Source: Streptomyces albogriseolus (GTDB lineage Bacteria > Actinomycetota > Actinomycetes > Streptomycetales > Streptomycetaceae). From it: 64,000 bases of DNA. Each line of letters begins with the position of its first letter. Position 1 is the first letter of the stretch. The position numbers and the translations under genes were made by a program. Below the pieces are notes generated by a model. It saw nothing but the letters and a program-made list of their open reading frames with translations. It made no database searches and was not told the origin of the DNA. The stretch covers positions 248,001-312,000 of the forward strand of contig BMVA01000001.1 in assembly GCA_014650475.1 (NCBI GenBank), given 5' to 3'. Positions 1 to 64,000 of the stretch are shown in pieces.

Positions 1-150
1 GACGAGGCGTGGGCCAACGCCGCGAAGCACTACGACGAGAACCAGCTCGCCGCGCTGATCTCGCTGATAGCGATCATCAACGCCTACAACCGGATCAACG
101 TCATCAACCAGCAGCCCGCGGGCGACTACCAGCCCGGTCAGTTCGGCTGA
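1..150 (+). CDS. Carboxymuconolactone decarboxylase family protein, C-terminal part
   Basis: Only the last 49 codons and the TGA stop are inside the window. The tail carries the AALISLIAIINAYNRINV helix followed by QQPAGDYQPG, which matches the C-terminus of AhpD-like carboxymuconolactone decarboxylase proteins of actinomycetes. These are small all-helical proteins, some with peroxidase activity through a CxxC pair; that motif would lie upstream of the window and cannot be checked. A strong hairpin follows about 40 bp after the stop. The family call rests on a short tail, so the exact function (peroxidase-like or decarboxylase) is open. Confidence 0.7.
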   Translation, partial: DEAWANAAKHYDENQLAALISLIAIINAYNRINVINQQPAGDYQPGQFG

Positions 151-190
151 GCAGGCGCGTGGTGTGACATGACGTCACTTGCACGCAGAC

Positions 191-227
191 GAAGGGGGCG
201 CGCCCGCCGAGCGGGCGCGCCCCCTTC
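191..227. terminator. Bidirectional intrinsic terminator hairpin
   Basis: A perfect 17-bp stem (191-207 with 211-227) closes on a 3-nt CGA loop. It lies between two convergent genes, the decarboxylase on the plus strand and msrA on the minus strand. There is no U-tract, as is usual for Streptomyces terminators. Confidence 0.85.
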
Positions 228-244
228 CGTGTGCCGTCGTCGGC

Positions 245-757
245 TCAGGACGCCGCGCGCTTGGGCAGGCGCCAGTCGGGCCGCGGGAAGTGGCAGGTGT
301 AGCCGTCCGGGTAGCGCTGGAGGTAGTCCTGGTGCTCCGGCTCGGCCTCCCAGAAGTCTCCGGCGGGGGCCACCTCGGTGACCACCGTGCCCGGCCACAG
401 CCCGGACGCGTCGACGTCGGCGATCGTCTCCTCGGCGACGCGCTTCTGCTCGTCGTCGTAGTAGAAGATCGCGGAGCGGTAGCTCATGCCGATGTCGTTG
501 CCCTGGCGGTTCTTCGTCGTCGGGTCGTGGATCTGGAAGAAGTACTCCAGGATCGTCCGGTAGTCGGTGACCGCCGGGTCGTAGGTGATCTCGATGGACT
601 CGGCGTGGGTGCCGTGGTCGCGGTAGGTCGCGTTGGGGACGTCGCCGCCGCTGTACCCCACCCGGGTGCTCAGCACGCCCGGCAGCGTGCGGATCAGCTC
701 CTGCATGCCCCAGAAGCATCCGCCCGCGAGCAGCGCCTTCTCCTCGGTCCTTGTCAT
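245..757 (-). CDS. msrA: Peptide methionine (S)-S-oxide reductase
   Basis: 170-aa protein that reduces methionine-S-sulfoxide in oxidised proteins in the cytoplasm. The catalytic motif GGCFWG is near the N-terminus (Cys14 is the sulfenic-acid-forming residue) and the family signatures [17 protein letters not shown] and YRSAIFYY follow in the usual order. Length is normal for a single-domain MsrA. The ATG at 757 has a GGGAGAAGGG ribosome site 8 nt upstream; the open frame extends far beyond it without homology. No MsrB partner is adjacent. It is probably a single-gene unit ended by the hairpin at 191-227. Confidence 0.96.
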
Positions 758-891
758 CGTGTGTCGCCCTTCTCCCAGGTGTGCTGCGACGTTCCTCAGT
801 GAGAACCGTGCCGGGACCTGCATTGTTCCGGCCGCGCCCGGTGCGCGGGACACCGGGTCGCCCGGTCCTTCCAGAGGGGCGCCGGGCGGGG

Positions 892-2232
892 TCAGCGTCC
901 CGGCCCCGAGGCGCACTCCAGGTCCTTCAGGCGGACCTCGTCGGCCATCGCCCGCATGCCCTCGTCGGTGAAGTGGAGGTGGTCGCCGTTGTCGTAGGCG
1001 GGCCGGATGCTCTCGGGGTCGTCGGGGCTGCGCACCGCCCGGTCGAAGTCGGCCACGGCGTCGAACAGTCCGCCGGTGCGGATGAACGCGTTGACCTCCT
1101 GGCGTACCGCCTCGGCCTCCGGGTCCCACTCGGGCCAGCCCTTGAACGGCGCGATCGTGGCGGCGACCACGCAGTGCCCGGCCGCGTGGACGCGGTCGGT
1201 GAGCTGCCGGTAGCCGTCGATCAGGTCCTCGGCCGTGACGCCGGTGTGCGCCTTGAGGTCGTTCACGCCCTCGAACACCAGGACCGTACGGACGCCCGGG
1301 TGGGACAGCACATCGCGGTCGAGGCGGTTCAGGGCGCTCGGCGAAGCGCCGTCGGCGAGCACCTTGTTGGCGGAGATGCCCGCGTTGGCCACACCGCGGA
1401 CGGTCGTGGCGAGGGAGTGCTGGAGGCGGCGGGAGAGGTAGTCGGGCCAGCGGCGGTTGAGGTCCGTGGTGGACTCCCAGCCGTCCGTGATGGAGTCGCC
1501 GAGCGCCACCACCGCGCCGGTGCGGGCGGGGGTGCGGACGGTGACGGCGTCCAGGTAGAACCAGGACGTGATGCTCCTCGTCCAGGGGCCGGCGGTCTCG
1601 TCGGCGGTGTGGTCGCCCTGGGTGACGTACGAGGTCTGCATGGCCAGCCGGTGTCCGGTGGCGGGCCCCGCCGCGTCGGGGCTGTGCAGGCTGACGACCA
1701 GATTGGTGCGGGCGCGGACCCGGCCGGGGAGCGGGTCGCTGTACACGAGGCCGCCGGGCGGGACCGTCACGCTCGTGCGCCCGCCGAAGGTGAGCCGGCG
1801 GTTGCTGCCGGGGACCAGGGCGGCGCCCTCCCGCTGGATACCGGCGTACACGCTGTCGAAGGTCAGCGGCCGGTCACCGAAGGCGTTGGAGAGCCGTACG
1901 CGCATCCGGTCGCCGCCGGCGCTGGTGTGCACCACCAGCCGGTAGGCGCGGTCGGGCACGCCCGTGCCCAGCCGGAAGGCGCTGGTCGCCCAGGTGACCA
2001 CGTCGTGCCGGGGCGGTGCGCTCCCGGCCGCCGAGGGGACGGGACCGAGGAGAGCGGCGAGCAGGGCCAGGACGAACAGCCCGCGCAGCCGGGTCCCCCG
2101 CGGGGGAAGACGTCGAGGGTGGAGCGTCGTGGTGTTCAGCGTCGCCTCCCACGTGACCCGTGATGATGTCGTGACCCCTAGTGAGATTAGCGGCACCCGT
2201 CCGGCCCGGCACCGCCTGCCGCAGGCCTTCAT
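892..2232 (-). CDS. Secreted SGNH/GDSL hydrolase
   Basis: A probable extracellular esterase or lipase of the SGNH fold. An N-terminal hydrophobic segment ([18 protein letters not shown]) with an Ala-rich cleavage site is followed by a beta-sandwich-like region of about 200 residues and then the hydrolase domain. That domain has block I GDSITDGW (nucleophile Ser247 from this start), block [10 protein letters not shown], block III FEGVNDL and the Asp-His pair in DHLHFTDEG. The start is uncertain. ATG at 2232 leaves 35 bp to the upstream ROK gene but gives a very long basic leader. An in-frame CTG at 2139 has a perfect GGAGG 5 nt upstream and gives a textbook signal peptide (415 aa). The same-strand ROK gene lies just upstream, so co-transcription is possible. 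The substrate cannot be told from sequence. Confidence 0.88.
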
Positions 2233-2267
2233 CGGCCGTTCATCTCCCGGTACCCGGCGGGCGGGCG

Positions 2268-3434
2268 TCAGCGGCCGACGAAGGACTGGATGGCCGTGGC
2301 GGCGGCGCCCCGGGCCCACTCCTCGAACGGCAGCGGGCGGGTGCGGACCTCGCAGCGGGCGGCGGAGCCGAAGGCGGCCGCGGTGAAGGCGTCGCGGATC
2401 TGCCCGGCGAACAGGTCGTACGCGGCCAGCCCCTCGCCGGAGATGATCACACGTTCGGGGCCGAGCAGATTGGCGACGGTGGCGATCCCCCGTCCGATCG
2501 CCTCCCCCGCCCGGGCGTAGACGGCGCGCGCCCCCGCGTCCCCCCGGCGCGCCAGGGCGAGGGCCTCCGCGGCGTCGGCGACCGGGACGCCGGTCACCTC
2601 GCCGACCCGGGCGGTGATCGCCGCGTCGGAGGCGACGGCCTCCAGGCAGCCGCGGTCACCGCAGTGGCAGGGCGGGCCGTCCGGGACAACGGGGACATGA
2701 CCGATCTCCCCCGCGACGCCGTGCGCGCCGGAGACGACCCGCCCGTGCACCACGAGCCCGCAGCCGATGCCCGCGCCCACGGTGACGACGGCGAAGTCGG
2801 ACAGGCCCACGCCGTCGCCGAACCACTGCTCGGCCACCGTCAGGGCGCGCACGTCGTTGTCGACGGTGACCGGCAGCCCGGCCGCCTCCTCGGCGAGCCC
2901 GGCGAGGGGTACGTCGCGCCAGTCCAGGAACGGCGAGTAGCGCACCGTCCCCGCGGCGCGGTCCACGTCCCCGGCCACCGCGATGCCGAGCCCCAGGACC
3001 CGGACGCCGAACCCCTCGGCCTCGGTGAGCAGTTCCCGTACGAGGTCCGCGGCGACCGTGAGGACCTGGCGCGGCGCCCGGCCGGAGAGGGGGACGCGCC
3101 GGGCGACACGGATGCGGCAGCACAGGTCGGTGAGCACCCCGATGATCTCGTCGCCGGTCACCTTCAGCCCGACGAACAGCGCCCGTCCGCCGTCGACCCG
3201 CACCGGACTGGCCGGGCGGCCGACCGGCGGGCGGACCTCCGCGCCCGCGTCCTCCACCAGATAGCCGGCCTCGAGCAGCGGCCGGACGGCCTTGGTGACC
3301 GCCGCCGGGGACAGGCCCGTCCGCCGGGCCGCCTCCTGCCGGGTGAGCGGGCCGTGCGTCAGGACGGTGGTGAAGATCTGGGAGGCCGCCGGGGTGTGCG
3401 CCGGGAACGTCTCGGCGGGCGAGGTCGAGGGCAT
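2268..3434 (-). CDS. ROK-family transcriptional regulator
   Basis: 388-aa protein with an N-terminal winged helix-turn-helix (TRQEAARRTGLSPAAVTKAV, about residues 30-50) fused to a ROK sugar-kinase-like domain. The ROK part shows the glycine-rich VTVGAGIGCGLVV segment and the zinc motif CHCGDRGCLE. Family members (XylR/NagC type) repress sugar genes and are released by a sugar or sugar phosphate. The gene is divergent from the GH36 alpha-galactosidase across a 178-bp spacer full of palindromes, so that gene is the likely target, with autoregulation possible (inference). ATG 3434 is the only start compatible with the HTH; the nearest purine-rich site (AAGGAG) is about 15 nt upstream, longer than usual. 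Confidence 0.93.
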   Translation of the reverse strand: MPSTSPAETFPAHTPAASQIFTTVLTHGPLTRQEAARRTGLSPAAVTKAVRPLLEAGYLVEDAGAEVRPPVGRPASPVRVDGGRALFVGLKVTGDEIIGVLTDLCCRIRVARRVPLSGRAPRQVLTVAADLVRELLTEAEGFGVRVLGLGIAVAGDVDRAAGTVRYSPFLDWRDVPLAGLAEEAAGLPVTVDNDVRALTVAEQWFGDGVGLSDFAVVTVGAGIGCGLVVHGRVVSGAHGVAGEIGHVPVVPDGPPCHCGDRGCLEAVASDAAITARVGEVTGVPVADAAEALALARRGDAGARAVYARAGEAIGRGIATVANLLGPERVIISGEGLAAYDLFAGQIRDAFTAAAFGSAARCEVRTRPLPFEEWARGAAATAIQSFVGR

Positions 3435-3500
3435 GGCCGGGAACCTAGGCTCCTTATTTTCCTCTGTCAATGAAAGCAGTCTTCTTTCTTTCGAAGGCCA

Positions 3501-3574
3501 CGGAGAGCGCTCTTGAACCTTGTAAATGCAGGAGCCGATCGGCTCTTGACACATGATCGAAGGCCGCGCTTGGG
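3501..3574 (+). promoter_or_regulatory. Promoter and operator region of the alpha-galactosidase gene
   Basis: TTGACA (3546-3551) is a full -35 match with a weak -10 (TTGGGT) 17-18 bp on. A 14-bp perfect palindrome, GAGCCGATCGGCTC (3532-3545), abuts the -35. A second palindrome, AGAGCGCTCT (3504-3513), has the CG-centred form typical of LacI-family operators. Both lie between the divergent ROK and GH36 genes. The assignments are by eye. Confidence 0.5.
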
Positions 3575-3612
3575 TGTGCGGTGCAATCCCCTGACGCTGA
3601 TCGTGAGGCACC

Positions 3613-5763
3613 ATGCCGCTCATCACCCGCTCCCCGGACACCGGGGTCTGGCTGCTCACCACCCCGCGCACGTCGTACGCGCTGTGGATCGACGAGACCG
3701 GCGCGCCCTGTCATGTGGCGTGGGGCCCCCGCCTCACCCCCGAGGAGGCGGACACGCTCGCGGCGCCCTTCACCGAGCCGTCGAACAGCTTCGAGGGACG
3801 GCCGGCCGTGGGCGAGGAACTGCCCGTGGACGGCGGCACCCGCTACGGGCCGCCCTCCCTCCAGGTGCGGTACGCGGACGGCTCCCGCGCCTTCGAGTGG
3901 GAGCCCGTGGGTCACCGGGTGGACGACTCCGTGCCGGGCCGTGAGGAGCTGGTCCTGGAGTTCCGGGACCGGGTGGTCCCGCTGTCGGTCGCGCTGCACT
4001 ACCGGGTCCGGGCGGACACGGACGTGATCGAACGCTGGACCGTGCTGCGCAACGACGGCGAGCAGCGGGTGGACCTGCTGCGCGCCGACTCCGCCGCGTG
4101 GACGCTGCCGCCGCTGGCCGACTACCGGCTGAGCCATGTCACCGGCCAGTGGTCGGCGGAGACGCGGCTGCGCCGGGAGCGGCTGCCGCACGGGGAGACC
4201 GTGCTGACCAGCCGGCGCGGCATCACCAGCCACCACGCCAACCCCTGGACCATGCTCGACGACGGCACCGCGGACGAGAACCGGGGCCGGGTGTGGAGCA
4301 CGGCCCTGGCGTGGAGCGGCAGCTGGCGGATCACCGTGCAGCGCACTCCGGACGGGCGGGCGGGGCTGACCGGCGGCGTGAGCCACGAGGGGACGCGCGT
4401 GCCGCTCGGGCCGGGCGAGGAGTTCACCGCTCCGGTGTCGGCCGGGCTGTTCACCGACGGCGGTTTCGGGGCGGCGAGCCGGGCGTGGCACGCGTACGTC
4501 CGGACCCATGTGCTGCGGCACGCCGGCGAGACGGCGCCGGTGCTCTACAACTCCTGGGAGGCCACCGGCTTCGACGTGGACGAGGCGAGCCAGCTCGCGC
4601 TCGCCGAGCGGGCGGCCCGGCTCGGGGTGGAGCTGTACGTCGTCGACGACGGCTGGTTCGGCGCCCGCCGCAGCGACCGGGCGGGCCTGGGCGACTGGAC
4701 GCCGACGCCGGACCGCTTCCCGCGGGGTCTGCGGCCGCTGTCCGACGCCGTGCACCGGCTCGGCATGCGGTTCGGCGTCTGGGTGGAGCCGGAGATGGTC
4801 AATCCGGACAGCGACCTCTACCGGGCGCACCCCGACTGGGTGCTGCATCTGCCGGGCCGGCCGCGCTCCGAGCTGCGCAACCAGCTCGTGCTGAACTTCG
4901 CCCGGCGGGACGTCGCCGACTGGGCCTTCGACTGGCTCACCCGGCTGGTGGCCGAGCACCGGGTGGACTTCCTAAAGTGGGACATGAACCGCGTCTTCGG
5001 CGAGTCCGGCTGGCCGGGCACGGAGGACGGCAACGACCGGCTGTGGACACGCTACGTGCACCATCTGTACGGCGTGCTGGACCGGCTGCGGGAGGCGCAC
5101 CCGGAGCTGCGGATCGAGACGTGCAGCGGGGGCGGCGGCCGGGTCGACCTGGGCATCCTGGCCCGCACCGACCAGGCGTGGACGTCCGACAACACCGACG
5201 CCGTGGACCGGCTGGGCATTCAGCAGGGCTTCAGCCAGGTGTATCCGGCGCGGGTGATGTCGGCCTGGGTGACCGACGTGCCCAACCAGCTCACCCGGCT
5301 GTCCGTGCCGCTGCGCTTCCGATTCCACGCGGCCATGGCCGGGCTGCTCGGTCTCGGCGGCGACCTCACCCGCTGGAGCGAGGAGGAGCTGGCCGAGGCC
5401 GCCGAGCTGGTGGCCCGCTACAAGGAGATCCGGCACCTGGTGCAGCACGGCGACCAGTACCGGCTCGGCGACCCGTACGGCGACGGCCCGTCGGCCGTGC
5501 AGTACGCGGCCTCCGACGGGAGTGAGGCGGTGGTGCTGGCCTTCCGCGCCAGCCCTCGGCACGGCGCCCCGCGGGTGCCGCTGCGGCTGCGCGGCCTGCC
5601 GCGGGGCGCGCGCTTCCGGGACACGGCGACGGGCACGGTGCACCATGCGACCGTGCTGACGGAGTACGGGCTGGATCTCGGTCTGCCGAGCGGCGACTGG
5701 GCGAGCGCCCTGGTCCACCTGGAGCGGGTGCGGGACGGTGCCGGGGACCGGGCGGAGAACTGA
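3613..5763 (+). CDS. Alpha-galactosidase, GH36 family
   Basis: 716-aa retaining glycosidase hydrolysing terminal alpha-galactosides such as raffinose or melibiose. The N-terminal beta-sandwich is followed by a (beta/alpha)8 barrel. The barrel carries the nucleophile motif FLKWDMNR (Asp457) and the acid/base motif WTSDNTD (Asp526), plus LYNSWEATGFD, VDDGWFG and the ETCSGGGGR loop, all diagnostic of GH36. No signal peptide is visible, so the enzyme is probably cytoplasmic and acts on imported oligosaccharides. GTGAGG lies 5 nt before ATG 3613. No transporter is adjacent, so sugar uptake must be encoded elsewhere. Regulation by the divergent ROK protein is inferred from gene order. Confidence 0.95.
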   Translation: MPLITRSPDTGVWLLTTPRTSYALWIDETGAPCHVAWGPRLTPEEADTLAAPFTEPSNSFEGRPAVGEELPVDGGTRYGPPSLQVRYADGSRAFEWEPVGHRVDDSVPGREELVLEFRDRVVPLSVALHYRVRADTDVIERWTVLRNDGEQRVDLLRADSAAWTLPPLADYRLSHVTGQWSAETRLRRERLPHGETVLTSRRGITSHHANPWTMLDDGTADENRGRVWSTALAWSGSWRITVQRTPDGRAGLTGGVSHEGTRVPLGPGEEFTAPVSAGLFTDGGFGAASRAWHAYVRTHVLRHAGETAPVLYNSWEATGFDVDEASQLALAERAARLGVELYVVDDGWFGARRSDRAGLGDWTPTPDRFPRGLRPLSDAVHRLGMRFGVWVEPEMVNPDSDLYRAHPDWVLHLPGRPRSELRNQLVLNFARRDVADWAFDWLTRLVAEHRVDFLKWDMNRVFGESGWPGTEDGNDRLWTRYVHHLYGVLDRLREAHPELRIETCSGGGGRVDLGILARTDQAWTSDNTDAVDRLGIQQGFSQVYPARVMSAWVTDVPNQLTRLSVPLRFRFHAAMAGLLGLGGDLTRWSEEELAEAAELVARYKEIRHLVQHGDQYRLGDPYGDGPSAVQYAASDGSEAVVLAFRASPRHGAPRVPLRLRGLPRGARFRDTATGTVHHATVLTEYGLDLGLPSGDWASALVHLERVRDGAGDRAEN

Positions 5764-5798
5764 GGGACCGGAGGGGGAGAACCGCGAAGAGGAAACGG

Positions 5799-6242
5799 TC
5801 AGGCGGAGAGGGCGATGCGCGCGGTGATGCTCTTGCCCTCCGCCTCCTGGCGCACGTCGAGGGCCTCGGCGACGGCCATGACGATCTCGAGGCCGTGCTG
5901 ACCCACACGGCCGGGGTCGGCGTCCCGGGGCCGCGGCGCCTCCGGGTTGCCGTCGTGGACGACCACCTCGACGGCGTCGCCGAACACCCGCAGGTCCAGT
6001 CCGACGGGGCCCGGCGCGTACTTGCGGGCGTTGGTCACCAGCTCGCTGACCACGAGCTGGGTGATCTCCACCACGCGCTCCGGCACCGGCAGACCGTCCT
6101 CCGTCCGGGCCCGGCCGAGGAACTCGGCCGCGAGGTGGCGTGCCTGCGCTATCCACGCGCCCTCGGCGTCCAGGGCGTAGGAAGCCCTCAGCCGGGGTGC
6201 GTCCGACACCGTCTTCCCCTCGTCGACAGGAACTGAATCCAT
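5799..6242 (-). CDS. RsbW-like ATP-binding protein (HATPase_c, anti-sigma-type)
   Basis: 147-aa stand-alone GHKL ATPase domain. The N-box is VVSELVTNARKYAPG and the lid/G-box region is VHDGNPEAPRPRDADPGRVGQHGLEIV. Streptomyces encode many such proteins; a few are anti-sigma kinases that phosphorylate STAS antagonists, most are uncharacterised. The gene is convergent with the GH36 gene (35 bp). The start is chosen at ATG 6242 with AAAGGCGG 5 nt upstream; an upstream in-frame ATG at 6284 has GGGGGAG only 2 nt away. Given the phosphatase and STAS genes 6 kb away, membership of the same partner-switch is possible but unproven. Confidence 0.85.
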   Translation of the reverse strand: MDSVPVDEGKTVSDAPRLRASYALDAEGAWIAQARHLAAEFLGRARTEDGLPVPERVVEITQLVVSELVTNARKYAPGPVGLDLRVFGDAVEVVVHDGNPEAPRPRDADPGRVGQHGLEIVMAVAEALDVRQEAEGKSITARIALSA

Positions 6243-6329
6243 CCGGTCCGCCTTTACTCGATCACACCGCGCGACTACCCGCATCGCTCCCCCGCACGCC
6301 CAAGAAGTGTGACAGGTACGTCCGACAGG

Positions 6330-8429
6330 TCAGTGCGCCAGGTGCCGCTCGAGCCAGTCACCTGCGGTGCGCCGGAAGAGACGGCGGTTGTCCGCGCGGC
6401 GGAAGTCGTGACCTTCGTCACGCAACAGGAGCAGCTCCGCCTCAAGACCGCGTTCCCGCGCGGCCCGCACGAACTGCTCGGACTCGCCGGGCGGCACGTT
6501 GGTGTCGTGCTCGCCGTGCACGGCGAGGAGCGGGGCGCGCAGGGCGTCGACCCGGCTCATGGGCGACAGGGCGCGCAGCAGGTCCCGGTCGTGTTCCGGA
6601 TGGCCGTACTTGTGCGCGGCGGACTGCGCGATCCACGGCTCGGTCCCGGCGAAGAAGGTGGTCAGGTCCGACATGCCGCACACGGCCACGCCCGTGCGGA
6701 ACAGGTCGGGGTGCCACACCAGGGACGCCATGGTGAGGTAGCCGCCGTAGGAGCGGCCCATCACGGCCATCCGCCGGGGGTCGGCGAGGCCGTGCACCAT
6801 GACGTGCGCCGCGCAGTCCGCGACGTCGTCGATCGCGGAGAAGCGTCCGGCGCCCAGGTCGGCGTCGACGAAGCTGCGGCCGTGGCCGGAGGAGCCGCGG
6901 ACGTCGGGGGCGAACACGTCCAGGCCGCGGCTGAGCAGTTCCAGGTAGAGGGGTTCGAGGACCGGGCGTTCCTGTTCCTCGGGCCCTCCGTGCAGATGCA
7001 GGACGCAGGGCGCGGGTTCGCCGGGCGAGCGGCCGGGGGCACGGTAGTACCAGCCGCCGAGCTGGAGGCCGTCCCGGGCGACGGGCCGCACGGATGTGGG
7101 GCGCACCGGGGTCAGGCCGGGCGGGAAGGCGTCCTCGTCGCGGGAGGACCAGGGGGTGCGCAGGGGCGCGCCGTGCGGCAGCCACCACACGCCGGGGTGG
7201 CGCCGTGACCCGGACAGCGCGACCACGGGCGCGTCGGGGTCGGCGGTGGGCGCGATCCGGGTGACGACCTCGTGGGGCAGGTCGACGCGGCGCGCGTCGC
7301 CGGCCGAGGGCGGCGGCGCGGCGCCCGTCCCGGTGCCGTGCGGCGGGGCGGACCGCAGCGCGAGCAGTTCCAGGTCGCTGACCCCGTGCCGGTTCCACGC
7401 CAGCACGGCGCGGCGGCCGTCGCGGCCGAGGGCGAGGAGTTCCAGGCCGCAGTCCTCGCGTTCGGCGACGACGCGTGTGGTGCGCAGTTCGCCGCGCGGG
7501 CCGAGATGGGCGGCGAGCAGGGCCGCGTACTCGCGTCCGGCGTCGCTGCGCAGCCAGAGCGTGCCCGCGGACGGGGAGAAGCCGCCGACCCAGGGGTCTC
7601 CGTCGGCGACGGGGAAGGCGCAGGTCACGGCGGAGTCCTCGGTGCGGACGACGAGGGCCTCGCGGCGTCCGCGCGGGCCCCGGTAGACCAGGGCGAGGCG
7701 GCCGTCGCGGCTGAGGTCGCACACCCGCTGGTTGGCGGCGCCGCGTTCGCTGAACAGCAGGACGGGCGCGGCGGTGCCCTCCGGGTCGACGAGGTAGGCG
7801 GAGAGCGTCCGCTCCTCCAGTTCCCGGCCGGAGCCGGGCAGCACCCCGCCGTCGGCCGGCCGGAGCCGTCCTCCGGCCGGGTCGAGCAGGACGGCACGGC
7901 CGTCGCGGCCCGCCCACTGCGGGGCGTGCTCGGTGCCGGGCGGTCCGGGCGCCTCCGTGTGGGGGCGGTCGGGCTGTCCGGGCGGGGCGGACTCGGTGAC
8001 GGTCACCGCGATCGCGGAGCCGTCGTGCTGCCAGCAGCCGAGCCGCGCGGAGGTGCCCGACTCGCCGCCGGCCAGCAGGTGCCGGCCGCTGCCGTCGGGG
8101 CGTACGCACAGCACCCGGGTCAGCTCGCCGCCGCCGGGCGCCGTGGTGTAGGCGATCCACCGGCCGTCCGGCGACCAGGACACCTCCGTGACGGGGTGCG
8201 GATCGGCGTCGAGCCGGCGCACCTCCGCGCCGTCGACCGGGCCGGTCCACAGCTGCGGCACCCCGGCCCGGTCGCAGATGAAGGCCACGTGCCGGCCGCT
8301 CGGGTCGGCGGAGGGGTACCAGCAGCCGTGCACCGCCGGGGGCGGCAGGTCGTACGGCGCCGAGGCGTCGGCCAGGGGGGCGGGCTCCGGGGCGTACAGC
8401 GCGCTGCCGGGGTTCCGGGTCGCCGTCAT
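6330..8429 (-). CDS. S9-family prolyl-oligopeptidase-type serine peptidase
   Basis: 699-aa cytoplasmic peptidase. The N-terminal two thirds form a beta-propeller with WD-like/TolB-like blades (for example EVSWSPDGRWIAYT). The C-terminal alpha/beta-hydrolase carries the triad Ser560 (GRSYGGY), Asp642 (HGEHDTNVPP) and His674 (DEGHDF). Such enzymes cleave short peptides and release dipeptides or acyl-amino acids. The ATG overlaps the stop of the amidotransferase gene by 4 nt (ATGA), so translation is coupled. In canonical NAGGN loci an M42 peptidase sits in this position; an S9 enzyme here may trim or recycle the peptide made by the two upstream gene products (inference). Confidence 0.92.
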   Translation of the reverse strand: MTATRNPGSALYAPEPAPLADASAPYDLPPPAVHGCWYPSADPSGRHVAFICDRAGVPQLWTGPVDGAEVRRLDADPHPVTEVSWSPDGRWIAYTTAPGGGELTRVLCVRPDGSGRHLLAGGESGTSARLGCWQHDGSAIAVTVTESAPPGQPDRPHTEAPGPPGTEHAPQWAGRDGRAVLLDPAGGRLRPADGGVLPGSGRELEERTLSAYLVDPEGTAAPVLLFSERGAANQRVCDLSRDGRLALVYRGPRGRREALVVRTEDSAVTCAFPVADGDPWVGGFSPSAGTLWLRSDAGREYAALLAAHLGPRGELRTTRVVAEREDCGLELLALGRDGRRAVLAWNRHGVSDLELLALRSAPPHGTGTGAAPPPSAGDARRVDLPHEVVTRIAPTADPDAPVVALSGSRRHPGVWWLPHGAPLRTPWSSRDEDAFPPGLTPVRPTSVRPVARDGLQLGGWYYRAPGRSPGEPAPCVLHLHGGPEEQERPVLEPLYLELLSRGLDVFAPDVRGSSGHGRSFVDADLGAGRFSAIDDVADCAAHVMVHGLADPRRMAVMGRSYGGYLTMASLVWHPDLFRTGVAVCGMSDLTTFFAGTEPWIAQSAAHKYGHPEHDRDLLRALSPMSRVDALRAPLLAVHGEHDTNVPPGESEQFVRAARERGLEAELLLLRDEGHDFRRADNRRLFRRTAGDWLERHLAH

Positions 8430-10210
8430 CGGATCCCGTGGGTCTGGAGCCAGGTCTCCAGCAGGGCGATCTGCCAGAGGGAGTTGGCCCCGCGCCGGGT
8501 GCGGTGGGCGTCGGGCGCGGCCAGCAGCCGCTCGACGTACTCCTCACGGAAGACGCCGCGGGCCCGGGCCTCGGGCGCGGTCAGGGTGTCGCGGACCCGC
8601 TGGAGGACGGGTCCGGCCATGTGCCGGATCGCCGGGACCGGGAAGTAGCCCTTGGGCCGGTCGACGACCTCGCGGGGCAGCACCCGGCGGCCCGCGGCCT
8701 TCAGAACGCCTTTGCCGCCGTCGGCGAGCTTCAGCTCGGGCGGGCAGGCGGCGGCGAGTTCCATGAGCTCGTGGTCGAGGAAGGGCATCCGGGCCTCCAG
8801 GCCCCAGTCCATGGTCATGTTGTCGACCCGCTTGACCGGGTCGTCGACCATCATCACCAGCGTGTCCAGGCGCAGTTGCGCGTCGAGGGCGGTGTCGGCG
8901 CCGTCCTGCGCCATGTGCTCGTGGATGAACTCGGCCGAGGTGTCCCGGTCGGGCAGCATCTCGGGCCGCAGCACGTCCGCCATGTCGGCGTGGGAGCGGT
9001 CGGCGTAGGCGTCGACGTACGCCTCGGCGGCCCGCTCGCGGGGCGCGCCCGCCATCGCCGGGTACCAGTCGTAGCCGGCGAACACCTCGTCGGCGCCCTG
9101 CCCGCTCTGCACGACCTTGACCTCCTTGGCGACCTGCTCGGACAGCAGGTGGAAGGCGACCACGTCGTGGCTCATCATGGGTTCGCTCATGGCGCGGACG
9201 GCTCCGTCGAGGGCGCCGGCGACCCGGTCGGAGGGCACCATCAGCTGGTGGTGGCGGGTGTCGAAGTGCCGGGCCACCAGGTCGGAGTAGTGGAACTCGT
9301 CGCCGTCCTCGTCGCCCTCGGACTCGAAGCCGACGCTGAAGGTCGCCAGGTCCCGCTGCCCCTCGTCGGCGAGCAGGGCCACGATCAGGCTGGAGTCCAG
9401 GCCGCCGGAGAGCAGTACGCCCACCGGCACGTCGGCAATCATGCGGCGGCGCACGGCGGTGCGCAGCGCGTCGAGGATTGCGTCGGTCCAGTCGTCGGCG
9501 GTGAGGTCCGCGTACTCGGGGCGGCGGGTGTGGAGGGGGTGCCAGTAGCGGCGGTCGTGCTGGGTGCCGTCGGGCTCGACGACGCGCACGGTGGCCGGGG
9601 GCAGCTTGCGGACGCCGTTGAGGACCGTGCGGGGCGCGACGACCGTGGCGTGCCAGCTCAGGTACTGGTGCAGGGCGACCGGGTCGAGGGAGGTGTCGAC
9701 GCCGCCGGCCGCCAGCAGGGCGGGCAGCGAGGAGGCGAACCGCAGGCGCTCCGAGGTGGCCGACAGGTAGAGCGGCTTGATGCCGACCCGGTCACGGGCG
9801 AGGACGACGCGTCCGGTGTCCTGCTCGACGATCACGAAGGCGAACATGCCGCGGAACCGGTCCACGCAGTCGGCGCCCCACTGCTGGTACGCCTTGAGCA
9901 CCACCTCGGTGTCGGAGTGCGAGAAGAAGCGGTGCCCCAGAGCGTGCAGTTCGTCGCGCAGCTCACGGTAGTTGTAGACGCAGCCGTTGAAGACGCCGGT
10001 GAGGCGGGCGCCCGGGTCGGTCATGGGCTGGGCGCCGCACTCCGACAGGTCGATGATCTTCAGCCGGCGGTGTCCGAGGGCGACCGGGCCCTGGGACCAC
10101 AGGCCGCGTCCGTCCGGGCCGCGCGGTGCGAGCCGGTCGGTCATGCGCTCCACCGCCGCGATGTCGGGCCGTCCGCCGTCGAACCGTATCTCCCCGCTGA
10201 GGCCGCACAT
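8426..10210 (-). CDS. Asparagine-synthetase-like amidotransferase, N-acetylglutaminylglutamine amidotransferase type
   Basis: 594-aa two-domain enzyme. The N-terminal class II glutaminase begins MCGLSGE (Cys2 nucleophile after Met removal) with RGPDGRGLW and NGCVYNYRELR. The C-terminal ATP pyrophosphatase domain has the PP-loop VLLSGGLDSSL, the QGADEVFAGYDWY segment and WGLEARMPFLDHEL. The closest recognisable group is the amidotransferase that converts the C-terminal carboxylate of the osmolyte dipeptide N-acetylglutaminylglutamine into an amide. The start has GGGAGGAA upstream. A 26-codon reading frame (10210-10290) ends in TGATG across this ATG and might couple translation. The usual GNAT/ATP-grasp dipeptide synthetase is missing next door; a GCS2 ligase takes its place. 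A true asparagine synthetase B is the alternative. Confidence 0.88.
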   Translation of the reverse strand: MCGLSGEIRFDGGRPDIAAVERMTDRLAPRGPDGRGLWSQGPVALGHRRLKIIDLSECGAQPMTDPGARLTGVFNGCVYNYRELRDELHALGHRFFSHSDTEVVLKAYQQWGADCVDRFRGMFAFVIVEQDTGRVVLARDRVGIKPLYLSATSERLRFASSLPALLAAGGVDTSLDPVALHQYLSWHATVVAPRTVLNGVRKLPPATVRVVEPDGTQHDRRYWHPLHTRRPEYADLTADDWTDAILDALRTAVRRRMIADVPVGVLLSGGLDSSLIVALLADEGQRDLATFSVGFESEGDEDGDEFHYSDLVARHFDTRHHQLMVPSDRVAGALDGAVRAMSEPMMSHDVVAFHLLSEQVAKEVKVVQSGQGADEVFAGYDWYPAMAGAPRERAAEAYVDAYADRSHADMADVLRPEMLPDRDTSAEFIHEHMAQDGADTALDAQLRLDTLVMMVDDPVKRVDNMTMDWGLEARMPFLDHELMELAAACPPELKLADGGKGVLKAAGRRVLPREVVDRPKGYFPVPAIRHMAGPVLQRVRDTLTAPEARARGVFREEYVERLLAAPDAHRTRRGANSLWQIALLETWLQTHGIR

Positions 10211-10368
10211 CAGTGGTTCCTCCCTTCCCCCGGTTCCCGGTCCCTCGGGGCGGTGTCCTGCTGGGTGACGGCGTGGCTGGTCCTGGACATGGGGTAGTGA
10301 TCACTCTCCTGTGTCGGGGATCGGGTGGCGGGCCCGTCGCCGGACGCGGCGCGGGCCTGTGTGCGGGA

Positions 10369-11568
10369 TCAGCCCGGCGTGCCCGGGGTGACGACCGGGT
10401 GGAGCGGGGCGCGGGAGCGGCCGCCCGTGTGCGGGGCGGCGGCCTGGGGGCGCGGGCGGCGGGCGCCGGTGCGGGCCGGGAGGCGGCCGCCGCGCGTCTC
10501 GGTGACGAGCAGGCCGATGCCGGTCGGCAGGTCGGCCTCGCGGACCGTCCGGCGCAGCCGGTCGGCGGCGCTGCCGGCGGCGAGGGTCTCGTCGAGCAGG
10601 TCGCGCACGGTGGCGAAGTCGCCGGACGCCTCCAGGGCCGGGCGCAGCCGGTGCAGCATGCGGCGCAGCACCAGGTGGGCGGGGGCGGCGCGGCGGGTCC
10701 ACGGGTCGACCAGCGGGCCCTCCAGGCCCGAGCGCGCGGCGCGCCAGCCGGCGGCGCGCAGCCACTCGTGGTGGCCGTCGCAGCGCGGGTCGGCGCCGCG
10801 CTCCAGGCGGTGGCAGGCGTCGCGCACCAGCGCCCGGAACAGTCCGGCGATCAGCACGACCGTCTCGGCGCGCGGGCAGGCGTCGCCGATCCGCAGCTCC
10901 AGCGTGCGCTGGTGGGCGGAGGGGCGTACGTCCTGGTAGAGCATGCCGCTGTCGCTGATGACGCCGGAGCCGATCAGCTCCGCGACGGCGGCGTCGTACT
11001 CGGCGGCGTCCCGGTAGCAGCCGGCCGGGCCCGCGGTGGGCCAGCGCTGCCAGAGCATGGTGCGCCAGGAGGCGTAGCCGGTGTCGGAACCCAGCCAGTA
11101 CGGGGAGCTGGCGGACAGCGCGAGCAGCGGCGGCAGCCAGGGCGACACCAGGCACATGGCCCGGACCGCGGTGTCGCGGTCGGGCACGTCGGCGTGCACC
11201 TGGGCGCTGCAGATGAGCTGTTCGTCGGCGACCCGGCGGTACTCCTCGGCCATCCGCCGGAAGCGGGGGTCGGCGGTGACGTCGCGCGGGGTCACCCGGG
11301 CCAGCGGCACGGTGCCGGCGGCGACGACGGCCAAGCCCTCCGCGGCGGCCGCGGCGGCCAGACGGCTCCGGGTGCCGGACAGGTCGGCGTAGAGCCCGTC
11401 GAGGGTGTCGTGGACCTCACTGTTGCTCTCCACCGCGGACTGCTGCAGCTCGCTGCTGAAACCCTTGGTGCCGAGTCTTTCCAACAGCAGTCCGGCCCGT
11501 GGCACGAGTCGCCCGCTCTCCGCGTCCAGGACGTGGAATTCTTCCTCTGCTCCGATACGCACCGTCAC
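10369..11568 (-). CDS. GCS2-type carboxylate-amine ligase (glutamate-cysteine ligase family)
   Basis: 399-aa ATP-dependent ligase of the YbdK/GCS2 family. It shows the N-terminal GAEEEFHVLD motif (acidic metal-binding cluster), a central region with ICSAQVHADVPDRDTAV and the conserved LELRIGDACP strand. The family joins the gamma- or alpha-carboxylate of an amino acid to an amine; substrates are known only for a few members. GTG at 11568 follows AAGGGGAAA. It lies 158 bp upstream of the amidotransferase on the same strand, so it may make the peptide that is then amidated (inference). The last 40 or so residues are Arg/Pro/Gly-rich and probably disordered. Confidence 0.88.
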   Translation of the reverse strand: MTVRIGAEEEFHVLDAESGRLVPRAGLLLERLGTKGFSSELQQSAVESNSEVHDTLDGLYADLSGTRSRLAAAAAAEGLAVVAAGTVPLARVTPRDVTADPRFRRMAEEYRRVADEQLICSAQVHADVPDRDTAVRAMCLVSPWLPPLLALSASSPYWLGSDTGYASWRTMLWQRWPTAGPAGCYRDAAEYDAAVAELIGSGVISDSGMLYQDVRPSAHQRTLELRIGDACPRAETVVLIAGLFRALVRDACHRLERGADPRCDGHHEWLRAAGWRAARSGLEGPLVDPWTRRAAPAHLVLRRMLHRLRPALEASGDFATVRDLLDETLAAGSAADRLRRTVREADLPTGIGLLVTETRGGRLPARTGARRPRPQAAAPHTGGRSRAPLHPVVTPGTPG

Positions 11569-11740
11569 CGCCGGTTTCCCCTTGCCCTAGTCCTGTGCCG
11601 GCCCCGCGGCGGCTCAGGAGCCACCTGCGTCGCTTTCGGCACATCCCGGGTGCCCCGGATGGCGCAGGAGCAATCGAACAGCCCTCGTCAACGGGGCACG
11701 GAGCTGGACGGCGGGGGCGCGGCCCGGCAGGGGCGGGAGG

Positions 11741-12076
11741 TCAGTTCGTCTGCAGGCGGTGGCTGTCGCGCAGCTCGAAGACCTGGTCGAGGCCGGTGAG
11801 GTGGAGCAGCCGGCGCAGCGTCTCGGGCACGGCCACGAGGACCAGTCCGGCGCCCGCCGCGACCACGTGGTTGCGGACGGCGATCAGCGCGGTGATGCCG
11901 CTGGAGTCGCAGAAGCCCAGCTCGTCCAGGTCCACCACGAGCACCGACCCGGCGGGGAGAACCGCGCCGACGGCGGCCCCGCGCAAGTCGTGCGCGTTGC
12001 TGTGGTCGAGATCGCCGGCCACCTCCAGCAGGGGGCCGGCGGGTGTGCGGGACGAGACGATCGTCAGGGGTTTCAT
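11741..12076 (-). CDS. STAS-domain anti-anti-sigma factor
   Basis: 111-aa single STAS domain of the SpoIIAA/RsbV type. The phosphorylation segment reads GFCDSSGITAL, placing the phosphorylatable serine at residue 58, and VVDLDEL forms the preceding strand. In partner-switching, the phosphorylated protein is inactive and a PP2C phosphatase reactivates it to capture an RsbW kinase. The rsbP-like phosphatase gene lies 68 bp upstream on the same strand, so this is probably its substrate. The dedicated kinase is not adjacent; the RsbW-like gene at 5.8 kb is the nearest candidate. Confidence 0.93.
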   Translation of the reverse strand: MKPLTIVSSRTPAGPLLEVAGDLDHSNAHDLRGAAVGAVLPAGSVLVVDLDELGFCDSSGITALIAVRNHVVAAGAGLVLVAVPETLRRLLHLTGLDQVFELRDSHRLQTN

Positions 12077-12144
12077 GGGGGTCGCTCTGTTCGTTCCGTG
12101 AAACTGGTGCGTCGATGGGTGGCGGGGTCAGGGGGTGGCGGGGA

Positions 12145-13392
12145 TCAGGAGGCGGCGGGGACACCGATCGCCAGGAGCGCGGTGTCGTCGTCGAGGCCGT
12201 CGCCGAAGTAGCGCAGCAGACCGGTGACGGCGTCGACGAGCGCGCGGCTGCCCGCCGGGGCGCGTGCGGCGGCGAACGACAGCAGGGCGTCGTAGCCGTA
12301 GAGCTGCCGGTCGCGGCCGACCCGGGCCTCGGTGAGGCCGTCGGTGTAGAGGAGCAGGGTGTCGCCGGGCCGCAGGACGGTGCTCACCCCGACGAACTGC
12401 GCCGTGGGGAGGACGCCGACCAGCATGCCGCCGCGGGTGCTCAGGTACTCGGCCGTGCCGTCGGCACGCAGGACGAGCGCGGGGGGATGGCCGCCGGAGG
12501 CGAGCCGCACCCGCAGGGTGTCTCCCACCCGCTCGAACACACCGGCCACGGCGGTGCAGTAGCGGGGGTCGTCGCCGGTGTAGCGCTCCAGCAGAGCCCG
12601 GTTGAGGATGCGCAGGTCGTCCACCGGGTCCGCGTCCTGGATCATCGCGGCGCGCAGGGTGTAGCGGGTGATCGAGGTCAGGGCCGCGGCCTGGGGGCCC
12701 TTGCCGCAGACGTCGCCGAGGAAGAAGGCAGTCCGGGTGTCGTCCAGCGGGAACAGGTCGTAGAAGTCGCCGCCGAGTTCCATCGGTGACGCCGTGTGGT
12801 AGTAGCCGGCCGTCTCCACGCCGGGGAGGTCGGGCAGGGTGTCGGGCAGCAGGCTGCGCTGGAGCACGGCCAGGGCCTCGCGCAGCTGGACGCGGTCGGC
12901 CTCGGCCTGTTCACGGGCCTCGTCGGCGGCCCGGCGGGCGCGCAGCAGCTCCTGCTCGTAGGCGCGCCGGTCGGTGGCGTCGAAGACGGTGGTCCTGATC
13001 AGCAGCGGTTCGCCGTCGGCGCCGCGCTTGAGGGTGGAGGTGACCAGCACCGGCAGACGGGGGCCCGCGGCGGTGCGCATCTCGAGCGCGACGCCGCCGA
13101 GGTGTCCCTGCATGCGCAGCAGTGGGGCGAAGTGCGTCTCGTGGTAGAGCCGGCCGCCGACCGTGAGCAGGTCGCTGAACCGCTTGCGGCCGACGACGTC
13201 CTCACGGGACAGGCCGAGCCATCCGAGCAGGGTGGCGTTGATCTTGGCGATGGTGCCGTCCATCAGGGTGGACAGGTAGCCGCACGGCGCCGACTCGTAC
13301 AGGTCCTCCGCCGAGTCCTCCAGCAGGGAGCTGAACGCGGGGCGGATGTCGGGGGCCTCCGCGCCGGCGTCGTCCGCGCCGCCCGGGCTCAA
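12145..13392 (-). CDS. rsbP: PAS-PP2C phosphatase, RsbP-like
   Basis: 415-aa SpoIIE-type serine phosphatase. Domains in order: a PAS domain (about 28-140), a short coiled coil (about 140-178) and the PP2C catalytic domain (about 190-415) with metal-binding Asp in GGDFYD (Asp209) and FLGDVCGKG (Asp227) and the C-terminal DDDTALL. This is the architecture of Bacillus RsbP, which dephosphorylates RsbV under energy stress once its PAS domain is activated by RsbQ. The start is TTG 13392, which overlaps the rsbQ TGA by 4 nt and has AGGAG 4 nt upstream; no better start exists in frame before the PAS domain. The gene order rsbQ-rsbP-STAS supports a complete sensing arm. Confidence 0.92.
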   Translation of the reverse strand: MSPGGADDAGAEAPDIRPAFSSLLEDSAEDLYESAPCGYLSTLMDGTIAKINATLLGWLGLSREDVVGRKRFSDLLTVGGRLYHETHFAPLLRMQGHLGGVALEMRTAAGPRLPVLVTSTLKRGADGEPLLIRTTVFDATDRRAYEQELLRARRAADEAREQAEADRVQLREALAVLQRSLLPDTLPDLPGVETAGYYHTASPMELGGDFYDLFPLDDTRTAFFLGDVCGKGPQAAALTSITRYTLRAAMIQDADPVDDLRILNRALLERYTGDDPRYCTAVAGVFERVGDTLRVRLASGGHPPALVLRADGTAEYLSTRGGMLVGVLPTAQFVGVSTVLRPGDTLLLYTDGLTEARVGRDRQLYGYDALLSFAAARAPAGSRALVDAVTGLLRYFGDGLDDDTALLAIGVPAAS

Positions 13393-14195
13393 CGGACTCC
13401 TGAGGACAGGAACGCGCGGATCGCCGAGGCGGTGGCCTCGGGTGCGCTGAGCTGCGGGCAGTGGCCGACGGCGTCCAGGGTGACCAGCTCGCTTCCGGGC
13501 ACGGCGGCGTGGACGTACGCGCCGACCTCGCGGGGCGCGATGACGTCCTGCTCGCACTCCAGGATCAGGGTGGGGACGGTCACGGTCTCGAGGTCCTTGC
13601 GGCTGTCGGAGAGGAAGGTGGTGCGGGCGAAGACCCGGGCGATGTCCGGGTCGGTCGCGCAGAAGCTGTTGGTCAGTTCCTCGCCGAGCTCCGGACGGTC
13701 CGGGTTTCCCATGATGACCGGGGCCATGGCCGCCGACCAGCCGAGGTAGTTCGACTCCAGGGACTCCAGCAGTTCGTCGATGTCCTCGGCGGAGAAGCCT
13801 CCGCGGTATCCCTCCTCGTCGATGTAGCGGGGGGACGGGCACACCATCACCAGGGCGCCGATGCGCTCCGGGGCCGCGGCCGCGGCCAGCACGCCGGTCA
13901 TGGCGCTCACCGAGTGGCCGACGACGACCGCGTCGCGCAGGTCGAGCTCCTCGCAGACCTCCACCAGGTCGCGGGCGTAGCCGTCGAGGGAGGAGTAACG
14001 ATTCTCCTGCCAGGCGGACAGGTCGGAGCGGCCGGCCCCGACGTAGTCGAAGAGCACCACCGGGTGGTCCTCGGCGAGAAGCGGCTCGACCAGACGCCAC
14101 ATGTTCTGGTCGCAGCCGAAACCGTGCACGAGGACGACAGGACGCCCGGTGGTGGCTCCGGTCACACGGACGTTGTTCCTGCGGCGAACGCTCAT
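13389..14195 (-). CDS. rsbQ: Alpha/beta hydrolase, RsbQ-like
   Basis: 268-aa alpha/beta hydrolase with triad Ser95 (GHSVSAM), Asp217 (CEQDVIAP) and His245 (AVGHCPQLS). From memory, the segments [40 protein letters not shown] and FLSDSRKDL agree closely with Bacillus RsbQ, which hydrolyses or hands over a small hydrophobic ligand to the PAS domain of RsbP. The gene overlaps rsbP (TTGA) and the upstream oxidoreductase (ATGA), giving tight translational coupling. The related D14/KAI2 strigolactone and karrikin receptors share this fold. Cytoplasmic; no signal peptide. Confidence 0.92.
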
Positions 14196-15115
14196 CCGCC
14201 CATGCTCGCACGCCGGGCGCGGTCACCGTCGCCGGGCTCGGGAGCCGCGTCGGTTCGGGCCTCCAGGGCGCGCAGCACGGCCACCATGTCCTCGCCGCCG
14301 TGCCCGCCCGCCACGGTCTCCTCGAAGAGGGCGTGGCACACGTCGAGCAGCGGGGAGGCCACCCCCGCCGCGCGGGCGGCCTCGGCGATCAGGCGGTTGT
14401 TCTTCAGCACGTCGGTGGCGGCGGCCTGGACCGCGAAGTCCCGGGCGAGCAGCTTGGGCGCCTTCATCCGGGACACGGAGCTGGCCAGGGGTCCCGCGTC
14501 CAGCACGTCGAGGAAGCGGGCGCGGTCCAGTCCGTGCCGGTCGGCGAAGTGGAACGCCTCGGTGAGCCCGGTCACCTGGGTGATCAGGAAGAGGTTGACG
14601 GCGAGCTTCATCAGCAGCGCGCCCGGCACAGGACCGCAGTCGAAGCTCTCCCGGCACATCGGGGCGAGCAGCGGGCGCAGGTCCGCGAGGACGGAGTCGT
14701 CGCCCGCCAGCATCGCGACGAGCCGGCCCTCCTCGGCGGGGACCCGGGAGCCGGAGACGGGGGCCTCGGCGTAGGCGCCTCCGGCGGCGCGTACGTCCTT
14801 CTCCAGCGCCGCGGAGTACTCGGCGGACGTGGTGCCCATGTGGACGACGGTGCGTCCGGCCACGCGGGCGGCGAAGCCGGGGGTGCCGCGGCCGAGCACC
14901 GCGTCGACCGCCGCCTCGTCGGTCAGCATCAGCAGCACGGTGTCCGCCCGCTCGAAGACCTCGGCCGGGCTCGCGGCCACCTCGGCGCCGGCGTCGCGCA
15001 GGGGCGCGCACCGCTCCGGGGTGCGGTTCCCCACGACGAGCGGGGTCCCGGCGCGCGCGAGGTTGAGCGCCATGGGCCGGCCCATGACCCCGAGTCCGAC
15101 GAAGCCCACGCGCAT
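14192..15115 (-). CDS. NAD(P)-dependent oxidoreductase, 3-hydroxyisobutyrate dehydrogenase family
   Basis: 307-aa beta-hydroxyacid dehydrogenase. The N-terminal Rossmann motif [16 protein letters not shown] binds the dinucleotide. The substrate signature APVSGS and the catalytic lysine region [12 protein letters not shown] sit in the usual places before the all-helical C-terminal half ending [14 protein letters not shown]. Possible substrates are 3-hydroxyisobutyrate, tartronate semialdehyde or imines; sequence does not decide. It is the first gene of the unit coupled to rsbQ and rsbP and is divergent from a TetR gene across two perfect or near-perfect operators, so induction by a TetR ligand is likely. 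ATG 15115 is used; longer frames would run through the operators. Confidence 0.92.
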
Positions 15116-15165
15116 GTCGCACCACCGTTCCCCGGGGCCGCCCCGTCCGGTGGACCGGCCCTCGA

Positions 15166-15210
15166 CTATGACCGTCGTCATAGTAGCGGTCGCTATGACG
15201 GCCGTCATAG
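15166..15210. promoter_or_regulatory. Tandem TetR-type operators in a divergent promoter
   Basis: Two 18-bp inverted repeats lie 27 bp apart centre to centre: CTATGACCGTCGTCATAG (15166-15183, 7-bp arms) and CTATGACGGCCGTCATAG (15193-15210, a perfect palindrome). They sit between the oxidoreductase and TetR start codons and are the probable binding sites of the TetR protein. Confidence 0.8.
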
Positions 15211-15251
15211 GGTAGGAGCCGCAGGACGGGGACGACGTGCGGGAGGCCGGG

Positions 15252-15896
15252 ATGGCAGGGGCCGGGCGGGGACCACGGGAGCGGATGGTCTTCAGCGCCG
15301 CCCAGCTGATCCGGCGCGAGGGGGTCGGCGCGACGGGCCTGCGCGAGGTGGCCGCCCACGCGCGGGCGCCGCGCGGCTCGCTCCAGCACTACTTCCCCGA
15401 CGGCAAGGAACAGCTCGTCAACGAGGCCGTCGGCTGGGCCGGCCGGTACGCCGGGAACCGGGTGGCGCGGTTCCTCGCCGCGCTGCCCGAGCCGACGCCG
15501 TCCGGTCTATTCGCCGAGATGGTCCGCCAGTGGACCGACGAGTACGAGACCGAGGGGTTCGACGGGGGCTGCCCGGTCGCGGCGGCCACGGTGGACCGCG
15601 CCCGTACGGCCGACTCCACGCGGCAGGCCGCGGAGGCCGCCTTCGCCCGGTGGACCGGCGCGGTGGCCGGCGCCCTGACGGACATGGGCGTGCCCGAGGA
15701 GCGCAGCCGTCCGCTCGCCACGCTGATGATCAGCTCCCTCGAAGGGGCGATCCTGATCGCCCGGGCCGAGCGCAGCGTCCGCGCCCTGACGACGGCGGCC
15801 CGCGAACTCGGCCCCCTGCTGGACGCGGCGGTGACCCGGCCCGCGACGGACGGCGGGCCGGGCGGAACCGCCGGGAACCGACACCGCATTGACTAG
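15252..15896 (+). CDS. TetR/AcrR-family regulator (LmrA/YxaF-like)
   Basis: 214-aa repressor. The N-terminal HTH covers about residues 8-55 ([20 protein letters not shown] with the YFPDGK turn). The C-terminal domain with [14 protein letters not shown] is typical of the LmrA/YxaF branch, whose ligands are often flavonoids or other small aromatic molecules. ATG 15252 has GGGAGG 5 nt upstream; a GTG at 15237 would add five residues with a poorer ribosome site. Two palindromes 42-86 bp upstream are the likely operators, implying control of itself and of the divergent oxidoreductase-rsbQ-rsbP unit. Confidence 0.92.
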
Positions 15897-15949
15897 AGTG
15901 ATCGCGCCAGTATCCGGCGTTTCATGGACCAGTGAGGTAATCGCGAACC

Positions 15950-17857
15950 ATGTCGACCGAAACGTTTGAGTTCCAGGTTGAGGCTCGTCAGCTGCTCCAG
16001 CTGATGATCCACTCGGTCTACTCGAACAAGGACGTCTTCCTCCGTGAGCTCGTCTCCAACGCCTCGGACGCGCTCGACAAGCTGCGGCTGGCCAAGCTGC
16101 GCGACGACACGCTCGACGCCGACGTCTCCGACCTGCACATCGAGCTGGAGATCGACCGGGACGCCCGGACGCTCACCGTGCGGGACAACGGCATCGGCAT
16201 GTCGTACGACGAGGTCGGCAGGCTGATCGGCACCATCGCCAACTCCGGCACGGCGCAGTTCCTGAAGGAGCTGAAGGAGGCGCAGGACGCGGCCGGGGCG
16301 GAGGGGCTGATCGGGCAGTTCGGCGTCGGCTTCTACTCCGGGTTCATGGTCGCCGACGAGGTGACCCTGGTGACCCGCCGGGCCGGCGAGCGGCAGGGCA
16401 CCCGCTGGTCCTCGCGCGGCGAGGGCACGTACACGCTGGAGCGGGTCGACGACGCGCCGCAGGGCACCTCCGTCGTGCTGCACCTCAAGCCCGCCGACCC
16501 GGACAACCAGCTGCACGACTACACCTCGGTGTGGAAGATCAAGGAGATCGTCAAGCGTTACTCGGACTTCATCACCTGGCCGGTCCGGCTGGTCGGGGAG
16601 AAGGACGGGAAGGACGACGAGGGCGGGGCGGCCGGGCCCGAGACGCTGAACTCGATGAAGGCGCTGTGGGCGCGTCCGCGCGACGAGGTGTCCGAGGACG
16701 AGTACCACGAGCTGTACAAGCACATCGGCCACGACTGGCGGGAGCCGCTGGAGACGATCCAGCTGCACGCGGAGGGCACGTTCGAGTACCAGGCCCTGCT
16801 GTTCGTCCCGTCGCACGCCCCGCACGACCTGTTCCGGCAGAACATGCGGCACGGCCTCCAGCTGTACGTCAAGCGCGTGTTCATCATGGACGACTGCGAG
16901 GCGCTGCTGCCGGCGTACCTGCGGTTCGTCAAGGGCGTGGTCGACGCGCAGGACCTCTCGCTCAACGTGTCCCGCGAGATCCTCCAGCAGGACCGGCACA
17001 TCCGGATGATGCAGCGCCGGCTCACCAAGAAGGTGCTGTCCTCGGTGAAGAGCATGATGACCGGGGCCCCGGAGAAGTACGCGACGTTCTGGCGGGAGTT
17101 CGGCGCGGTGCTGAAGGAGGGCCTGGTCACCGACCCCGACAACCGGGACGCGCTGCTCGCGGTGGCGTCGTTCGCCTCCTCGCGCGAGGACGGCGAGGCG
17201 GTCACGCTCAAGCAGTACACGGAGCGGATGCCGGAGGGTCAGGACGACATCTACTACATCACCGGCGAGTCCCGCGAGGCGATCGACAACTCCCCGCACA
17301 TGGAGGCGTTCCGGGAGCGCGGCATCGAGGTGCTGCTGCTCACCGACCCGGTCGACGAGGTGTGGGTGGACGCCGTCGGCGAGTTCGAGGGCAAGCGGCT
17401 GCGGTCGGTCGCCAAGGGCGAGATCGACCTGGACGCCCGTGAGGACGACAAGAGCGAGGACGAGCAGAAGCAGCAGGCGGAGTCGTACGCGGGGCTGCTC
17501 GGCTGGATGCGGGAGCGGCTGGACGCCGACGTCAAGGAGGTCCGTCTGTCGACGCGGCTCACCCGGTCCCCGGCCTGTCTGGTCGCCGACGCGGACGACC
17601 TCACTCCGGCGCTGGAGAACATGTACCGCGCCATGGGCCAGGAGGTGCCGCACAGCAAGCGCATCCTGGAGCTCAACCCGGACCACGCCCTGGTGAAGGG
17701 GCTGAACGAGGCGTACTCCGAGCGGGAGGACCGCTCGGAGCTCACCGACACCGCCGAACTGCTGTACACCCTGGCCGTGGTGGCGGAGGGCGGCCGGCCC
17801 AAGGACCCGGCGCGGTTCGTGGGGCTGATGGCGGACCGGCTGGAGCGCACGCTGTGA
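15950..17857 (+). CDS. htpG: Molecular chaperone HtpG (Hsp90)
   Basis: 635-aa Hsp90 homologue, an ATP-dependent cytoplasmic chaperone. The N-terminal GHKL ATPase shows [21 protein letters not shown] and the lid/G-box [12 protein letters not shown]. The middle domain has the catalytic-loop arginine in [10 protein letters not shown], and the C-terminal dimerisation domain ends with [11 protein letters not shown]. Full length and intact. The upstream sequence contains TTGACT overlapping the TetR stop and TATCCG 16 bp on, a weak promoter guess; no HAIR or CIRCE element is visible. Many streptomycetes carry htpG, whose clients are largely unknown. Confidence 0.97.
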
Positions 17858-17921
17858 GGTGACGCGGCCCGCCCGCGGGGCGCCGCCCGGCCGCGAGGGC
17901 GCCGCCCGCCGTCCCCGCCCG

Positions 17922-18488
17922 TCAGACGCGGGCGGGTTCGGCGGGCGTCCGCTCTCGGGCCGTCTTCCGCAGCCGCCGGCCGCGTCGGGTCAGGCCCCAG
18001 GGCTTGAGGACCGAGATCACCGTCATGAAGACGTAGGCGGACAGGGACACCACCGGCCCGAAGAGGACGTCGCCGCCGTCGGGCAGCGGGTGTCCGGCGG
18101 ACACGGCCGCCACCGCCTCGTTCACGCCCGGCCGCAGCACGAAGGCGGTCGCGGTGGTGGTGGCGAGGGTCAGCCAGAACTTGGTCCACACCCAGCGGTG
18201 CCGGGCCAGCCCCCAGGGCGTGCCCAGGGACAGGACCAGACCGCTGGCCAGGGTCAGCAGCGCGATCGGCAGCAGCAGCCAGTCGGCGAACAGCCGCATG
18301 GACCGCACGGCCGCCTCCACCGTGGCGGCCGACCCGCTGGTGTTCGCGGCCAGGCCGAGCGCGAGCAGCCCGGCGGAGAGCCCCAGCCAGCCGGCGGAGG
18401 CGACGACATGGACGACGAGGAAGGCCCGGCGTGCGGGACGGTCGAGTGTCACGCCGTCCACGGTGCCGGGTCCGCCCGGCCCGGACAT
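17922..18488 (-). CDS. DUF2269-like integral membrane protein
   Basis: 188-aa protein with about four hydrophobic helices (LVVHVVASAGWLGLSAGLLALG, LLLPIALLTLASGLVLSLG and two more), the pattern of small Streptomyces membrane proteins of the DUF2269 type. Conserved features are the HVVASAGWLG helix and the GLARHRWVWTKFWLT loop. Function is unknown; related proteins bind heme or act in respiration only by speculation. It is convergent with htpG and divergent from the antiporter. ATG 18488 has no clear ribosome site, so the start is tentative. Confidence 0.8.
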   Translation of the reverse strand: MSGPGGPGTVDGVTLDRPARRAFLVVHVVASAGWLGLSAGLLALGLAANTSGSAATVEAAVRSMRLFADWLLLPIALLTLASGLVLSLGTPWGLARHRWVWTKFWLTLATTTATAFVLRPGVNEAVAAVSAGHPLPDGGDVLFGPVVSLSAYVFMTVISVLKPWGLTRRGRRLRKTARERTPAEPARV

Positions 18489-18557
18489 CCCACGGCGGGA
18501 GTAGCCCCGCGTACCGACACGGGCGTACGTCACGGGAGGCGGGGGCACACGTGAGCG

Positions 18558-19865
18558 GTGAGTACAGCAGACTTCCTCTTCGCCCTCCTCGGTGCGGTCG
18601 CCCTGGGCGCGGCCGTGCTCCCGCGGCTGCTGGCCCGCAGGCCGCTGTCGCTGCCCCTGGTGTTCCTGGCGCTGGGCGCCGCCGTCCAGCTGCTGCCGCT
18701 CCCGCTGCCGGAGATCGACCCGGTGGCGGACGGGGTGTGGGTGGAGCACCTCGCGGAGATCTGCGTGGTCCTCTCGCTCATGGGCGCGGGCCTGGCCCTG
18801 AACCGGCCCTTCGGCCGCGTCCGCTGGCAGGGTGTGTGGCGGCAGCTCGGCATCACGATGCCGCTGACCATAGCCGCCGTCGCCGCCCTCGCCTGGGGCC
18901 TGCTGGACTGGCCGGCGGCCGCCGCGCTGCTGCTGGCGGCGGTGCTCGCGCCGACCGACCCGGTGCTCGCCTCCGAGGTGCGGGTCGGTGAGCCCACGGA
19001 CGCCGAGCACGACGAGGACGAGGTCCGCTTCACCCTGACCGGTGAGGCGGGGCTGAACGACGGGCTCGCCTTCCCGTTCGTCGCCGCCGCGACGGCCCTC
19101 GCCGCCGCGGGCGGGCAGATCACCGGCGGCGGCGTCGGCCACTGGCTGCTGGTGGAGGTGCTGTACAAGTGCACGGCGGGCGTGGCCGCGGGGCTGGCCG
19201 TCGGGGCGCTGCTGGGCCGGCTGTTCTTCCGGGCCCGGTGGCAGGCGATGCGGCTGTCGGAGCACAGCGAGGGGTTCGTCGCCCTCGCCGCGACGTTCCT
19301 CGCGTACGGGGTGACGGAGCTGGTGCACGGCTACGGCTTCCTCGCCGTGTTCGTCACCGCCTGCCGCATCCGTGCGGCGGAGCGCGCGCACGGCTACCAC
19401 GCGGTGCTGCACGACTTCGTGGAGCAGATCGAGCGGCTGCTGACGGCGGTCCTGCTGTTCCTGCTGGGCGCGTTCGTCGCCCAGGGCGGGCTGGGCCCGC
19501 TCACCTGGCAGGGCGCGGCGGTGGGGGTGCTGCTGCTGCTCGTCGTCCGCCCGCTGACCGGGTGGGCCGCCCAGTTCGGCGCGGCGGCGGGCCCCCGCGA
19601 GCGGGTGGTCACCGCCTTCTTCGGCATCCGCGGCATCGGCTCCCTGTTCTACCTGGCGTACGCGCTGGACTCCCACGACTTCGGGGTGCCCCCCGAGATG
19701 CTGTGGGCGGTGGTGACGTTCACGGTGGTGGCCTCGGTGGTGCTGCACGGGGTGAGCGCCACGCCCGTCATCTCCCGCCTGGACCGGCTGCGGCTGCACC
19801 GCGCCAGGGCGAACGGCGCCGGGCCGGCCCCCGACGACCACGAAGTGGCCGGCGAGCGGCTGTGA
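18558..19865 (+). CDS. Na+/H+ antiporter, CPA1 family
   Basis: 435-aa membrane transporter with about 11-12 transmembrane helices. The helix containing LAPTDPVLASEV and the following FTLTGEAGLNDGLAFPF are the ion-binding signatures of CPA1 exchangers (Asp of TDP and Asn-Asp of NDG). It would exchange cytoplasmic Na+ or K+ for protons and serve pH or salt homeostasis. GTG 18558 is used; the GGGAGG 18 nt upstream is too far to be optimal. The short cytoplasmic tail carries no TrkA domain. The cation is not predictable. Confidence 0.9.
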   Translation: MSTADFLFALLGAVALGAAVLPRLLARRPLSLPLVFLALGAAVQLLPLPLPEIDPVADGVWVEHLAEICVVLSLMGAGLALNRPFGRVRWQGVWRQLGITMPLTIAAVAALAWGLLDWPAAAALLLAAVLAPTDPVLASEVRVGEPTDAEHDEDEVRFTLTGEAGLNDGLAFPFVAAATALAAAGGQITGGGVGHWLLVEVLYKCTAGVAAGLAVGALLGRLFFRARWQAMRLSEHSEGFVALAATFLAYGVTELVHGYGFLAVFVTACRIRAAERAHGYHAVLHDFVEQIERLLTAVLLFLLGAFVAQGGLGPLTWQGAAVGVLLLLVVRPLTGWAAQFGAAAGPRERVVTAFFGIRGIGSLFYLAYALDSHDFGVPPEMLWAVVTFTVVASVVLHGVSATPVISRLDRLRLHRARANGAGPAPDDHEVAGERL

Positions 19866-19942
19866 ATCCTCCGGCCACGGCCGCCCGACGAGCGGCCCGT
19901 CCCGATGTGCGGCCGCGCCGGGTTCGGTGTTGTGTGGGGATC

Positions 19943-20878
19943 ATGCGGCGCGTGGACGGGCGGCCCGGCCCCGGGGACGACGTCGAGGCGGTCCTCGACG
20001 AGCTGTACGCGCTGCCGCCGTCGGAGTTCGTCGCCCGCAGGGAGGAACGCGCGGCGCGGGCCCGGACGCGGCGCCGCGCCCAGGACGCCCGCCGCATCCA
20101 CGCCGCGCGCCGTCCCACCCTCGCCGGATGGGCCGCGAACCTGCTGCGGCGGTCGCGGCCCGACGAGGCGCGGCGGTTCCTGGAGCTGGGGCGGGCGCTG
20201 CGTGAGGCCTACGCCACGCTCGACCCGAGCGGGCTGAAGGAGCTGTCGGCGCAGCGGCGGCGCATCGTCTCGGAGTTGTCGCGGCAGGCCGCCGCGCTGG
20301 CGCGGGAGGCCGGTCATCCGCTGTCGGACACGGTGCAGCGGGACGTCGAGACGACGCTGCGGGCCGTGCTCGCCGACCCGGAGGCCGCCGCGGTGTGGGA
20401 GGCGGGGCGGGTGGAGGGTGTGCTCACCCCTCCGTCGGAGTTCGGCGCGGAGGCGGTCGCCGCCGCGCCGGCCCGGCGCGAGCCCGCACGCGCCCGGACG
20501 TCCGGTACGGACCCGGCGGCACGGAAGAAGAAGGACGAGGCGGCCGAGCGGCGGCGCGCCGAGCGGGAGGAGCGCGCCTCCCGGGCCCGGGAGGAGGCGC
20601 GGGCCGCCGAGGCGCGGCTGCGCGAGCGGCGCGCGGCCCGCGAGGAGGCCGCGGCGGCGCTGGAACGGGCGGATGAGCAGGAGCGGAAGGCGGGTGAGCG
20701 GGAGGCCGCCCTGGAGGAACAGCTCGCGCGGGCCCGTACGGAACGGGAGCGGACACGTGCGGCACTCGGCGAGGCGCGGGAGCGCGACCGGGCGGCCGCG
20801 AAGGAACTGGCGGAGGCGGAGCGCGAGGCGGCCTCCGCCGCGCGCCGGGCAGGACGGGCGGAGAGGGACGGCACGTGA
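19943..20878 (+). CDS. Coiled-coil protein of unknown function
   Basis: 311-aa soluble, highly charged protein. The N-terminal 160 residues are helical with VLDELYALPPSEFVARREER and WAANLLRR; the C-terminal half (about 195-310) is a continuous Arg/Glu/Ala-rich coiled coil. Similar conserved hypothetical proteins occur next to phosphatases and antiporters in streptomycetes. ATG 19943 follows GGGGA. The GTGA at its end starts a 60-codon frame that ends in the ATGA of the next gene, so the phosphatase downstream may be co-transcribed. No enzyme motif is visible. Confidence 0.75.
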   Translation: MRRVDGRPGPGDDVEAVLDELYALPPSEFVARREERAARARTRRRAQDARRIHAARRPTLAGWAANLLRRSRPDEARRFLELGRALREAYATLDPSGLKELSAQRRRIVSELSRQAAALAREAGHPLSDTVQRDVETTLRAVLADPEAAAVWEAGRVEGVLTPPSEFGAEAVAAAPARREPARARTSGTDPAARKKKDEAAERRRAEREERASRAREEARAAEARLRERRAAREEAAAALERADEQERKAGEREAALEEQLARARTERERTRAALGEARERDRAAAKELAEAEREAASAARRAGRAERDGT

Positions 20879-21053
20879 CCGGGCAGCACGGGAGACGGCG
20901 GAGCGGGGAGAGACGGACGCGGTGCCCCGGGTACCCGGGGCCTGCATCCGTCCGCAAGGGTGACCGGGCGGAGGCGCCGGGCCGGAGCGGAGCACGGGAG
21001 GTGCGTCACGTGACGGAGCGGGAACGGGCCGCCCGCCGGACGGGTGGTGCGGC

Positions 21054-22766
21054 ATGACGCGCGACGACCCGCGGGACACGGCGGACGGTGCCGCCCGGCC
21101 CGGGCCGGCGTCGCTGACCTCGCTGCTGGCGTCCCTCGACGCCGGCGCGTACGTGGTGGACGCGCAGGGCACGGTCATGGCCGTGAACGCGGAGGCCGAG
21201 AAGCTGCTGGGGCGGTCGGCCGGGGACTTCGTCGGCCATGACGCGCACGAGCTGCTGCACCGCAGCCGGTACGGCGCCACCCTGCCGCGCGCCCAGTGCG
21301 GGATGCGGCAGGCGTACATGGCGGGCCGGACGGTGCAGTCGGAGGAGGAGTGGTTCGAGCGCGGCGACGGGTCGCTCCTCCAGGTGTCCTGGCTGGTCAC
21401 CCCGTGCCGCACGGACGACGGGGCGGCCCGCACGCTGGTGCTCTTCCACACGCCGCACGACCCGGAGGAGACGCGCACCCCGGGCGACCGGTTCCGCAGT
21501 CCGCTGCCCGAGCTGGAGCGGCTGGCCCTGCTGGCGGAGACCACCACGCAGCTGACCGCCACCCTGGACGTCCAGCAGGCGCTGCGCAGGCTGGTGCGGC
21601 TGGTCGTGCCGCTGCTCGCCGACTGGGCGGCCGTCGACCTGGTCACCGAGCGCGGCCGGGTGCGCCGGTCGACCGTGGTCCACGCGGAGGGCGGTGACCT
21701 GGTACGGCGCGAGGACCTCGAGGGCTCCCTCTCCCCCGTCCCGGAGGACTCGCCGGTGCCGCTGGCGCGGGCGCTGCGCGGGGTCTCCCCCGCACTGGCC
21801 GGGCCCTCCCCGCGGCTGGCGACGGACTCCCCGCTCGGGGCGGTGCAGGCCCGCCTGTTCGCGGAGTCCGGCATCCACTCGGCGGCCGTCGCGCCGATCC
21901 GGGGCGTGCGCGAGGTGCTGGGCGCCCTGACCCTGGGACGCGCCGGGCAGCGGGAGGCGTTCACCGCGGACGACCTGCCGCTGCTGGAGGACATCTGCCG
22001 CCGGGCCGGCCTGGCGCTGGACAACGCCCGGCTCTACGAGCGGCAGCGCACGGTCGCCGAGACGATGCAGCGCCATCTGCTGCCGCAGCTTCCGCAGGTG
22101 CCCGGCCTGGAGATGAGCGCCCGGTACCTGGCCGCCCCGGACGCGTCGCAGGTGGGCGGCGACTGGTACGACGCGTTCGTGCTGTCGGACGGGGCGACGG
22201 CGCTGGCCGTCGGCGACGTCGTCGGGCACGACCTGGACGCGGCGGCGGGCATGGCGCAGATCCGCAACGTGCTGCGGGCGTACGCCTGGTTCCAGCAGGA
22301 TCCTCCCAGCGTGATCGTGTCCCGGCTGGACCGGGCGGCCATGCACATCACCGACGTCACCATGGCGACCCTGCTGTTCGCCCGCATGTCCCGTGCGGAG
22401 GACGGGCGGTGGTCGCTGTCGTGGACCAACGCGGGGCACCCTCCGCCGCTGCTGGTCACCCGGGACGGCGAGGCACGGTTCCTCACCGGCGGGCACGGCC
22501 TGCTGCTCGGCACCGCCCTGAACCGTCCGCGCCCCGACGGTGAGGCCGAAGTGCCGCCCGGGGCCACGCTGTTGTTCTACACGGACGGTCTGATCGAGGA
22601 GCCGAGCCGGTCGCTGGACGAGGGCCTGGAGCTGCTGCGCGGGCACGCGGCCGCGCTGGCGGACCACCCGCCGGGCCGGTTCACCGACCTGGTGCTGGAG
22701 CGCACCCGCCCGGCCGGCAACGACGACGACGTCGCCCTCCTCACCGTGCGCGTACCCGTGGAGTAA
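21054..22766 (+). CDS. PAS-GAF-PP2C (SpoIIE-type) phosphatase
   Basis: 570-aa soluble phosphatase. Order: PAS (about 20-130; LDAGAYVVDAQGTVMAVNAEAE), GAF (about 155-325; ending RRAGLALDNARLYER) and PP2C (about 345-570; metal ligands in GGDWYDAF and VGDVVGHDLDAA, then NDDDVALLTV). Such proteins dephosphorylate STAS antagonists in response to a ligand of the sensor domains and feed sigma-factor partner switching. Cys residues in the PAS part (AQCGMRQ) could be redox-sensing, but this is speculation. It lies 175 bp after a coiled-coil gene on the same strand. The substrate STAS protein is not adjacent. Confidence 0.92.
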   Translation: MTRDDPRDTADGAARPGPASLTSLLASLDAGAYVVDAQGTVMAVNAEAEKLLGRSAGDFVGHDAHELLHRSRYGATLPRAQCGMRQAYMAGRTVQSEEEWFERGDGSLLQVSWLVTPCRTDDGAARTLVLFHTPHDPEETRTPGDRFRSPLPELERLALLAETTTQLTATLDVQQALRRLVRLVVPLLADWAAVDLVTERGRVRRSTVVHAEGGDLVRREDLEGSLSPVPEDSPVPLARALRGVSPALAGPSPRLATDSPLGAVQARLFAESGIHSAAVAPIRGVREVLGALTLGRAGQREAFTADDLPLLEDICRRAGLALDNARLYERQRTVAETMQRHLLPQLPQVPGLEMSARYLAAPDASQVGGDWYDAFVLSDGATALAVGDVVGHDLDAAAGMAQIRNVLRAYAWFQQDPPSVIVSRLDRAAMHITDVTMATLLFARMSRAEDGRWSLSWTNAGHPPPLLVTRDGEARFLTGGHGLLLGTALNRPRPDGEAEVPPGATLLFYTDGLIEEPSRSLDEGLELLRGHAAALADHPPGRFTDLVLERTRPAGNDDDVALLTVRVPVE

Positions 22767-22804
22767 GGGCCCCGGGACCTGCCGTCGGCCACACGGCCGG
22801 AAAC

Positions 22805-22821
22805 TTGGCATAGACCTGCCA
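22805..22821 (+). promoter_or_regulatory. Inverted repeat, DasR-like site (tentative)
   Basis: TGGCATAGACCTGCCA reads as arms TGGCA/TGCCA around TAGACC and resembles the TGGTCTAGACCA core of DasR (dre) boxes with a few mismatches. It lies about 100 bp before the protease start. Tentative. Confidence 0.35.
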
Positions 22822-22855
22822 TGATCAAGTCGCTAGGCTTCGCCCCGACTCGTTC

Positions 22856-22867
22856 GAGAGCGCTCTC
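22856..22867. promoter_or_regulatory. LacI-family-type operator palindrome
   Basis: GAGAGCGCTCTC is a perfect 12-bp palindrome with the CG centre of LacI/GalR-family operators. It sits 53 bp upstream of the protease ATG, where it would cover the promoter or early leader. A shorter version occurs before the GH36 gene (3504-3513). Confidence 0.5.
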
Positions 22868-22920
22868 AGACGTGTGTGTTCCACCCCCACCTCTGCTGGA
22901 ACGACGAAGGGCGACCTTCC

Positions 22921-24093
22921 ATGAGACGACGCACCCGACTCACACAGGCGGCCATGGCCGCCGCCCTGCTGATCGGCGGCTGGGCGGCGGCCGGCACGCT
23001 CCCCGCCTCCGCACAGGAGACCCCTGCCTCCGCCGCGGCCGACGCCTCCGCACCCGCCTCCCCCGGACTGCTCGACGCGATGCGGCGCGACCTCGGCCTG
23101 ACCCGCGCCGAGGCGGAGGAGCGGCTGGCCGCCGAGCGCCGGGCCACCGCGCTGGCGCCTCAGGCACGCAAGACCGCCGGATCCGCCTACGGCGGCGCCT
23201 GGTTCGACGCCCGGAGCGGCAGGCTGACCGTCGCCGTCACCCCGGACGCCGACGCCACGACCGTACGCTCCCTGCGGGAGTCCGGCGCCGCCGTCCGCAC
23301 CGTCGAGCACACCGAACGGCTGCTGAACACGGCCAAGTCACGCCTCGACCGGCTCGACGCCCCCGCGGGCGTGGCCAGTTGGTCCGTGGACCCGGCCGCC
23401 AACACGGTCGTGGTGAACGTGGTCGAGGACCGGCGGGCCGACAACGATGTCCGCGCCTTCGTGCGGAAGGCGCGCGCGGCCGGTCCGGTGACCGTGCGGA
23501 CGGTCGCGGACGCGCCGTCCACGTTCGCCGCGGGCACGGTCGGCGGCGACCCGTACTACACGGGCAACGTCCGCTGCTCCATAGGCTTCTCGGTGCACGG
23601 GGGCTTCGTCACCGCCGGGCACTGCGGCGGCGCCGGCCAGCAGGTGCGCGGCTGGGACGGCTCGTACATCGGCAACTTCCAGGGCTCCTCGTTCCCGGAC
23701 AACGACTACGCCTGGGTGAACGTGGGCAGCGGCTGGTGGACCGTGCCGGTGGTGCTCGGCTGGGGCACCGTCTCCGACCAGCTGGTGCGCGGCTCGGCCG
23801 AGGCCCCGGTCGGCGCCTCGATCTGCCGCTCGGGCTCGACGACCCACTGGCACTGCGGGCGCGTGCTGGCCAAGAACGAGACCGTGAACTACGCCCAGGG
23901 CTCGGTGCACCAGATGACGAAGACCAGCGTGTGCGCCGAGGGCGGTGACTCGGGCGGGTCGTTCATCAGCGGCGACCAGGCACAGGGCGTCACCTCCGGC
24001 GGCTGGGGCAACTGCTCCAGCGGGGGCGAGACCTGGTTCCAGCCGGTCAACGAGATCCTCAACCGCTACGGGCTGACGCTGCACACGGCCTGA
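22921..24093 (+). CDS. Secreted S1 family serine protease (streptogrisin / alpha-lytic type)
   Basis: 390-aa pre-pro-protease. The signal peptide ends about residue 31 (LPASA). A pro-region (about 32-200) needed for folding precedes the mature chymotrypsin-fold domain from about 203 (TVGGDPYYTGN). Triad: His234 (TAGHCGG), Asp262 (DNDYAW), Ser344 (GGDSGGS). Cysteine pairs at 219/235, 302/312 and 338/365 match the streptogrisin pattern. There is no C-terminal chitin-binding domain, unlike streptogrisin C. GAAGGG precedes ATG 22921. Secreted to degrade external protein. The promoter carries a LacI-type palindrome and a DasR-like repeat, suggesting nutrient control. Confidence 0.95.
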   Translation: MRRRTRLTQAAMAAALLIGGWAAAGTLPASAQETPASAAADASAPASPGLLDAMRRDLGLTRAEAEERLAAERRATALAPQARKTAGSAYGGAWFDARSGRLTVAVTPDADATTVRSLRESGAAVRTVEHTERLLNTAKSRLDRLDAPAGVASWSVDPAANTVVVNVVEDRRADNDVRAFVRKARAAGPVTVRTVADAPSTFAAGTVGGDPYYTGNVRCSIGFSVHGGFVTAGHCGGAGQQVRGWDGSYIGNFQGSSFPDNDYAWVNVGSGWWTVPVVLGWGTVSDQLVRGSAEAPVGASICRSGSTTHWHCGRVLAKNETVNYAQGSVHQMTKTSVCAEGGDSGGSFISGDQAQGVTSGGWGNCSSGGETWFQPVNEILNRYGLTLHTA

Positions 24094-24112
24094 CAGCTCT
24101 CCTTCCGCACCC

Positions 24113-24149
24113 GAGCGGGCCTCGTCGAACTCCTCGGCGGGGCCCGCTC
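24113..24149 (+). terminator. Hairpin downstream of the S1 protease gene
   Basis: Nine-bp perfect stem (GAGCGGGCC at 24113-24121 with GGCCCGCTC at 24141-24149) and a 19-nt loop, followed by CTTGTGCT. It lies 20 bp after the stop codon. Confidence 0.6.
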
Positions 24150-24190
24150 CTTGTGCTGTCCGGATCCCGCACGTCCTGACGTCCACAAAA

Positions 24191-24231
24191 GTTACCGGTC
24201 CGTAACTTACTGGCGGGTTACCGGCGGTAAG
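24191..24231 (+). promoter_or_regulatory. Cluster of inverted repeats before the lipase gene
   Basis: GTTACCGGTCCGTAAC (24191-24206, arms GTTAC/GTAAC), then CTTAC (24206-24210) pairing with GTAAG (24227-24231), and inside it the perfect palindrome TTACCGGCGGTAA (24218-24230). The half-site TTAC/GTAA recurs on about one helical face. It probably contains the operator of an unlinked regulator of lipase expression. Confidence 0.5.
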
Positions 24232-24285
24232 TGAGCGCTGTTAGTTTTCGGATTCATCTTCTGCAGCCGCAGCAAGGAGAGAGCC

Positions 24286-25608
24286 GTGAGCCGTATCAGC
24301 AGCGTGCTGACCACCGTCGTCGCGACGACGGCGTGTGTGTGCGCGTCCGCGTCGCCCGCCGCGGCGACCGACCCCGTCGTGTCGCGGGGTGTCACCATCC
24401 CCGCCTTCTACACCCCGCCCGCCGAACTCCCCTCGGGCAACGGCAAGCTGATCCGCCATGAGCCCCTCAGCCTCGGGCTGAGCCTGCCCGGCCTGGACGG
24501 CCGCCGGCTGCCGGGCACGGCCACCCGCCTGATGTACACCTCGACCGACTCGAACGGGCAGCCGGTGGCCGTCACCGGCGCCTACATCGAGCCGTCCGCC
24601 GACTGGACGGGCGCGGGACCGCGCCCCCTGGTCGTCGTCGGCTCCGGCACCATGGGCCAGGGCGACCAGTGCGCGCCCTCCCTCGCCCTGGAGAACCCGC
24701 TGACCCTCACCGGGCAGACCGTGTCGTTCGGCTACGAGACCCTCGCGGTCTACCGGCTGCTCGCCACCGGCGCCGCGGTGGTCGTCACCGACTACGTCGG
24801 CCTCGGCGTCACCGACCGGCTGCACACCTACGTCAACCGCGTCGACGAGGGCCACGCCATGCTCGACGCGGCCCGGGCGGCGCGCTCGGTGCCCGGCGCG
24901 TCCGTCACCGCCGCCTCCCGGGTGGGGATGTACGGCTACAGCCAGGGCGGCGGGGCCAGCGCCGCGGCGGCCGAGCTCCAGCGCGGCTACGCGCCCGACG
25001 TCCCGCTCGTCGGCACCTACAGCGGCGCGCCGCCCGCCGATCTGACGGAGGTGACGAAGGGCATCGACGGCAGCGCGCTGGCCGGTGCGCTCGGCTGGTC
25101 CATCAACGGTTTCGCGCAGGCGTCGCCGGCGCTGCGGGACGTCGTCGAGGCGAACCTGAACGACGCCGGGCGCAAGGCGCTGAAGGACATCTCCACCACC
25201 TGCGTGGGCGATGCGATCCTGGGCTACGGGTTCACGAGGAGCACCACGTGGACGAAGAACGGGAAGTCCGTCGGCGAGATCATCGCGGGAGAGCCCGCCG
25301 CCCAGGCCGTCCTGGACGACCAGCGTCTCGGCCGGCTGAAGCCCACCGGCCCGGTCCGCGTGGTGACGGGGACGCAGGACGACATCGTGCCGCACGCGCA
25401 GGCGCGGCAACTGGCCGTGGACTGGTGCAAGAAGGGCGGGGACGTCACCTACAAGGCGGTGAGGCTGCCGAACCTGGGCGACAAGCTGCTCACCAACCAC
25501 CTGGTGCCGCTGCTGACCGACCAGGGTGACGCGGTGGACTGGCTGGCCGACCGGCTGAAGGGCAAGGCCACGAGCTCCAACTGCTGGACCGTGCCCGCGC
25601 AGCCGTGA
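24286..25608 (+). CDS. Secretory lipase (LIP family)
   Basis: 440-aa secreted alpha/beta hydrolase. A signal peptide (about residues 1-27, ending SPAAA) leads into the LIP-family fold with YTSTDSNGQPVAVTG, VVGSGTMGQGDQCAPS, nucleophile Ser219 in YGYSQGG, a likely acid at TGTQDDIVPH and a C-terminal helix ending SSNCW. Bacterial members hydrolyse triglycerides or act as esterases. GTG 24286 has GGAGAGA 4-8 nt upstream. The promoter carries three nested inverted repeats. The gene is ended by a perfect 38-bp palindrome. The tail His is not pinpointed by eye. Confidence 0.9.
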   Translation: MSRISSVLTTVVATTACVCASASPAAATDPVVSRGVTIPAFYTPPAELPSGNGKLIRHEPLSLGLSLPGLDGRRLPGTATRLMYTSTDSNGQPVAVTGAYIEPSADWTGAGPRPLVVVGSGTMGQGDQCAPSLALENPLTLTGQTVSFGYETLAVYRLLATGAAVVVTDYVGLGVTDRLHTYVNRVDEGHAMLDAARAARSVPGASVTAASRVGMYGYSQGGGASAAAAELQRGYAPDVPLVGTYSGAPPADLTEVTKGIDGSALAGALGWSINGFAQASPALRDVVEANLNDAGRKALKDISTTCVGDAILGYGFTRSTTWTKNGKSVGEIIAGEPAAQAVLDDQRLGRLKPTGPVRVVTGTQDDIVPHAQARQLAVDWCKKGGDVTYKAVRLPNLGDKLLTNHLVPLLTDQGDAVDWLADRLKGKATSSNCWTVPAQP

Positions 25609-25622
25609 GCAGGCGGCAATAA

Positions 25623-25660
25623 CATGAGCCCCGTCCCGCAGCTGCGGGACGGGGCTCATG
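25623..25660. terminator. 38-bp perfect palindrome, lipase terminator
   Basis: Positions 25623-25641 are the exact reverse complement of 25642-25660, a 19-bp stem with essentially no loop beyond the fold-back. It lies 14 bp after the lipase stop and between convergent genes. Confidence 0.85.
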
Positions 25661-25686
25661 AGCGGAGCGCCGGGCAGGCCTTGCAC

Positions 25687-25762
25687 CTGCATTTCCCCGC
25701 AGGAAGCGGGGCGTCTTTCCTTAGACGACCAACGCACGGTCGGGTTGAGGAGGTTCGTCCTC
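25687..25762. other. Series of small hairpins between convergent genes
   Basis: Three short stem-loops follow in close order: CCCCGC/GCGGGG (25695-25700 with 25706-25711), CGTCT/AGACG (25712-25716 with 25723-25727) and GAGGA/TCCTC (25747-25751 with 25758-25762). They lie downstream of the snapalysin gene on the minus strand and may terminate it, or they may be the remains of a small mobile element. No coding frame with a ribosome site is seen. Confidence 0.45.
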
Positions 25763-25803
25763 GCCGTGACCTGAGAAAACCATAGCGGAGATGGGCTCAC
25801 CCG

Positions 25804-26352
25804 TCACATCGGCCCCATGGACAGCCCGGCCGGGGCGCGTTCGAACTTCTCCTCGACCTCCGCACGCTCGGCCGCGTTCGGCCGGGCGGAGGCGCAGGAC
25901 GGCCCGGCGCTGGCCCCGGACATCAGTTCGGAGCACGGGCCCGGCTTGCGGTCCGGCAGGCCCAGGACGTGGCCCAGTTCGTGGGCGGCGATCCGGACCG
26001 TGGAGTGCCCGTCCGCCACGGCCTCCCGGCCGAAGTACACGGTGCCGCTGCCCAGGCCCCCGAGCACGGTGCGCGGCCAGCCGTCGACGGCGACGACGCG
26101 GATGTCCGCGGGTTCGCCGGACGCCGCGGGCCGCAGCTCCACCGCGTCGACGCTGTCGTTCCAGACCGCCGCTCCCCGGTCGACCGCGGACGCGAACTCC
26201 CCCGCCCGGCCCGCGTCGTAGGTGAGCACCCGGGTGTCCCCCGGAGGCGCCGCCGTGGCCGCGGGCCTGACGGCCTCGGCCTGTCCGCCCGCCACGGGTC
26301 CGGACAGGACGAGCACGGCGGCCACGGCGCCGGTGAGCGTACGGATCCGCAT
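25804..26352 (-). CDS. Snapalysin family M7 zinc metalloprotease
   Basis: 182-aa secreted small neutral protease precursor. After a signal peptide (about 1-27) and short pro-segment, the domain carries HELGHVLGLPD: zinc ligands His124, His128 and Asp134 with catalytic Glu125, the metzincin-like variant with Asp as third ligand that defines snapalysin. GPCSELMSG gives the Met-turn, and Cys140/Cys153 probably form the disulfide. AGGAGG lies 6 nt before ATG 26352. The divergent LysR regulator (SnpR) that normally accompanies snpA is absent; an aldo/keto reductase gene is divergent instead. Confidence 0.93.
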   Translation of the reverse strand: MRIRTLTGAVAAVLVLSGPVAGGQAEAVRPAATAAPPGDTRVLTYDAGRAGEFASAVDRGAAVWNDSVDAVELRPAASGEPADIRVVAVDGWPRTVLGGLGSGTVYFGREAVADGHSTVRIAAHELGHVLGLPDRKPGPCSELMSGASAGPSCASARPNAAERAEVEEKFERAPAGLSMGPM

Positions 26353-26572
26353 GGTCGACCTCCTGTGGGGGAAACGCGGCGGTCGAAGTGCCGCTCCGGA
26401 GCGGCTTCCCGCCGCCCGGCCGGTCAATCACCGGGCCCGGCGATTCAGAAGTCCCGCTGCTCAATCCCATGCGACGTACCGGTTGGACTTCCGGATCACT
26501 CGGGGGCACTGTGGGCCCAGGATCAACACCGTCCCACGGGACACGCCGCTCGCACCACCGGAGACCGCACCG

Positions 26573-27616
26573 ATGAACCACCTCGCCGCCCCCGACCGCT
26601 ACGACGGCACCATGCGCTACCGGCGCACCGGGCGCTCGGGTCTCGACCTGCCCCTGCTGTCGCTCGGCTACTGGCACAACTTCGGCGACGACCGGTCCTT
26701 CGAGAGCCAGCGGGCCATCGCGCTGCGCGCCTTCGACCTGGGCATCACCCACCACGACCTGGCCAACAACTACGGCCCGCCCTACGGCTCCGCCGAGATC
26801 AACTTCGGCCGGCTGATGAGGCAGGACCTGGCCCCGTACCGGGACGAGATGGTGATCTCCACCAAGGCCGGCTGGGACATGTGGCCCGGCCCCTACGGCC
26901 AGGGCGGCGGCTCCCGGAAGTACCTGCTGGCCTCCCTGGACCAGTCCCTGAAGCGGATGGGGCTGGAGTACGTGGACATCTTCTACTCGCACCGGCTGGA
27001 CGCCACCACACCGCTCGAGGAGACCATGGGCGCCCTGGACACCGCGGTGCGCCAGGGCAAGGCGCTGTACGTCGGCATCTCCTCGTACGACGCCGAGCGC
27101 AGCCGTCAGGCCGCGGAAATCCTGCGCGACCTGGGCACCCCGCTGCTGATCCACCAGCCGTCGTACAACATGCTGAACCGCTGGATCGAGACGGACGGGC
27201 TGCTGGACGTGGCCGACGAGGAGGGTTTTGGAGTCATCGGGTTCACCGCCCTGGCGCAGGGGCTGCTCACCGGGCGCTACCTCGACGGCGTGCCGCAGGA
27301 CTCGCGGGCCGCGGCGGGCACCTCGTTCGACGCGGGCTGGCTGACGGACGACATGCTGCGCCGGCTGCGGGCGCTGAACGGCATCGCGGCCCGGCGCGGG
27401 CAGACCCTGGCGCAGATGGCGCTGGCCTGGGCGCTGCGCGACCCCCGGGTGACGTCGCTGGTCATCGGCGCCTCGCGCACCGAGCAGCTGGAGCAGAACG
27501 TGGCCGCGCTGGAGAACCTCGACTTCACCGCCGAGGAACTCGCCGAGATCGACACGTACGCGACGGACGGCGGCGTGGACCTGTGGCGGGACGCCCGCCT
27601 CGGCGCGCTCGGCTGA
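26573..27616 (+). CDS. Aldo/keto reductase, L-glyceraldehyde 3-phosphate reductase (YghZ) type
   Basis: 347-aa NADPH-dependent (beta/alpha)8 reductase. The catalytic tetrad is visible as Asp62, Tyr67, Lys98 and His140 (HDLANNYGPPYGSAE, ISTKAGWDMW, DIFYSHRLD). The YghZ-type signature GYWHNFGDD and QPSYNMLNRW are present; Escherichia coli YghZ detoxifies methylglyoxal and reduces L-glyceraldehyde 3-phosphate. The NADP-binding C-terminal loop VIGASRTEQLEQNVAAL is intact. ATG 26573 follows GGAGA. The gene stands alone, divergent from snapalysin; physiological substrate unknown. Confidence 0.95.
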   Translation: MNHLAAPDRYDGTMRYRRTGRSGLDLPLLSLGYWHNFGDDRSFESQRAIALRAFDLGITHHDLANNYGPPYGSAEINFGRLMRQDLAPYRDEMVISTKAGWDMWPGPYGQGGGSRKYLLASLDQSLKRMGLEYVDIFYSHRLDATTPLEETMGALDTAVRQGKALYVGISSYDAERSRQAAEILRDLGTPLLIHQPSYNMLNRWIETDGLLDVADEEGFGVIGFTALAQGLLTGRYLDGVPQDSRAAAGTSFDAGWLTDDMLRRLRALNGIAARRGQTLAQMALAWALRDPRVTSLVIGASRTEQLEQNVAALENLDFTAEELAEIDTYATDGGVDLWRDARLGALG

Positions 27617-27709
27617 CCCCGTGCCGGGCCGGGCGAGGTGTGCCCCGCCCGGTTCTGGGAACTGAGGTGCTGCAGACCCGCTCGGCCCCCCAGCTCCCGG
27701 ACGGCCCCC

Positions 27710-28192
27710 GTGCAGACCTTCCTCCCCTACCCCGACTTCTGCGGAACCGCGCTGGTCCTCGACCGCAAGCGGCTCGGCAAGCAGCGGGTGGAGGCGCTCC
27801 AGGTGCTGCGCGGGCTGATCGTGCCGGGCTACGGCTGGCGCCGTCATCCCGCCGTGCGCATGTGGACGGGGTACGAGGAGGCGCTGGTGCGCTACGGCCT
27901 GGAGATCTGCCGGGTCTGGCGCGAGCAGGGCCACCAGGACAGCTGCGCGGCCACCCTGGTCGCCGACCTGGCCACGGTCCGCCCCGGGGCGCCGGTGCGC
28001 GACCAGGACGAGCTGGCGCGGGCCGGTGAGCTGCCGCCGTGGCTCGGCGACGAGGCCGTGCACCGCAGTCACCGCTCGGCGCTGGTGCGCAAGGACCCGG
28101 ACGTGTACCGGGAGCTGTTCCCCGACGAGCCGGACGACCTGCCGTACTTCTGGCCGTCCTCCGACCGGGATCCGGAGGCGGCGGCCGGCTGA
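27710..28192 (+). CDS. MSMEG_6728-family protein
   Basis: 160-aa cytoplasmic protein beginning QTFLPYPDF and followed by LDRKRLGKQRVEALQVLRGL and WRRHPAVRMWTGYEEAL, with a C-terminal RKDPDVYRELFP and PYFWPS. These are hallmarks of a conserved actinobacterial family named after MSMEG_6728. The RLGKQRVE helix is reminiscent of pyrimidine-dimer glycosylase (endonuclease V-like) folds, so a DNA-repair role has been guessed, but no catalytic residue can be assigned here. The start is GTG 27710 without an evident ribosome site, so translation may be leaderless or coupled to a short upstream transcript. Confidence 0.82.
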   Translation: MQTFLPYPDFCGTALVLDRKRLGKQRVEALQVLRGLIVPGYGWRRHPAVRMWTGYEEALVRYGLEICRVWREQGHQDSCAATLVADLATVRPGAPVRDQDELARAGELPPWLGDEAVHRSHRSALVRKDPDVYRELFPDEPDDLPYFWPSSDRDPEAAAG

Positions 28193-28238
28193 GCCCCGGC
28201 GCTCCTCGTGCGAGGCGCGCCGGGGCGTCATGCGTGCC

Positions 28239-29519
28239 TCAGCGGGAGGACAGGTACTCCTCGACGCCGGGGGCGGTGTGCGCGTCCTCGGCGTTCACCA
28301 CACCGCCGACCGCCTTCGCGTCCGGCTTCAGCACGTACGTCTCGGTGCTCGCGGGACGGTTCATGTCGGAGAAGTCCTGCGGCGTGCCGAGCCCGGTGTC
28401 GGCGTTGCTCTGCGAGCGGTGCGCCTTGACGACGTCCTCCCTGGTCAGACCGCCCGCCTCGCACGCCTTGGCGAGGTCCTGACCGATGAGTTCCGCGGCG
28501 TTGTAGCCGGACAGCACGCCGGAGTCGACGGGCGAGTCCGGGTACTTCTTCTTGTACGACGCCACCATGGTCTTCACCCCGGGCAGCTCGGAGCTGACGG
28601 CGGGCGCCGCGCTCACCACGTTCAGCAGGGCCGCGAGCGCGGGCCCGGCCGGCGTCTCCATGAGCTGCGGCGCGAAGCCGGGAGCGCTGCTGACCACCGG
28701 GACCTTCAGGCCGCGGGACGCGGCGACGCCGACCAGGGACGCCGTCTGCGCCGGTCCCGCGCTGATCAGGACGGCCTTGACGCCCTCCTTGCGCAGCGCC
28801 GACACCTGCGCCGACAGATCGGTGTCGGTGGCCTGGATCTTCTGCCCGGCCACCTTCATCCCGGCCCGCTCCGCCGCCCAGGTGGAGCCCTCCAGGGCGT
28901 TGGCGCCGTAGTCGCCCTCGAAGTAGACGTGGCCGATGGTGTCGCCCTTCTTCAGGCCCTTGGTGCGGGTGAGGAAGTCCACGGCGGCGATCATGTCGAC
29001 GTCGTAGGTGGTGCCGAGCACCTGGACGGCGTCCTTGCCGAGCAGGGAGGCCGCCCAGGCCTGCGGGAAGGTGAGCATCGTGTCCCGCTCGATGTCGTCC
29101 AGCAGGGCGGCCACCACCGGCGAGCCGATGACCTGCGGCAGCGCCACCACGTCGGGGGCGATGTCGGCGTAGGCGGTGACGGCCTTCTGCACGTCGTAGC
29201 CGTGGTCCTTGACGACGATCTCGACCTTCCGGTCGCAGATGCCGCCCTTGGCGTTGGTCTCGTCGGCCCACATCTGCTGGGCCTGCACGATGCTCTTGCC
29301 GAGCGTGGCGTAGGGGCCGGTCAGGTCGGTGAGGGCGCCGAGCCTGATGGTGTCGTCGTCGACGCCGGGTCCGGTGCGGACGCCGTCGGCGGCGTCGCCC
29401 TTGCCGTCGCCCTCCGCCTTGGAGCTGCATCCGGTGGACGCGAGCAGCAGGGCGAGGGTGCCGGCGAGGACGGCCCCGGCGGCGCGGGCGCGGGGGCGGC
29501 GGGTGTGTCTGGTGGTCAC
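28239..29519 (-). CDS. ABC transporter substrate-binding lipoprotein, branched-chain amino acid type
   Basis: 426-aa type I periplasmic-binding-fold protein. The N-terminus has a basic region, hydrophobic core and lipobox LLASTGCSS, so it is anchored outside the membrane by lipidated Cys. The body follows the LivJ/Leu-Ile-Val-binding layout (IRLGALTDLTGPYATLGKSI, then DVVALPQVIGSPVVAALL). It is the last gene of the five-gene operon and overlaps livM by 4 nt (GTGA), an unusual place for the binding protein, which is normally first. The ligand is not predictable; family members bind amino acids, amides, urea or aromatic acids. Confidence 0.94.
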   Translation of the reverse strand: MTTRHTRRPRARAAGAVLAGTLALLLASTGCSSKAEGDGKGDAADGVRTGPGVDDDTIRLGALTDLTGPYATLGKSIVQAQQMWADETNAKGGICDRKVEIVVKDHGYDVQKAVTAYADIAPDVVALPQVIGSPVVAALLDDIERDTMLTFPQAWAASLLGKDAVQVLGTTYDVDMIAAVDFLTRTKGLKKGDTIGHVYFEGDYGANALEGSTWAAERAGMKVAGQKIQATDTDLSAQVSALRKEGVKAVLISAGPAQTASLVGVAASRGLKVPVVSSAPGFAPQLMETPAGPALAALLNVVSAAPAVSSELPGVKTMVASYKKKYPDSPVDSGVLSGYNAAELIGQDLAKACEAGGLTREDVVKAHRSQSNADTGLGTPQDFSDMNRPASTETYVLKPDAKAVGGVVNAEDAHTAPGVEEYLSSR

Positions 29520-30664
29520 GGGGTGTGCTCCTTGGGTCGTGCGGCCGCGGCCGGCGGCGGGGGCGAGGGAACGGCGGGGTCCGGGGCGGAGGTCGGGGTG
29601 GTGCGGCGGCGCCGCAGGCGGTCACGGGCCCGGCGGGCCAGGCCGTGCAGCCCGTCGGGGGCGTACAGCAGGACGAGGACGATGGCGGCGCCGTAGAGGT
29701 ACCGGGCGGCCTCGGTGGGGCCGACGGCGCCCTCGGCGGAGCCGGGTGCGGCGACCAGCGGGAGCTGGTCGGCGTACCGGGTCATCAGCAGCGGCAGCGC
29801 GGTGACGAAGACGGCGCCGGCGGTGGCTCCGGCGACCGAGCCGAGACCACCGACGACGATCATGGCGAGGTAGTCGACGGACAGCACAAGACCGAAGTAG
29901 TCGGGCACCACCCGGCGGAAGGCGAGCGCCAGCAGCACCCCGGCGAGGCCCGCGTACATCGACGACACCACGAACGCGGCGGAGCGGTGCCGGGCCACGT
30001 CGACGCCCATCACGGCGGCGGCCGTCTCGCTGTCGCGGAGGGCGGCCAGCGCCCGGCCGGGGCGGGAGCGCAGCAGGCCGCGGGCGGTGAACCAGGTGAG
30101 CGCGAACAGGGCGAGGCCCAGGAACCACAGGCGTTCCTCCGCGCCGAACGGCACGCCCAGCACGGTGAGTTCGGGGTCGCTAGCGGTGAAGGTGAAGCCG
30201 CCGAGGGAGAGCGGGGGCACGGAGCGGCCGTTGAAGCCCCCGGTGACCGACTCGGCGGTGAGCAGGACGTGGTGGCCGAGGAAGACCAGGGCGAGGGTGG
30301 CGATGCCCAGGTAGATGCCCTTGACCCGGCCGGCGACGGGACTGAACAGCCCGCCGGCGAGCCCCGCCATCAGCACCGCGAGGGGCACGGCGACGACGGT
30401 CGGCAGCCCCGGTCCCGGGTCGCCGGCCAGCCAGGTGTAGCCGTACGCGCCGACGGCGAGGAAGAAGGCGTGGCCGAGGGAGAGTTGTCCCGCGGTGCCG
30501 CTGAGCAGGGCCAGGCCGACGGCGCCGATGGCCGCCGCCATGGAGAACAGGCCGATGCGCAGCCAGAAGGCGTCCAGGTAGAACGGCGGCAGGCACAGGA
30601 GCACGGCGACCGTGAGCAGGGTGGCGCGGCGGCGGGTGAGGAGCGCGGTGATCCGGTCAGACAC
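29516..30664 (-). CDS. livM: Branched-chain amino acid-type ABC transporter permease (LivM)
   Basis: 382-aa membrane permease with about 9-10 hydrophobic helices. The LivM-type signatures GQLSLGHAFFLAVGAYGYTW and GRALAALRDSETAAAVMGVDV (cytoplasmic coupling loop) are seen, followed by ALAFRRVVPDYFGLVLSV. A Pro/Arg-rich tail of about 50 residues after the last helix is probably disordered. GTG 30664 overlaps the livH stop by 8 nt. Works with LivH as heterodimeric channel energised by LivF and LivG. Confidence 0.94.
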   Translation of the reverse strand: MSDRITALLTRRRATLLTVAVLLCLPPFYLDAFWLRIGLFSMAAAIGAVGLALLSGTAGQLSLGHAFFLAVGAYGYTWLAGDPGPGLPTVVAVPLAVLMAGLAGGLFSPVAGRVKGIYLGIATLALVFLGHHVLLTAESVTGGFNGRSVPPLSLGGFTFTASDPELTVLGVPFGAEERLWFLGLALFALTWFTARGLLRSRPGRALAALRDSETAAAVMGVDVARHRSAAFVVSSMYAGLAGVLLALAFRRVVPDYFGLVLSVDYLAMIVVGGLGSVAGATAGAVFVTALPLLMTRYADQLPLVAAPGSAEGAVGPTEAARYLYGAAIVLVLLYAPDGLHGLARRARDRLRRRRTTPTSAPDPAVPSPPPPAAAARPKEHTP

Positions 30665-31553
30665 GGGCCGCTCCCTTCGCGCCGAACAGCCCGTTGGGCC
30701 GTACCAGGAGCACCAGCAGCATCACGGCGTACGGGGCGACGTCGCCGAACCCCTCGCCGAGCACGTGCAGTTCGGACTGGTAGCCGACGACGAGCGCCTC
30801 GGTCAGCCCGATGACGAGACTGCCCGCGAGGGCGCCCGTCGGGGACGCCAGCCCGCCGAGGATGGCGGCGGGGAAGGCGTTGAGCGCGATCTGGCCGGTG
30901 GTGCGCTCCAGGCCGGGGGCGGGGAACGCGGCGAGGAACACGGCGGCCAGCGCGGCGAGCGCGCCCGCCAGGCACCAGGCCCCCGCCCGCACCCGGCCGA
31001 GCCGAACGCCCATCAGCGCGGCGGCTTCCATGTCCTCCGCCGCCGCACGCAGCGACAGGCCCCAGGAGGTGAACCGGAACAGGGCGAAGACTCCGCCGAT
31101 GACGACGGCCGACACGACGATGGCGGCGAGCCGGCTGTCCGCGACGGTCACCGGGCCGAGTTCGGTCACCGCGTCGCCCCACGGGTCGCCGAGCGTCAGC
31201 AGGTCGCCGCCGATGCGCCGGGCCAGCTCGGTGAGCAGCACGATGTCGACGCCGATGGTGACGATGGTCTGCACATGCGCGGAGTGGGCGTCGTGGCCGC
31301 CGCGCTGGAGCAGGAACCGGTCCAGCGCCCCGGCCAGGGCGGCCGTCACGATCACCGCGAGGGCGAGCGCCCCGGCGAAGCCCAGGTCGTCGTGGAGGAC
31401 GGCGACCAGGTAGCCGCCGAGCAGCAGCAGGGAGCCGTGGGCGAAGTTGAGCACGCCCGAGGCCTTGAAGATGACGACGAAGCCGAGGGCGACCAGCGCG
31501 TACACCGCGCCGAGGGCCAGTCCGCCCAGCAGGCTGTCCAGGAGATCCGTCAT
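30657..31553 (-). CDS. livH: Branched-chain amino acid-type ABC transporter permease (LivH)
   Basis: 298-aa permease with about 8 transmembrane helices. LivH signatures are the N-terminal GGLALGAVYALVALGFVVIF with VLNFAHGSLLLLGGY and the coupling loop SLRAAAEDMEAAALMGV. The ATG overlaps the livG stop by 4 nt. It forms the membrane channel with LivM. Confidence 0.95.
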   Translation of the reverse strand: MTDLLDSLLGGLALGAVYALVALGFVVIFKASGVLNFAHGSLLLLGGYLVAVLHDDLGFAGALALAVIVTAALAGALDRFLLQRGGHDAHSAHVQTIVTIGVDIVLLTELARRIGGDLLTLGDPWGDAVTELGPVTVADSRLAAIVVSAVVIGGVFALFRFTSWGLSLRAAAEDMEAAALMGVRLGRVRAGAWCLAGALAALAAVFLAAFPAPGLERTTGQIALNAFPAAILGGLASPTGALAGSLVIGLTEALVVGYQSELHVLGEGFGDVAPYAVMLLVLLVRPNGLFGAKGAARV

Positions 31554-32368
31554 GCCGCGTCCTCCCCGGTCGCGTCGGTGCCGAGGTAGGCGCGCAGGAC
31601 CTCCGGGTCCCGGCGGACCTCGTCGGGGGCGCCGTGCGCGATGGGCCGGCCGAAGTCCAGCACGGTGACCTCGTCGGCGAGACGCATCACCAGACCCATG
31701 TCGTGCTCCACGAGGACCACGGACAGGCCGAGTTCGGCCCGTAGTCCGGCCACCACCTCGGCGGTGCGGGCGCGTTCGGCGGCGTTCATGCCGGCCACGG
31801 GTTCGTCGAGCAGCAGCACACGGGGCTCCAGGCAGAGGGCGCGGGCGAGTTCGACGCGCTTGCGGTCGCCGTAGGACAGCAGGCCGACGGGCGTGTCGAA
31901 GTGGGCGCCGAGGCCGGTGAGTCCGGCGATCTCCCGGGCGCGGGCGAGGTGCTCGCGCTGTTCACGCCGGGCGCCCGGCAGCCGCAGGGCGCTCGCGGTG
32001 AACCCGGCGCGGGTGAGGGCGTGCCGGCCGAGCATCAGGTTGTCGGCGACGGTGCCCTGGGTGGTGACGATGTTCTGGAAGGTGCGGGCCACGCCGAGCG
32101 CGGCGATACGGTGCGGGGCGAGCCGGGTCAGCTCCGTGCCGCCGAGGGTGACGGTGCCGGAGGCGGGGCGGCACAGTCCGGACAGCACGTTGAAGCAGGT
32201 GGACTTGCCCGCGCCGTTGGGGCCGATGAGCGCGTGCACCGAACCCGGGGCGACGGTAAAGGACACCCCGTCGAGCGCGGTGAGCCCGGCGAAGCGCACG
32301 GTGACGTCGCGGACGGCGAGCTCGGGCGGGGCGGTGGTGGTGCGGTCGTTGGTGGTGCGGTCGTTCAC
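31550..32368 (-). CDS. livG: Branched-chain amino acid-type ABC transporter ATPase (LivG)
   Basis: 272-aa ABC ATPase. Walker A GPNGAGKST, the LivG-specific VARTFQNI, the signature LLSYGDRKRVELARAL, Walker B VLLLDEPVAGM and the H-loop VEHDMGLVM are all intact. The family normally has LSxGQ at the signature; here it is LSYGDRKR, a common LivG variant. GTG 32368 overlaps the livF stop (GTGA). The N-terminus has a Thr/Arg-rich extension of about 15 residues. Confidence 0.95.
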   Translation of the reverse strand: MNDRTTNDRTTTAPPELAVRDVTVRFAGLTALDGVSFTVAPGSVHALIGPNGAGKSTCFNVLSGLCRPASGTVTLGGTELTRLAPHRIAALGVARTFQNIVTTQGTVADNLMLGRHALTRAGFTASALRLPGARREQREHLARAREIAGLTGLGAHFDTPVGLLSYGDRKRVELARALCLEPRVLLLDEPVAGMNAAERARTAEVVAGLRAELGLSVVLVEHDMGLVMRLADEVTVLDFGRPIAHGAPDEVRRDPEVLRAYLGTDATGEDAA

Positions 32369-33147
32369 GCGGCCCCCTGGTCCTGCGCCGACTCGCCCAG
32401 GTACAGGCGGCGTACGGCGTCGGTACGGGCGAGTTCCCCGGCGGGGCCGGACAGGCGGGTCTCGCCGACCTCGAGGACGTGCGCGTGGCTCGCGAGGGAG
32501 AGCGCCATACCGGCGTTCTGCTCGACCAGGAGCACGGCGGTGCCCTGTGCGTTGATCTCGCGGATCACCTCGGCGATGCGGTGCACCATCTGCGGGGCGA
32601 GCCCGAGGGAGGGCTCGTCGAGCAGCAGCAGGCGGGGCGCGGCCATCAGGGCGCGGCCGATGGCGAGCATCTGCTGCTCGCCGCCGGACAGCAGCCCGGC
32701 CTGCTGGTGGGTGCGTTCGGCGAGCCGCGGGAAGAGCGTGAAGACGCGGTCGCGGGCCTCCTGGACCTGGGCGCGTCCGCGCCGCCCGAGGCCGAGCCCG
32801 CCGGAGCGGAGGTTCTCGTCGACGGACAGCCCGGCGAACACCCGCCGTCCCTCGGGTACTTGGACCACGCCGGCGCGGACCGCGGCGACCGGGTCCTTGC
32901 CGTCGAGCACCGTGTCGCCGTAGCGGATGCTCCCGGCCGTGACCGCGCCGCGGTGCAGGCGGAGGGTGCCGGAGACGGCGCGCAGCAGCGTGGTCTTGCC
33001 GGCGCCGTTCGCGCCGAGCAGGGCGACGACCGCGGCGGGGGGCACGGTGAGGGACACGGAGCGGAGGGCGGACAGCGCGCGGCCGTAGGTCACGTCGACG
33101 TCCTCGACGTGCAGGGCGGGCGCGCCGTCCGGTGGTGCTTCGGGCAT
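32365..33147 (-). CDS. livF: Branched-chain amino acid-type ABC transporter ATPase (LivF)
   Basis: 260-aa ABC ATPase with Walker A GANGAGKTT, the LivF motif VQVPEGRRVFAGLSV, signature LLSGGEQQMLAIGRAL, Walker B LLLDEPSLGL and H-loop VEQNAGMAL. It is the first gene of the operon livF-livG-livH-livM-binding protein. ATG 33147 has GAGGAG 6 nt upstream; a GTG one codon earlier is too close to it. No dedicated regulator is visible upstream; the 315-bp leader holds a direct repeat. Confidence 0.95.
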   Translation of the reverse strand: MPEAPPDGAPALHVEDVDVTYGRALSALRSVSLTVPPAAVVALLGANGAGKTTLLRAVSGTLRLHRGAVTAGSIRYGDTVLDGKDPVAAVRAGVVQVPEGRRVFAGLSVDENLRSGGLGLGRRGRAQVQEARDRVFTLFPRLAERTHQQAGLLSGGEQQMLAIGRALMAAPRLLLLDEPSLGLAPQMVHRIAEVIREINAQGTAVLLVEQNAGMALSLASHAHVLEVGETRLSGPAGELARTDAVRRLYLGESAQDQGAA

Positions 33148-33352
33148 CACGACTCCTCGGGGTCGTCGCGCGGGGCGGCGACGGCTTCGGGGGAAGGGGT
33201 GCTTACGACAGCACGGGGGTGCGGAGGGGGTACAGCGGTGTGGCGCCGCACGCTGCGGTGTCCCAACGGGGGTGGGGGCGGGTTGTGCGGGTGCCCATGC
33301 GGGCGGCCCGTCGTCCGGCGCCAGGGGCGGGGGGTTCGCGTCGTGTCGCGGC

Positions 33353-33456
33353 TGCGGGCCGGTGGGGGTTGGCCGCGCAGTTCCCCGCGCCCCTTCGGGC
33401 GCGTCCAGGTGCGGGCCGGTGGGGGTCGGTCGCGCAGTTCCCCGCGCCCCTTCGGG
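33353..33456. repeat. 47-bp direct repeat (two copies) containing the Streptomyces GCGCAGTTCCCCGCGCCCCT element
   Basis: Units at 33353-33399 and 33410-33456 differ at two positions and are spaced 57 bp apart. Each ends with GCGCAGTTCCCCGCGCCCCT plus TCGGG. The same 20-mer appears inverted at 48292-48311. The rest of the 315-bp gap between the PucR-like gene and livF (33148-33462) shows no gene or clear promoter. Confidence 0.8.
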
Positions 33457-33462
33457 GTGCCG

Positions 33463-34728
33463 CTACGGCCGGGGGTCGAGGAGGTTGCGGGCCGTGAGGG
33501 CCAGGGCGGTTTCGACCAGGTCGGTGGGGCGGGAGAGGCTGCGGCCGGTGAGTTGTTCGTAGCGGCGGAGGCGGTTGAGGACGGTGTTGCGGTGGCAGTA
33601 CAGGCGGCGGCCTGCCCGTTGGGCGGAGCCGTCACAGGCCAGCCAGGTGGCGAGGGTGTCGAGGAGAACCTCGGCGTCGGCGGGTTCCAGGCCGGCCAGC
33701 GGGCCGAGCAGCCGGTCGGCCAGCGCCGCGGCGAGGTCGGGGTTCGACGCGACCAGCGCCGCCGGCAGGTGCTCGGTCAGCCGGACCGTGCCGCCCGCCT
33801 CGGGGCACAGCCGCAGCGCCGTGTCCGCCAGCCGTCGTGCCTCCCCCACGGCCGCCAGTCCGTCGACCGCGCTGCTGACGCCCACCCGTACGCCGGGCGG
33901 CTGCTCGTCCGGGACGATGGCCGCCGCGTCGTCCTCGACGAGCACGATGCCGTGGTCGGCGTCCACACCGGTGTGCCAGTGCACGCGCACACCCGGGGCG
34001 ACGGCTGCCTGGGCGCCCGTACAACCCGCGGACCGCGTCCCCTCGACCGCGACGACGACGTACCGGCCGTGCTCGGGCAGGTCCAGCGCCTCGGCCGCCT
34101 CGGGCAGGTCGGCGATCCGGCTGGTGCCGTCCAGCAGGGCCGCGGCGAGCAGTCGCACCCTGTTCTCCCTCCGCCACGCCAGCTGCCGCTCGGTCTGCCG
34201 GTAGGCGTCCGCGACGATCGTGCTGTGCTCGTCGACGAAGTCCCACACGTCGGACGCGACATGCACCAGCAGCCGTACGTCCTCCGGCGCCGCCCGGGAC
34301 GTCTCGTCGACCAGGCCCTGCCACACCAGCGAGCCGCCCAGCCGGAAGGCGTGCAGCACCGCGTCCAGCGGCAGGCCCTGTTCGGCACGGGTGGCGCCGA
34401 TCTTCCACGAGCAGCGGCGGGCCCCGTCACGGGCGCCCCGCGGGTCCAGCAGCGAGGAGATGCTGTGCCGCAGCGAGCGGTGCACCTCCTGCCAGGTGGC
34501 GACGGCGTCGCCCTCGACGGCGGTGCGGTAGGCGGGCTCCTGCTCCTGGAGCACCGCGACCAGCCGGTCGGTGAGCTGCGGCAGGTCGTCCAGCAGGACG
34601 CGGGCGGCCCGGTGCAGCACGCGCAGCGCGTCGGCGTCGATCAGCGACCGCACGCGTGGCGTCCGCGACCGGGGTGCGGGCACGGGTCCGGGACGCAGCA
34701 GGGTACGTGGCCGTACGGCTTGAGGCAT
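33463..34728 (-). CDS. PucR/CdaR-type helix-turn-helix regulator
   Basis: 421-aa regulator. An N-terminal sensor-like helical domain (about 20-175), a degenerate GGDEF-like middle (about 195-300) and a C-terminal PucR HTH (about 365-418; GRRLYCHRNTVLNRLRRYEQL followed by TDLVETALALTA). Related proteins control purine, GABA, sugar-acid or amide use. The start at ATG 34728 has GGGGGA about 8 nt upstream. The gene lies downstream of a same-strand LuxR gene (143 bp) and upstream of the liv operon with 315 bp between, so it could regulate the transporter, but the distance and repeats make that only an inference. Confidence 0.9.
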   Translation of the reverse strand: MPQAVRPRTLLRPGPVPAPRSRTPRVRSLIDADALRVLHRAARVLLDDLPQLTDRLVAVLQEQEPAYRTAVEGDAVATWQEVHRSLRHSISSLLDPRGARDGARRCSWKIGATRAEQGLPLDAVLHAFRLGGSLVWQGLVDETSRAAPEDVRLLVHVASDVWDFVDEHSTIVADAYRQTERQLAWRRENRVRLLAAALLDGTSRIADLPEAAEALDLPEHGRYVVVAVEGTRSAGCTGAQAAVAPGVRVHWHTGVDADHGIVLVEDDAAAIVPDEQPPGVRVGVSSAVDGLAAVGEARRLADTALRLCPEAGGTVRLTEHLPAALVASNPDLAAALADRLLGPLAGLEPADAEVLLDTLATWLACDGSAQRAGRRLYCHRNTVLNRLRRYEQLTGRSLSRPTDLVETALALTARNLLDPRP

Positions 34729-34871
34729 CGCGCATTCCCCCCAGGGTCGGGCTTCCCGGCGGTGCCCGTGCGGCGGCCCCGTACCGGCGCCCGGCAGGTA
34801 CGGGGAGCCCGCGGGCCGGCCGCCGTCGGACTCGTCCTGCCCCGAAGGATGGCATACCGTCCGGTCGGTCC

Positions 34872-37574
34872 CTAGAGTCGTGCACCGGTCTTTTCCTCCT
34901 GCTCGACCAGACGCACCAGCTCGACCCGGGAACGGAGGCCGAGCGTGGCGAACACGTTCCGCAGGTGGTAGTCGACGGTGCGGGTGCTCACGGAGAGGCT
35001 GAGGGCCACCTCCCGGTTGGTGGCGCCCTCGGCTACGTACCGGGCGATCCGCAGTTGCTGCGGGGTGAGGCGGGCGAGGTCGCCGGCGCCGGAGGAGGAG
35101 GCGGGGGCCGTGGTCGGGGCGGCGCCGCCGGCGCGGAGTTCGGCGGCGGCCTGCTGTGCCCACAGGGGGGCACCGCAGCGTTCGAAGCCGAGGCGGGCCT
35201 CCTCCAGGCGGGTGCGGGCCTCACGGAGGCGGCGTCTGCGGCGCAGCCACTTGCCGTAGAGGAGTTCGGTGCGGGCGCGTTCGAAGTCGCCCGCGGTGTC
35301 GTCGTGCCGGTCGAGGGCGCGCAGGTACAGCTCGTCGGCGGTGTCCGGGGCGGCCAGCAGGGCGCGGCAGCGCAGGAGTTGGGAGGGGGCCTGCGGGTCG
35401 GCGCCGCAGGCCGCCCACAGGGTGAAGTCCTCCACGACGCCCGCCGCGAACTGGGGTCGTCCGGCGGACGCGGCGGCCTCCACGAAGCAGGGGACGGCGA
35501 GCATCCACACCGCGAAGTGGCCGCGGCGGGGGCCGGGGCGGACCAGCGGGCCGAGCCGCTGCGCCGCCTCGCGGGGGCGGCCGGCGCCGAGGTCGGCGCG
35601 GGCGGCGGCCCAGTGCGCGAGGGTCTCGGCCTGCGCGAGTCCGTGACGGCGGGCGGTGCGCAGGGCCGCCTCGGCGTGCTCGGTCACGAGGTCCGCCTCG
35701 CCCTCGATGGACGCGGCGAGGGCGAGGACGGCGTGGTGGTGGGCGGCGGTGTTGCGCTGCCCGGTGCGTTCGGCGGTGCGCAGGCCCTCCTCGGCGTGGG
35801 TGCGGGCGAGCTGGTGGCGGCCGGCGCGGAGTTCCGCGTAGGCCAGGTATTCGAGGGCGCGGGGTTCGAGGGCGGCGGAGCTGTGGGTACGGGCGGCGGC
35901 GAGGGCGCGGCCGCCCGCGCGGCGGGCGGAGGTGACGTCGCCGAGCATCAGCGCCGCGGCGGCCGAGCGGAGGAGACGGTCGGGGTCCGTTCCTTGGAGG
36001 CCGTTCTCCACCACGCGGCGGAGGGGGGCGGCGGCGAGGTCGAAGCGGGCCAGGAGGACGGCGCGCATGCCGTCGCGGTGGTCGCGGGACACGTCGCCCA
36101 CGGGGGCGACGCCCTCCGGGCGCGGTGCCGTGGCGCCCACCTGTGCCACCCCTCCACGGTGTTCGTCGGGTGAGGCGGGTTCCTGCGGGACTCGGACGCA
36201 GGCTTGTGCCAAGGGGAGCGTGGGGGGTGTGCGGGTGGGGGCCAGGGCCGAGAGGCAGGAGGCGGGGTCGCCCGCGGACCAGGCTGCGTCTGCCGCGCCG
36301 AGGGTGGCGCGGGCCGCCGCGTGCGGGGGCAGGAGGTCCGCCGCCAGCAGGAAGGACTCCCGGGCGTCCTCCACCGGACCGTCGGCAAGGAGCACCGCGC
36401 CTCGCAGCAGTTCCGCGCCGCCGCGTACCGGCGTGGGGGCGGAAGGGCCGCGCGCCTGGTCCAGCAGGCGCAGGGCGTCGGCGACGCCGCCGGCGAGGAG
36501 TGTCTGCTCGGCGGCGGCGAGGTGGCGCCGGGCGCGCTCCGCACCGTCCGGGGTGAGCTCGGCCGCGCGGACCAGAGCCGTGCGGCGGAGGGCGGGAGGA
36601 GTCGTGGACGCCGGGTCGGTCGCCGCCGAGGCCAGCGAGGCCGCCAGGGCGGGGTCGGGCACGGCCCATGAGCGGTGAAGGAGCGGGAGGATGTCCTCCG
36701 CTTCCCTCGCGGCCTCGGCCAGGGCGAGGTGCGCGGCGCGGCGGTGTTCCGGGGCAGCGAGGGCGTGGACCGCGCGGGCCATCAGCGCGCTGCGGAAGCG
36801 GAGCCGGCCCTCACTACGGGTCAGCAGGTCGGGCAGGGGCGCGTCCGTCGCCGCGCGGCACGCACGGAGGACGAGGTCCGCGTCCGCGTCCTCCTCCCCC
36901 GTCGCCCGTGCGGCGGCCGCCGTGGTCAGCAGCAGGCCGCCGGGGTCGTCGGGCAGGCGGTCGCCGGCCACGTCGGCCAGCACCTCACCGTCGACCAGCG
37001 GCCGGGGCAGGGCGCGTCGCCCGCTCAGCCGGGCCGGCGACAGGCGCCGGACCAGCGCCAGCAGCAGCGCGGGGTTGCCCTCCGCCTCCGTGATCAGCTC
37101 CTCCCGTACGGCGGGGGCGACCTCGCTGTCCGCTCGCTCCCGGATCAGCGGCGCCGCCTCCGCGGGGGTGAGCGGGCCGAGGCGCAGGACGGGCAGATCC
37201 GACAGCTCGGGCGGCGGGGGCCGGTGGCCGGCGACGGTCAGCAGGAGCGTCGTGCGTACGCCGGTCTCCCGTATCCGCGCGGCGGCACGGGCGAGCGCGG
37301 CGCGTGACGGGGCGTCCCACAGGTCGGCGTCGTCCACGCAGAGCAGGAGCGGACGGGACGCCGTGGCCGTCCGGAGGGCGTGGTCCAGCTCGTGTGCGCG
37401 GTCGGCGCGGACGTGCCGCACCGGTCCGGCGCGGAAGAGGCGGGCGGCGTGGTCGAGGAACGTGCTGCGGCCGCAACCGGGTTCACCGGTCACGACGCGG
37501 ACGCCGCCGTCGGTGCGCAGCGCGTCCAGCAGCTCGGCGGTCAGCCGCTGCCGCGCGGTCGTGTGTCCGGTCAT
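34872..37574 (-). CDS. Large ATP-binding LuxR regulator (LAL/MalT type)
   Basis: 900-aa regulator. The N-terminal AAA/STAND ATPase has Walker A GEPGCGRST (30-38) and Walker B LLLCVDDADLWD. A long tetratricopeptide-like helical array (about 280-800) and a C-terminal LuxR HTH (about 835-895; LTPQQLRIARYVAEGATNRE, then VSTRTVDYHLRNVF) follow. Such LALs act as pathway-specific or nutrient-responsive activators (for example PikD). The start ATG 37574 is preceded by an 8-bp inverted repeat at 37581-37602 within a possible N-terminal extension (GTG 37604), so the start is uncertain by 10 codons. Target genes are unknown; a polyester hydrolase gene lies upstream on the same strand. Confidence 0.92.
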   Translation of the reverse strand: MTGHTTARQRLTAELLDALRTDGGVRVVTGEPGCGRSTFLDHAARLFRAGPVRHVRADRAHELDHALRTATASRPLLLCVDDADLWDAPSRAALARAAARIRETGVRTTLLLTVAGHRPPPPELSDLPVLRLGPLTPAEAAPLIRERADSEVAPAVREELITEAEGNPALLLALVRRLSPARLSGRRALPRPLVDGEVLADVAGDRLPDDPGGLLLTTAAAARATGEEDADADLVLRACRAATDAPLPDLLTRSEGRLRFRSALMARAVHALAAPEHRRAAHLALAEAAREAEDILPLLHRSWAVPDPALAASLASAATDPASTTPPALRRTALVRAAELTPDGAERARRHLAAAEQTLLAGGVADALRLLDQARGPSAPTPVRGGAELLRGAVLLADGPVEDARESFLLAADLLPPHAAARATLGAADAAWSAGDPASCLSALAPTRTPPTLPLAQACVRVPQEPASPDEHRGGVAQVGATAPRPEGVAPVGDVSRDHRDGMRAVLLARFDLAAAPLRRVVENGLQGTDPDRLLRSAAAALMLGDVTSARRAGGRALAAARTHSSAALEPRALEYLAYAELRAGRHQLARTHAEEGLRTAERTGQRNTAAHHHAVLALAASIEGEADLVTEHAEAALRTARRHGLAQAETLAHWAAARADLGAGRPREAAQRLGPLVRPGPRRGHFAVWMLAVPCFVEAAASAGRPQFAAGVVEDFTLWAACGADPQAPSQLLRCRALLAAPDTADELYLRALDRHDDTAGDFERARTELLYGKWLRRRRRLREARTRLEEARLGFERCGAPLWAQQAAAELRAGGAAPTTAPASSSGAGDLARLTPQQLRIARYVAEGATNREVALSLSVSTRTVDYHLRNVFATLGLRSRVELVRLVEQEEKTGARL

Positions 37575-37580
37575 TCCCGC

Positions 37581-37602
37581 GACCTTACTCACGCGTAAGG
37601 TC
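37581..37602. promoter_or_regulatory. Inverted repeat at the LuxR gene start
   Basis: GACCTTAC (37581-37588) and GTAAGGTC (37595-37602) are exact complements separated by TCACGC, a good operator shape just upstream of the LuxR gene ATG. It may be autoregulatory. Confidence 0.45.
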
Positions 37603-37738
37603 ACGCGGAAGGTATACGGACGTAGGTCGGTGAACGGTGAACGGCCGGGTCACCAGCGGCTTTTGCCTCGTGACCTACGCCTCGGACTGTGCCGCGGCCC
37701 AAGTACGGCGGCGGGCCGTGGTGCCCGCGCACAACGGC

Positions 37739-37771
37739 GGTGGCGGCCCGCGCCGTGCGCGGACCGCCACC
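37739..37771 (-). terminator. Hairpin downstream of the polyester hydrolase gene
   Basis: A 15-bp stem (37739-37753 with 37757-37771) has one mismatch and a 3-nt CGT loop. It lies 12 bp after the stop codon of the hydrolase on the minus strand. Confidence 0.7.
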
Positions 37772-37782
37772 GGGAGGTGTCG

Positions 37783-38685
37783 TCAGGAGGTGTGCGGGCA
37801 GTTGCCCCGCGACTCCTCGATCGTCAGGCTCGGCCGCGGCAGCGGGCACAGGAACTGCTCGTACCGGGTGTCGTTGTCGATGAAGCGCTTCAGCCACGAA
37901 ATGCTGTACTTCGCGATCGTCGTGTTCGACGAGTTCGGGGTGAAGTGGGTGGCGTTGTTGAGCTCCAGGTACGCGCGGTCCAGCGACGAGGGCAGGTTGC
38001 TGTAGAAGGGCTCGGCGTGGCTGGAGACGGGTGCGATGGTGTCGCCGTCGGCGCCGAAGATCAGGGTGGGGGTCCGGACCTCGGGCCAGGTCTTGTCGAG
38101 GTTCCAGGGCGTCAGCGGGATGGCGGCCTGGAGGGACGGCCGGTCCTTGGCGGCTTCCAGGGAGCCGCCGCCGCCCATGGAATGCCCCATGACGCCCAGT
38201 CTGCCGCTGTCGACGCGGTTGCGGACGGAGCTGCGCTGGGTGAGGTAGTCCAGCGCGGCCAGCAGCTGGTCGCCGCGGGAGTCGGGCTGGTCGAGGGTGG
38301 TGTTGGTGTCGATGGTGAACACCACGAAGCCCTGGGAGGCCAGGCGCGGGCCCAGCCAGGAGATGGACGACTCCAGCGCGGTGTAGCCGGGCGAGACGGC
38401 GATGGCGCCGAAGGTGCCGTCGGCGGTGGTCGTCGGGTAATAGATCGTGCCGCCGCCGAAGCCGGTCACGGCGAGCCGGGAGACGGAGGTCTGCGAGACG
38501 GCGTACGGGCCGCGCAGGGCCTCGATGCTGGACTCGGTGGGCGCCGGGCCACGCTCGTAGGGGTTGTCGGCGGCGTGGGCGCCGGGGCCGGTGAGCGTGC
38601 TGAGGCCGACGACGGCGGCGAGCGCCGCGGTCAGGCCGGCCAGGCGGCCGGTCCTTCGCCTGCTGATGTGGGGGTGCTGCTGCAC
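37783..38685 (-). CDS. Secreted cutinase / PETase-like polyester hydrolase
   Basis: 300-aa secreted alpha/beta hydrolase of the bacterial cutinase group (Streptomyces exfoliatus lipase, Thermobifida cutinase, PETase). The signal peptide ends about residue 38 (GPGAHA). Catalytic triad: Ser169 (GHSMGGGGS), Asp215 (GADGDTIAP), His247 (NATHFTP). Subsite residues typical of plastic-active members are visible: Tyr101 (SPGYTA), Met170 and Trp194 (LTPWN). C-terminal Cys280 and Cys296 probably form the family disulfide. GTG 38685 follows GAGAGGA. Natural substrate is likely plant cutin or another polyester. A 12-residue basic leader precedes the hydrophobic core. Confidence 0.93.
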
Positions 38686-38830
38686 GACGAGTGGTCCTCT
38701 CTGTCACGGCGGACCGCCCGGCCGGCCGGTGCACGGGATCACCGCGTGGGCTGGGGAGCCGTGCTGCGGCCGGGGGCGGCGCCTTCTGACTGGCGGTGCC
38801 ACTGTCGGCGGGGAGGGGGTGGTCGGGGAT

Positions 38831-38844
38831 CGGTGAAATCACCG
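38831..38844. promoter_or_regulatory. Inverted repeat upstream of the polyester hydrolase gene
   Basis: CGGTGAAATCACCG has 6-bp arms and lies about 145 bp before the GTG start. It could be an operator. Apart from this and the hairpin at 38916-38940, nothing recognisable is seen in the 327-bp gap 38686-39012. Confidence 0.35.
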
Positions 38845-38915
38845 GTCTCGTGGGAGGGGGTGCCGTGCGGGGTGGTTCACCGCGGGGCCGGTGGGGGCTG
38901 GGCGCGCATGGGTAT

Positions 38916-38940
38916 GCCTGACCGGGGTACCCGGTCGGGC
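38916..38940 (-). terminator. Hairpin downstream of the 70-aa protein gene
   Basis: An 11-bp stem with one G-T wobble (GCCTGACCGGG, 38916-38926, with 38930-38940) and a 3-nt loop. It lies 73 bp after the stop of the minus-strand gene at 39013. Confidence 0.5.
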
Positions 38941-39012
38941 ACGGTCACCGTCGGAGTCGGCGCCGACGGAGGCGTCGACGGCGCTCCGGCTTCCGGGGCG
39001 CCGTCGCTCTGT

Positions 39013-39225
39013 CTATGCGGCGTCGTAGACGTGGGCCCGGCCGCCGACCCACTTCACCCAGGCGGCGTCGTCCAGCAGTTGTTCGCCCTCCGGCAGTCCG
39101 ACGCGGCGCAGGAACTCCACGACGTCCCGGTCGGAGTGGGCGAGGCCGACGATCTCTCCGCGCACGGTGACGCGCCGGCCGCCCGAGCCGAGCGGCGGGT
39201 GTACGACGATCGGAGACTTCCTCAT
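39013..39225 (-). CDS. Small conserved actinomycete protein of unknown function
   Basis: 70-aa protein starting MRKSPIVVHPP, with GRRVTVRGEIVGLAHSDRDV and a C-terminal WVKWVGGRAHVYDAA. I recognise a similar class of short proteins in streptomycetes (HPP...GGRRV...AHxDRDV...WxGG) but know of no function. There are no Cys clusters and no membrane segment. The ATG at 39225 has GGAGG immediately before it with almost no spacing, so the start is tentative. It is divergent from the next small gene (138 bp). Confidence 0.7.
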   Translation of the reverse strand: MRKSPIVVHPPLGSGGRRVTVRGEIVGLAHSDRDVVEFLRRVGLPEGEQLLDDAAWVKWVGGRAHVYDAA

Positions 39226-39363
39226 CCCTCCAGGATCCGTCCGTGCCGTCGCGTATGCATGCCGGGACCGGCTGTCACCCGACTGGCCCGCCGGACGAGC
39301 CGGACGGACGCCCGCCGTGCTGGTATGGAAGCGGCCTCCATGCCTACCCGGAGGGAGCTGGGA

Positions 39364-39546
39364 ATGCACGAGATGTGGTGCGGTGCAGACACTTCGGGGG
39401 AGCCGGTCTGGCACGTTCTCACCCCGGACAAGACCTCGACGCTGTGCGGGGTGGAGAAGGAGGAGGAATCGCCACGACGCGACACGACGGACCGGCACTG
39501 CTTCACCTGCATGAAGTCGTTCCAGGCCGTCGTGGCGTCCCGCTGA
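39364..39546 (+). CDS. Small Cys/His-rich protein, possible zinc binder
   Basis: 60-aa protein beginning MHEMWCGADTSGEPVWH and ending HCFTCMKSFQAVVASR. Cys6, Cys28, Cys46 and Cys49 with nearby His give the pattern expected of a small zinc ribbon. Similar small proteins are scattered in streptomycetes; no function is known. A GGAGGG lies about 8 nt before ATG 39364, and the codon bias is that of a coding gene. It is followed by about 60 bp of GC-rich sequence before the convergent TPR gene. Confidence 0.7.
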   Translation: MHEMWCGADTSGEPVWHVLTPDKTSTLCGVEKEEESPRRDTTDRHCFTCMKSFQAVVASR

Positions 39547-39610
39547 GAGCCACGACCGCCCCCGCCGGCGCCGGCGGGCCCGGGCGCCACCCGGGTCCGC
39601 CGGCGCCGCT

Positions 39611-41293
39611 TCAGTGACAGGCGTGCTGCCCCGCCTCCGGGGTGTGCGTGTCGAGCCGGCAGAAGCACGACGCCTCGATCGGTACGTCCGCCGACGCCGC
39701 CGCCTGCCGCAGCTGCCGGGCGACGATCGCGGCCTCACCGGTCTTGCCGGTGCGCAGCAGGCACTCGTGGAAGCCGTGCAGCGCCCAGACGTTGTTCGGG
39801 TGCTGGAGCGGCCGGGGCAGGGTGTCGTCAAGACCCAGGTCGGCCCGGTAGACGGCCTCCGCCTCGGCGACCCGGCCCTGCTCGAGGAGCAGCGCGCCGA
39901 GAGGGTGCCGGGTGGGCTGCATCCAGCCCCACGGCTCGTCGTACGGCAGGGTGTCGTCCCGTTCGACGGCCAGCTCCAGCGCGGTGAAGGCGGCGTCGTG
40001 GTCGCCCTTGCGGTACGCGAGTTCGCCGTCCAGCATCGCGGAGGCGATGGCGAGGACGTCGTGGCAGGTGTTGTTGAACAGCATCCGGCTGCCGGGAACG
40101 CGAGCCACGGCCGCGCGGAACTTCTCCCGCTCGACGTCGGCGCCGTCCGTGTCGCCCTTCACGCCGAGGGCGATGCCGCGGGCGTAGTGCAGCATCGCGG
40201 TGGTGACGCAGTACAGCTCGGGGTCGTCCGGGAACGGCAGCGCGAGGATGTCGTCCCAGCGGCCGAAGCGGACCAGCACGTGGAAGCGCATCGCCAGGAA
40301 CGCCTCCAGCCAGTCCGCCATGGGCGGGCTCTCCACCCGGAGCAGCTTCTCCGGCACGGCGGCCTCGAGCCGCGCGGCGGCGTCCAGGGCCACCTGGGAC
40401 TGTCCGGCGAACATGGCGCCGTAGATCCGGAAGTGGTGGTTGTGGCAGCGGTAGAGCGTGTAGAAGTTCATCGCGCCGGCCCGCTGGAGGTACTTCTCGT
40501 CGGCGGCGATGGCGGCGGTGTTGTCCGAGACGACGCGGCGGTAGTCGCCGCACAGCACCTCGAGGTGCGAGGGCATGTGGAGCAGGTGCCCGGCGTCGGG
40601 CGCCGCGCCGCGCAGCCGGTCGGCGACGGTGAGGGCGGCCTCCGGGGTCGGGGACATCTCCATGAGGTGGACGTAGAGGTGCACCACGCCGGGGTGGTGC
40701 GCGCCCGCCTCGGTGGCGAGGGCGCCGTCGAGCACCTCCTTGGCCTCCGCGGTGCGGGCGCCGTGGGCGGGGCGTCCGGTCCTCAGGTCCCACAGCTGCC
40801 AGGGGGTGAGGTTCATCAGGGCGTCGGCGCAGAGGGCGGCCACGTCGGGGTCTCCGGGGGCGGCCTCGTACACGGCCAGCATGCGGTCCGCGTACGGTTC
40901 GTTCCAGACCGAGCAGTCCTCCTGGGGGCGGTCCTGGGGGTAGCGGGCGCGCAGTGCCCCGACGAGGGCGCGCTCGACGGGGGTGGCGCGGGCCTCGGCC
41001 GCCTGGTGGGCGCGCTCGACGGCCGCGTGGGTGCGCTCGACGGTGCGGGTGAGGTCCTCGGTGTCGAAGGCCTCCCAGGGTTTGTTGTAGTTGGGGCCGA
41101 GGGCGTAGGCGATGCCCCAGTGGGCCATCGCGCAGCCGGGGTCGGCGTCGGCGGCCTTCCGGAAACAGGCGACCGCTTCCTCGTGGTTGAAGGCGTAGGT
41201 CCACATCAGCCCGCGGTCGAACCAGAGTTGGGCCTCGGGGGAGGTCGTCGACACGGGCCGTCCGTAGGAGCCGAGGTCGTAGTAGCCGTCCAT
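39611..41293 (-). CDS. Tetratricopeptide-repeat protein
   Basis: 560-aa soluble helical protein. The N-terminus begins with a TPR-like RGLMWTYAFNHEEAVACFRKAADADPGCAMAHWGIAYALGPNYNKP motif seen across positions 28-75, and further TPR-like helices follow to the end, including WNEPYADRMLAVYEAAPGDP and LGALLLEQGRVAEAEAVYRADLG. Conserved His/Cys clusters (LLHMPSHLEVLCGDY, RCHNHHFRIYGAMF, CFCRLDTH) suggest a bound metal or active site. A family of such proteins is found in bacteria but no reaction is established. ATG 41293 follows GGGAGGCGGG. No operon partner is close. Confidence 0.88.
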   Translation of the reverse strand: MDGYYDLGSYGRPVSTTSPEAQLWFDRGLMWTYAFNHEEAVACFRKAADADPGCAMAHWGIAYALGPNYNKPWEAFDTEDLTRTVERTHAAVERAHQAAEARATPVERALVGALRARYPQDRPQEDCSVWNEPYADRMLAVYEAAPGDPDVAALCADALMNLTPWQLWDLRTGRPAHGARTAEAKEVLDGALATEAGAHHPGVVHLYVHLMEMSPTPEAALTVADRLRGAAPDAGHLLHMPSHLEVLCGDYRRVVSDNTAAIAADEKYLQRAGAMNFYTLYRCHNHHFRIYGAMFAGQSQVALDAAARLEAAVPEKLLRVESPPMADWLEAFLAMRFHVLVRFGRWDDILALPFPDDPELYCVTTAMLHYARGIALGVKGDTDGADVEREKFRAAVARVPGSRMLFNNTCHDVLAIASAMLDGELAYRKGDHDAAFTALELAVERDDTLPYDEPWGWMQPTRHPLGALLLEQGRVAEAEAVYRADLGLDDTLPRPLQHPNNVWALHGFHECLLRTGKTGEAAIVARQLRQAAASADVPIEASCFCRLDTHTPEAGQHACH

Positions 41294-41427
41294 GGTGCCC
41301 GCCTCCCGGGGGTTCCGGTCGGGCCGGCCACCGCCCGCCGGCGGCCGACGTCCCGTGGGGACGAAACCGACGATAGCGGGGCACGGTCGGTCCCGCAGGC
41401 GCGCCGGGGAAGCCGTCCCGGGGCAGG

Positions 41428-41919
41428 TCAGACGCTCACCAGGAGCTGCGGCGACAGCACCTTGATCATCGTGTTGGTCCAGCGCATCTGCCGCAGGGTC
41501 TGCGGATGGCAGTCGGCGGCCAGGTCGAGCAGGGCGCGGTCGCGGGTCGCCTGTGCGGACTGGGCGAGCATCTCCCAGTGGAGGGAGTTGCGGGCGGCGG
41601 CCAGATGCAGGTCGCGCAGGTCCTCCAGGAGGAGCAGCCCGGTCTCCGGGCGTCGCCCGAGGGCCTGCGCCGCCTTCTCGCGCAGGGCGGTGAGCGCGCC
41701 GGGCGCGCCGTGGTCGCGGGGTCCGGACAGCTCGACGCCGTGATCGGGTCCGAGGGCGGCCAGCCGGGCGGCGTGCTCCCGGGACCAGCGGGCGACGTCG
41801 GTGGCGACGTGGTGCACCTCGTGCTCGGTGCGGTGCCGCTCGGCGACGGCGAGGAGGTCCGTCTCCAGGTCGCGCTCGCCGTCGTGGAGGGCGCGCAGGG
41901 TGATGCCGATGCCGTTCAT
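41428..41919 (-). CDS. Helical-bundle protein coupled to a molybdoenzyme
   Basis: 163-aa soluble protein predicted mainly alpha-helical, with HRTEHEVHHVATDVARWSREH near the N-terminus and a C-terminal TIKVLSPQLLVSV-like end (NTMIKVLSPQLLV). The His/Glu-rich helices recall four-helix metal- or cofactor-binding bundles, but no full di-iron motif is clear. The ATG overlaps the TGA of the molybdopterin oxidoreductase by 4 nt (ATGA) with GGGAG 6 nt upstream, so it is translated with it and may be its partner or chaperone. Function unknown. Confidence 0.8.
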   Translation of the reverse strand: MNGIGITLRALHDGERDLETDLLAVAERHRTEHEVHHVATDVARWSREHAARLAALGPDHGVELSGPRDHGAPGALTALREKAAQALGRRPETGLLLLEDLRDLHLAAARNSLHWEMLAQSAQATRDRALLDLAADCHPQTLRQMRWTNTMIKVLSPQLLVSV

Positions 41920-44309
41920 GCCGTGCTCCCCGTCCTCGCGTCGTCCGTGTCCTGCGGCTGGGGCGTTCCGCGCCGGGCGACCAGGGTGACCCGGGCCGCC
42001 GCGGTCTTGAACAGGGGCTGTTTGGACAGGGGGTCCCAGTCGGTGACCGTGGTCTCGTTGGCGGCGCGGCCGGGGCGGCCGTCGGGCGGCCGGTGGCCCT
42101 CGGGGGTGTCCCAGTAGCCGTAGTGGAACGGCACGAACACCACGCCGTCGCGGATCGCCACCGTCCGCAGCCGGGCCCGGATCGCTCCGCGCGGGGTGGT
42201 CACCTGGACCAGGTCGCCGGCGGCCAGGCCCTGCGCGGCGGCCTCCGCCGGGGAGATCTCCGCCCAGACGTCCGGGGCGGCGGCGTTCAGCTCGGGGGCG
42301 CGGCCGGTCTTGGTGCGGGTGTGGAAGTGGTGGACGGTCCGCCCGGTGATCAGCTGGAGCGGGTACTGCGGGGAGGCGTCCTCGTGCGGCGGGAGGTACT
42401 CGGCGGCCTTGATCACGGCCTTGCCGTCCGGGTTGAGGGAGCGGTACTCGACGGGGGTGACGGTGGCGCCGGTGACCATGTCCTTGCCGTAGCTCTCGCA
42501 CCGGTCGGGGTGGGCGTGGTCGAAGCCGTCGGTGTAGAGGCGGGCGGTGCCGTCGGGGGCGTCCTCGGTGCAGGGCCACTGGATGCCGCCGTCGCGCAGC
42601 TTGTCGTAGCTGAGGCCGGTGTAGTCGCAGGGGCGGCCGGCGCTGCACCGCTGCCAGGCGGCGAAGGCGCCCTGCGGGTCGCGCCAGGGGATCAGCGGGC
42701 CGCCGTCCTTGTCGCGGAAGTCCATGCGGGCCGCGAAGTCGAGGAAGATGTCGAGGTCGGCGCGGGCCTCGCCGGGCGGTTCGACGGCCTTCTCGGAGAG
42801 GTGGACGGTGCGGTCGGCGTTGGTGAAGGTGCCGGTCTTCTCGCCCCAGGTCGCGGCGGGCAGGACGACGTCGGCGAGCTGGGCGGTCTCGGTGAGGAAC
42901 AGGTCCTGCACCACCACGAACAGGCGTTCCTGCGCGAGGACCGACCGGATCCGGCCGAGCTCGGGCAGGGAGACGGCGGGGTTGGTGCCGGAGATCCACA
43001 GCATGCGCAGCGAGCCCTGCTCGGCGTAGCGGAACATCTGCATCGCGTGGGTGGGCGGGCCGTAGTGCGGGATGCCGTCCGGTTCGACGTTCCAGATCTC
43101 GGCCAGTTCGGTCACATGCTGATCGTTCTGCCAGTTGCGGAAGCCGGGGAGGTCGCCGTCGGCGCCGCACTCGCGGGTGTTCTGGGCGGTGGGCTGGCCG
43201 TTCATCTGCATGAGTCCGCAGCCGGGGCGGCCGAGCATGCCGCGGATGAGGTGCAGGTTGTTGACCTGGACGGCGGCGGCGGACGCCTGGTGTGACTGGT
43301 AGACGCCCTGGAGGACGGTGGAGGTGAGCCGTTTCGCGTCGCCGAGGAGGTCGGCCGCGCGTTCGATCTCGGCGGCCGGGACACCGCAGATCTCCGCGGC
43401 CCGGCGCGGGGTGCAGCGCTCGACGCCGGCGGCGAGTTCGTCGTAGCCGACGGTGTGCGCGTCGAGGTAGGCGCGGTCGACGCGGCCGGTGCGGATGATC
43501 TCGTGCAGCAGGGCGTTGAGCAGCGCGACGTTGGTGCCGGGGCGCGGCGCCAGATGGACGTCGGCGCGGCGGGCGACGGGGGTGTACCGGGGGTCGACGC
43601 ACAGCAGCCGGGGCGGGTCGGAGCCCTCCAGCCGGTCCAGGACGCGCATCCACAGCACCGTCTGCGTCTCGGCCATGTTGTGCCCGAACAGGGCGAGGGT
43701 GTCGGCGTGGTCGATGTCCTCGTACGAGCCGGGCTGGCCGTCGGAGCCGAAGCTCTCCTTGAGCGCCTCGGCGGCGGTGGCCGTGCACAGCCGGGTGTTG
43801 CCGTCGAGGTGGTTGGTGCGGACGCCGGCGTGGGCGAGGACGGAGAGGGTGTAGTACTCCTCCAGGAACAGCTGTCCGCTGGTGTAGAAGCCGACGGAGC
43901 CGGGACCGCGCTCGTCGAGCAGGGTCCGGGTGCGGGAGACGACGCGGTCCATGGCGGTGTCCCAGTCGGTCTCGACCAGGCGGCCGTTCTCCCTCACCAG
44001 CGGGCGGGTGAGGCGGTCCGGGGCGTGGTTGGCCTGCCAGCCGTAGAGGTCCTTGGGGCCGAGCCGGCCGCGGTTGACCCGGTCGGCGGCGCGGCCGCGG
44101 ACGCCGACGATGCGGCCGCCGCGTACGGCGATGTCCATGGCGTCGCCGTTGGAGTGCAGGATCGAGGCGGACGGCACCCACCGCTCGACGTCCTCCTGAG
44201 CCACCCCGTCCGCGAGATGCAGGTCGGTGCGGACCGGCCAGGGGTCGCCGGGCGCGTAAGGGGTGCGTTCACCCCAGGGGTTGGCGATGCGGTCCGGTGA
44301 ACTGTCCAC
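41916..44309 (-). CDS. Molybdopterin oxidoreductase lacking the N-terminal Fe4S4 ligands
   Basis: 797-aa bis-MGD enzyme of the NapA/formate-dehydrogenase superfamily. The usual CxxCxxxC cluster is replaced: the segment reads SILHSNGD with Ser49, His52 and Asp56 at the Cys positions, and the fourth ligand position is Gly in RLGPKD. Downstream domains are intact: DWDTAMDRVV, a probable Mo ligand Cys175 (NTRLCTATA), LWISGTNPAVSLPE, VVLPAATWGEKTGTF and the C-terminal barrel VQVTTPRGAIRAR. GTG 44309 follows GGAGG. It is followed by the overlapping helical-bundle gene. Without the iron-sulfur cluster, electrons must leave by another route. Substrate unknown. Divergent from a methyltransferase gene. 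Confidence 0.9.
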   Translation of the reverse strand: MDSSPDRIANPWGERTPYAPGDPWPVRTDLHLADGVAQEDVERWVPSASILHSNGDAMDIAVRGGRIVGVRGRAADRVNRGRLGPKDLYGWQANHAPDRLTRPLVRENGRLVETDWDTAMDRVVSRTRTLLDERGPGSVGFYTSGQLFLEEYYTLSVLAHAGVRTNHLDGNTRLCTATAAEALKESFGSDGQPGSYEDIDHADTLALFGHNMAETQTVLWMRVLDRLEGSDPPRLLCVDPRYTPVARRADVHLAPRPGTNVALLNALLHEIIRTGRVDRAYLDAHTVGYDELAAGVERCTPRRAAEICGVPAAEIERAADLLGDAKRLTSTVLQGVYQSHQASAAAVQVNNLHLIRGMLGRPGCGLMQMNGQPTAQNTRECGADGDLPGFRNWQNDQHVTELAEIWNVEPDGIPHYGPPTHAMQMFRYAEQGSLRMLWISGTNPAVSLPELGRIRSVLAQERLFVVVQDLFLTETAQLADVVLPAATWGEKTGTFTNADRTVHLSEKAVEPPGEARADLDIFLDFAARMDFRDKDGGPLIPWRDPQGAFAAWQRCSAGRPCDYTGLSYDKLRDGGIQWPCTEDAPDGTARLYTDGFDHAHPDRCESYGKDMVTGATVTPVEYRSLNPDGKAVIKAAEYLPPHEDASPQYPLQLITGRTVHHFHTRTKTGRAPELNAAAPDVWAEISPAEAAAQGLAAGDLVQVTTPRGAIRARLRTVAIRDGVVFVPFHYGYWDTPEGHRPPDGRPGRAANETTVTDWDPLSKQPLFKTAAARVTLVARRGTPQPQDTDDARTGSTA

Positions 44310-44541
44310 GGTGGTCCGACCTCCACGGTACGGGGATGTCAGGGGGCGGGTACCCGACCCTCCACCGGCCAGACCATCACGCCCCACACACACCGCGCCA
44401 CTCGGCGTGATCACCTGACACACCTTCACCATTCCTTCGGGGCCATGTTCGCCGACGGGCTGGCAAGGGCCGTACGGCCCTCCCTAGGATGTATTTCCTG
44501 TCCAGCCAGTCCAGTTGGCGCGGCACTCCGCAGGGGGAACG

Positions 44542-45363
44542 ATGCACACCGGTAAGCAGCTGTCCACCGAGATCGACGCAACCGTGCCGACGGCCGCGCG
44601 TATGTACGACTACTACCTCGGCGGCAAGGACAACTACGCGGCGGACCGCACCGCGGTCGAGGAGCTCGACAAGGTGGTGCCGAGCACCCGCCGCCTGGCC
44701 CTGAACAACCGCCGCTTCCTCCAGCGCGTGGTCCGCACGCTCACCCAGGAGTACGGCATCCGGCAGTACCTGGACCACGGCTCCGGCCTGCCGACGCAGG
44801 ACAACGTGCACCAGGTGTCCCAGCGCATCGACCCCACCACCCACGTGGTGTACGTCGACAACGACCCGATGGTGCTGGTGCACGGCCGGGCCCTGCTGGA
44901 GCAGGACGAGCGCACGGTGGTCATACAGGCGGACCTGCGTGACACCGACGGGATCTTCGGCCACGCCGAGACCCAGCGGCTGATCGACTTCGACGAGCCC
45001 GTCTGCGTGCTGTTCAACTCCGTCTTCCACTGCATCCCGGACAGTGACACCGACGGCCCCCTGGCCGTGGCCAACCGGGTGCGGGAGCGGCTCGCGCCGG
45101 GCAGCTTCATGGTGATGTGCCAGCTGGTCAGCGAGGACGAGAAGGTCCGCGAGTTCGTCACCGGCTTCATGGACCAGGTGACCCAGGGGCACTGGGGCCG
45201 GGTCCGCCAGGAGAAGGACGTCGAGGCGCTGTTCGAGGGGCTGGAGATACTGGAGCCGGGTCTGGTGGAGGTGTCCACCTGGCGTCCGGACACGGAGGTG
45301 GCGCCCCGTCAGCTCACGCAGGAGTGGATCGAGTTCGGCGGCGTGGGCCGGATACCCGCGTAA
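44542..45363 (+). CDS. SAM-dependent methyltransferase, DUF574 / Methyltransf_19 type
   Basis: 273-aa protein of the large actinomycete DUF574 family. Signatures are PTAARMYDYYLGGKDNYAAD, the SAM-binding region YLDHGSGLPTQDNVH, VVYVDNDPMVL and PVCVLFNSVFHCIPD. Streptomycetes have dozens of copies; substrates are largely unknown. ATG 44542 has GGGGGA 3-8 nt upstream. A 16-bp palindrome AGGGCCGTACGGCCCT (44466-44481) lies in the 232-bp divergent region and may be an operator. A perfect hairpin terminates the gene. Confidence 0.93.
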   Translation: MHTGKQLSTEIDATVPTAARMYDYYLGGKDNYAADRTAVEELDKVVPSTRRLALNNRRFLQRVVRTLTQEYGIRQYLDHGSGLPTQDNVHQVSQRIDPTTHVVYVDNDPMVLVHGRALLEQDERTVVIQADLRDTDGIFGHAETQRLIDFDEPVCVLFNSVFHCIPDSDTDGPLAVANRVRERLAPGSFMVMCQLVSEDEKVREFVTGFMDQVTQGHWGRVRQEKDVEALFEGLEILEPGLVEVSTWRPDTEVAPRQLTQEWIEFGGVGRIPA

Positions 45364-45376
45364 CCCCCCGACACCG

Positions 45377-45419
45377 CGACGCCCCTTCCCGGACTTCGTG
45401 GGGCCGGGAAGGGGCGTCG
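45377..45419. terminator. Bidirectional terminator between convergent genes
   Basis: A perfect 16-bp stem (45377-45392 with 45404-45419) and an 11-nt loop. It serves the methyltransferase (plus) and the XRE regulator (minus). Confidence 0.88.
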
Positions 45420-45465
45420 GTCGCGCCCTGGACTTCCTCCGTACGTGACGTGTACGGGGCGTGCG

Positions 45466-46389
45466 TCAGGAGGGGAGCGCGTAGCGTTCCTCGATCGTGC
45501 CGCGCAGCATCTCGACGGACTCGCGGGGCGTGAGCGCCTCGTCGGCGAGACGGTCGAGGACGATCCGGTACTCCTCGGTCTCGTCGCGGTCCTCGAGGAA
45601 GTTGGCGCTTCTGATGTGCTCCAGGTAGACCACGTCGGGCAGGTCGAGGCCACCGAAGCGCAGATAGGTCACCGGGATGGCGGGGGCCGAGGCGTTGGAG
45701 ACGTTCAGCGGGACGATCTGCAGCGTGACGTTGGGCCGCGCGGCCATCTTCGCGAGATGGTCGAGCTGGTCGCGCATCACGGCGCGGTCGCCGAGGACGC
45801 GCAGCAGGACCGACTCGTCGATGACGGCCCACAGCTGCGGGGCGTCCTCGCGGAGCAGCAGCTGGGCGCGGCGCATGCGCAGCTCGACCCGGCGCTGCAC
45901 CTCGCTCGCCGGGGCGTTGGGCAGTCCGCGCTCGACGACCGCGCGGGTGTAGTCGGCGGTCTGCAGCAGCCCGGGGACGTACTGGATCTCGAACGTACGG
46001 ATGGTGGCGGCGGCCTCCTGGAGTCCGACCAGGCGGTCGAACCACTCGGGCATCAGCCGCTTGTCGTACCGCTGCCACCAGCCCGGCTCGCCGGCCCGCT
46101 GGAGCAGCTTCAGGAGGACGGAGGCATCGTAGTCGTCGGTGCCGTAGAGTTCGAGCAGCGCCCGTACGTCGGTCTCGGCCGGCGGACGGCGGCCCTTGCC
46201 GGACTCGATGCGGGACAGCTTGGCCCCGCTGAAGCCGACGGAGCGGGCCGCCTGGTCCTGGGACAGTCCGGCGTCCTCACGGAAACCGGCCAGCTGCACG
46301 CCCACCAGCATCTTGAGCAGGGTCGGCGCGGGCTCGGGCCTGTCCAGGTAGGGTTCCAGACGGGAGATGCGATGCGACGCGGCGGACAT
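45466..46389 (-). CDS. XRE-family regulator with DUF5753 (WhiJ-like)
   Basis: 307-aa protein. The N-terminal XRE helix-turn-helix (about 35-90; LAGFREDAGLSQDQAARSVG then FSGAKLSRIESGKGRRP) precedes the DUF5753 domain with TFEIQYVPGLLQTADYTRAV and MRRAQLLLRED. Streptomyces WhiJ-type regulators of this build control development or antibiotic production together with a small DUF397 partner. The ATG 46389 has GGGAG 5 nt upstream. The DUF397 gene is 178 bp upstream on the same strand and an ATPase gene is divergent from that. It probably binds the 46879-46898 palindrome (inference). Confidence 0.93.
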   Translation of the reverse strand: MSAASHRISRLEPYLDRPEPAPTLLKMLVGVQLAGFREDAGLSQDQAARSVGFSGAKLSRIESGKGRRPPAETDVRALLELYGTDDYDASVLLKLLQRAGEPGWWQRYDKRLMPEWFDRLVGLQEAAATIRTFEIQYVPGLLQTADYTRAVVERGLPNAPASEVQRRVELRMRRAQLLLREDAPQLWAVIDESVLLRVLGDRAVMRDQLDHLAKMAARPNVTLQIVPLNVSNASAPAIPVTYLRFGGLDLPDVVYLEHIRSANFLEDRDETEEYRIVLDRLADEALTPRESVEMLRGTIEERYALPS

Positions 46390-46567
46390 CCTGACTCCCA
46401 GCAGACCGGCACAAGGGCGATTCACACTATCGCATCTGACACTGCCTCATCGCATCCGGTTACGAAACGCCGACCGAAGTAAGGCAGTTGGACTCCGCTT
46501 CACCGGCGCCGGGTCCACCGGGGGGGGCGACGCCGGCCGCGCGGCGGTCAGCGGGCGCGGCGGCCCG

Positions 46568-46801
46568 TCATCGGACGAGGTGGTCGAACTCGCCGTCCTT
46601 GGCGCCCGCAAGGAAGGCGGCCAGTTCCGCGGAGGTGTACACGAGGGCCGGGCCGTCGGGGTCGCGGGAGTTGCGCATCGCGACGTCGCCGCCGGACAGC
46701 GGCGCGACCTCGACGCAGTTGCCCTCGGCGTTGCTGTGCCGGCTCTTGATCCAGCGGGCGTCCAACTGGCTGGCCCGCACTCCGTTCCGCACTCCAGGCA
46801 C
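46568..46801 (-). CDS. DUF397 small protein (WhiJ-system partner)
   Basis: 77-aa protein carrying the DUF397 pattern WIKSRHSNAEGNCVEVAPL, then VAMRNSRDPDGPALVYTSAE and LAAFLAGAKDGEFD. DUF397 proteins pair with XRE-DUF5753 regulators and are thought to modulate DNA binding. GTG 46801 has AAGGAG 6 nt upstream; an upstream ATG at 46855 adds 18 residues without a better site. The conserved Cys and Trp are intact. Expression is probably controlled by the overlapping palindrome region that also serves the divergent ATPase gene. Confidence 0.92.
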   Translation of the reverse strand: MPGVRNGVRASQLDARWIKSRHSNAEGNCVEVAPLSGGDVAMRNSRDPDGPALVYTSAELAAFLAGAKDGEFDHLVR

Positions 46802-46878
46802 CGCTGTCTCCTTGCTGCTGATCTCGTCCCGCCCCGCACGGCCGTCGCCGCACATGGCGAAAAATTCTCGCGCAATTT

Positions 46879-46918
46879 CCCGTGCAATTGCACGGGAGCG
46901 CTGACAGCGTGGATAATA
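46879..46918 (+). promoter_or_regulatory. Promoter with a 20-bp palindromic operator over the -35
   Basis: TCCCGTGCAATTGCACGGGA (46879-46898) is a perfect 20-bp palindrome. TTGCAC within it (46889-46894) and GATAAT (46913-46918) 18 bp on form a strong promoter for the ATPase gene at 46977. Mirror -35 sequence can serve the opposite strand. A half-site GCAATT repeats at 46873-46878. This is the best candidate for the WhiJ-like regulator's operator. Confidence 0.7.
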
Positions 46919-46976
46919 GCCGCGGCGTCAACCCCCGTGGGAGCGCCCCGTCCTGACGTCGCATCGAGGAGATGCC

Positions 46977-47522
46977 GTGTCATCACCTGTGCACTTGACG
47001 CTCCGGCCCCCGGTCCCGGCCGTCTTACCGGCAGGCGGTGCCGGGTCGTTCGGCCCGCCGCCCGCGGTGCCGCACGAGGACGGGTCCCCACTGCAGACGG
47101 TGCCCGCCGCCGCCCCCCACGCGGCGGTGAGCATCGCCTGCAGCAGGGAGGGCCTCGCGCGAGCGCGGTCCTTCACCCGCGCCACCCTCGGGGACTGGTC
47201 GCTGCACCGGTGCAGCGACGACGCCACCTTGGTCATGACCGAGCTGGCCGCCAACGCCGTCACGCACGCGGCGTCGCACCGCCCGGACGAACCGGACGTG
47301 CGGCTGGGGTTCCGTCTGGAGCCGGCGCACCTGCTGCTCACGGTCACCGACCCCGACGACCGCCCGCCCGTGCGGCAGCCTCCCGGCGGCGAAGCCGACC
47401 TGGAGGAGCACGGCCGGGGGCTCCGCATCGTCGACGCCCTGTCCGAGGCGTGGGGCTGGTTCCCCGCCGTCCCGGCGGGCAAGACGGTGTGGGCCCGGTT
47501 GTCCACCCGCCCGCCCACCTGA
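46977..47522 (+). CDS. HATPase_c ATP-binding protein (RsbW-like)
   Basis: 181-aa GHKL ATPase domain with N-box MTELAANAVTHAA and G-box-like DPDDRPPVRQPPGGEADLEEHGRGLRIVD spread over about residues 120-150. A proline-rich N-terminal 40 residues precedes the fold. Genes for this type often accompany WhiJ/AbaA-like XRE and DUF397 genes in streptomycetes. GTG 46977 has GAGGAG about 6 nt upstream. Whether it is a kinase for a STAS protein or a binding partner is unknown. Confidence 0.9.
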   Translation: MSSPVHLTLRPPVPAVLPAGGAGSFGPPPAVPHEDGSPLQTVPAAAPHAAVSIACSREGLARARSFTRATLGDWSLHRCSDDATLVMTELAANAVTHAASHRPDEPDVRLGFRLEPAHLLLTVTDPDDRPPVRQPPGGEADLEEHGRGLRIVDALSEAWGWFPAVPAGKTVWARLSTRPPT

Positions 47523-47551
47523 CACGACTGCCGCGGAAAGGCACCCACGCC

Positions 47552-48097
47552 ATGCGCAGCGCTTCTACGGAACAGCCGAGCAGCGAGCGCCCAGTGCGCC
47601 ACACGTCCCCCACCGGAGTGGCACGGTCCACGCCCCTCGCGGCCCTGTCCCAGGTGCCGTGGGCCGAGATGCAGGACTCCACCGGATCGGCGGCCGCCAT
47701 TCCCCTGCTCCTCAACGGCATCGCCTGGGGTGACCCGGACACCGCCCGGGCCGCCCTCGAGGATCTGCGGAAACGGATCTGCCAGTACGGCTTCGTCACG
47801 GAGCAGGCCACCGCGGCGACGGTGCCGTTCCTCTGGGAGCTGGCGCAGCTGCCGCACGTCACCGTGCGGGCGGGGATCATCCAGTTGCTCAAGGCCATCG
47901 CCGACGCCCGGCAGTGGGAGAGCACGGCCGCGGCGTACCCCAAGCTGCTGAACCGCCGGGAGAACCCGGTGGTGTGGGAGCGGGCCGCGCGGCAGGCGGT
48001 GCGCGCCCGGCGCGGTGAGCTGAACCGGCTGCTGGCCGAGCCGGACACGGAGATCGCCCGTGCGAGCACGGAGCTGGCCCGGGCGCTGGCCGACTGA
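47552..48097 (+). CDS. HEAT-like helical protein of unknown function
   Basis: 181-aa protein. After a polar N-terminal 30 residues, the rest is helical with repeat-like units around PLLLNGIAWGDPDTARAALE, ATVPFLWELAQLPHVTVRAG and RAARQAVRARRGELNRLLAE, consistent with HEAT/armadillo-like helical repeats. It lies 29 bp after the ATPase gene and is probably co-transcribed. No function can be assigned. ATG 47552 follows GGAAAGG. It may be an adaptor of the WhiJ-like set (inference). Confidence 0.75.
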   Translation: MRSASTEQPSSERPVRHTSPTGVARSTPLAALSQVPWAEMQDSTGSAAAIPLLLNGIAWGDPDTARAALEDLRKRICQYGFVTEQATAATVPFLWELAQLPHVTVRAGIIQLLKAIADARQWESTAAAYPKLLNRRENPVVWERAARQAVRARRGELNRLLAEPDTEIARASTELARALAD

Positions 48098-48195
48098 GCC
48101 GGCGGCCGCCGCCGGACTGCGAAGGGACCCGTCCTTTGCGGCACGGTTCCGCACACTCCGGGACGCCCTCCGCTCGGGGCGGGCCCGGCCGAGAA

Positions 48196-48300
48196 GACGC
48201 GCGACTGCTCGGGGGACGAGTCGCGCGTCGGGGGGAGGGTCGCGCGCGGCCGAGGGGGAAGGCCGCGCGCGACCTGCGTACGCGCCCCGTCAGGGGCGCG
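48196..48300. terminator. Three successive hairpins
   Basis: Stem 1: 11 bp, 48196-48206 with 48219-48229. Stem 2: perfect 13 bp, 48239-48251 with 48261-48273. Stem 3: 8 bp, 48281-48288 with 48293-48300. They lie in the 380-bp gap 48098-48477 between the HEAT-like gene and the membrane phosphatase gene and probably end the upstream transcript. Confidence 0.75.
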
Positions 48301-48311
48301 GGGAACTGCGC
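48292..48311 (-). repeat. Inverted copy of the Streptomyces GCGCAGTTCCCCGCGCCCCT repeat
   Basis: The 20-mer found twice at 33375-33456 occurs here on the minus strand, overlapping the third hairpin. I know it as a very abundant Streptomyces intergenic element of unknown role. Confidence 0.8.
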
Positions 48312-48477
48312 GGACAACCCCCACGGCGCCGCACGCTTCCTCGCATCGATGTTCGGCGCGTGCGCCCAGGAGGCTGCCGCCTACGGTGAAGGGGCGGCCG
48401 CGGCGCCATCCGGGCATGAGGTGCCGCCCCAGCGGCCTACTCTCGCCTCCCTTCGCGCGGCAGTGTAGACAGGGCAC

Positions 48478-51216
48478 ATGGTCCGACTCATGGGTCGATC
48501 CCGGACCCGGTCGCCCCAGCGGTCCGGCGCGGCGGCTTCCGTGCGGCGTCGGGGGCAGGAGAGCGGCCGCTCCGGGTGGCATCCGACGGCGGGGCTGCGG
48601 TCGGTGCTCGGCGGACGCAGTGTCGCCCGACAGGTGTTCGTCCTGCTCCTGGTGATGGTGCTGCTGCTGGTGGTCGCCGCCGTCGTGGCGCTGGTGCTCC
48701 AGGTGCAGCGGGACAGCGCCGAGGAGGCCCGCAACCGCTCACTCGCCGTGGCCGAGACCTTCGCCAACGCCCCCGGCACGGTCGAGGCGCTGGAGTCCCC
48801 CGACCCCACGGCCGTGCTCCAGCCGCGCGCCGAGGCCGCCCGTGAGCGGTCGCACGTCGACTTCGTCGTGGTCATGAACACCGACGGCATCCGCTACACG
48901 CACCCCCGCCCGGACCGCATCGGCAAGCAGTTCGTCGGCACCATCGAGCCCGCGCTGGCGGGCGAGCCGGTCGTGGAGGAGATCGATGGCACCATCGGGC
49001 GGCTCGTGCAGGCCGTGGTGCCGGTGGAGGACCCTGACGGCGAGGTCGTCGGCCTGGTGTCGGCCGGCATCACGCTGGAGAACGTCGGCGGGGCGACCGA
49101 GGCGGAGCTCCCGCTGGTGCTGGGCGCCGGGCTCGCCGCACTGGTCCTGGCGACCGGCGGCGCGGCCCTGATCAGCAGACGTCTGCTGCGTCAGACCCAC
49201 GGTCTGGGCCCGCACGAGATGACCCGGATGTACGAACACCACGACGCCGTGCTGCACGCGGTGCGCGAGGGCGTGATGATCCTCGACGGCGACGGCACCC
49301 TGCTGCTCGCCAACGACGAGGCACGCCGTCTGTTCAGCCTCCCGGAGGACTCCGAGGGCCGGCACGCCCGGGATCTGGGTCTGGATCCGGCCACGACGGA
49401 GCTGCTGTCCTCGGGCCGCATGGCCACGGACGAGGTGCTTCCGGTGGGCGACCGGCTGCTCGCGGTCAACCAGCGCCCCACCGACCCTGCGGGCCGGCAC
49501 CGGGGCAGCGTCGCCACCGTCCGCGACACCACGGAGCTGCGGGCGCTGTCCGGCCGGGCGGAGGAGTCCCGCGAGCGGCTCAACATGCTCTACGACGCGG
49601 GCGTGGGCATCGGCACCAGCCTGGACGTGGCGCGGACCGCGCAGGAACTGTCGGACCTGGCCGTGCCCCGGTTCGCCGACTTCGTCACCGTGGACCTGTT
49701 CGAGTCGGTGCTGGCGGGCGGGCACCCCGACGCGGCCGCCACGCTGCGCCGCACGGCCAGGACCGGCATCGCCGACGACGCCCCGTTGTATCCGAGGGAG
49801 CAGCAGATCCGTTTCGTCGAGTCGTCCCCGCAGGGCCGCAGCCTGGCCACCGGCCACGCGGTGCTGGAGCCCCGGCTCGACGAGGCGCCCGGCTGGCAGG
49901 CGCAGGACAAGGAGCGCTCCGCGCAGGTCGTGGAGTACGGCATCCACTCGCTGATCACGGTGCCGCTGCGGGCCGGCTCGCTGGTTCTGGGCGTGGTCAG
50001 CTTCTGGCGTTCACGCAAGCCGGAGCCGTTCGACGAGGAGGAACTGGCGCTGGCGGAGGAGCTGGTGGCACGGGCCGCGGTGTCCATCGACAACGCCCGC
50101 CGCTACACGCGCGAGCACAGCATGGCGGTGACGCTGCAGCGCAGCCTGCTGCCGCGCACGCTGCCCGAGCAGAACGCGCTGGAGATCGCCTACCGCTATC
50201 TGCCCGCGCAGGCCGGGGTGGGCGGCGACTGGTTCGACGTGCTGCCGCTGTCCGGCGCCCGGGTGGCGCTGGTGGTCGGCGACGTCGTCGGGCACGGTCT
50301 GCACGCGGCGGCCACCATGGGCCGGCTGCGCACGGCGGTGCACAACTTCTCCGCGCTCGACCTGCCGCCGGGCGAACTGCTCGCGCTGCTGGACGAGCTG
50401 GTCGGCCGCATCGACCAGGACGAGGCGCAGGACGAGCACGTCGCCCCGGTCATCGGGGCGACGTGCCTGTACGCGGTGTACGACCCGGTGTCGCGGCGGT
50501 GCAGCCTGGCGCGCGCGGGTCATCCGCCGCCGGCGCTGGTCCGGCCGGACGGGCGTGTGGAGTTCCCTGACGTGCCCGCCGGTCCCCCGCTGGGTCTGGG
50601 CGGGCTGCCGTTCGAGTCGGGGGAGCTGGAGCTGCCGGAGGGCAGCAGGCTGGTGCTGTACACCGACGGGCTGGTGGAGGACCGCGAGCACGACATCGAC
50701 GTCGGTCTGGAGCGGCTGCGGGAGGCTCTGGCCGGCGCCGGGGAGTCCCCGGAGGAGACGTGCCGGACCGTGCTGGACCACCGGCGTCCGCGGAAGGCGG
50801 CCGACGACATCGCGCTGATCGTGGCGCGGACCCGGGCGCTGCCCGCCGGCCGGATCGCCCAGTGGCCGGTGCCGTCGGACCCGGCGGCGGTGGGCGAGCT
50901 GCGGGCGGCGGTGGCCCGGAAGCTCGCCGAGTGGGGGCTGGAGGAGCTGACGTTCGGCACGGAGCTGATCCTCAGCGAACTGGTGACCAACGCGATGCGG
51001 CACGGCGGCGCCCCCATCCAGGTGCGGATGCTGTACGAGCGCCATCTGATCTGCGAGGTGTACGACAGCAGCAGCACCGCCCCGCACCTGCGGTACGCGA
51101 CCATGACGGACGAGGGCGGGCGCGGGCTGTTCCTGGTCGCGCAGCTCGCCGAGCGCTGGGGCACCCGCTATCTGCCCGCGGGCAAGGTGATCTGGGCGGA
51201 GCAGAACCTGCCCTAG
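48478..51216 (+). CDS. Membrane sensor PP2C phosphatase with GAF and ATPase domains
   Basis: 912-aa protein. Order: cytoplasmic basic N-terminus, TM1 (about 52-75), an extracellular sCache/CitA-like domain (about 80-185; VDFVVVMNTDGIRYTHPRPDRI), TM2 (about 187-208), PAS (about 225-340), GAF (about 365-535), SpoIIE PP2C (about 550-775; GGDWFDVLPL, GDVVGHGLHAA) and a C-terminal HATPase_c (about 785-912; LSELVTNAMRHGG, GGRGLFLVAQLAERWGTRY). The CitA-like sensor suggests a small anionic ligand outside the cell. It unites kinase-type and phosphatase-type parts, so it may both phosphorylate and dephosphorylate STAS proteins. ATG 48478 is close to a possible TGTAGAC -10, so it may be leaderless. Confidence 0.94.
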   Translation: MVRLMGRSRTRSPQRSGAAASVRRRGQESGRSGWHPTAGLRSVLGGRSVARQVFVLLLVMVLLLVVAAVVALVLQVQRDSAEEARNRSLAVAETFANAPGTVEALESPDPTAVLQPRAEAARERSHVDFVVVMNTDGIRYTHPRPDRIGKQFVGTIEPALAGEPVVEEIDGTIGRLVQAVVPVEDPDGEVVGLVSAGITLENVGGATEAELPLVLGAGLAALVLATGGAALISRRLLRQTHGLGPHEMTRMYEHHDAVLHAVREGVMILDGDGTLLLANDEARRLFSLPEDSEGRHARDLGLDPATTELLSSGRMATDEVLPVGDRLLAVNQRPTDPAGRHRGSVATVRDTTELRALSGRAEESRERLNMLYDAGVGIGTSLDVARTAQELSDLAVPRFADFVTVDLFESVLAGGHPDAAATLRRTARTGIADDAPLYPREQQIRFVESSPQGRSLATGHAVLEPRLDEAPGWQAQDKERSAQVVEYGIHSLITVPLRAGSLVLGVVSFWRSRKPEPFDEEELALAEELVARAAVSIDNARRYTREHSMAVTLQRSLLPRTLPEQNALEIAYRYLPAQAGVGGDWFDVLPLSGARVALVVGDVVGHGLHAAATMGRLRTAVHNFSALDLPPGELLALLDELVGRIDQDEAQDEHVAPVIGATCLYAVYDPVSRRCSLARAGHPPPALVRPDGRVEFPDVPAGPPLGLGGLPFESGELELPEGSRLVLYTDGLVEDREHDIDVGLERLREALAGAGESPEETCRTVLDHRRPRKAADDIALIVARTRALPAGRIAQWPVPSDPAAVGELRAAVARKLAEWGLEELTFGTELILSELVTNAMRHGGAPIQVRMLYERHLICEVYDSSSTAPHLRYATMTDEGGRGLFLVAQLAERWGTRYLPAGKVIWAEQNLP

Positions 51217-51256
51217 CACGTCCGACGCCGTGCTATAAGATCACCTCGGCACATGG

Positions 51257-51327
51257 CATAAGGTCGGCTTATGGGCTCATAGACCGGACCCGCGTACCAG
51301 GTAAGGCAAGCCTCAGTTTAGGCTTCC
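51257..51327 (+). promoter_or_regulatory. Regulatory region of the ferredoxin reductase gene: inverted repeat and iron-box-like sequence
   Basis: CATAAGGTCGGCTTATG (51257-51273) has 6-bp arms. AGGTAAGGCAAGCCTCAG (51299-51316) matches about two thirds of the DmdR/DtxR iron box (TTAGGTTAGGCTCACCTAA). Another GGCTTCCCC follows. These suggest iron-responsive control, tentative by eye. Confidence 0.45.
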
Positions 51328-51365
51328 CCACGAGACGCTTGTCATCGCTCGAAGGGAACCTGACC

Positions 51366-52730
51366 ATGCCCCGCCCCCTGCGGGTAGCCATCGTCGGATC
51401 CGGCCCCGCCGGGATCTACGCCGCCGACGCCCTGCTCAAGTCCGACGTGGCCGCCGAGCCCGGCGTGTCCATCGACATCTTCGAGCGGATGCCGGCGCCG
51501 TTCGGACTGATCCGTTACGGCGTCGCCCCCGACCACCCGCGGATCAAGGGCATCATCACGGCCCTGCACCAGGTGCTGGACAAGCCGCAGATCCGGCTGT
51601 TCGGCAACGTGGACTACGGCACCGACGTGCACCTCGACGACCTCCGCGCCTTCTACGACGGCGTGATCTTCGCCACCGGCGCCACGGCCGACCGCGCGCT
51701 GCCGATCCCGGGCATCGACCTGGACGGCTCCTACGGCGCGGCGGACTTCGTGTCCTGGTACGACGGCCACCCGGACGTGCCCCGCACCTGGCCGCTGGAG
51801 GCGGAGAAGGTCGCGGTCCTCGGCGTCGGCAACGTGGCCCTGGACGTGGCGCGCATTCTCGCCAAGACGGCGGACGAGCTGCTGCCCACCGAGATCCCGC
51901 CGAACGTCTACGAGGGCCTGAAGGCCAACAAGGCGATGGAGATCCACGTCTTCGGCCGCCGCGGCCCGGCGCAGGCGAAGTTCAGCCCGATGGAGCTGCG
52001 GGAGCTGGACCACTCCCCCAGCATCGAGGTCGTCGTCGACCCCGAGGACATCGACTACGACGACGGCTCCATCGCCACCCGGCGCGGCAACAAGCAGGCC
52101 GACATGGTCGCCAAGACCCTGGAGAACTGGGCGATCCGCGACGTCGGCGACCGTCCGCACAAGCTGTTCCTGCACTTCTTCGAGTCGCCCACCGAGATCC
52201 TCGGCGAGGACGGCAAGGTCGTGGGCCTGCGCACCGAGCGCACCGCCCTCGACGGCACCGGCAACGTCAAGGGCACCGGCGAGTTCAAGGACTGGGACGT
52301 CACCGCGGTGTACCGCGCGGTCGGCTACCTCTCCGACAAGCTGCCCAAGCTGCCCTGGGACATCGAGTCGGGCACCGTCCCGGACGAGGGCGGCCGCGTG
52401 ATCCAGGAGACCGGCGAGCACCTGTCGTCGACGTACGTCACCGGCTGGATCCGGCGCGGTCCTGTGGGCCTGATCGGGCACACCAAGGGCGACGCCAACG
52501 AGACCGTCGCGAACCTGCTGGCCGACTACGCGGGCGGGCGGCTGGGCACGCCCGGGTCCCCGGACCCGGAGGCCGTGGACGCGTTTCTCGCCGAGCGCGG
52601 CATCCGCTACACCACCTGGGACGGCTGGTACCGCCTGGACGCGGCGGAGAAGGCGCTGGGCGAGCCGCAGGGCCGTGAGCGCGTGAAGATCGTCGAGCGT
52701 GAGGACATGCTCCGCGAGAGCGGCGCCTGA
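51366..52730 (+). CDS. fprA: FAD-dependent ferredoxin/NADP+ reductase (FprA type)
   Basis: 454-aa adrenodoxin-reductase-like flavoenzyme. The N-terminal FAD motif VAIVGSGPAGIYAADAL, the signature MPAPFGLIRYGVAPDHP, NADP-binding VAVLGVGNVALDVARIL and the C-terminal GWIRRGPVGLIGHTKGDANET match mycobacterial FprA. It transfers electrons between NADPH and ferredoxins, supporting P450s or iron-sulfur reactions. ATG 51366 follows GAAGGGAA. The promoter has an iron-box-like sequence. No P450 or ferredoxin gene is adjacent. A perfect hairpin ends the gene. Confidence 0.96.
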   Translation: MPRPLRVAIVGSGPAGIYAADALLKSDVAAEPGVSIDIFERMPAPFGLIRYGVAPDHPRIKGIITALHQVLDKPQIRLFGNVDYGTDVHLDDLRAFYDGVIFATGATADRALPIPGIDLDGSYGAADFVSWYDGHPDVPRTWPLEAEKVAVLGVGNVALDVARILAKTADELLPTEIPPNVYEGLKANKAMEIHVFGRRGPAQAKFSPMELRELDHSPSIEVVVDPEDIDYDDGSIATRRGNKQADMVAKTLENWAIRDVGDRPHKLFLHFFESPTEILGEDGKVVGLRTERTALDGTGNVKGTGEFKDWDVTAVYRAVGYLSDKLPKLPWDIESGTVPDEGGRVIQETGEHLSSTYVTGWIRRGPVGLIGHTKGDANETVANLLADYAGGRLGTPGSPDPEAVDAFLAERGIRYTTWDGWYRLDAAEKALGEPQGRERVKIVEREDMLRESGA

Positions 52731-52759
52731 CGTCGCCGGGCCCCGGGCAGGGGCCCGTC

Positions 52760-52802
52760 CGCCGGACGCCCGGCCGGTTCCGCACCGGCCGGGCGTCCGG
52801 CG
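52760..52802. terminator. Bidirectional terminator, 19-bp perfect stem
   Basis: Positions 52760-52778 pair exactly with 52784-52802 across a TCCGC loop. It serves the reductase (plus) and the GH65 gene (minus), both ending here. Confidence 0.9.
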
Positions 52803-52805
52803 TCG

Positions 52806-55178
52806 TCATTCCAGCAGGGCGAGCCGGGCCGTCTCCCCCGGGTCCACCCGCACCGCGCGGTGTCCGGGCAGGTGCACCTCGATCGGGTAGCGGCCGGCGG
52901 AGGGCACGGTGATCTCCAGCGATCCGCACTCCAGCCGCAGCCGCACACCCCAGTGGCCGTGGTAGCGGACGGTGAAGCCGTAGGAGGACAGCTCCGGCAG
53001 CGGCACGGGGTCGAGCCACAGCGCCCCGCCGCGGGTCTCCAGCCCGGTGAGGCCGCGCTGCACCAGGTCGAGGGTGCCGGCCATGGCGCCGAGGTGGATG
53101 CCCTCGCCCGTGGTGCCGCCCTGGATGTCGGCGATGTCCGACTGGAGGGCCTCCTGGCAGAACTTCCAGGCGTCCCTGCGGCGCGCCCGGGCCAGGATCC
53201 AGCCGTGCACCAGGCCGCTGAGGGTGGAGCCGTGGCTGGTGCGGTGCAGGTAGTAGTCCACCGTGCGCCGCCAGGTCCGCTCGTCCAGGTTCAGCCCCAG
53301 CCGCCGGAAGACGCCCTGGAGCTCGGCCGGTGAGAACAGGTAGCCGAGCATGAGGACGTCCGCCTGCTTGGACGCCTGGTAGCGGTTGACGGTGTCCCCC
53401 TCGGCCTCCAGGATCCGGTCCAGCCGCCGGATGTCGCCGTACCGGCGCCGGTATCCCCGCCAGTCCAGCTCGGCGAGTTCGCCGTACCCTTCGAACTGGC
53501 TGATGACGCCGTCGTGGAAGGGGACGTGCAGAGTGCGGGAGATGTGGTCCCAGTGGCCGAGTTCGGCCTCGTCGAGGCCGGTGCGCTCGGCCAGCTCGCG
53601 GCGGCGCGGCTCGGGCAGGTGGCGCAGCACCTCCAGGGTGCGGGCCAGCACCCAGGCGGCGGTGACGTTGGTGTAGGCGTTGTCGTCGAGCCCGGGACGG
53701 TCGGCGCCCGGGTAGGCGTCGTGGTACTCGTCGGGGCCCACCACGCCCTTGATGCGGTGGCGGCCCAGCCGGTCGTCGTAGGAGGCGGAGCCGGCCCAGA
53801 AGCGGGAGATCTGCAGCAGCATCTCGGCGCCCTTGGTGTGCAGGAACTCCTCGTCGCCGGCGGCCTCGCAGTACTCCCACACGTTGTAGGCGATCGCCGA
53901 GCCCACATGGTGCTGGAGGTGGGAGTGGTCGGGCAGCCACCGGCCCGAGCGCGGGTTGAGGTGCAGCTGCTGGGTCTCCTCACGGCCGTCGCTGCCGGAC
54001 TGCCACGGGTACATCGCGCCCCGCAGCCCGGCGTCGTGGGCGGCCGTCCGGGCGCGCTCCAGCCGCCGGTACCGGTAGTGCAGCAGCGCCCGCGAGACCT
54101 CCGGGAAGTGCAGGTTCAGGTACGGCAGGACGAACAGCTCGTCCCAGAACACGTGCCCCCGGTACGCCTCCCCGTGCAGCCCGCGGGCCGGCACCCCCAC
54201 GTCCAGGTCGGCGGTGTGCGGGGAGAGGGTCTGCAGGACGTGGAAGAGGTGCAGCCGGAGGATGCGCCCCGCCTCGTCGGGCACGTCCGGCTCCGCCCGG
54301 CGCCACAACTGCTGCCAGGCCGTCAGATGGGGCGCCAGCAGCTCGTCGAACGGGGCGGCCCGGTGCACCCGGTCGACGGCGGCGTGCAGCGGGTCGCTGA
54401 TCGCCGGGTCGCGGGAGGTGTGCAGGGCGACGACCTTGTCGACGGTGAGGGTCTTCCCGGCCGCCAGGTCCAGCCGGGTCGTCTGCACGGCGCGGGGCCG
54501 GTCGTGGCGGACGGCGACGGACGCGGGCGAGGTCAGCCGGGCGGCGCAGGCGATCCGGACGTCGGAGGTCCGGGTGCGGCAGCGCAGCCACACGGCGTCG
54601 TGCTGCGAGGTGCCGGTGACCACGTGGGTGACGTGGCGGCCGTCGAGGTCGGCGTAGCGGGGCACCCCGGCGTTGGTGACGCCGCCGTCGAGCGCCGCCT
54701 CGACCTCGAGCGGCCCGGAGAACCCCTCGGCGGTGAACTCGGTGCGCAGGCCCGCGAGGTGCGGGTCGGCCATGTGCACGAACCGCAGCTGCCGCACCAG
54801 GAGCGCACGGCCGGCTCCGAGTCCGAACCGGGTGAGGCGCTCCATCAGACCGGAGGACAGGTGCAGGGTGACCACGTGGTCGAGGACGGGCGTGGTGTCG
54901 GGGCCGAGCCAGTCGCCGCCGGGCTGCCGGAAGCGCAGGGGCAGCCAGTTGGGGAGGTTGACGACGTCCTCGTTCTCCACCCGCCGGCCGCCGACCGCGG
55001 AGACGAGCCGGTTGTAGACGCCGGCCACGTAGGTGCCGGGGTAGTGCGTGTCGTCGGCGGTGCACTCCGCCAGGACGCCACGGGTGGCGAAGTAGCCGTT
55101 GCCGAGGGTGCACAGCGATTCCCTCAGGCGCTCGTCGGCGGGGTCGTAGCCCTCGTACCGCCAGGTCCAGCCCGTCAC
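52806..55178 (-). CDS. GH65-family glycoside hydrolase / phosphorylase
   Basis: 790-aa enzyme. An N-terminal beta-sandwich (LCTLGNGYFATRG, HYPGTYVAGVYN), a central (alpha/alpha)6 barrel with HVFWDELFVLPYLN and MYPWQSGSDGREETQ, the general acid Glu484 in VVGPDEYHD, and NRYQASKQADVLML are diagnostic of GH65. Family members are trehalose, maltose, kojibiose or nigerose phosphorylases, and acid trehalases. The phosphate-loop pattern at HRTSHGSTLS (about residues 635-650) favours a phosphorylase, though hydrolysis is not excluded. GTG 55178 has GGAGG about 9 nt upstream. It follows the sensor kinase gene on the same strand after 145 bp. Confidence 0.93.
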   Translation of the reverse strand: MTGWTWRYEGYDPADERLRESLCTLGNGYFATRGVLAECTADDTHYPGTYVAGVYNRLVSAVGGRRVENEDVVNLPNWLPLRFRQPGGDWLGPDTTPVLDHVVTLHLSSGLMERLTRFGLGAGRALLVRQLRFVHMADPHLAGLRTEFTAEGFSGPLEVEAALDGGVTNAGVPRYADLDGRHVTHVVTGTSQHDAVWLRCRTRTSDVRIACAARLTSPASVAVRHDRPRAVQTTRLDLAAGKTLTVDKVVALHTSRDPAISDPLHAAVDRVHRAAPFDELLAPHLTAWQQLWRRAEPDVPDEAGRILRLHLFHVLQTLSPHTADLDVGVPARGLHGEAYRGHVFWDELFVLPYLNLHFPEVSRALLHYRYRRLERARTAAHDAGLRGAMYPWQSGSDGREETQQLHLNPRSGRWLPDHSHLQHHVGSAIAYNVWEYCEAAGDEEFLHTKGAEMLLQISRFWAGSASYDDRLGRHRIKGVVGPDEYHDAYPGADRPGLDDNAYTNVTAAWVLARTLEVLRHLPEPRRRELAERTGLDEAELGHWDHISRTLHVPFHDGVISQFEGYGELAELDWRGYRRRYGDIRRLDRILEAEGDTVNRYQASKQADVLMLGYLFSPAELQGVFRRLGLNLDERTWRRTVDYYLHRTSHGSTLSGLVHGWILARARRRDAWKFCQEALQSDIADIQGGTTGEGIHLGAMAGTLDLVQRGLTGLETRGGALWLDPVPLPELSSYGFTVRYHGHWGVRLRLECGSLEITVPSAGRYPIEVHLPGHRAVRVDPGETARLALLE

Positions 55179-55323
55179 TTCGCCGCTCCTCCCGCCGACG
55201 ACCGCCGCGCACGCGGCCGTGCGGCCCGTGCGAGGGCGCGGGGCCGGGCGGTCCCGCCGCGACCGGAACGGCGCACCGAGTACCCCCGGCCGCAGCGCAC
55301 CACACACCGCCGGGGACGGAGGG

Positions 55324-57640
<2,317 letters not shown>

Positions 57641-57732
57641 GGGTGGTGTCCTTTCCGGATCGTGAAGGGTGGTGCGGGCCGGCGCCGGCGGTGTGCGGGC
57701 GTCCGGCCGGGTGGTGGATCGGTAGGTGTCGG

Positions 57733-58245
57733 TCAGCCGCCGGTGCGCGGCCGGTGGGCGGGGAGCTGCGGGGTCCGTACGGGCAGGGTGCCGATGGGCC
57801 GGGACCGGTCCGCCGGGTCCGGGGCGCCCTCGCGACCGGCGGGCCGGTCGGCGTGGCGTCCGCCGCCGGGACCGATGCGGGCGTCGACCAGTTCCGCGAT
57901 CCGGGCGCCGCTGCGCCGGCCCTCCAGGTGGAGCCGGCCGACGTTGACCCGGTCGTCGGCGAGGAGGGTGAGCACGGCGGTGGTGCCGGCCGCGTAGGTG
58001 GCGATGTAACCGTGGGCGCCGCGGACCAGGAGTTCGCGGAAGTCCCCGCGTCCGGCCGCGTCCGTCATCCGGTGGGCGACGCCGAGCGCGGCGGCGGTGA
58101 GCGCGGCGAGCCCCTCGGGTTCGGTGGCGGGCACGTCGTGGGCGAGGACGAGTCCGTCGACGGTGGCCGCGAGGGAGCCCGCCAGCCGCGGGACGCGGGT
58201 GCGGAGCCGACGCAGTTCGTCCAGCACGTCGGTCTCGACGGCCAT
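57733..58245 (-). CDS. Roadblock/LC7-like protein with disordered C-terminus
   Basis: 170-aa protein. Residues 1-115 look like a roadblock/LC7 fold (SLAATVDGLVLAHDVPATEP, LVRGAHGYIATYAAGTTAVLTLL). The last 50 residues are Arg/Pro/Gly-rich and probably disordered. The ATG at 58245 has AAAGGAGA 6 nt upstream. It lies 38 bp after the DUF4388 gene and 92 bp before the other roadblock gene on the same strand. Function unknown; likely part of the same signalling unit. Confidence 0.88.
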   Translation of the reverse strand: MAVETDVLDELRRLRTRVPRLAGSLAATVDGLVLAHDVPATEPEGLAALTAAALGVAHRMTDAAGRGDFRELLVRGAHGYIATYAAGTTAVLTLLADDRVNVGRLHLEGRRSGARIAELVDARIGPGGGRHADRPAGREGAPDPADRSRPIGTLPVRTPQLPAHRPRTGG

Positions 58246-58283
58246 GAGCAGTCTCCTTTCGGCACGCTGCCGGCGCGTGCGGA

Positions 58284-59066
58284 TCACAGTGCCTCCAAGG
58301 CGTCCAGGAGCCGTCTCAGCAGCGCTGTGTCGGGCTCGTCCCAGTCGGCGCGGCCCGCGCCGGGGACGGGATGGACGGGCGGGGCGGGCGCGGGGGGTGC
58401 GGGGGCGACCAGGCCGTCGGCGGCCAGCCGGCGCAGTTCCACGAGGGTGTGGAAGGTGCGGTGGGCGAGGGCCGAGGCGATCTGTGCCGCGGTGCGTCCG
58501 CCGTCGACCAGGGCGAGCGCGCGTCCCCTGCGGGGCGGCAGGACGGCCGGGTCGGCGTCGGGGGTCCGGGTGAGCGGCGCGGTGTCGACGGCCGGGTCGG
58601 GCCAGATGCGGTCCAGCAGGGCGCGGCGGCGGTACGACTCGCGCAGCACGGTCGCGACGGTCACGGGGCGGACCGCGCCGAGCCAGTGCGCGACGCCGGG
58701 GCGGAAGCGCAGGGCGGTGCCGTCGTGGGCGAGCGCGAAGTACGCGGCGTCGAACAGCGCGCCCAGGTGGGCCAGTTCGAGGGCGCCGGTGGTGAGGCGT
58801 CCGCTGTCGACGAGCTGGCGGCCGACCCGCTGCCGGGCGCCGGCCCGCTCGACCGCCTCCCACCAGCCGGCCGGGGCGAGGGCGCCGCTGCGGGTGAGCA
58901 GGTCGCCGAGGGCGGGGCTGTGGGCGGACTCGACGTGGACCACGTGTCCTGCGGCGAGGTAGAAGATCCCGGAGCGGGTGGTGAGCGCACCGGTGGCCCG
59001 GTCGGCGGCGAGGGTGTCCAGCAGTTCGGGGGCGGACCCGTCCGCGCGGGCGGGGGCAGCGGTCAT
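58284..59066 (-). CDS. DUF4388-type protein
   Basis: 260-aa protein. The N-terminal half has the DUF4388 pattern (RATGALTTRSGIFYLAAGHVVHVES, LGDLLTRSGAL, VGRQLVDSGRLTT), a domain seen with signalling proteins and motility regulators. The C-terminal half ends in a winged-helix-like ALVDGGRTAAQIASALAHRTF. The ATG overlaps the roadblock stop by 4 nt (ATGA), so both are made together. No enzyme signature; an adaptor is likely. Confidence 0.88.
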   Translation of the reverse strand: MTAAPARADGSAPELLDTLAADRATGALTTRSGIFYLAAGHVVHVESAHSPALGDLLTRSGALAPAGWWEAVERAGARQRVGRQLVDSGRLTTGALELAHLGALFDAAYFALAHDGTALRFRPGVAHWLGAVRPVTVATVLRESYRRRALLDRIWPDPAVDTAPLTRTPDADPAVLPPRRGRALALVDGGRTAAQIASALAHRTFHTLVELRRLAADGLVAPAPPAPAPPVHPVPGAGRADWDEPDTALLRRLLDALEAL

Positions 59067-59455
59067 CCGAGCACCATCCGGTCCGCCATCTCGGCCAGCC
59101 GGATGCGGGCCAGGGCGAGGTTGCCGTCGGCGCGGTCCAGCGACAGGAACAGGAAGACCGTGCTGTCGAAGGTGGTGACGACGAACCGCAGCAGGTGGAA
59201 GGCGTCCGCGGTGGTGAGGATCAGGTCCTCGACGGGCGGTTCCTTGCCCTGGCCGGCGTGTGCGGGGGCGAGGGCGCCGCTCTCCATCGCCAGGCGGGCC
59301 AGTTCGGCGGTCTCGGCCGCGGTCGCCTCCACGTCGCCGCCCGGCGCCTCCCCCACCGCGCCCAGGGCGAGCCCGCTGATCCAGTCGACCACCAGGGCGC
59401 CACGCGCCCCGGGCAGTCGCATGGCTTCCAACAGACTCTCGTCGATTCCGGGCAC
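59063..59455 (-). CDS. Roadblock/LC7-domain protein
   Basis: 130-aa roadblock/LC7 protein (GALVVDWISGLALGAVGEA, LILTTADAFHLLRFV, FLFLSLDRADGNLALARIRL). First gene of the cluster roadblock - DUF4388 - roadblock - roadblock - kinase. GTG 59455 follows GGGGGA; a further GTG at 59476 is possible. Overlaps the DUF4388 gene. Reads out of a 326-bp divergent region. Confidence 0.9.
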   Translation of the reverse strand: MPGIDESLLEAMRLPGARGALVVDWISGLALGAVGEAPGGDVEATAAETAELARLAMESGALAPAHAGQGKEPPVEDLILTTADAFHLLRFVVTTFDSTVFLFLSLDRADGNLALARIRLAEMADRMVLG

Positions 59456-59781
59456 GCCGGATCCCCCTCCTCGCACGGCTGTACCGCGAACGTGACGTCG
59501 ACGCTACGGTGTGTGCTCGACCGGGGTGAGAGCTTTGGCGTTTTCCGGTGGAATATGCGACAGGGGGGTCAGGACGCTGATAAGGTCCGCGCTTCTCACC
59601 CCCGGTACCGTGTGCGTGACGGTGTGCGTGGCACACACCCCGCACGGGTCACGCCGCGCGCGGCCCGGGGTGTCGTCCGTCCGGGCGGGCCGGGCGGCCG
59701 TACGGCGGAACCCGGCGTCCCGTCGTCCGGCGCGGGCGACGATACTGAGTGCAGCACGTGCCCCCGCTGACGACTGGACCC
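59456..59781. other. Divergent intergenic region
   Basis: The 326 bp separate the roadblock operon (minus) and the plus-strand hypothetical gene. A GATAAG near 59578-59584 and GATACT at 59740-59745 resemble -10 elements, but no convincing promoter pair, palindrome or hairpin was found. Confidence 0.4.
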
Positions 59782-60945
59782 ATGCCGATCTCTGCCACAG
59801 CCCGCCCCACCGTCCCTCCCACCGTCCGGACGACCCGCGGCCGCCACATCGGGGAGCGGGCCGACGAGACGCTCCGGCGCAGCCTTGCCGCCCTCAAGGA
59901 CGCCGGGAGCATCGACGACTTCCTGGAGCTTCCGGCGGACGACACCAAGCCCGACCTGGTGTTCGAGTCCCGGGCTCGGTTCGGCGACGGCGTCACCGTC
60001 CGCGCCCGCCTGTCCCTCTCCCCCGCCAAGGGGAAGGGACCGGAGCGCGACTGGCTCCTGGTCGCCGAGGCGGAACGCCCCTGGGACCCCTCCTGGCCGT
60101 CCCCGGTCACGATGTTCTGGCCGCGGGAACCGGACGCCGCCTGGAACCACGACCCCGCGTCGGGGCTGCGCCCCGGCGCGATCAACCCGCTCCCGGAGGA
60201 CGACAAGGACGTACGGCGCCGGCTGCGGGACTGCGCCCGTGACCCCTGGTACGTCCATGTCGTCGTCCACGAGGCGATGACCCCGGACGAGCGCGGGTAC
60301 GTACCGCTCGCCCACTGGCTGCCGCCGGGGCTGCGGCACCAGGTCGTCGAGCACCGGGCCACCCCGCAGCAGGCGCGGGTGACGAACTGGGCGCTGCGGG
60401 AGTTCGGCGTGGAGGTCCCCCGGGGCGGCGCGGCGGTGCTGCCCGGCCGCCCGGTCCCCGAGGGGTACGAACCGGACGCCTTCGCCGTGCGCGCGGTGTT
60501 CCTCGACGGCACCGAGCCCACGGAGCTGGTGGACGCGGTGCTGCGTCACGACGCGCTGCCGAGGGAGCTGCCGGAGCGGGCCGAGGAGGCGCTGACGGCA
60601 CTGCGCGAGGACTGGCACCTGCTCACCCTCGCCGAGGAACTGGAGCGGGAGCGGGCGCTGGTGGCGATGTACGCCGAGGCGCTGGACGCCATGACGAAGT
60701 CCCGCGATCTGTACCGCGAGGCGGCCGAACGTGCCCACGAGGCGCTGGCCGCCTACCGGGAGTCGGGGATCGCCGCGCCCTCCCCTGCCGCTCAGCCTCC
60801 CCGGCCGCGGACCCCCGCCCCGCTCCAGCAGCTGACCCGCACGCTGGAGCGCCTGAAGCCGGGCGTGTCCCGCCGCGGACGGTCCTCCCAGGAGGAGACG
60901 GCCCCGGCGCCCGAGCCGGAGGCGGAGCCGTCGGACAAGCGGTGA
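59782..60945 (+). CDS. Hypothetical protein, conserved in streptomycetes
   Basis: 387-aa soluble protein. A charged N-terminus, then an alpha/beta core with LVAEAERPWDPSWPSPVTMFW, HVVVHEAMTPDERGYVPLAHW and VTNWALREFGVEVPRGGAAVL, a long helix (about 275-330) and a disordered acidic/proline tail. I cannot assign a fold or function. The start is uncertain: ATG 59782 has a weak CTGGA site, while GTG 59749 would add 11 residues and could be leaderless. Convergent with the repeat-membrane protein gene. Confidence 0.75.
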   Translation: MPISATARPTVPPTVRTTRGRHIGERADETLRRSLAALKDAGSIDDFLELPADDTKPDLVFESRARFGDGVTVRARLSLSPAKGKGPERDWLLVAEAERPWDPSWPSPVTMFWPREPDAAWNHDPASGLRPGAINPLPEDDKDVRRRLRDCARDPWYVHVVVHEAMTPDERGYVPLAHWLPPGLRHQVVEHRATPQQARVTNWALREFGVEVPRGGAAVLPGRPVPEGYEPDAFAVRAVFLDGTEPTELVDAVLRHDALPRELPERAEEALTALREDWHLLTLAEELERERALVAMYAEALDAMTKSRDLYREAAERAHEALAAYRESGIAAPSPAAQPPRPRTPAPLQQLTRTLERLKPGVSRRGRSSQEETAPAPEPEAEPSDKR

Positions 60946-61043
60946 CCCTGGCGCCACGGTATGACGCCGGGCGGTGGAAGGGGGCACGCCGTGGGTGACG
61001 CCGCGGGTGTCTCCCTGCCACCGCCGGTGACGGCTCGGTCCGG

Positions 61044-62450
61044 TCAGTCCGCGGCGTGGTGCGGTTCCGCCGGGGGCCACGGGGACCAGCGGCTGCCCGG
61101 GGCCGGGGCGGCCACGCGGACCACCAGCGCCACCAGGGCCAGCAGTGCCGCCGCGATCGCGGCCGAGGTGGCGAGCCAGTCCGGCGCGAGCGCCAGGTCG
61201 ACCGCCCTCGGCAGGGCGGCGTCGGAGAACGAGCCGCCGTAGGCGTGGGCCACGGCCGGCACCGTCGCCGCCACGACCCCCGCGGCGAGCACGACCACCG
61301 CGGGGCGCACGACGAGGATCAGCGCCAGCACCGCGCACAGCACGGACAGGCCGACGGCGAGGGCGTGCGCGTCGAGTGACACCCCGTCATGTCGCAGCGG
61401 GAAGTGGGTCACCGCGCAGACCGCGAGGGCCACGGCGGCCGGCCGGCTCGTCCAGATCGCCGACCGGGGAACGGGCCGTGAGGCGCGGGTGCGGGCGGCG
61501 GGGCGGGGACGGCGGACCGGCCGCTGCGTGCGGCGGGCGGCGGGGCGGCGCCCGATCCGCAGCGCGCCGCCGCGGGGCGCCGGGGCGCGCTGCGGTTCGG
61601 GCCGGGGGCTCGGCCGCCTCTCCCCCTGAGGGCCCGTCTCCCGCGCGGGCCGGGCCGCCTCCTCAACGGCCGCCCGCAGAAGGTCCTCGGAGGGCCGGCG
61701 GGCGGCCAGACGGTCGATCAGTTCGACCAGTTCGTCGACGGACCGGCCGGTGGCCGCGGCGCGCAGGGCCTCCTCGCGGCAGTGCGGCGCGAGGGGCTCG
61801 TTGTGCAGGAGGGCGACGAGGAGGGTGACGTCCTCCACCGAGCGGTGGGCGGCGGCCGCCCGGATCGTCTCGTCCGCGCTGGCGGCGTCGCGGGGCGGGC
61901 GGGTCAGCAGGGCGACCAGCCGGGTGACGTCCTCCACGGACCGGTCGACGCCTGCGGCGCGCAGCGCGTCGACGACGGCGCCGGTGTGCTCGGGCGACCG
62001 TTCGAGCGCGGTGATGAGGTCGACCACCTCGTCGAGGGGACGGTCGGACACGGCGGCGTGCACCAGGTCGGTGACCGGATCGGCGTACACCCGCCCGGCC
62101 GCCCCGGACGCCGCACCCGGCGGCCCGGCGGGGTCTCGCGCGTCACCGGGGCGGTGCGGCTCTCCCGGCTCCCTCGGGGTGTCCACGGGATCCACCAGGT
62201 CGACGGTCGCCACCGGGTCCCGCGGTCCTTCCGTGCCGACGGGTCCGCGCGGCCGGTCGACCGGGTCGCGTGGATGGTTGCCGTGCACGGGATCGCGGGA
62301 GTAGCCGGCGTCCGCCGTCCGGTGGTGCGCCCAGGCCGGTTCGGGCCGGTGCGCGCCGGTCGCGGCGCCCGTCGTGCCGGCGGGCGGGGCCGTGGCCGTG
62401 TCGACAGGTATGCCGGGTTCGTTGGAGGAGGACGAGGAGAAAGTGGTCAT
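61044..62450 (-). CDS. Membrane protein with four exact-length 33-residue repeats
   Basis: 468-aa protein. A low-complexity, Asp/Pro/Gly-rich N-terminal 110 residues leads into four consecutive 33-residue helical repeats (about 120-250), each starting AAxx[DH]RSVEDVTxLVxLL, followed by an Arg/Pro-rich linker and a C-terminal block of about four membrane helices (about 340-455). Each unit probably folds as a helix pair, like HEAT or TPR. ATG 62450 follows CTGGAG. No similar protein of known function is recognised; it may be a membrane-anchored scaffold. It is divergent from the YkvA-like gene. Confidence 0.78.
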   Translation of the reverse strand: MTTFSSSSSNEPGIPVDTATAPPAGTTGAATGAHRPEPAWAHHRTADAGYSRDPVHGNHPRDPVDRPRGPVGTEGPRDPVATVDLVDPVDTPREPGEPHRPGDARDPAGPPGAASGAAGRVYADPVTDLVHAAVSDRPLDEVVDLITALERSPEHTGAVVDALRAAGVDRSVEDVTRLVALLTRPPRDAASADETIRAAAAHRSVEDVTLLVALLHNEPLAPHCREEALRAAATGRSVDELVELIDRLAARRPSEDLLRAAVEEAARPARETGPQGERRPSPRPEPQRAPAPRGGALRIGRRPAARRTQRPVRRPRPAARTRASRPVPRSAIWTSRPAAVALAVCAVTHFPLRHDGVSLDAHALAVGLSVLCAVLALILVVRPAVVVLAAGVVAATVPAVAHAYGGSFSDAALPRAVDLALAPDWLATSAAIAAALLALVALVVRVAAPAPGSRWSPWPPAEPHHAAD

Positions 62451-62692
62451 GATCGACTCCAGGGGACGACTGATGACCATTACCAGGCTCCCCCACCGCG
62501 TGCTGCCACTTGACTGAGCCGCAGGGATGACCTGCGACGATTCCGTGTTTCGGGTGGTGTTCGCGGGGCAGCGGTCGCGTGCGCGCGTGGCCGGTCCCCG
62601 CCGCCATACCGGGGCCCGGAGGGGGAATCCGTCTCCTCGAGGACTGTGTCGCGGGACGGGTCCGCGGCTCGCGGTCACCGGAAAGGAGGGCA

Positions 62693-63022
62693 GTGACCTT
62701 GGACACAACGACCGTGGTGTGGGGTGTCGCGGTTCTCGCCGCCCTGGTGCTGGCCGGCGCCGTGGCCGTGCTGGTGCGTCTGGTCCGCACACGGCGGGAG
62801 TTGCGGCGGGCGGGGCTGCCCACCGGTCCCCGCTGGGTGTTCTGGGGCGCGGTGCTCTATCTGGTGTTTCCGGCCGATCTGTTGCCCGATCCGGTGTACC
62901 TGGACGACATCGGCGTCCTGCTGCTCGCTCTGCGCACCATGCGTGGCTCCCTCGGCGCGGGGGCGTCCGGAGTGCCCGGAAGGCGGCCGGGCCGACAACC
63001 CGCCGATGATTACGCTCCGTGA
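62693..63022 (+). CDS. YkvA (DUF1232)-like membrane protein
   Basis: 109-aa protein with an N-terminal transmembrane helix (VVWGVAVLAALVLAGAVAVLV), a basic linker and the DUF1232 motif LVFPADLLPDPVYLDDIGVLLLALRTM, typical of small YkvA proteins. Function unknown. GTG 62693 has AAAGGAGGG immediately upstream. It lies 120 bp before the graspetide precursor on the same strand; a link to it is not established. Confidence 0.88.
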   Translation: MTLDTTTVVWGVAVLAALVLAGAVAVLVRLVRTRRELRRAGLPTGPRWVFWGAVLYLVFPADLLPDPVYLDDIGVLLLALRTMRGSLGAGASGVPGRRPGRQPADDYAP

Positions 63023-63142
63023 GGAAACCAACCACCCGTTCGATTCGTATAAGTCTCTGGAAGCCAACGCAAGTCGGCGGACCAAGCGGCGGCGCACAGA
63101 AGGCCGTTGCCTGATCGGCGCAGCACCGACGAGGGAGAGACG

Positions 63143-63334
63143 ATGCAACCGTTCGCGCTCAACTACGCCCGTCCGGCGGTGGAGTTGGCCGTTGCCACTC
63201 CGTATGCGTATGACTCCGGACTGCAGTTGAACGTCCTCGGTGACGGGCGGATCGCGGCCTGCGACCACGCCCTGTTGCGCGAGGTGGGGACGACCACGTC
63301 CACCGCGGGCTCCAAGACCCACTTCGACGACTGA
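63143..63334 (+). CDS. tgmA: Graspetide (ATP-grasp RiPP) precursor peptide
   Basis: 63-aa precursor. The leader contains the recognition-like PFALNYARP motif, then a central LQLNVLGDGRIAACDHALLR segment, and the C-terminal core (about 50-63) is TTTSTAGSKTHFDD: Thr/Ser side chains with Asp62 and Asp63 available for ester linkage. This matches the ATP-grasp-modified RiPP precursor type of Streptomyces (TgmA). GGGAGA precedes ATG 63143, and TATAAG at 63048-63053 is a possible -10. The maturase gene starts 16 bp downstream. Product unknown. Confidence 0.88.
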   Translation: MQPFALNYARPAVELAVATPYAYDSGLQLNVLGDGRIAACDHALLREVGTTTSTAGSKTHFDD

Positions 63335-63350
63335 ACGCGGACCGTAGACC

Positions 63351-64000
63351 ATGACCGTGCTGATCCTCACCTGCGAGGAGGATGTGACCGCCGACATGGT
63401 GGTGGTCCATCTGAACGGCGCAGGGGTGCCGGTGGTCCGTCTCGACCCCGCCGACCTCACCGAAGGCGTCTCGCTGTCCGGCGAGTACGTCCACGGCCGG
63501 TTCCGCGGCCATCTGTCCGCCGGCGGACGGCTGGTGAGCATCGGCGGACTGCGGTCGGTGTGGGTGCGCCGCCCCGGCCTGCCGGCCGGGCGCGCGCCGC
63601 AGCCGTCCGCCTGGCTGACGGAGGAGGCGTCACAGGCCCTCTACGGCATGCTGCGCGGCTGCGACGCGCGGTGGATGAACCACCCGGACGCCGCACGGCA
63701 GGCCCGCCACAAGCCGTGGCAGCTGCGCCTGGCCCAGCGCTGCGGGCTGCCCGTGCCGGCGACGGTGATCACGACGTTCCCGCGCGCGGCGCGGGAGTTC
63801 GCGGAGCGGTTCCCGGATCTGGTGGTCAAGCCGGTGTCGGGGGCGCATCCGCAGGATCCGCCGCGGGCCGTGCCGACCAGCAGGGTGGCGCCGGACACGG
63901 ACTTCTCGGCGGTGGCCTACGGGCCGACGCTGCTGCAGCGGCGGATCGCCAAGCGGGCGGACATCCGGCTCACCGTGGTGGGCGACGTGCTGCTGGCGGC
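63351..64000 (+). CDS. tgmB: ATP-grasp ribosomal peptide maturase, 5' part
   Basis: The first 216 codons are in the window; the gene runs off the edge. The N-terminal pre-ATP-grasp region has MTVLILTCEEDVTADMVVV, VWVRRPG and MNHPDAARQARHKPWQLRLA, and the ATP-grasp fold begins with GLPVPATVITTFP and VVKPVSGAHP. This is the family that forms ester or amide bonds in graspetide precursors using ATP. The gene is 16 bp after tgmA. Family loci often have a third gene, a protein O-methyltransferase, which would lie beyond the window. Confidence 0.93.
   Translation, partial: MTVLILTCEEDVTADMVVVHLNGAGVPVVRLDPADLTEGVSLSGEYVHGRFRGHLSAGGRLVSIGGLRSVWVRRPGLPAGRAPQPSAWLTEEASQALYGMLRGCDARWMNHPDAARQARHKPWQLRLAQRCGLPVPATVITTFPRAAREFAERFPDLVVKPVSGAHPQDPPRAVPTSRVAPDTDFSAVAYGPTLLQRRIAKRADIRLTVVGDVLLA

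Follow-up and report, generated by a model that had tools for sequence, protein, structure and literature searches.

A graspetide precursor and maturase at the edge of the window

The window, by which we mean the whole 64,000-nucleotide stretch of Streptomyces albogriseolus DNA analysed here, ends within a pair of adjacent genes on the forward strand. The first of these (63143..63334) is a graspetide precursor gene of the tgmA type, whose frame (MQPFALNYARPAVELAVATPYAYDSGLQLNVLGDGRIAACDHALLREVGTTTSTAGSKTHFDD) begins with an ATG at 63143 and ends at 63334, giving 63 amino acids plus a stop codon. The Pfam profile PF14404 (Strep_pep) aligns with positions 1-63 of the 63-residue product (E 3.4e-38, 130 bits against a gathering score of 25), and the TIGR04186 profile (GRASP_targ) also matches over its cut-off (53.5 bits, cut-off 25). 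Because one family profile covers all 63 positions and a second exceeds its cut-off, this short frame is not a chance occurrence. The two matches also confirm the original prediction of a 63-residue graspetide precursor that carries PFALNYARP in its leader and a core ending in two aspartates.

The leader motif PFALNYARP (residues 3-11; 63149..63175, forward strand) is kept across relatives and fits the pattern Phhx(1,2)h, which PMC8939145 gives as the leader motif of graspetide precursors. The core, TTTSTAGSKTHFDD, comprises residues 50-63 (63290..63331, forward strand) and includes the candidate donors T51, S53, S57 and T59 as well as the acceptors D62 and D63; 10 of its 14 positions are identical in all 180 loci that we compared. 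Thus, the precursor combines the elements by which the class is recognized, namely a leader motif of the Phhx(1,2)h type and a core with Ser/Thr/Lys donors and Asp/Glu acceptors. A further class feature, an adjoining ATP-grasp ligase of the MvdC/MvdD/TIGR04187 type, is supplied by the second gene.

This second gene begins with an ATG at 63351, leaving a gap of 16 bp behind the precursor gene, and its first 650 bases (63351..64000, forward strand) lie inside the window. The source genome is 8.07 Mb, and the same contig can be read past the window edge, where the gene continues to 64334 and encodes an intact protein of 327 amino acids. With TIGR04187 the protein reaches 376.8 bits (cut-off 350) and is the single match to that profile in its own genome. 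Furthermore, residues 1-321 align with PDB entry 9BOU at 564 bits; this entry is an MvdD-like pre-ATP grasp domain-containing protein of similar length (solved chain of 339 amino acids). The next matches among solved structures are 5IG8, 7M4S, 7MGV and 5IG9 (E 2.6e-25 to 2.4e-21), which we take to be ligases of the microviridin and chryseoviridin types. Structure prediction for the maturase of a 96%-identical homologue yielded only a poor model, with a mean pLDDT of 40.6, from a shallow alignment of 21 rows that are 81-91% identical, and phage records yielded only two distant relatives of the maturase (26 and 31% identity). The assignment of the gene 16 bp behind the precursor as an ATP-grasp maturase is therefore borne out by TIGR04187, and the disruption past the window that had been named as grounds for abandoning it was looked for and is absent, since the frame is complete to 64334.

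Conservation of the core among related loci

To assess which parts of the precursor are constrained, 180 loci were compared, of which 100 were drawn from PF14404 matches (a profile that itself includes the core) and 80 were the best of 456 matches from a maturase search. The two sets overlap and the loci are related. Since they are not independent and some species are present in both sources, conservation was counted a second time, using 131 distinct precursors. In each of the 180 loci the precursor and maturase genes are adjacent and share a strand, and the core residues T2, S4, A6, G7, S8, T10, H11, F12, D13 and D14 are identical in every one. Only four core positions vary: T1 is replaced by Ala in 11 loci and by Ser in 10, T3 by Ala in 3 and Val in 3, T5 by Lys in 6, and K9 by Ala in 10 and Gln in 10.

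Codon choice among the 131 distinct precursors varies synonymously at T2, S4, A6, G7, S8 and T10; for example, S53 is written in five codons and T59 in four. F61 and D62 use a single codon each and H60 and D63 nearly so, such that synonymous change provides no independent test at the former two positions and almost none at the latter two. Because synonymous codons vary at many invariant positions, conservation of the core mostly reflects selection on the peptide.

The constancy of the core is most evident between loci whose maturases have diverged. We compared pairs from 59 Strep_pep loci and from 11 of the 17 loci with a maturase that are linked to a protein-L-isoaspartate O-methyltransferase (PIMT), these being the ones in which a precursor could be picked. 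At maturase identities of 45-55%, the mean identity of Strep_pep cores is 90% and that of their leaders 52% (297 pairs), whereas PIMT-type cores, which are longer, few in number and delimited by eye, are 38% identical (18 pairs). The contrast narrows at higher maturase identity, where Strep_pep and PIMT-type cores are 88 versus 78% identical (maturases at 65-75%) and 99 versus 81% identical (75-85%).

An additional 31 loci were taken at the places of maturase matches and therefore offset the bias of selection by the precursor profile, although their choice was not random: 20 places were selected by hand, and 11 came from 10 genomes with a weak or unlisted precursor match. Thirty of these loci encode an in-frame core that ends with THFDD. 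In the remaining one (L281, genome G085), leader and core lie in different frames, as would be expected of a pseudogene or an assembly error. A separate locus (L108), the second cassette of genome G218, has a maturase frame of only 82 amino acids that is either broken or mis-called, and was left out of the maturase tree and the pair comparison.

These patterns bear on the architecture of the predicted rings. Conservation narrows the always-present candidate donors to T51, S53, S57 and T59 (core T2, S4, S8 and T10), whereas T50, T52, T54 and K58 are dispensable rather than obligatory because each is lost in some loci. With two acceptors, D62 and D63, two esters are allowed, and more could form only if the C-terminal carboxylate joined in. 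Several ring topologies had been considered possible for this core; the set of donors has now been reduced, but conservation does not settle on one connectivity. A lactam through K58 was also considered and is rejected as a general feature, given the replacement of this residue by Ala in 10 and by Gln in 10 of the 180 loci. The Ala state at K58 needs two changes on the maturase tree.

Downstream genes and the expected methyltransferase

In the source genome, the maturase gene is followed by a 72-aa ORF (minus strand), a DUF2269-like membrane protein gene (minus strand; the assignment is weak and under its cut-off), an AraC-type regulator gene (plus strand) and an ABC transporter gene (minus strand). 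The 72-aa ORF lies outside the window at 64380-64598, is convergent with the maturase gene and has no Pfam match. It is present in 95 of the 180 loci at a median distance of about 21 bp from the maturase end. All 95 loci are of the K type, and we therefore regard its presence as synteny until shown otherwise.

A methyltransferase of the PIMT type had been expected beyond position 64000. However, no such gene is present in the next 2 kb or among the ORFs listed over about 7.7 kb 3′ of the maturase gene (sequence read to L002 12500, where window position = L002 + 55999). Likewise, searches with 20 oriented PIMT queries found none beside the cassette in any of the 180 related loci, each of which includes at least 1996 bases behind the maturase gene. 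The one PIMT-like match within these loci is weak (L124; 32.7% identity over 113 amino acids, E 4e-5) and lies 4.1 kb upstream of the precursor gene. As a positive control, all 20 PIMT loci of the genus were recovered by another PIMT query.

The PIMT loci of the genus carry maturases of a different kind. The window's maturase matches a maturase in 17 of the 20 (30-38% identity) and none in the other three, and the ends of these 17 matches range from 116 bases ahead of the PIMT match to 16 bases inside it. In a tree of 76 maturases, which has long branches among the PIMT rows according to a warning from the tool, the 17 PIMT-linked and 59 Strep_pep enzymes fall on opposite sides of a branch with support of 100/100. 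TIGR04188 has nothing over its cut-off in the source genome, where weaker matches lie on other contigs, while 107 of 295 congeneric genomes contain a match over cut-off. Moreover, Asp occurs in the core solely at its last two positions, leaving the loop without an Asp that could serve as a site of methylation and aspartimide formation. The proposal that this cassette makes an aspartimide like that of related Streptomyces loci is thus unsupported, and the expectation that Streptomyces graspetide loci with this type of leader include an aspartimide-forming methyltransferase should be corrected.

Distribution and genomic context

PF14404 precursors over cut-off are present in 161 of 295 sampled congeneric genomes. 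Sampling at wider rank gave 35 of 150 genomes for the family, where 6 of 17 genera have a match, 144 of 293 for the order and 20 of 296 for the class; the matches in the class sample all belong to the window's genus. Maturase matches with E values of 1e-30 or better were found in 212 of the 295 congeneric genomes. In 51 of these the E value is above 1e-60, and none of the 51 is among the genomes with a PF14404 precursor. When the two listings are read together, the remaining 161 maturase genomes (best E 1e-100 or better) are the same 161 that carry the precursor. Streptomyces althioticus (96%) and S. griseoincarnatus (95%) are among the named close relatives.

On contigs of 6.9 Mb or more, 35 of 50 copies are situated in the outer 15% at either end, compared with 15 expected. 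One relative with a maturase 81% identical and a THFDD core is located on a linear plasmid of 1.16 Mb. Two cassettes at distant places were seen in each of eight genomes (G218, G244, G104, G252, G254, G240, G067 and G026).

Neighbouring genes of the 180 loci were clustered, those outside the window without annotation. The resulting families are mostly confined to the window's clade, in which gene order is conserved; outside this clade, the neighbours of the cassette are nearly all unique. In 51 loci, every one from the window's (K) clade, an ABC transporter gene is retained at a distance of about 2.5 kb. A family whose sequence reads like that of aldo/keto reductases is shared by 34 K and 5 Q loci, where it lies kilobases from the cassette and not always on the same side. 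Four smaller families are likewise found in more than one type. Some of these genes may act as helpers in the window's clade. By this clustering, no hidden partner gene stays beside the cassette across contexts in the 180 loci, and only the precursor and maturase genes are common to all of them.

A promoter-like element upstream of the precursor gene

A putative promoter of the ECF-sigma type, GAAAC-N17-CGTATA, is located upstream of the precursor gene (63024..63051, forward strand). The pattern AAC-N16/17-CGTA occurs within 150 bp of the start codon in 130 of the 142 loci of the window's clade (82 distinct precursors), compared with about 3 to 4 expected from dinucleotide-preserving shuffles and none on the opposite strand of the same loci. 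Conservation drops outside this promoter-like block. In the other subtypes, the strict pattern is present in 4 of 10 A and 2 of 12 K2 loci and absent from all 10 Q and all 6 far loci. A looser pattern with up to two mismatches occurs in 8 of 10 A loci (0.8 expected from shuffles of two-base blocks), 7 of 10 Q loci (0.9 expected) and 6 of 12 K2 loci (1.5 expected). The layout resembles that of sigmaE promoters, which PMC6767563 tabulates for S. coelicolor. Judging from these sequence patterns, an ECF-type promoter probably drives the cassette in the window's clade, and its transcription may possibly respond to envelope stress.

Two other upstream features were observed. A small gene at 62699-63022, whose product scores slightly above the DUF1232 cut-off, stops immediately ahead of the promoter-like site. 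Also, inspection by eye revealed a near-palindromic element resembling GTGACGACCTTCAC ahead of several Q-, A- and K2-type precursors (for example at L120, L126 and L128), which is possibly a regulator site.

Proposed function and alternative explanations

The architecture of the locus, coupled with the conservation of its core, leads us to a proposal that we consider likely as a whole: the cassette is a minimal two-gene graspetide system whose product carries two omega-esters and acts on a conserved partner, and which is transcribed in the window's clade from an ECF-type promoter. By analogy with other members of the family, PFALNYARP in the leader would dock on the maturase, which would activate the carboxylate side chains of D62 and D63 at the expense of ATP. 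Coupling of these carboxylates to Ser/Thr hydroxyls would then form two omega-esters (-36 Da) within the C-terminal 14 residues, the number and connectivity of the esters being predicted from the core. Any removal of the leader and any export would probably depend on genes elsewhere, since no methyltransferase adjoins the pair and no neighbour is constant across contexts. Most likely, the product has a conserved partner in Streptomycetaceae on which it acts as a signal, a regulator or an inhibitor of one of the cell's own proteases, and not as a diversifying antibiotic, because the core, including A55, G56 and H60, which cannot be cross-linked, hardly changes while leader and enzyme diverge. 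Transcription in the window's clade would probably start at the ECF-sigma-type promoter, possibly in response to envelope stress.

Other explanations for the same observations must be weighed. The invariance of the core could result from maturase recognition alone, such that the enzyme demands an exact sequence and no conserved partner of the product exists. Cross-linking enzymes may be selective, and the donors and acceptors are indeed among the invariant residues. Yet the PIMT-type cores are far more different from one another at enzyme identities of 25-55%, and the fuscimiditide maturase is described in PMC12291112 as highly promiscuous in loop and stem; we therefore regard this explanation as doubtful. 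An antagonistic role, in which the product is an antibiotic or bacteriocin-like graspetide directed against competitors, would fit the patchy presence of the family (161 of 295 genomes), the placement of 35 of 50 loci in the outer 15% of long contigs (15 expected) and the relative on the 1.16 Mb linear plasmid. A core that does not diversify is not what such a role predicts, and among the neighbours, which outside the window were clustered only, no candidate exporter, protease or immunity gene is constant beside the cassette across contexts. A weapon of this kind is consequently unlikely.

Two further possibilities are highly improbable. The cassette might produce an aspartimide-bearing group 13 graspetide (a graspimiditide) on which a PIMT-type methyltransferase acts after ring closure, as the shared TIGR04186 and TIGR04187 families and the presence of TIGR04188 over cut-off in 107 of 295 congeneric genomes might suggest. 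However, a PIMT gene is absent downstream and beside the 180 relatives, while the control found all 20 PIMT loci. The genome itself lacks TIGR04188 over cut-off, the PIMT-type maturases form a separate clade (support 100/100), and no Asp lies between donors and acceptors in the core. Equally improbable is a decaying or unmodified locus. The different frames of leader and core at L281 (1 of the 31 further loci), the short maturase frame at L108 and a single stop inside some maturase-search matches, which may be natural ends, are the kinds of defects that decay would leave. Nevertheless, the window's own precursor frame and maturase are intact, and the core is under plain purifying selection.

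Our preferred reading remains a conserved two-gene cassette whose product has a conserved partner. Tentatively, this reading can be extended to a fixed cross-linked peptide that is present in about half of the sampled Streptomyces genomes, is turned on by an ECF sigma factor of the envelope-stress type and serves one conserved partner in the producer or its kin rather than as a weapon. A graspetide of this kind would have a role akin to housekeeping, for example as an endogenous signal, a protease regulator or a cofactor-like peptide. Graspetides are usually mined for their diversity, whereas Strep_pep shows the opposite, a near-constant core despite large enzyme divergence and many genomic contexts. 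This near-constancy makes a function within Streptomyces testable, limits the rings to a few donors and predicts the class of regulator.

Comparison with known graspetide systems

More than 20,000 predicted graspetides have been counted, according to PMC13097080, and PMC8939145 names Strep_pep as one of the families first seen in 2009. In the open literature searched, neither the core and leader strings nor the family accessions led to a description of a product, and Strep_pep appears there as a family name. The search likewise retrieved no paper on PDB entry 9BOU, the text matches being unrelated. The view that the product is undescribed thus stands for this literature, but the precursor family is already in Pfam and has been named in print.

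The group 13 graspimiditides fuscimiditide, amycolimiditide and albusimiditide, which come with a PIMT in the account given by PMC13001092, share with the window's cassette an actinomycete origin and, as predicted for the latter, leader-guided Thr-to-Asp cross-linking by an ATP-grasp enzyme. The window's cassette is unlike group 13 in that it lacks a PIMT, has another leader motif and encodes a maturase that is 30-38% identical and belongs to a separate clade. Its core also differs from those of group 13, as it has 14 residues, no loop Asp and greater conservation.

Also related are the plasmid-borne sister cassettes of Streptomyces sp. NBC_01240, NBC_01238 and RLB1-9, which encode the cores STTSTAGSATHNDDD / TTTSTAGSATHNDDD and maturases 44-47% identical to that of the window. 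The donors are unchanged in these cores, as are the AGS and TH elements, but F61 is replaced by N and an extra, third Asp is present, giving the ending THNDDD. Two of the three precursors were scanned with PF14404 and both match over cut-off. In these sister cassettes (L284, L285 and L289) a third small gene lies directly behind the maturase gene; the two of these that were tested have no Pfam family over cut-off.

The closest match is the family pair of PF14404 (Strep_pep) and TIGR04187, named tgmA/tgmB by NCBI. The window's precursor matches this precursor family from end to end, its maturase belongs to the same subfamily, and no difference in sequence sets them apart. The window's cassette is therefore a further member of an already catalogued family, and its conservation is unusual.
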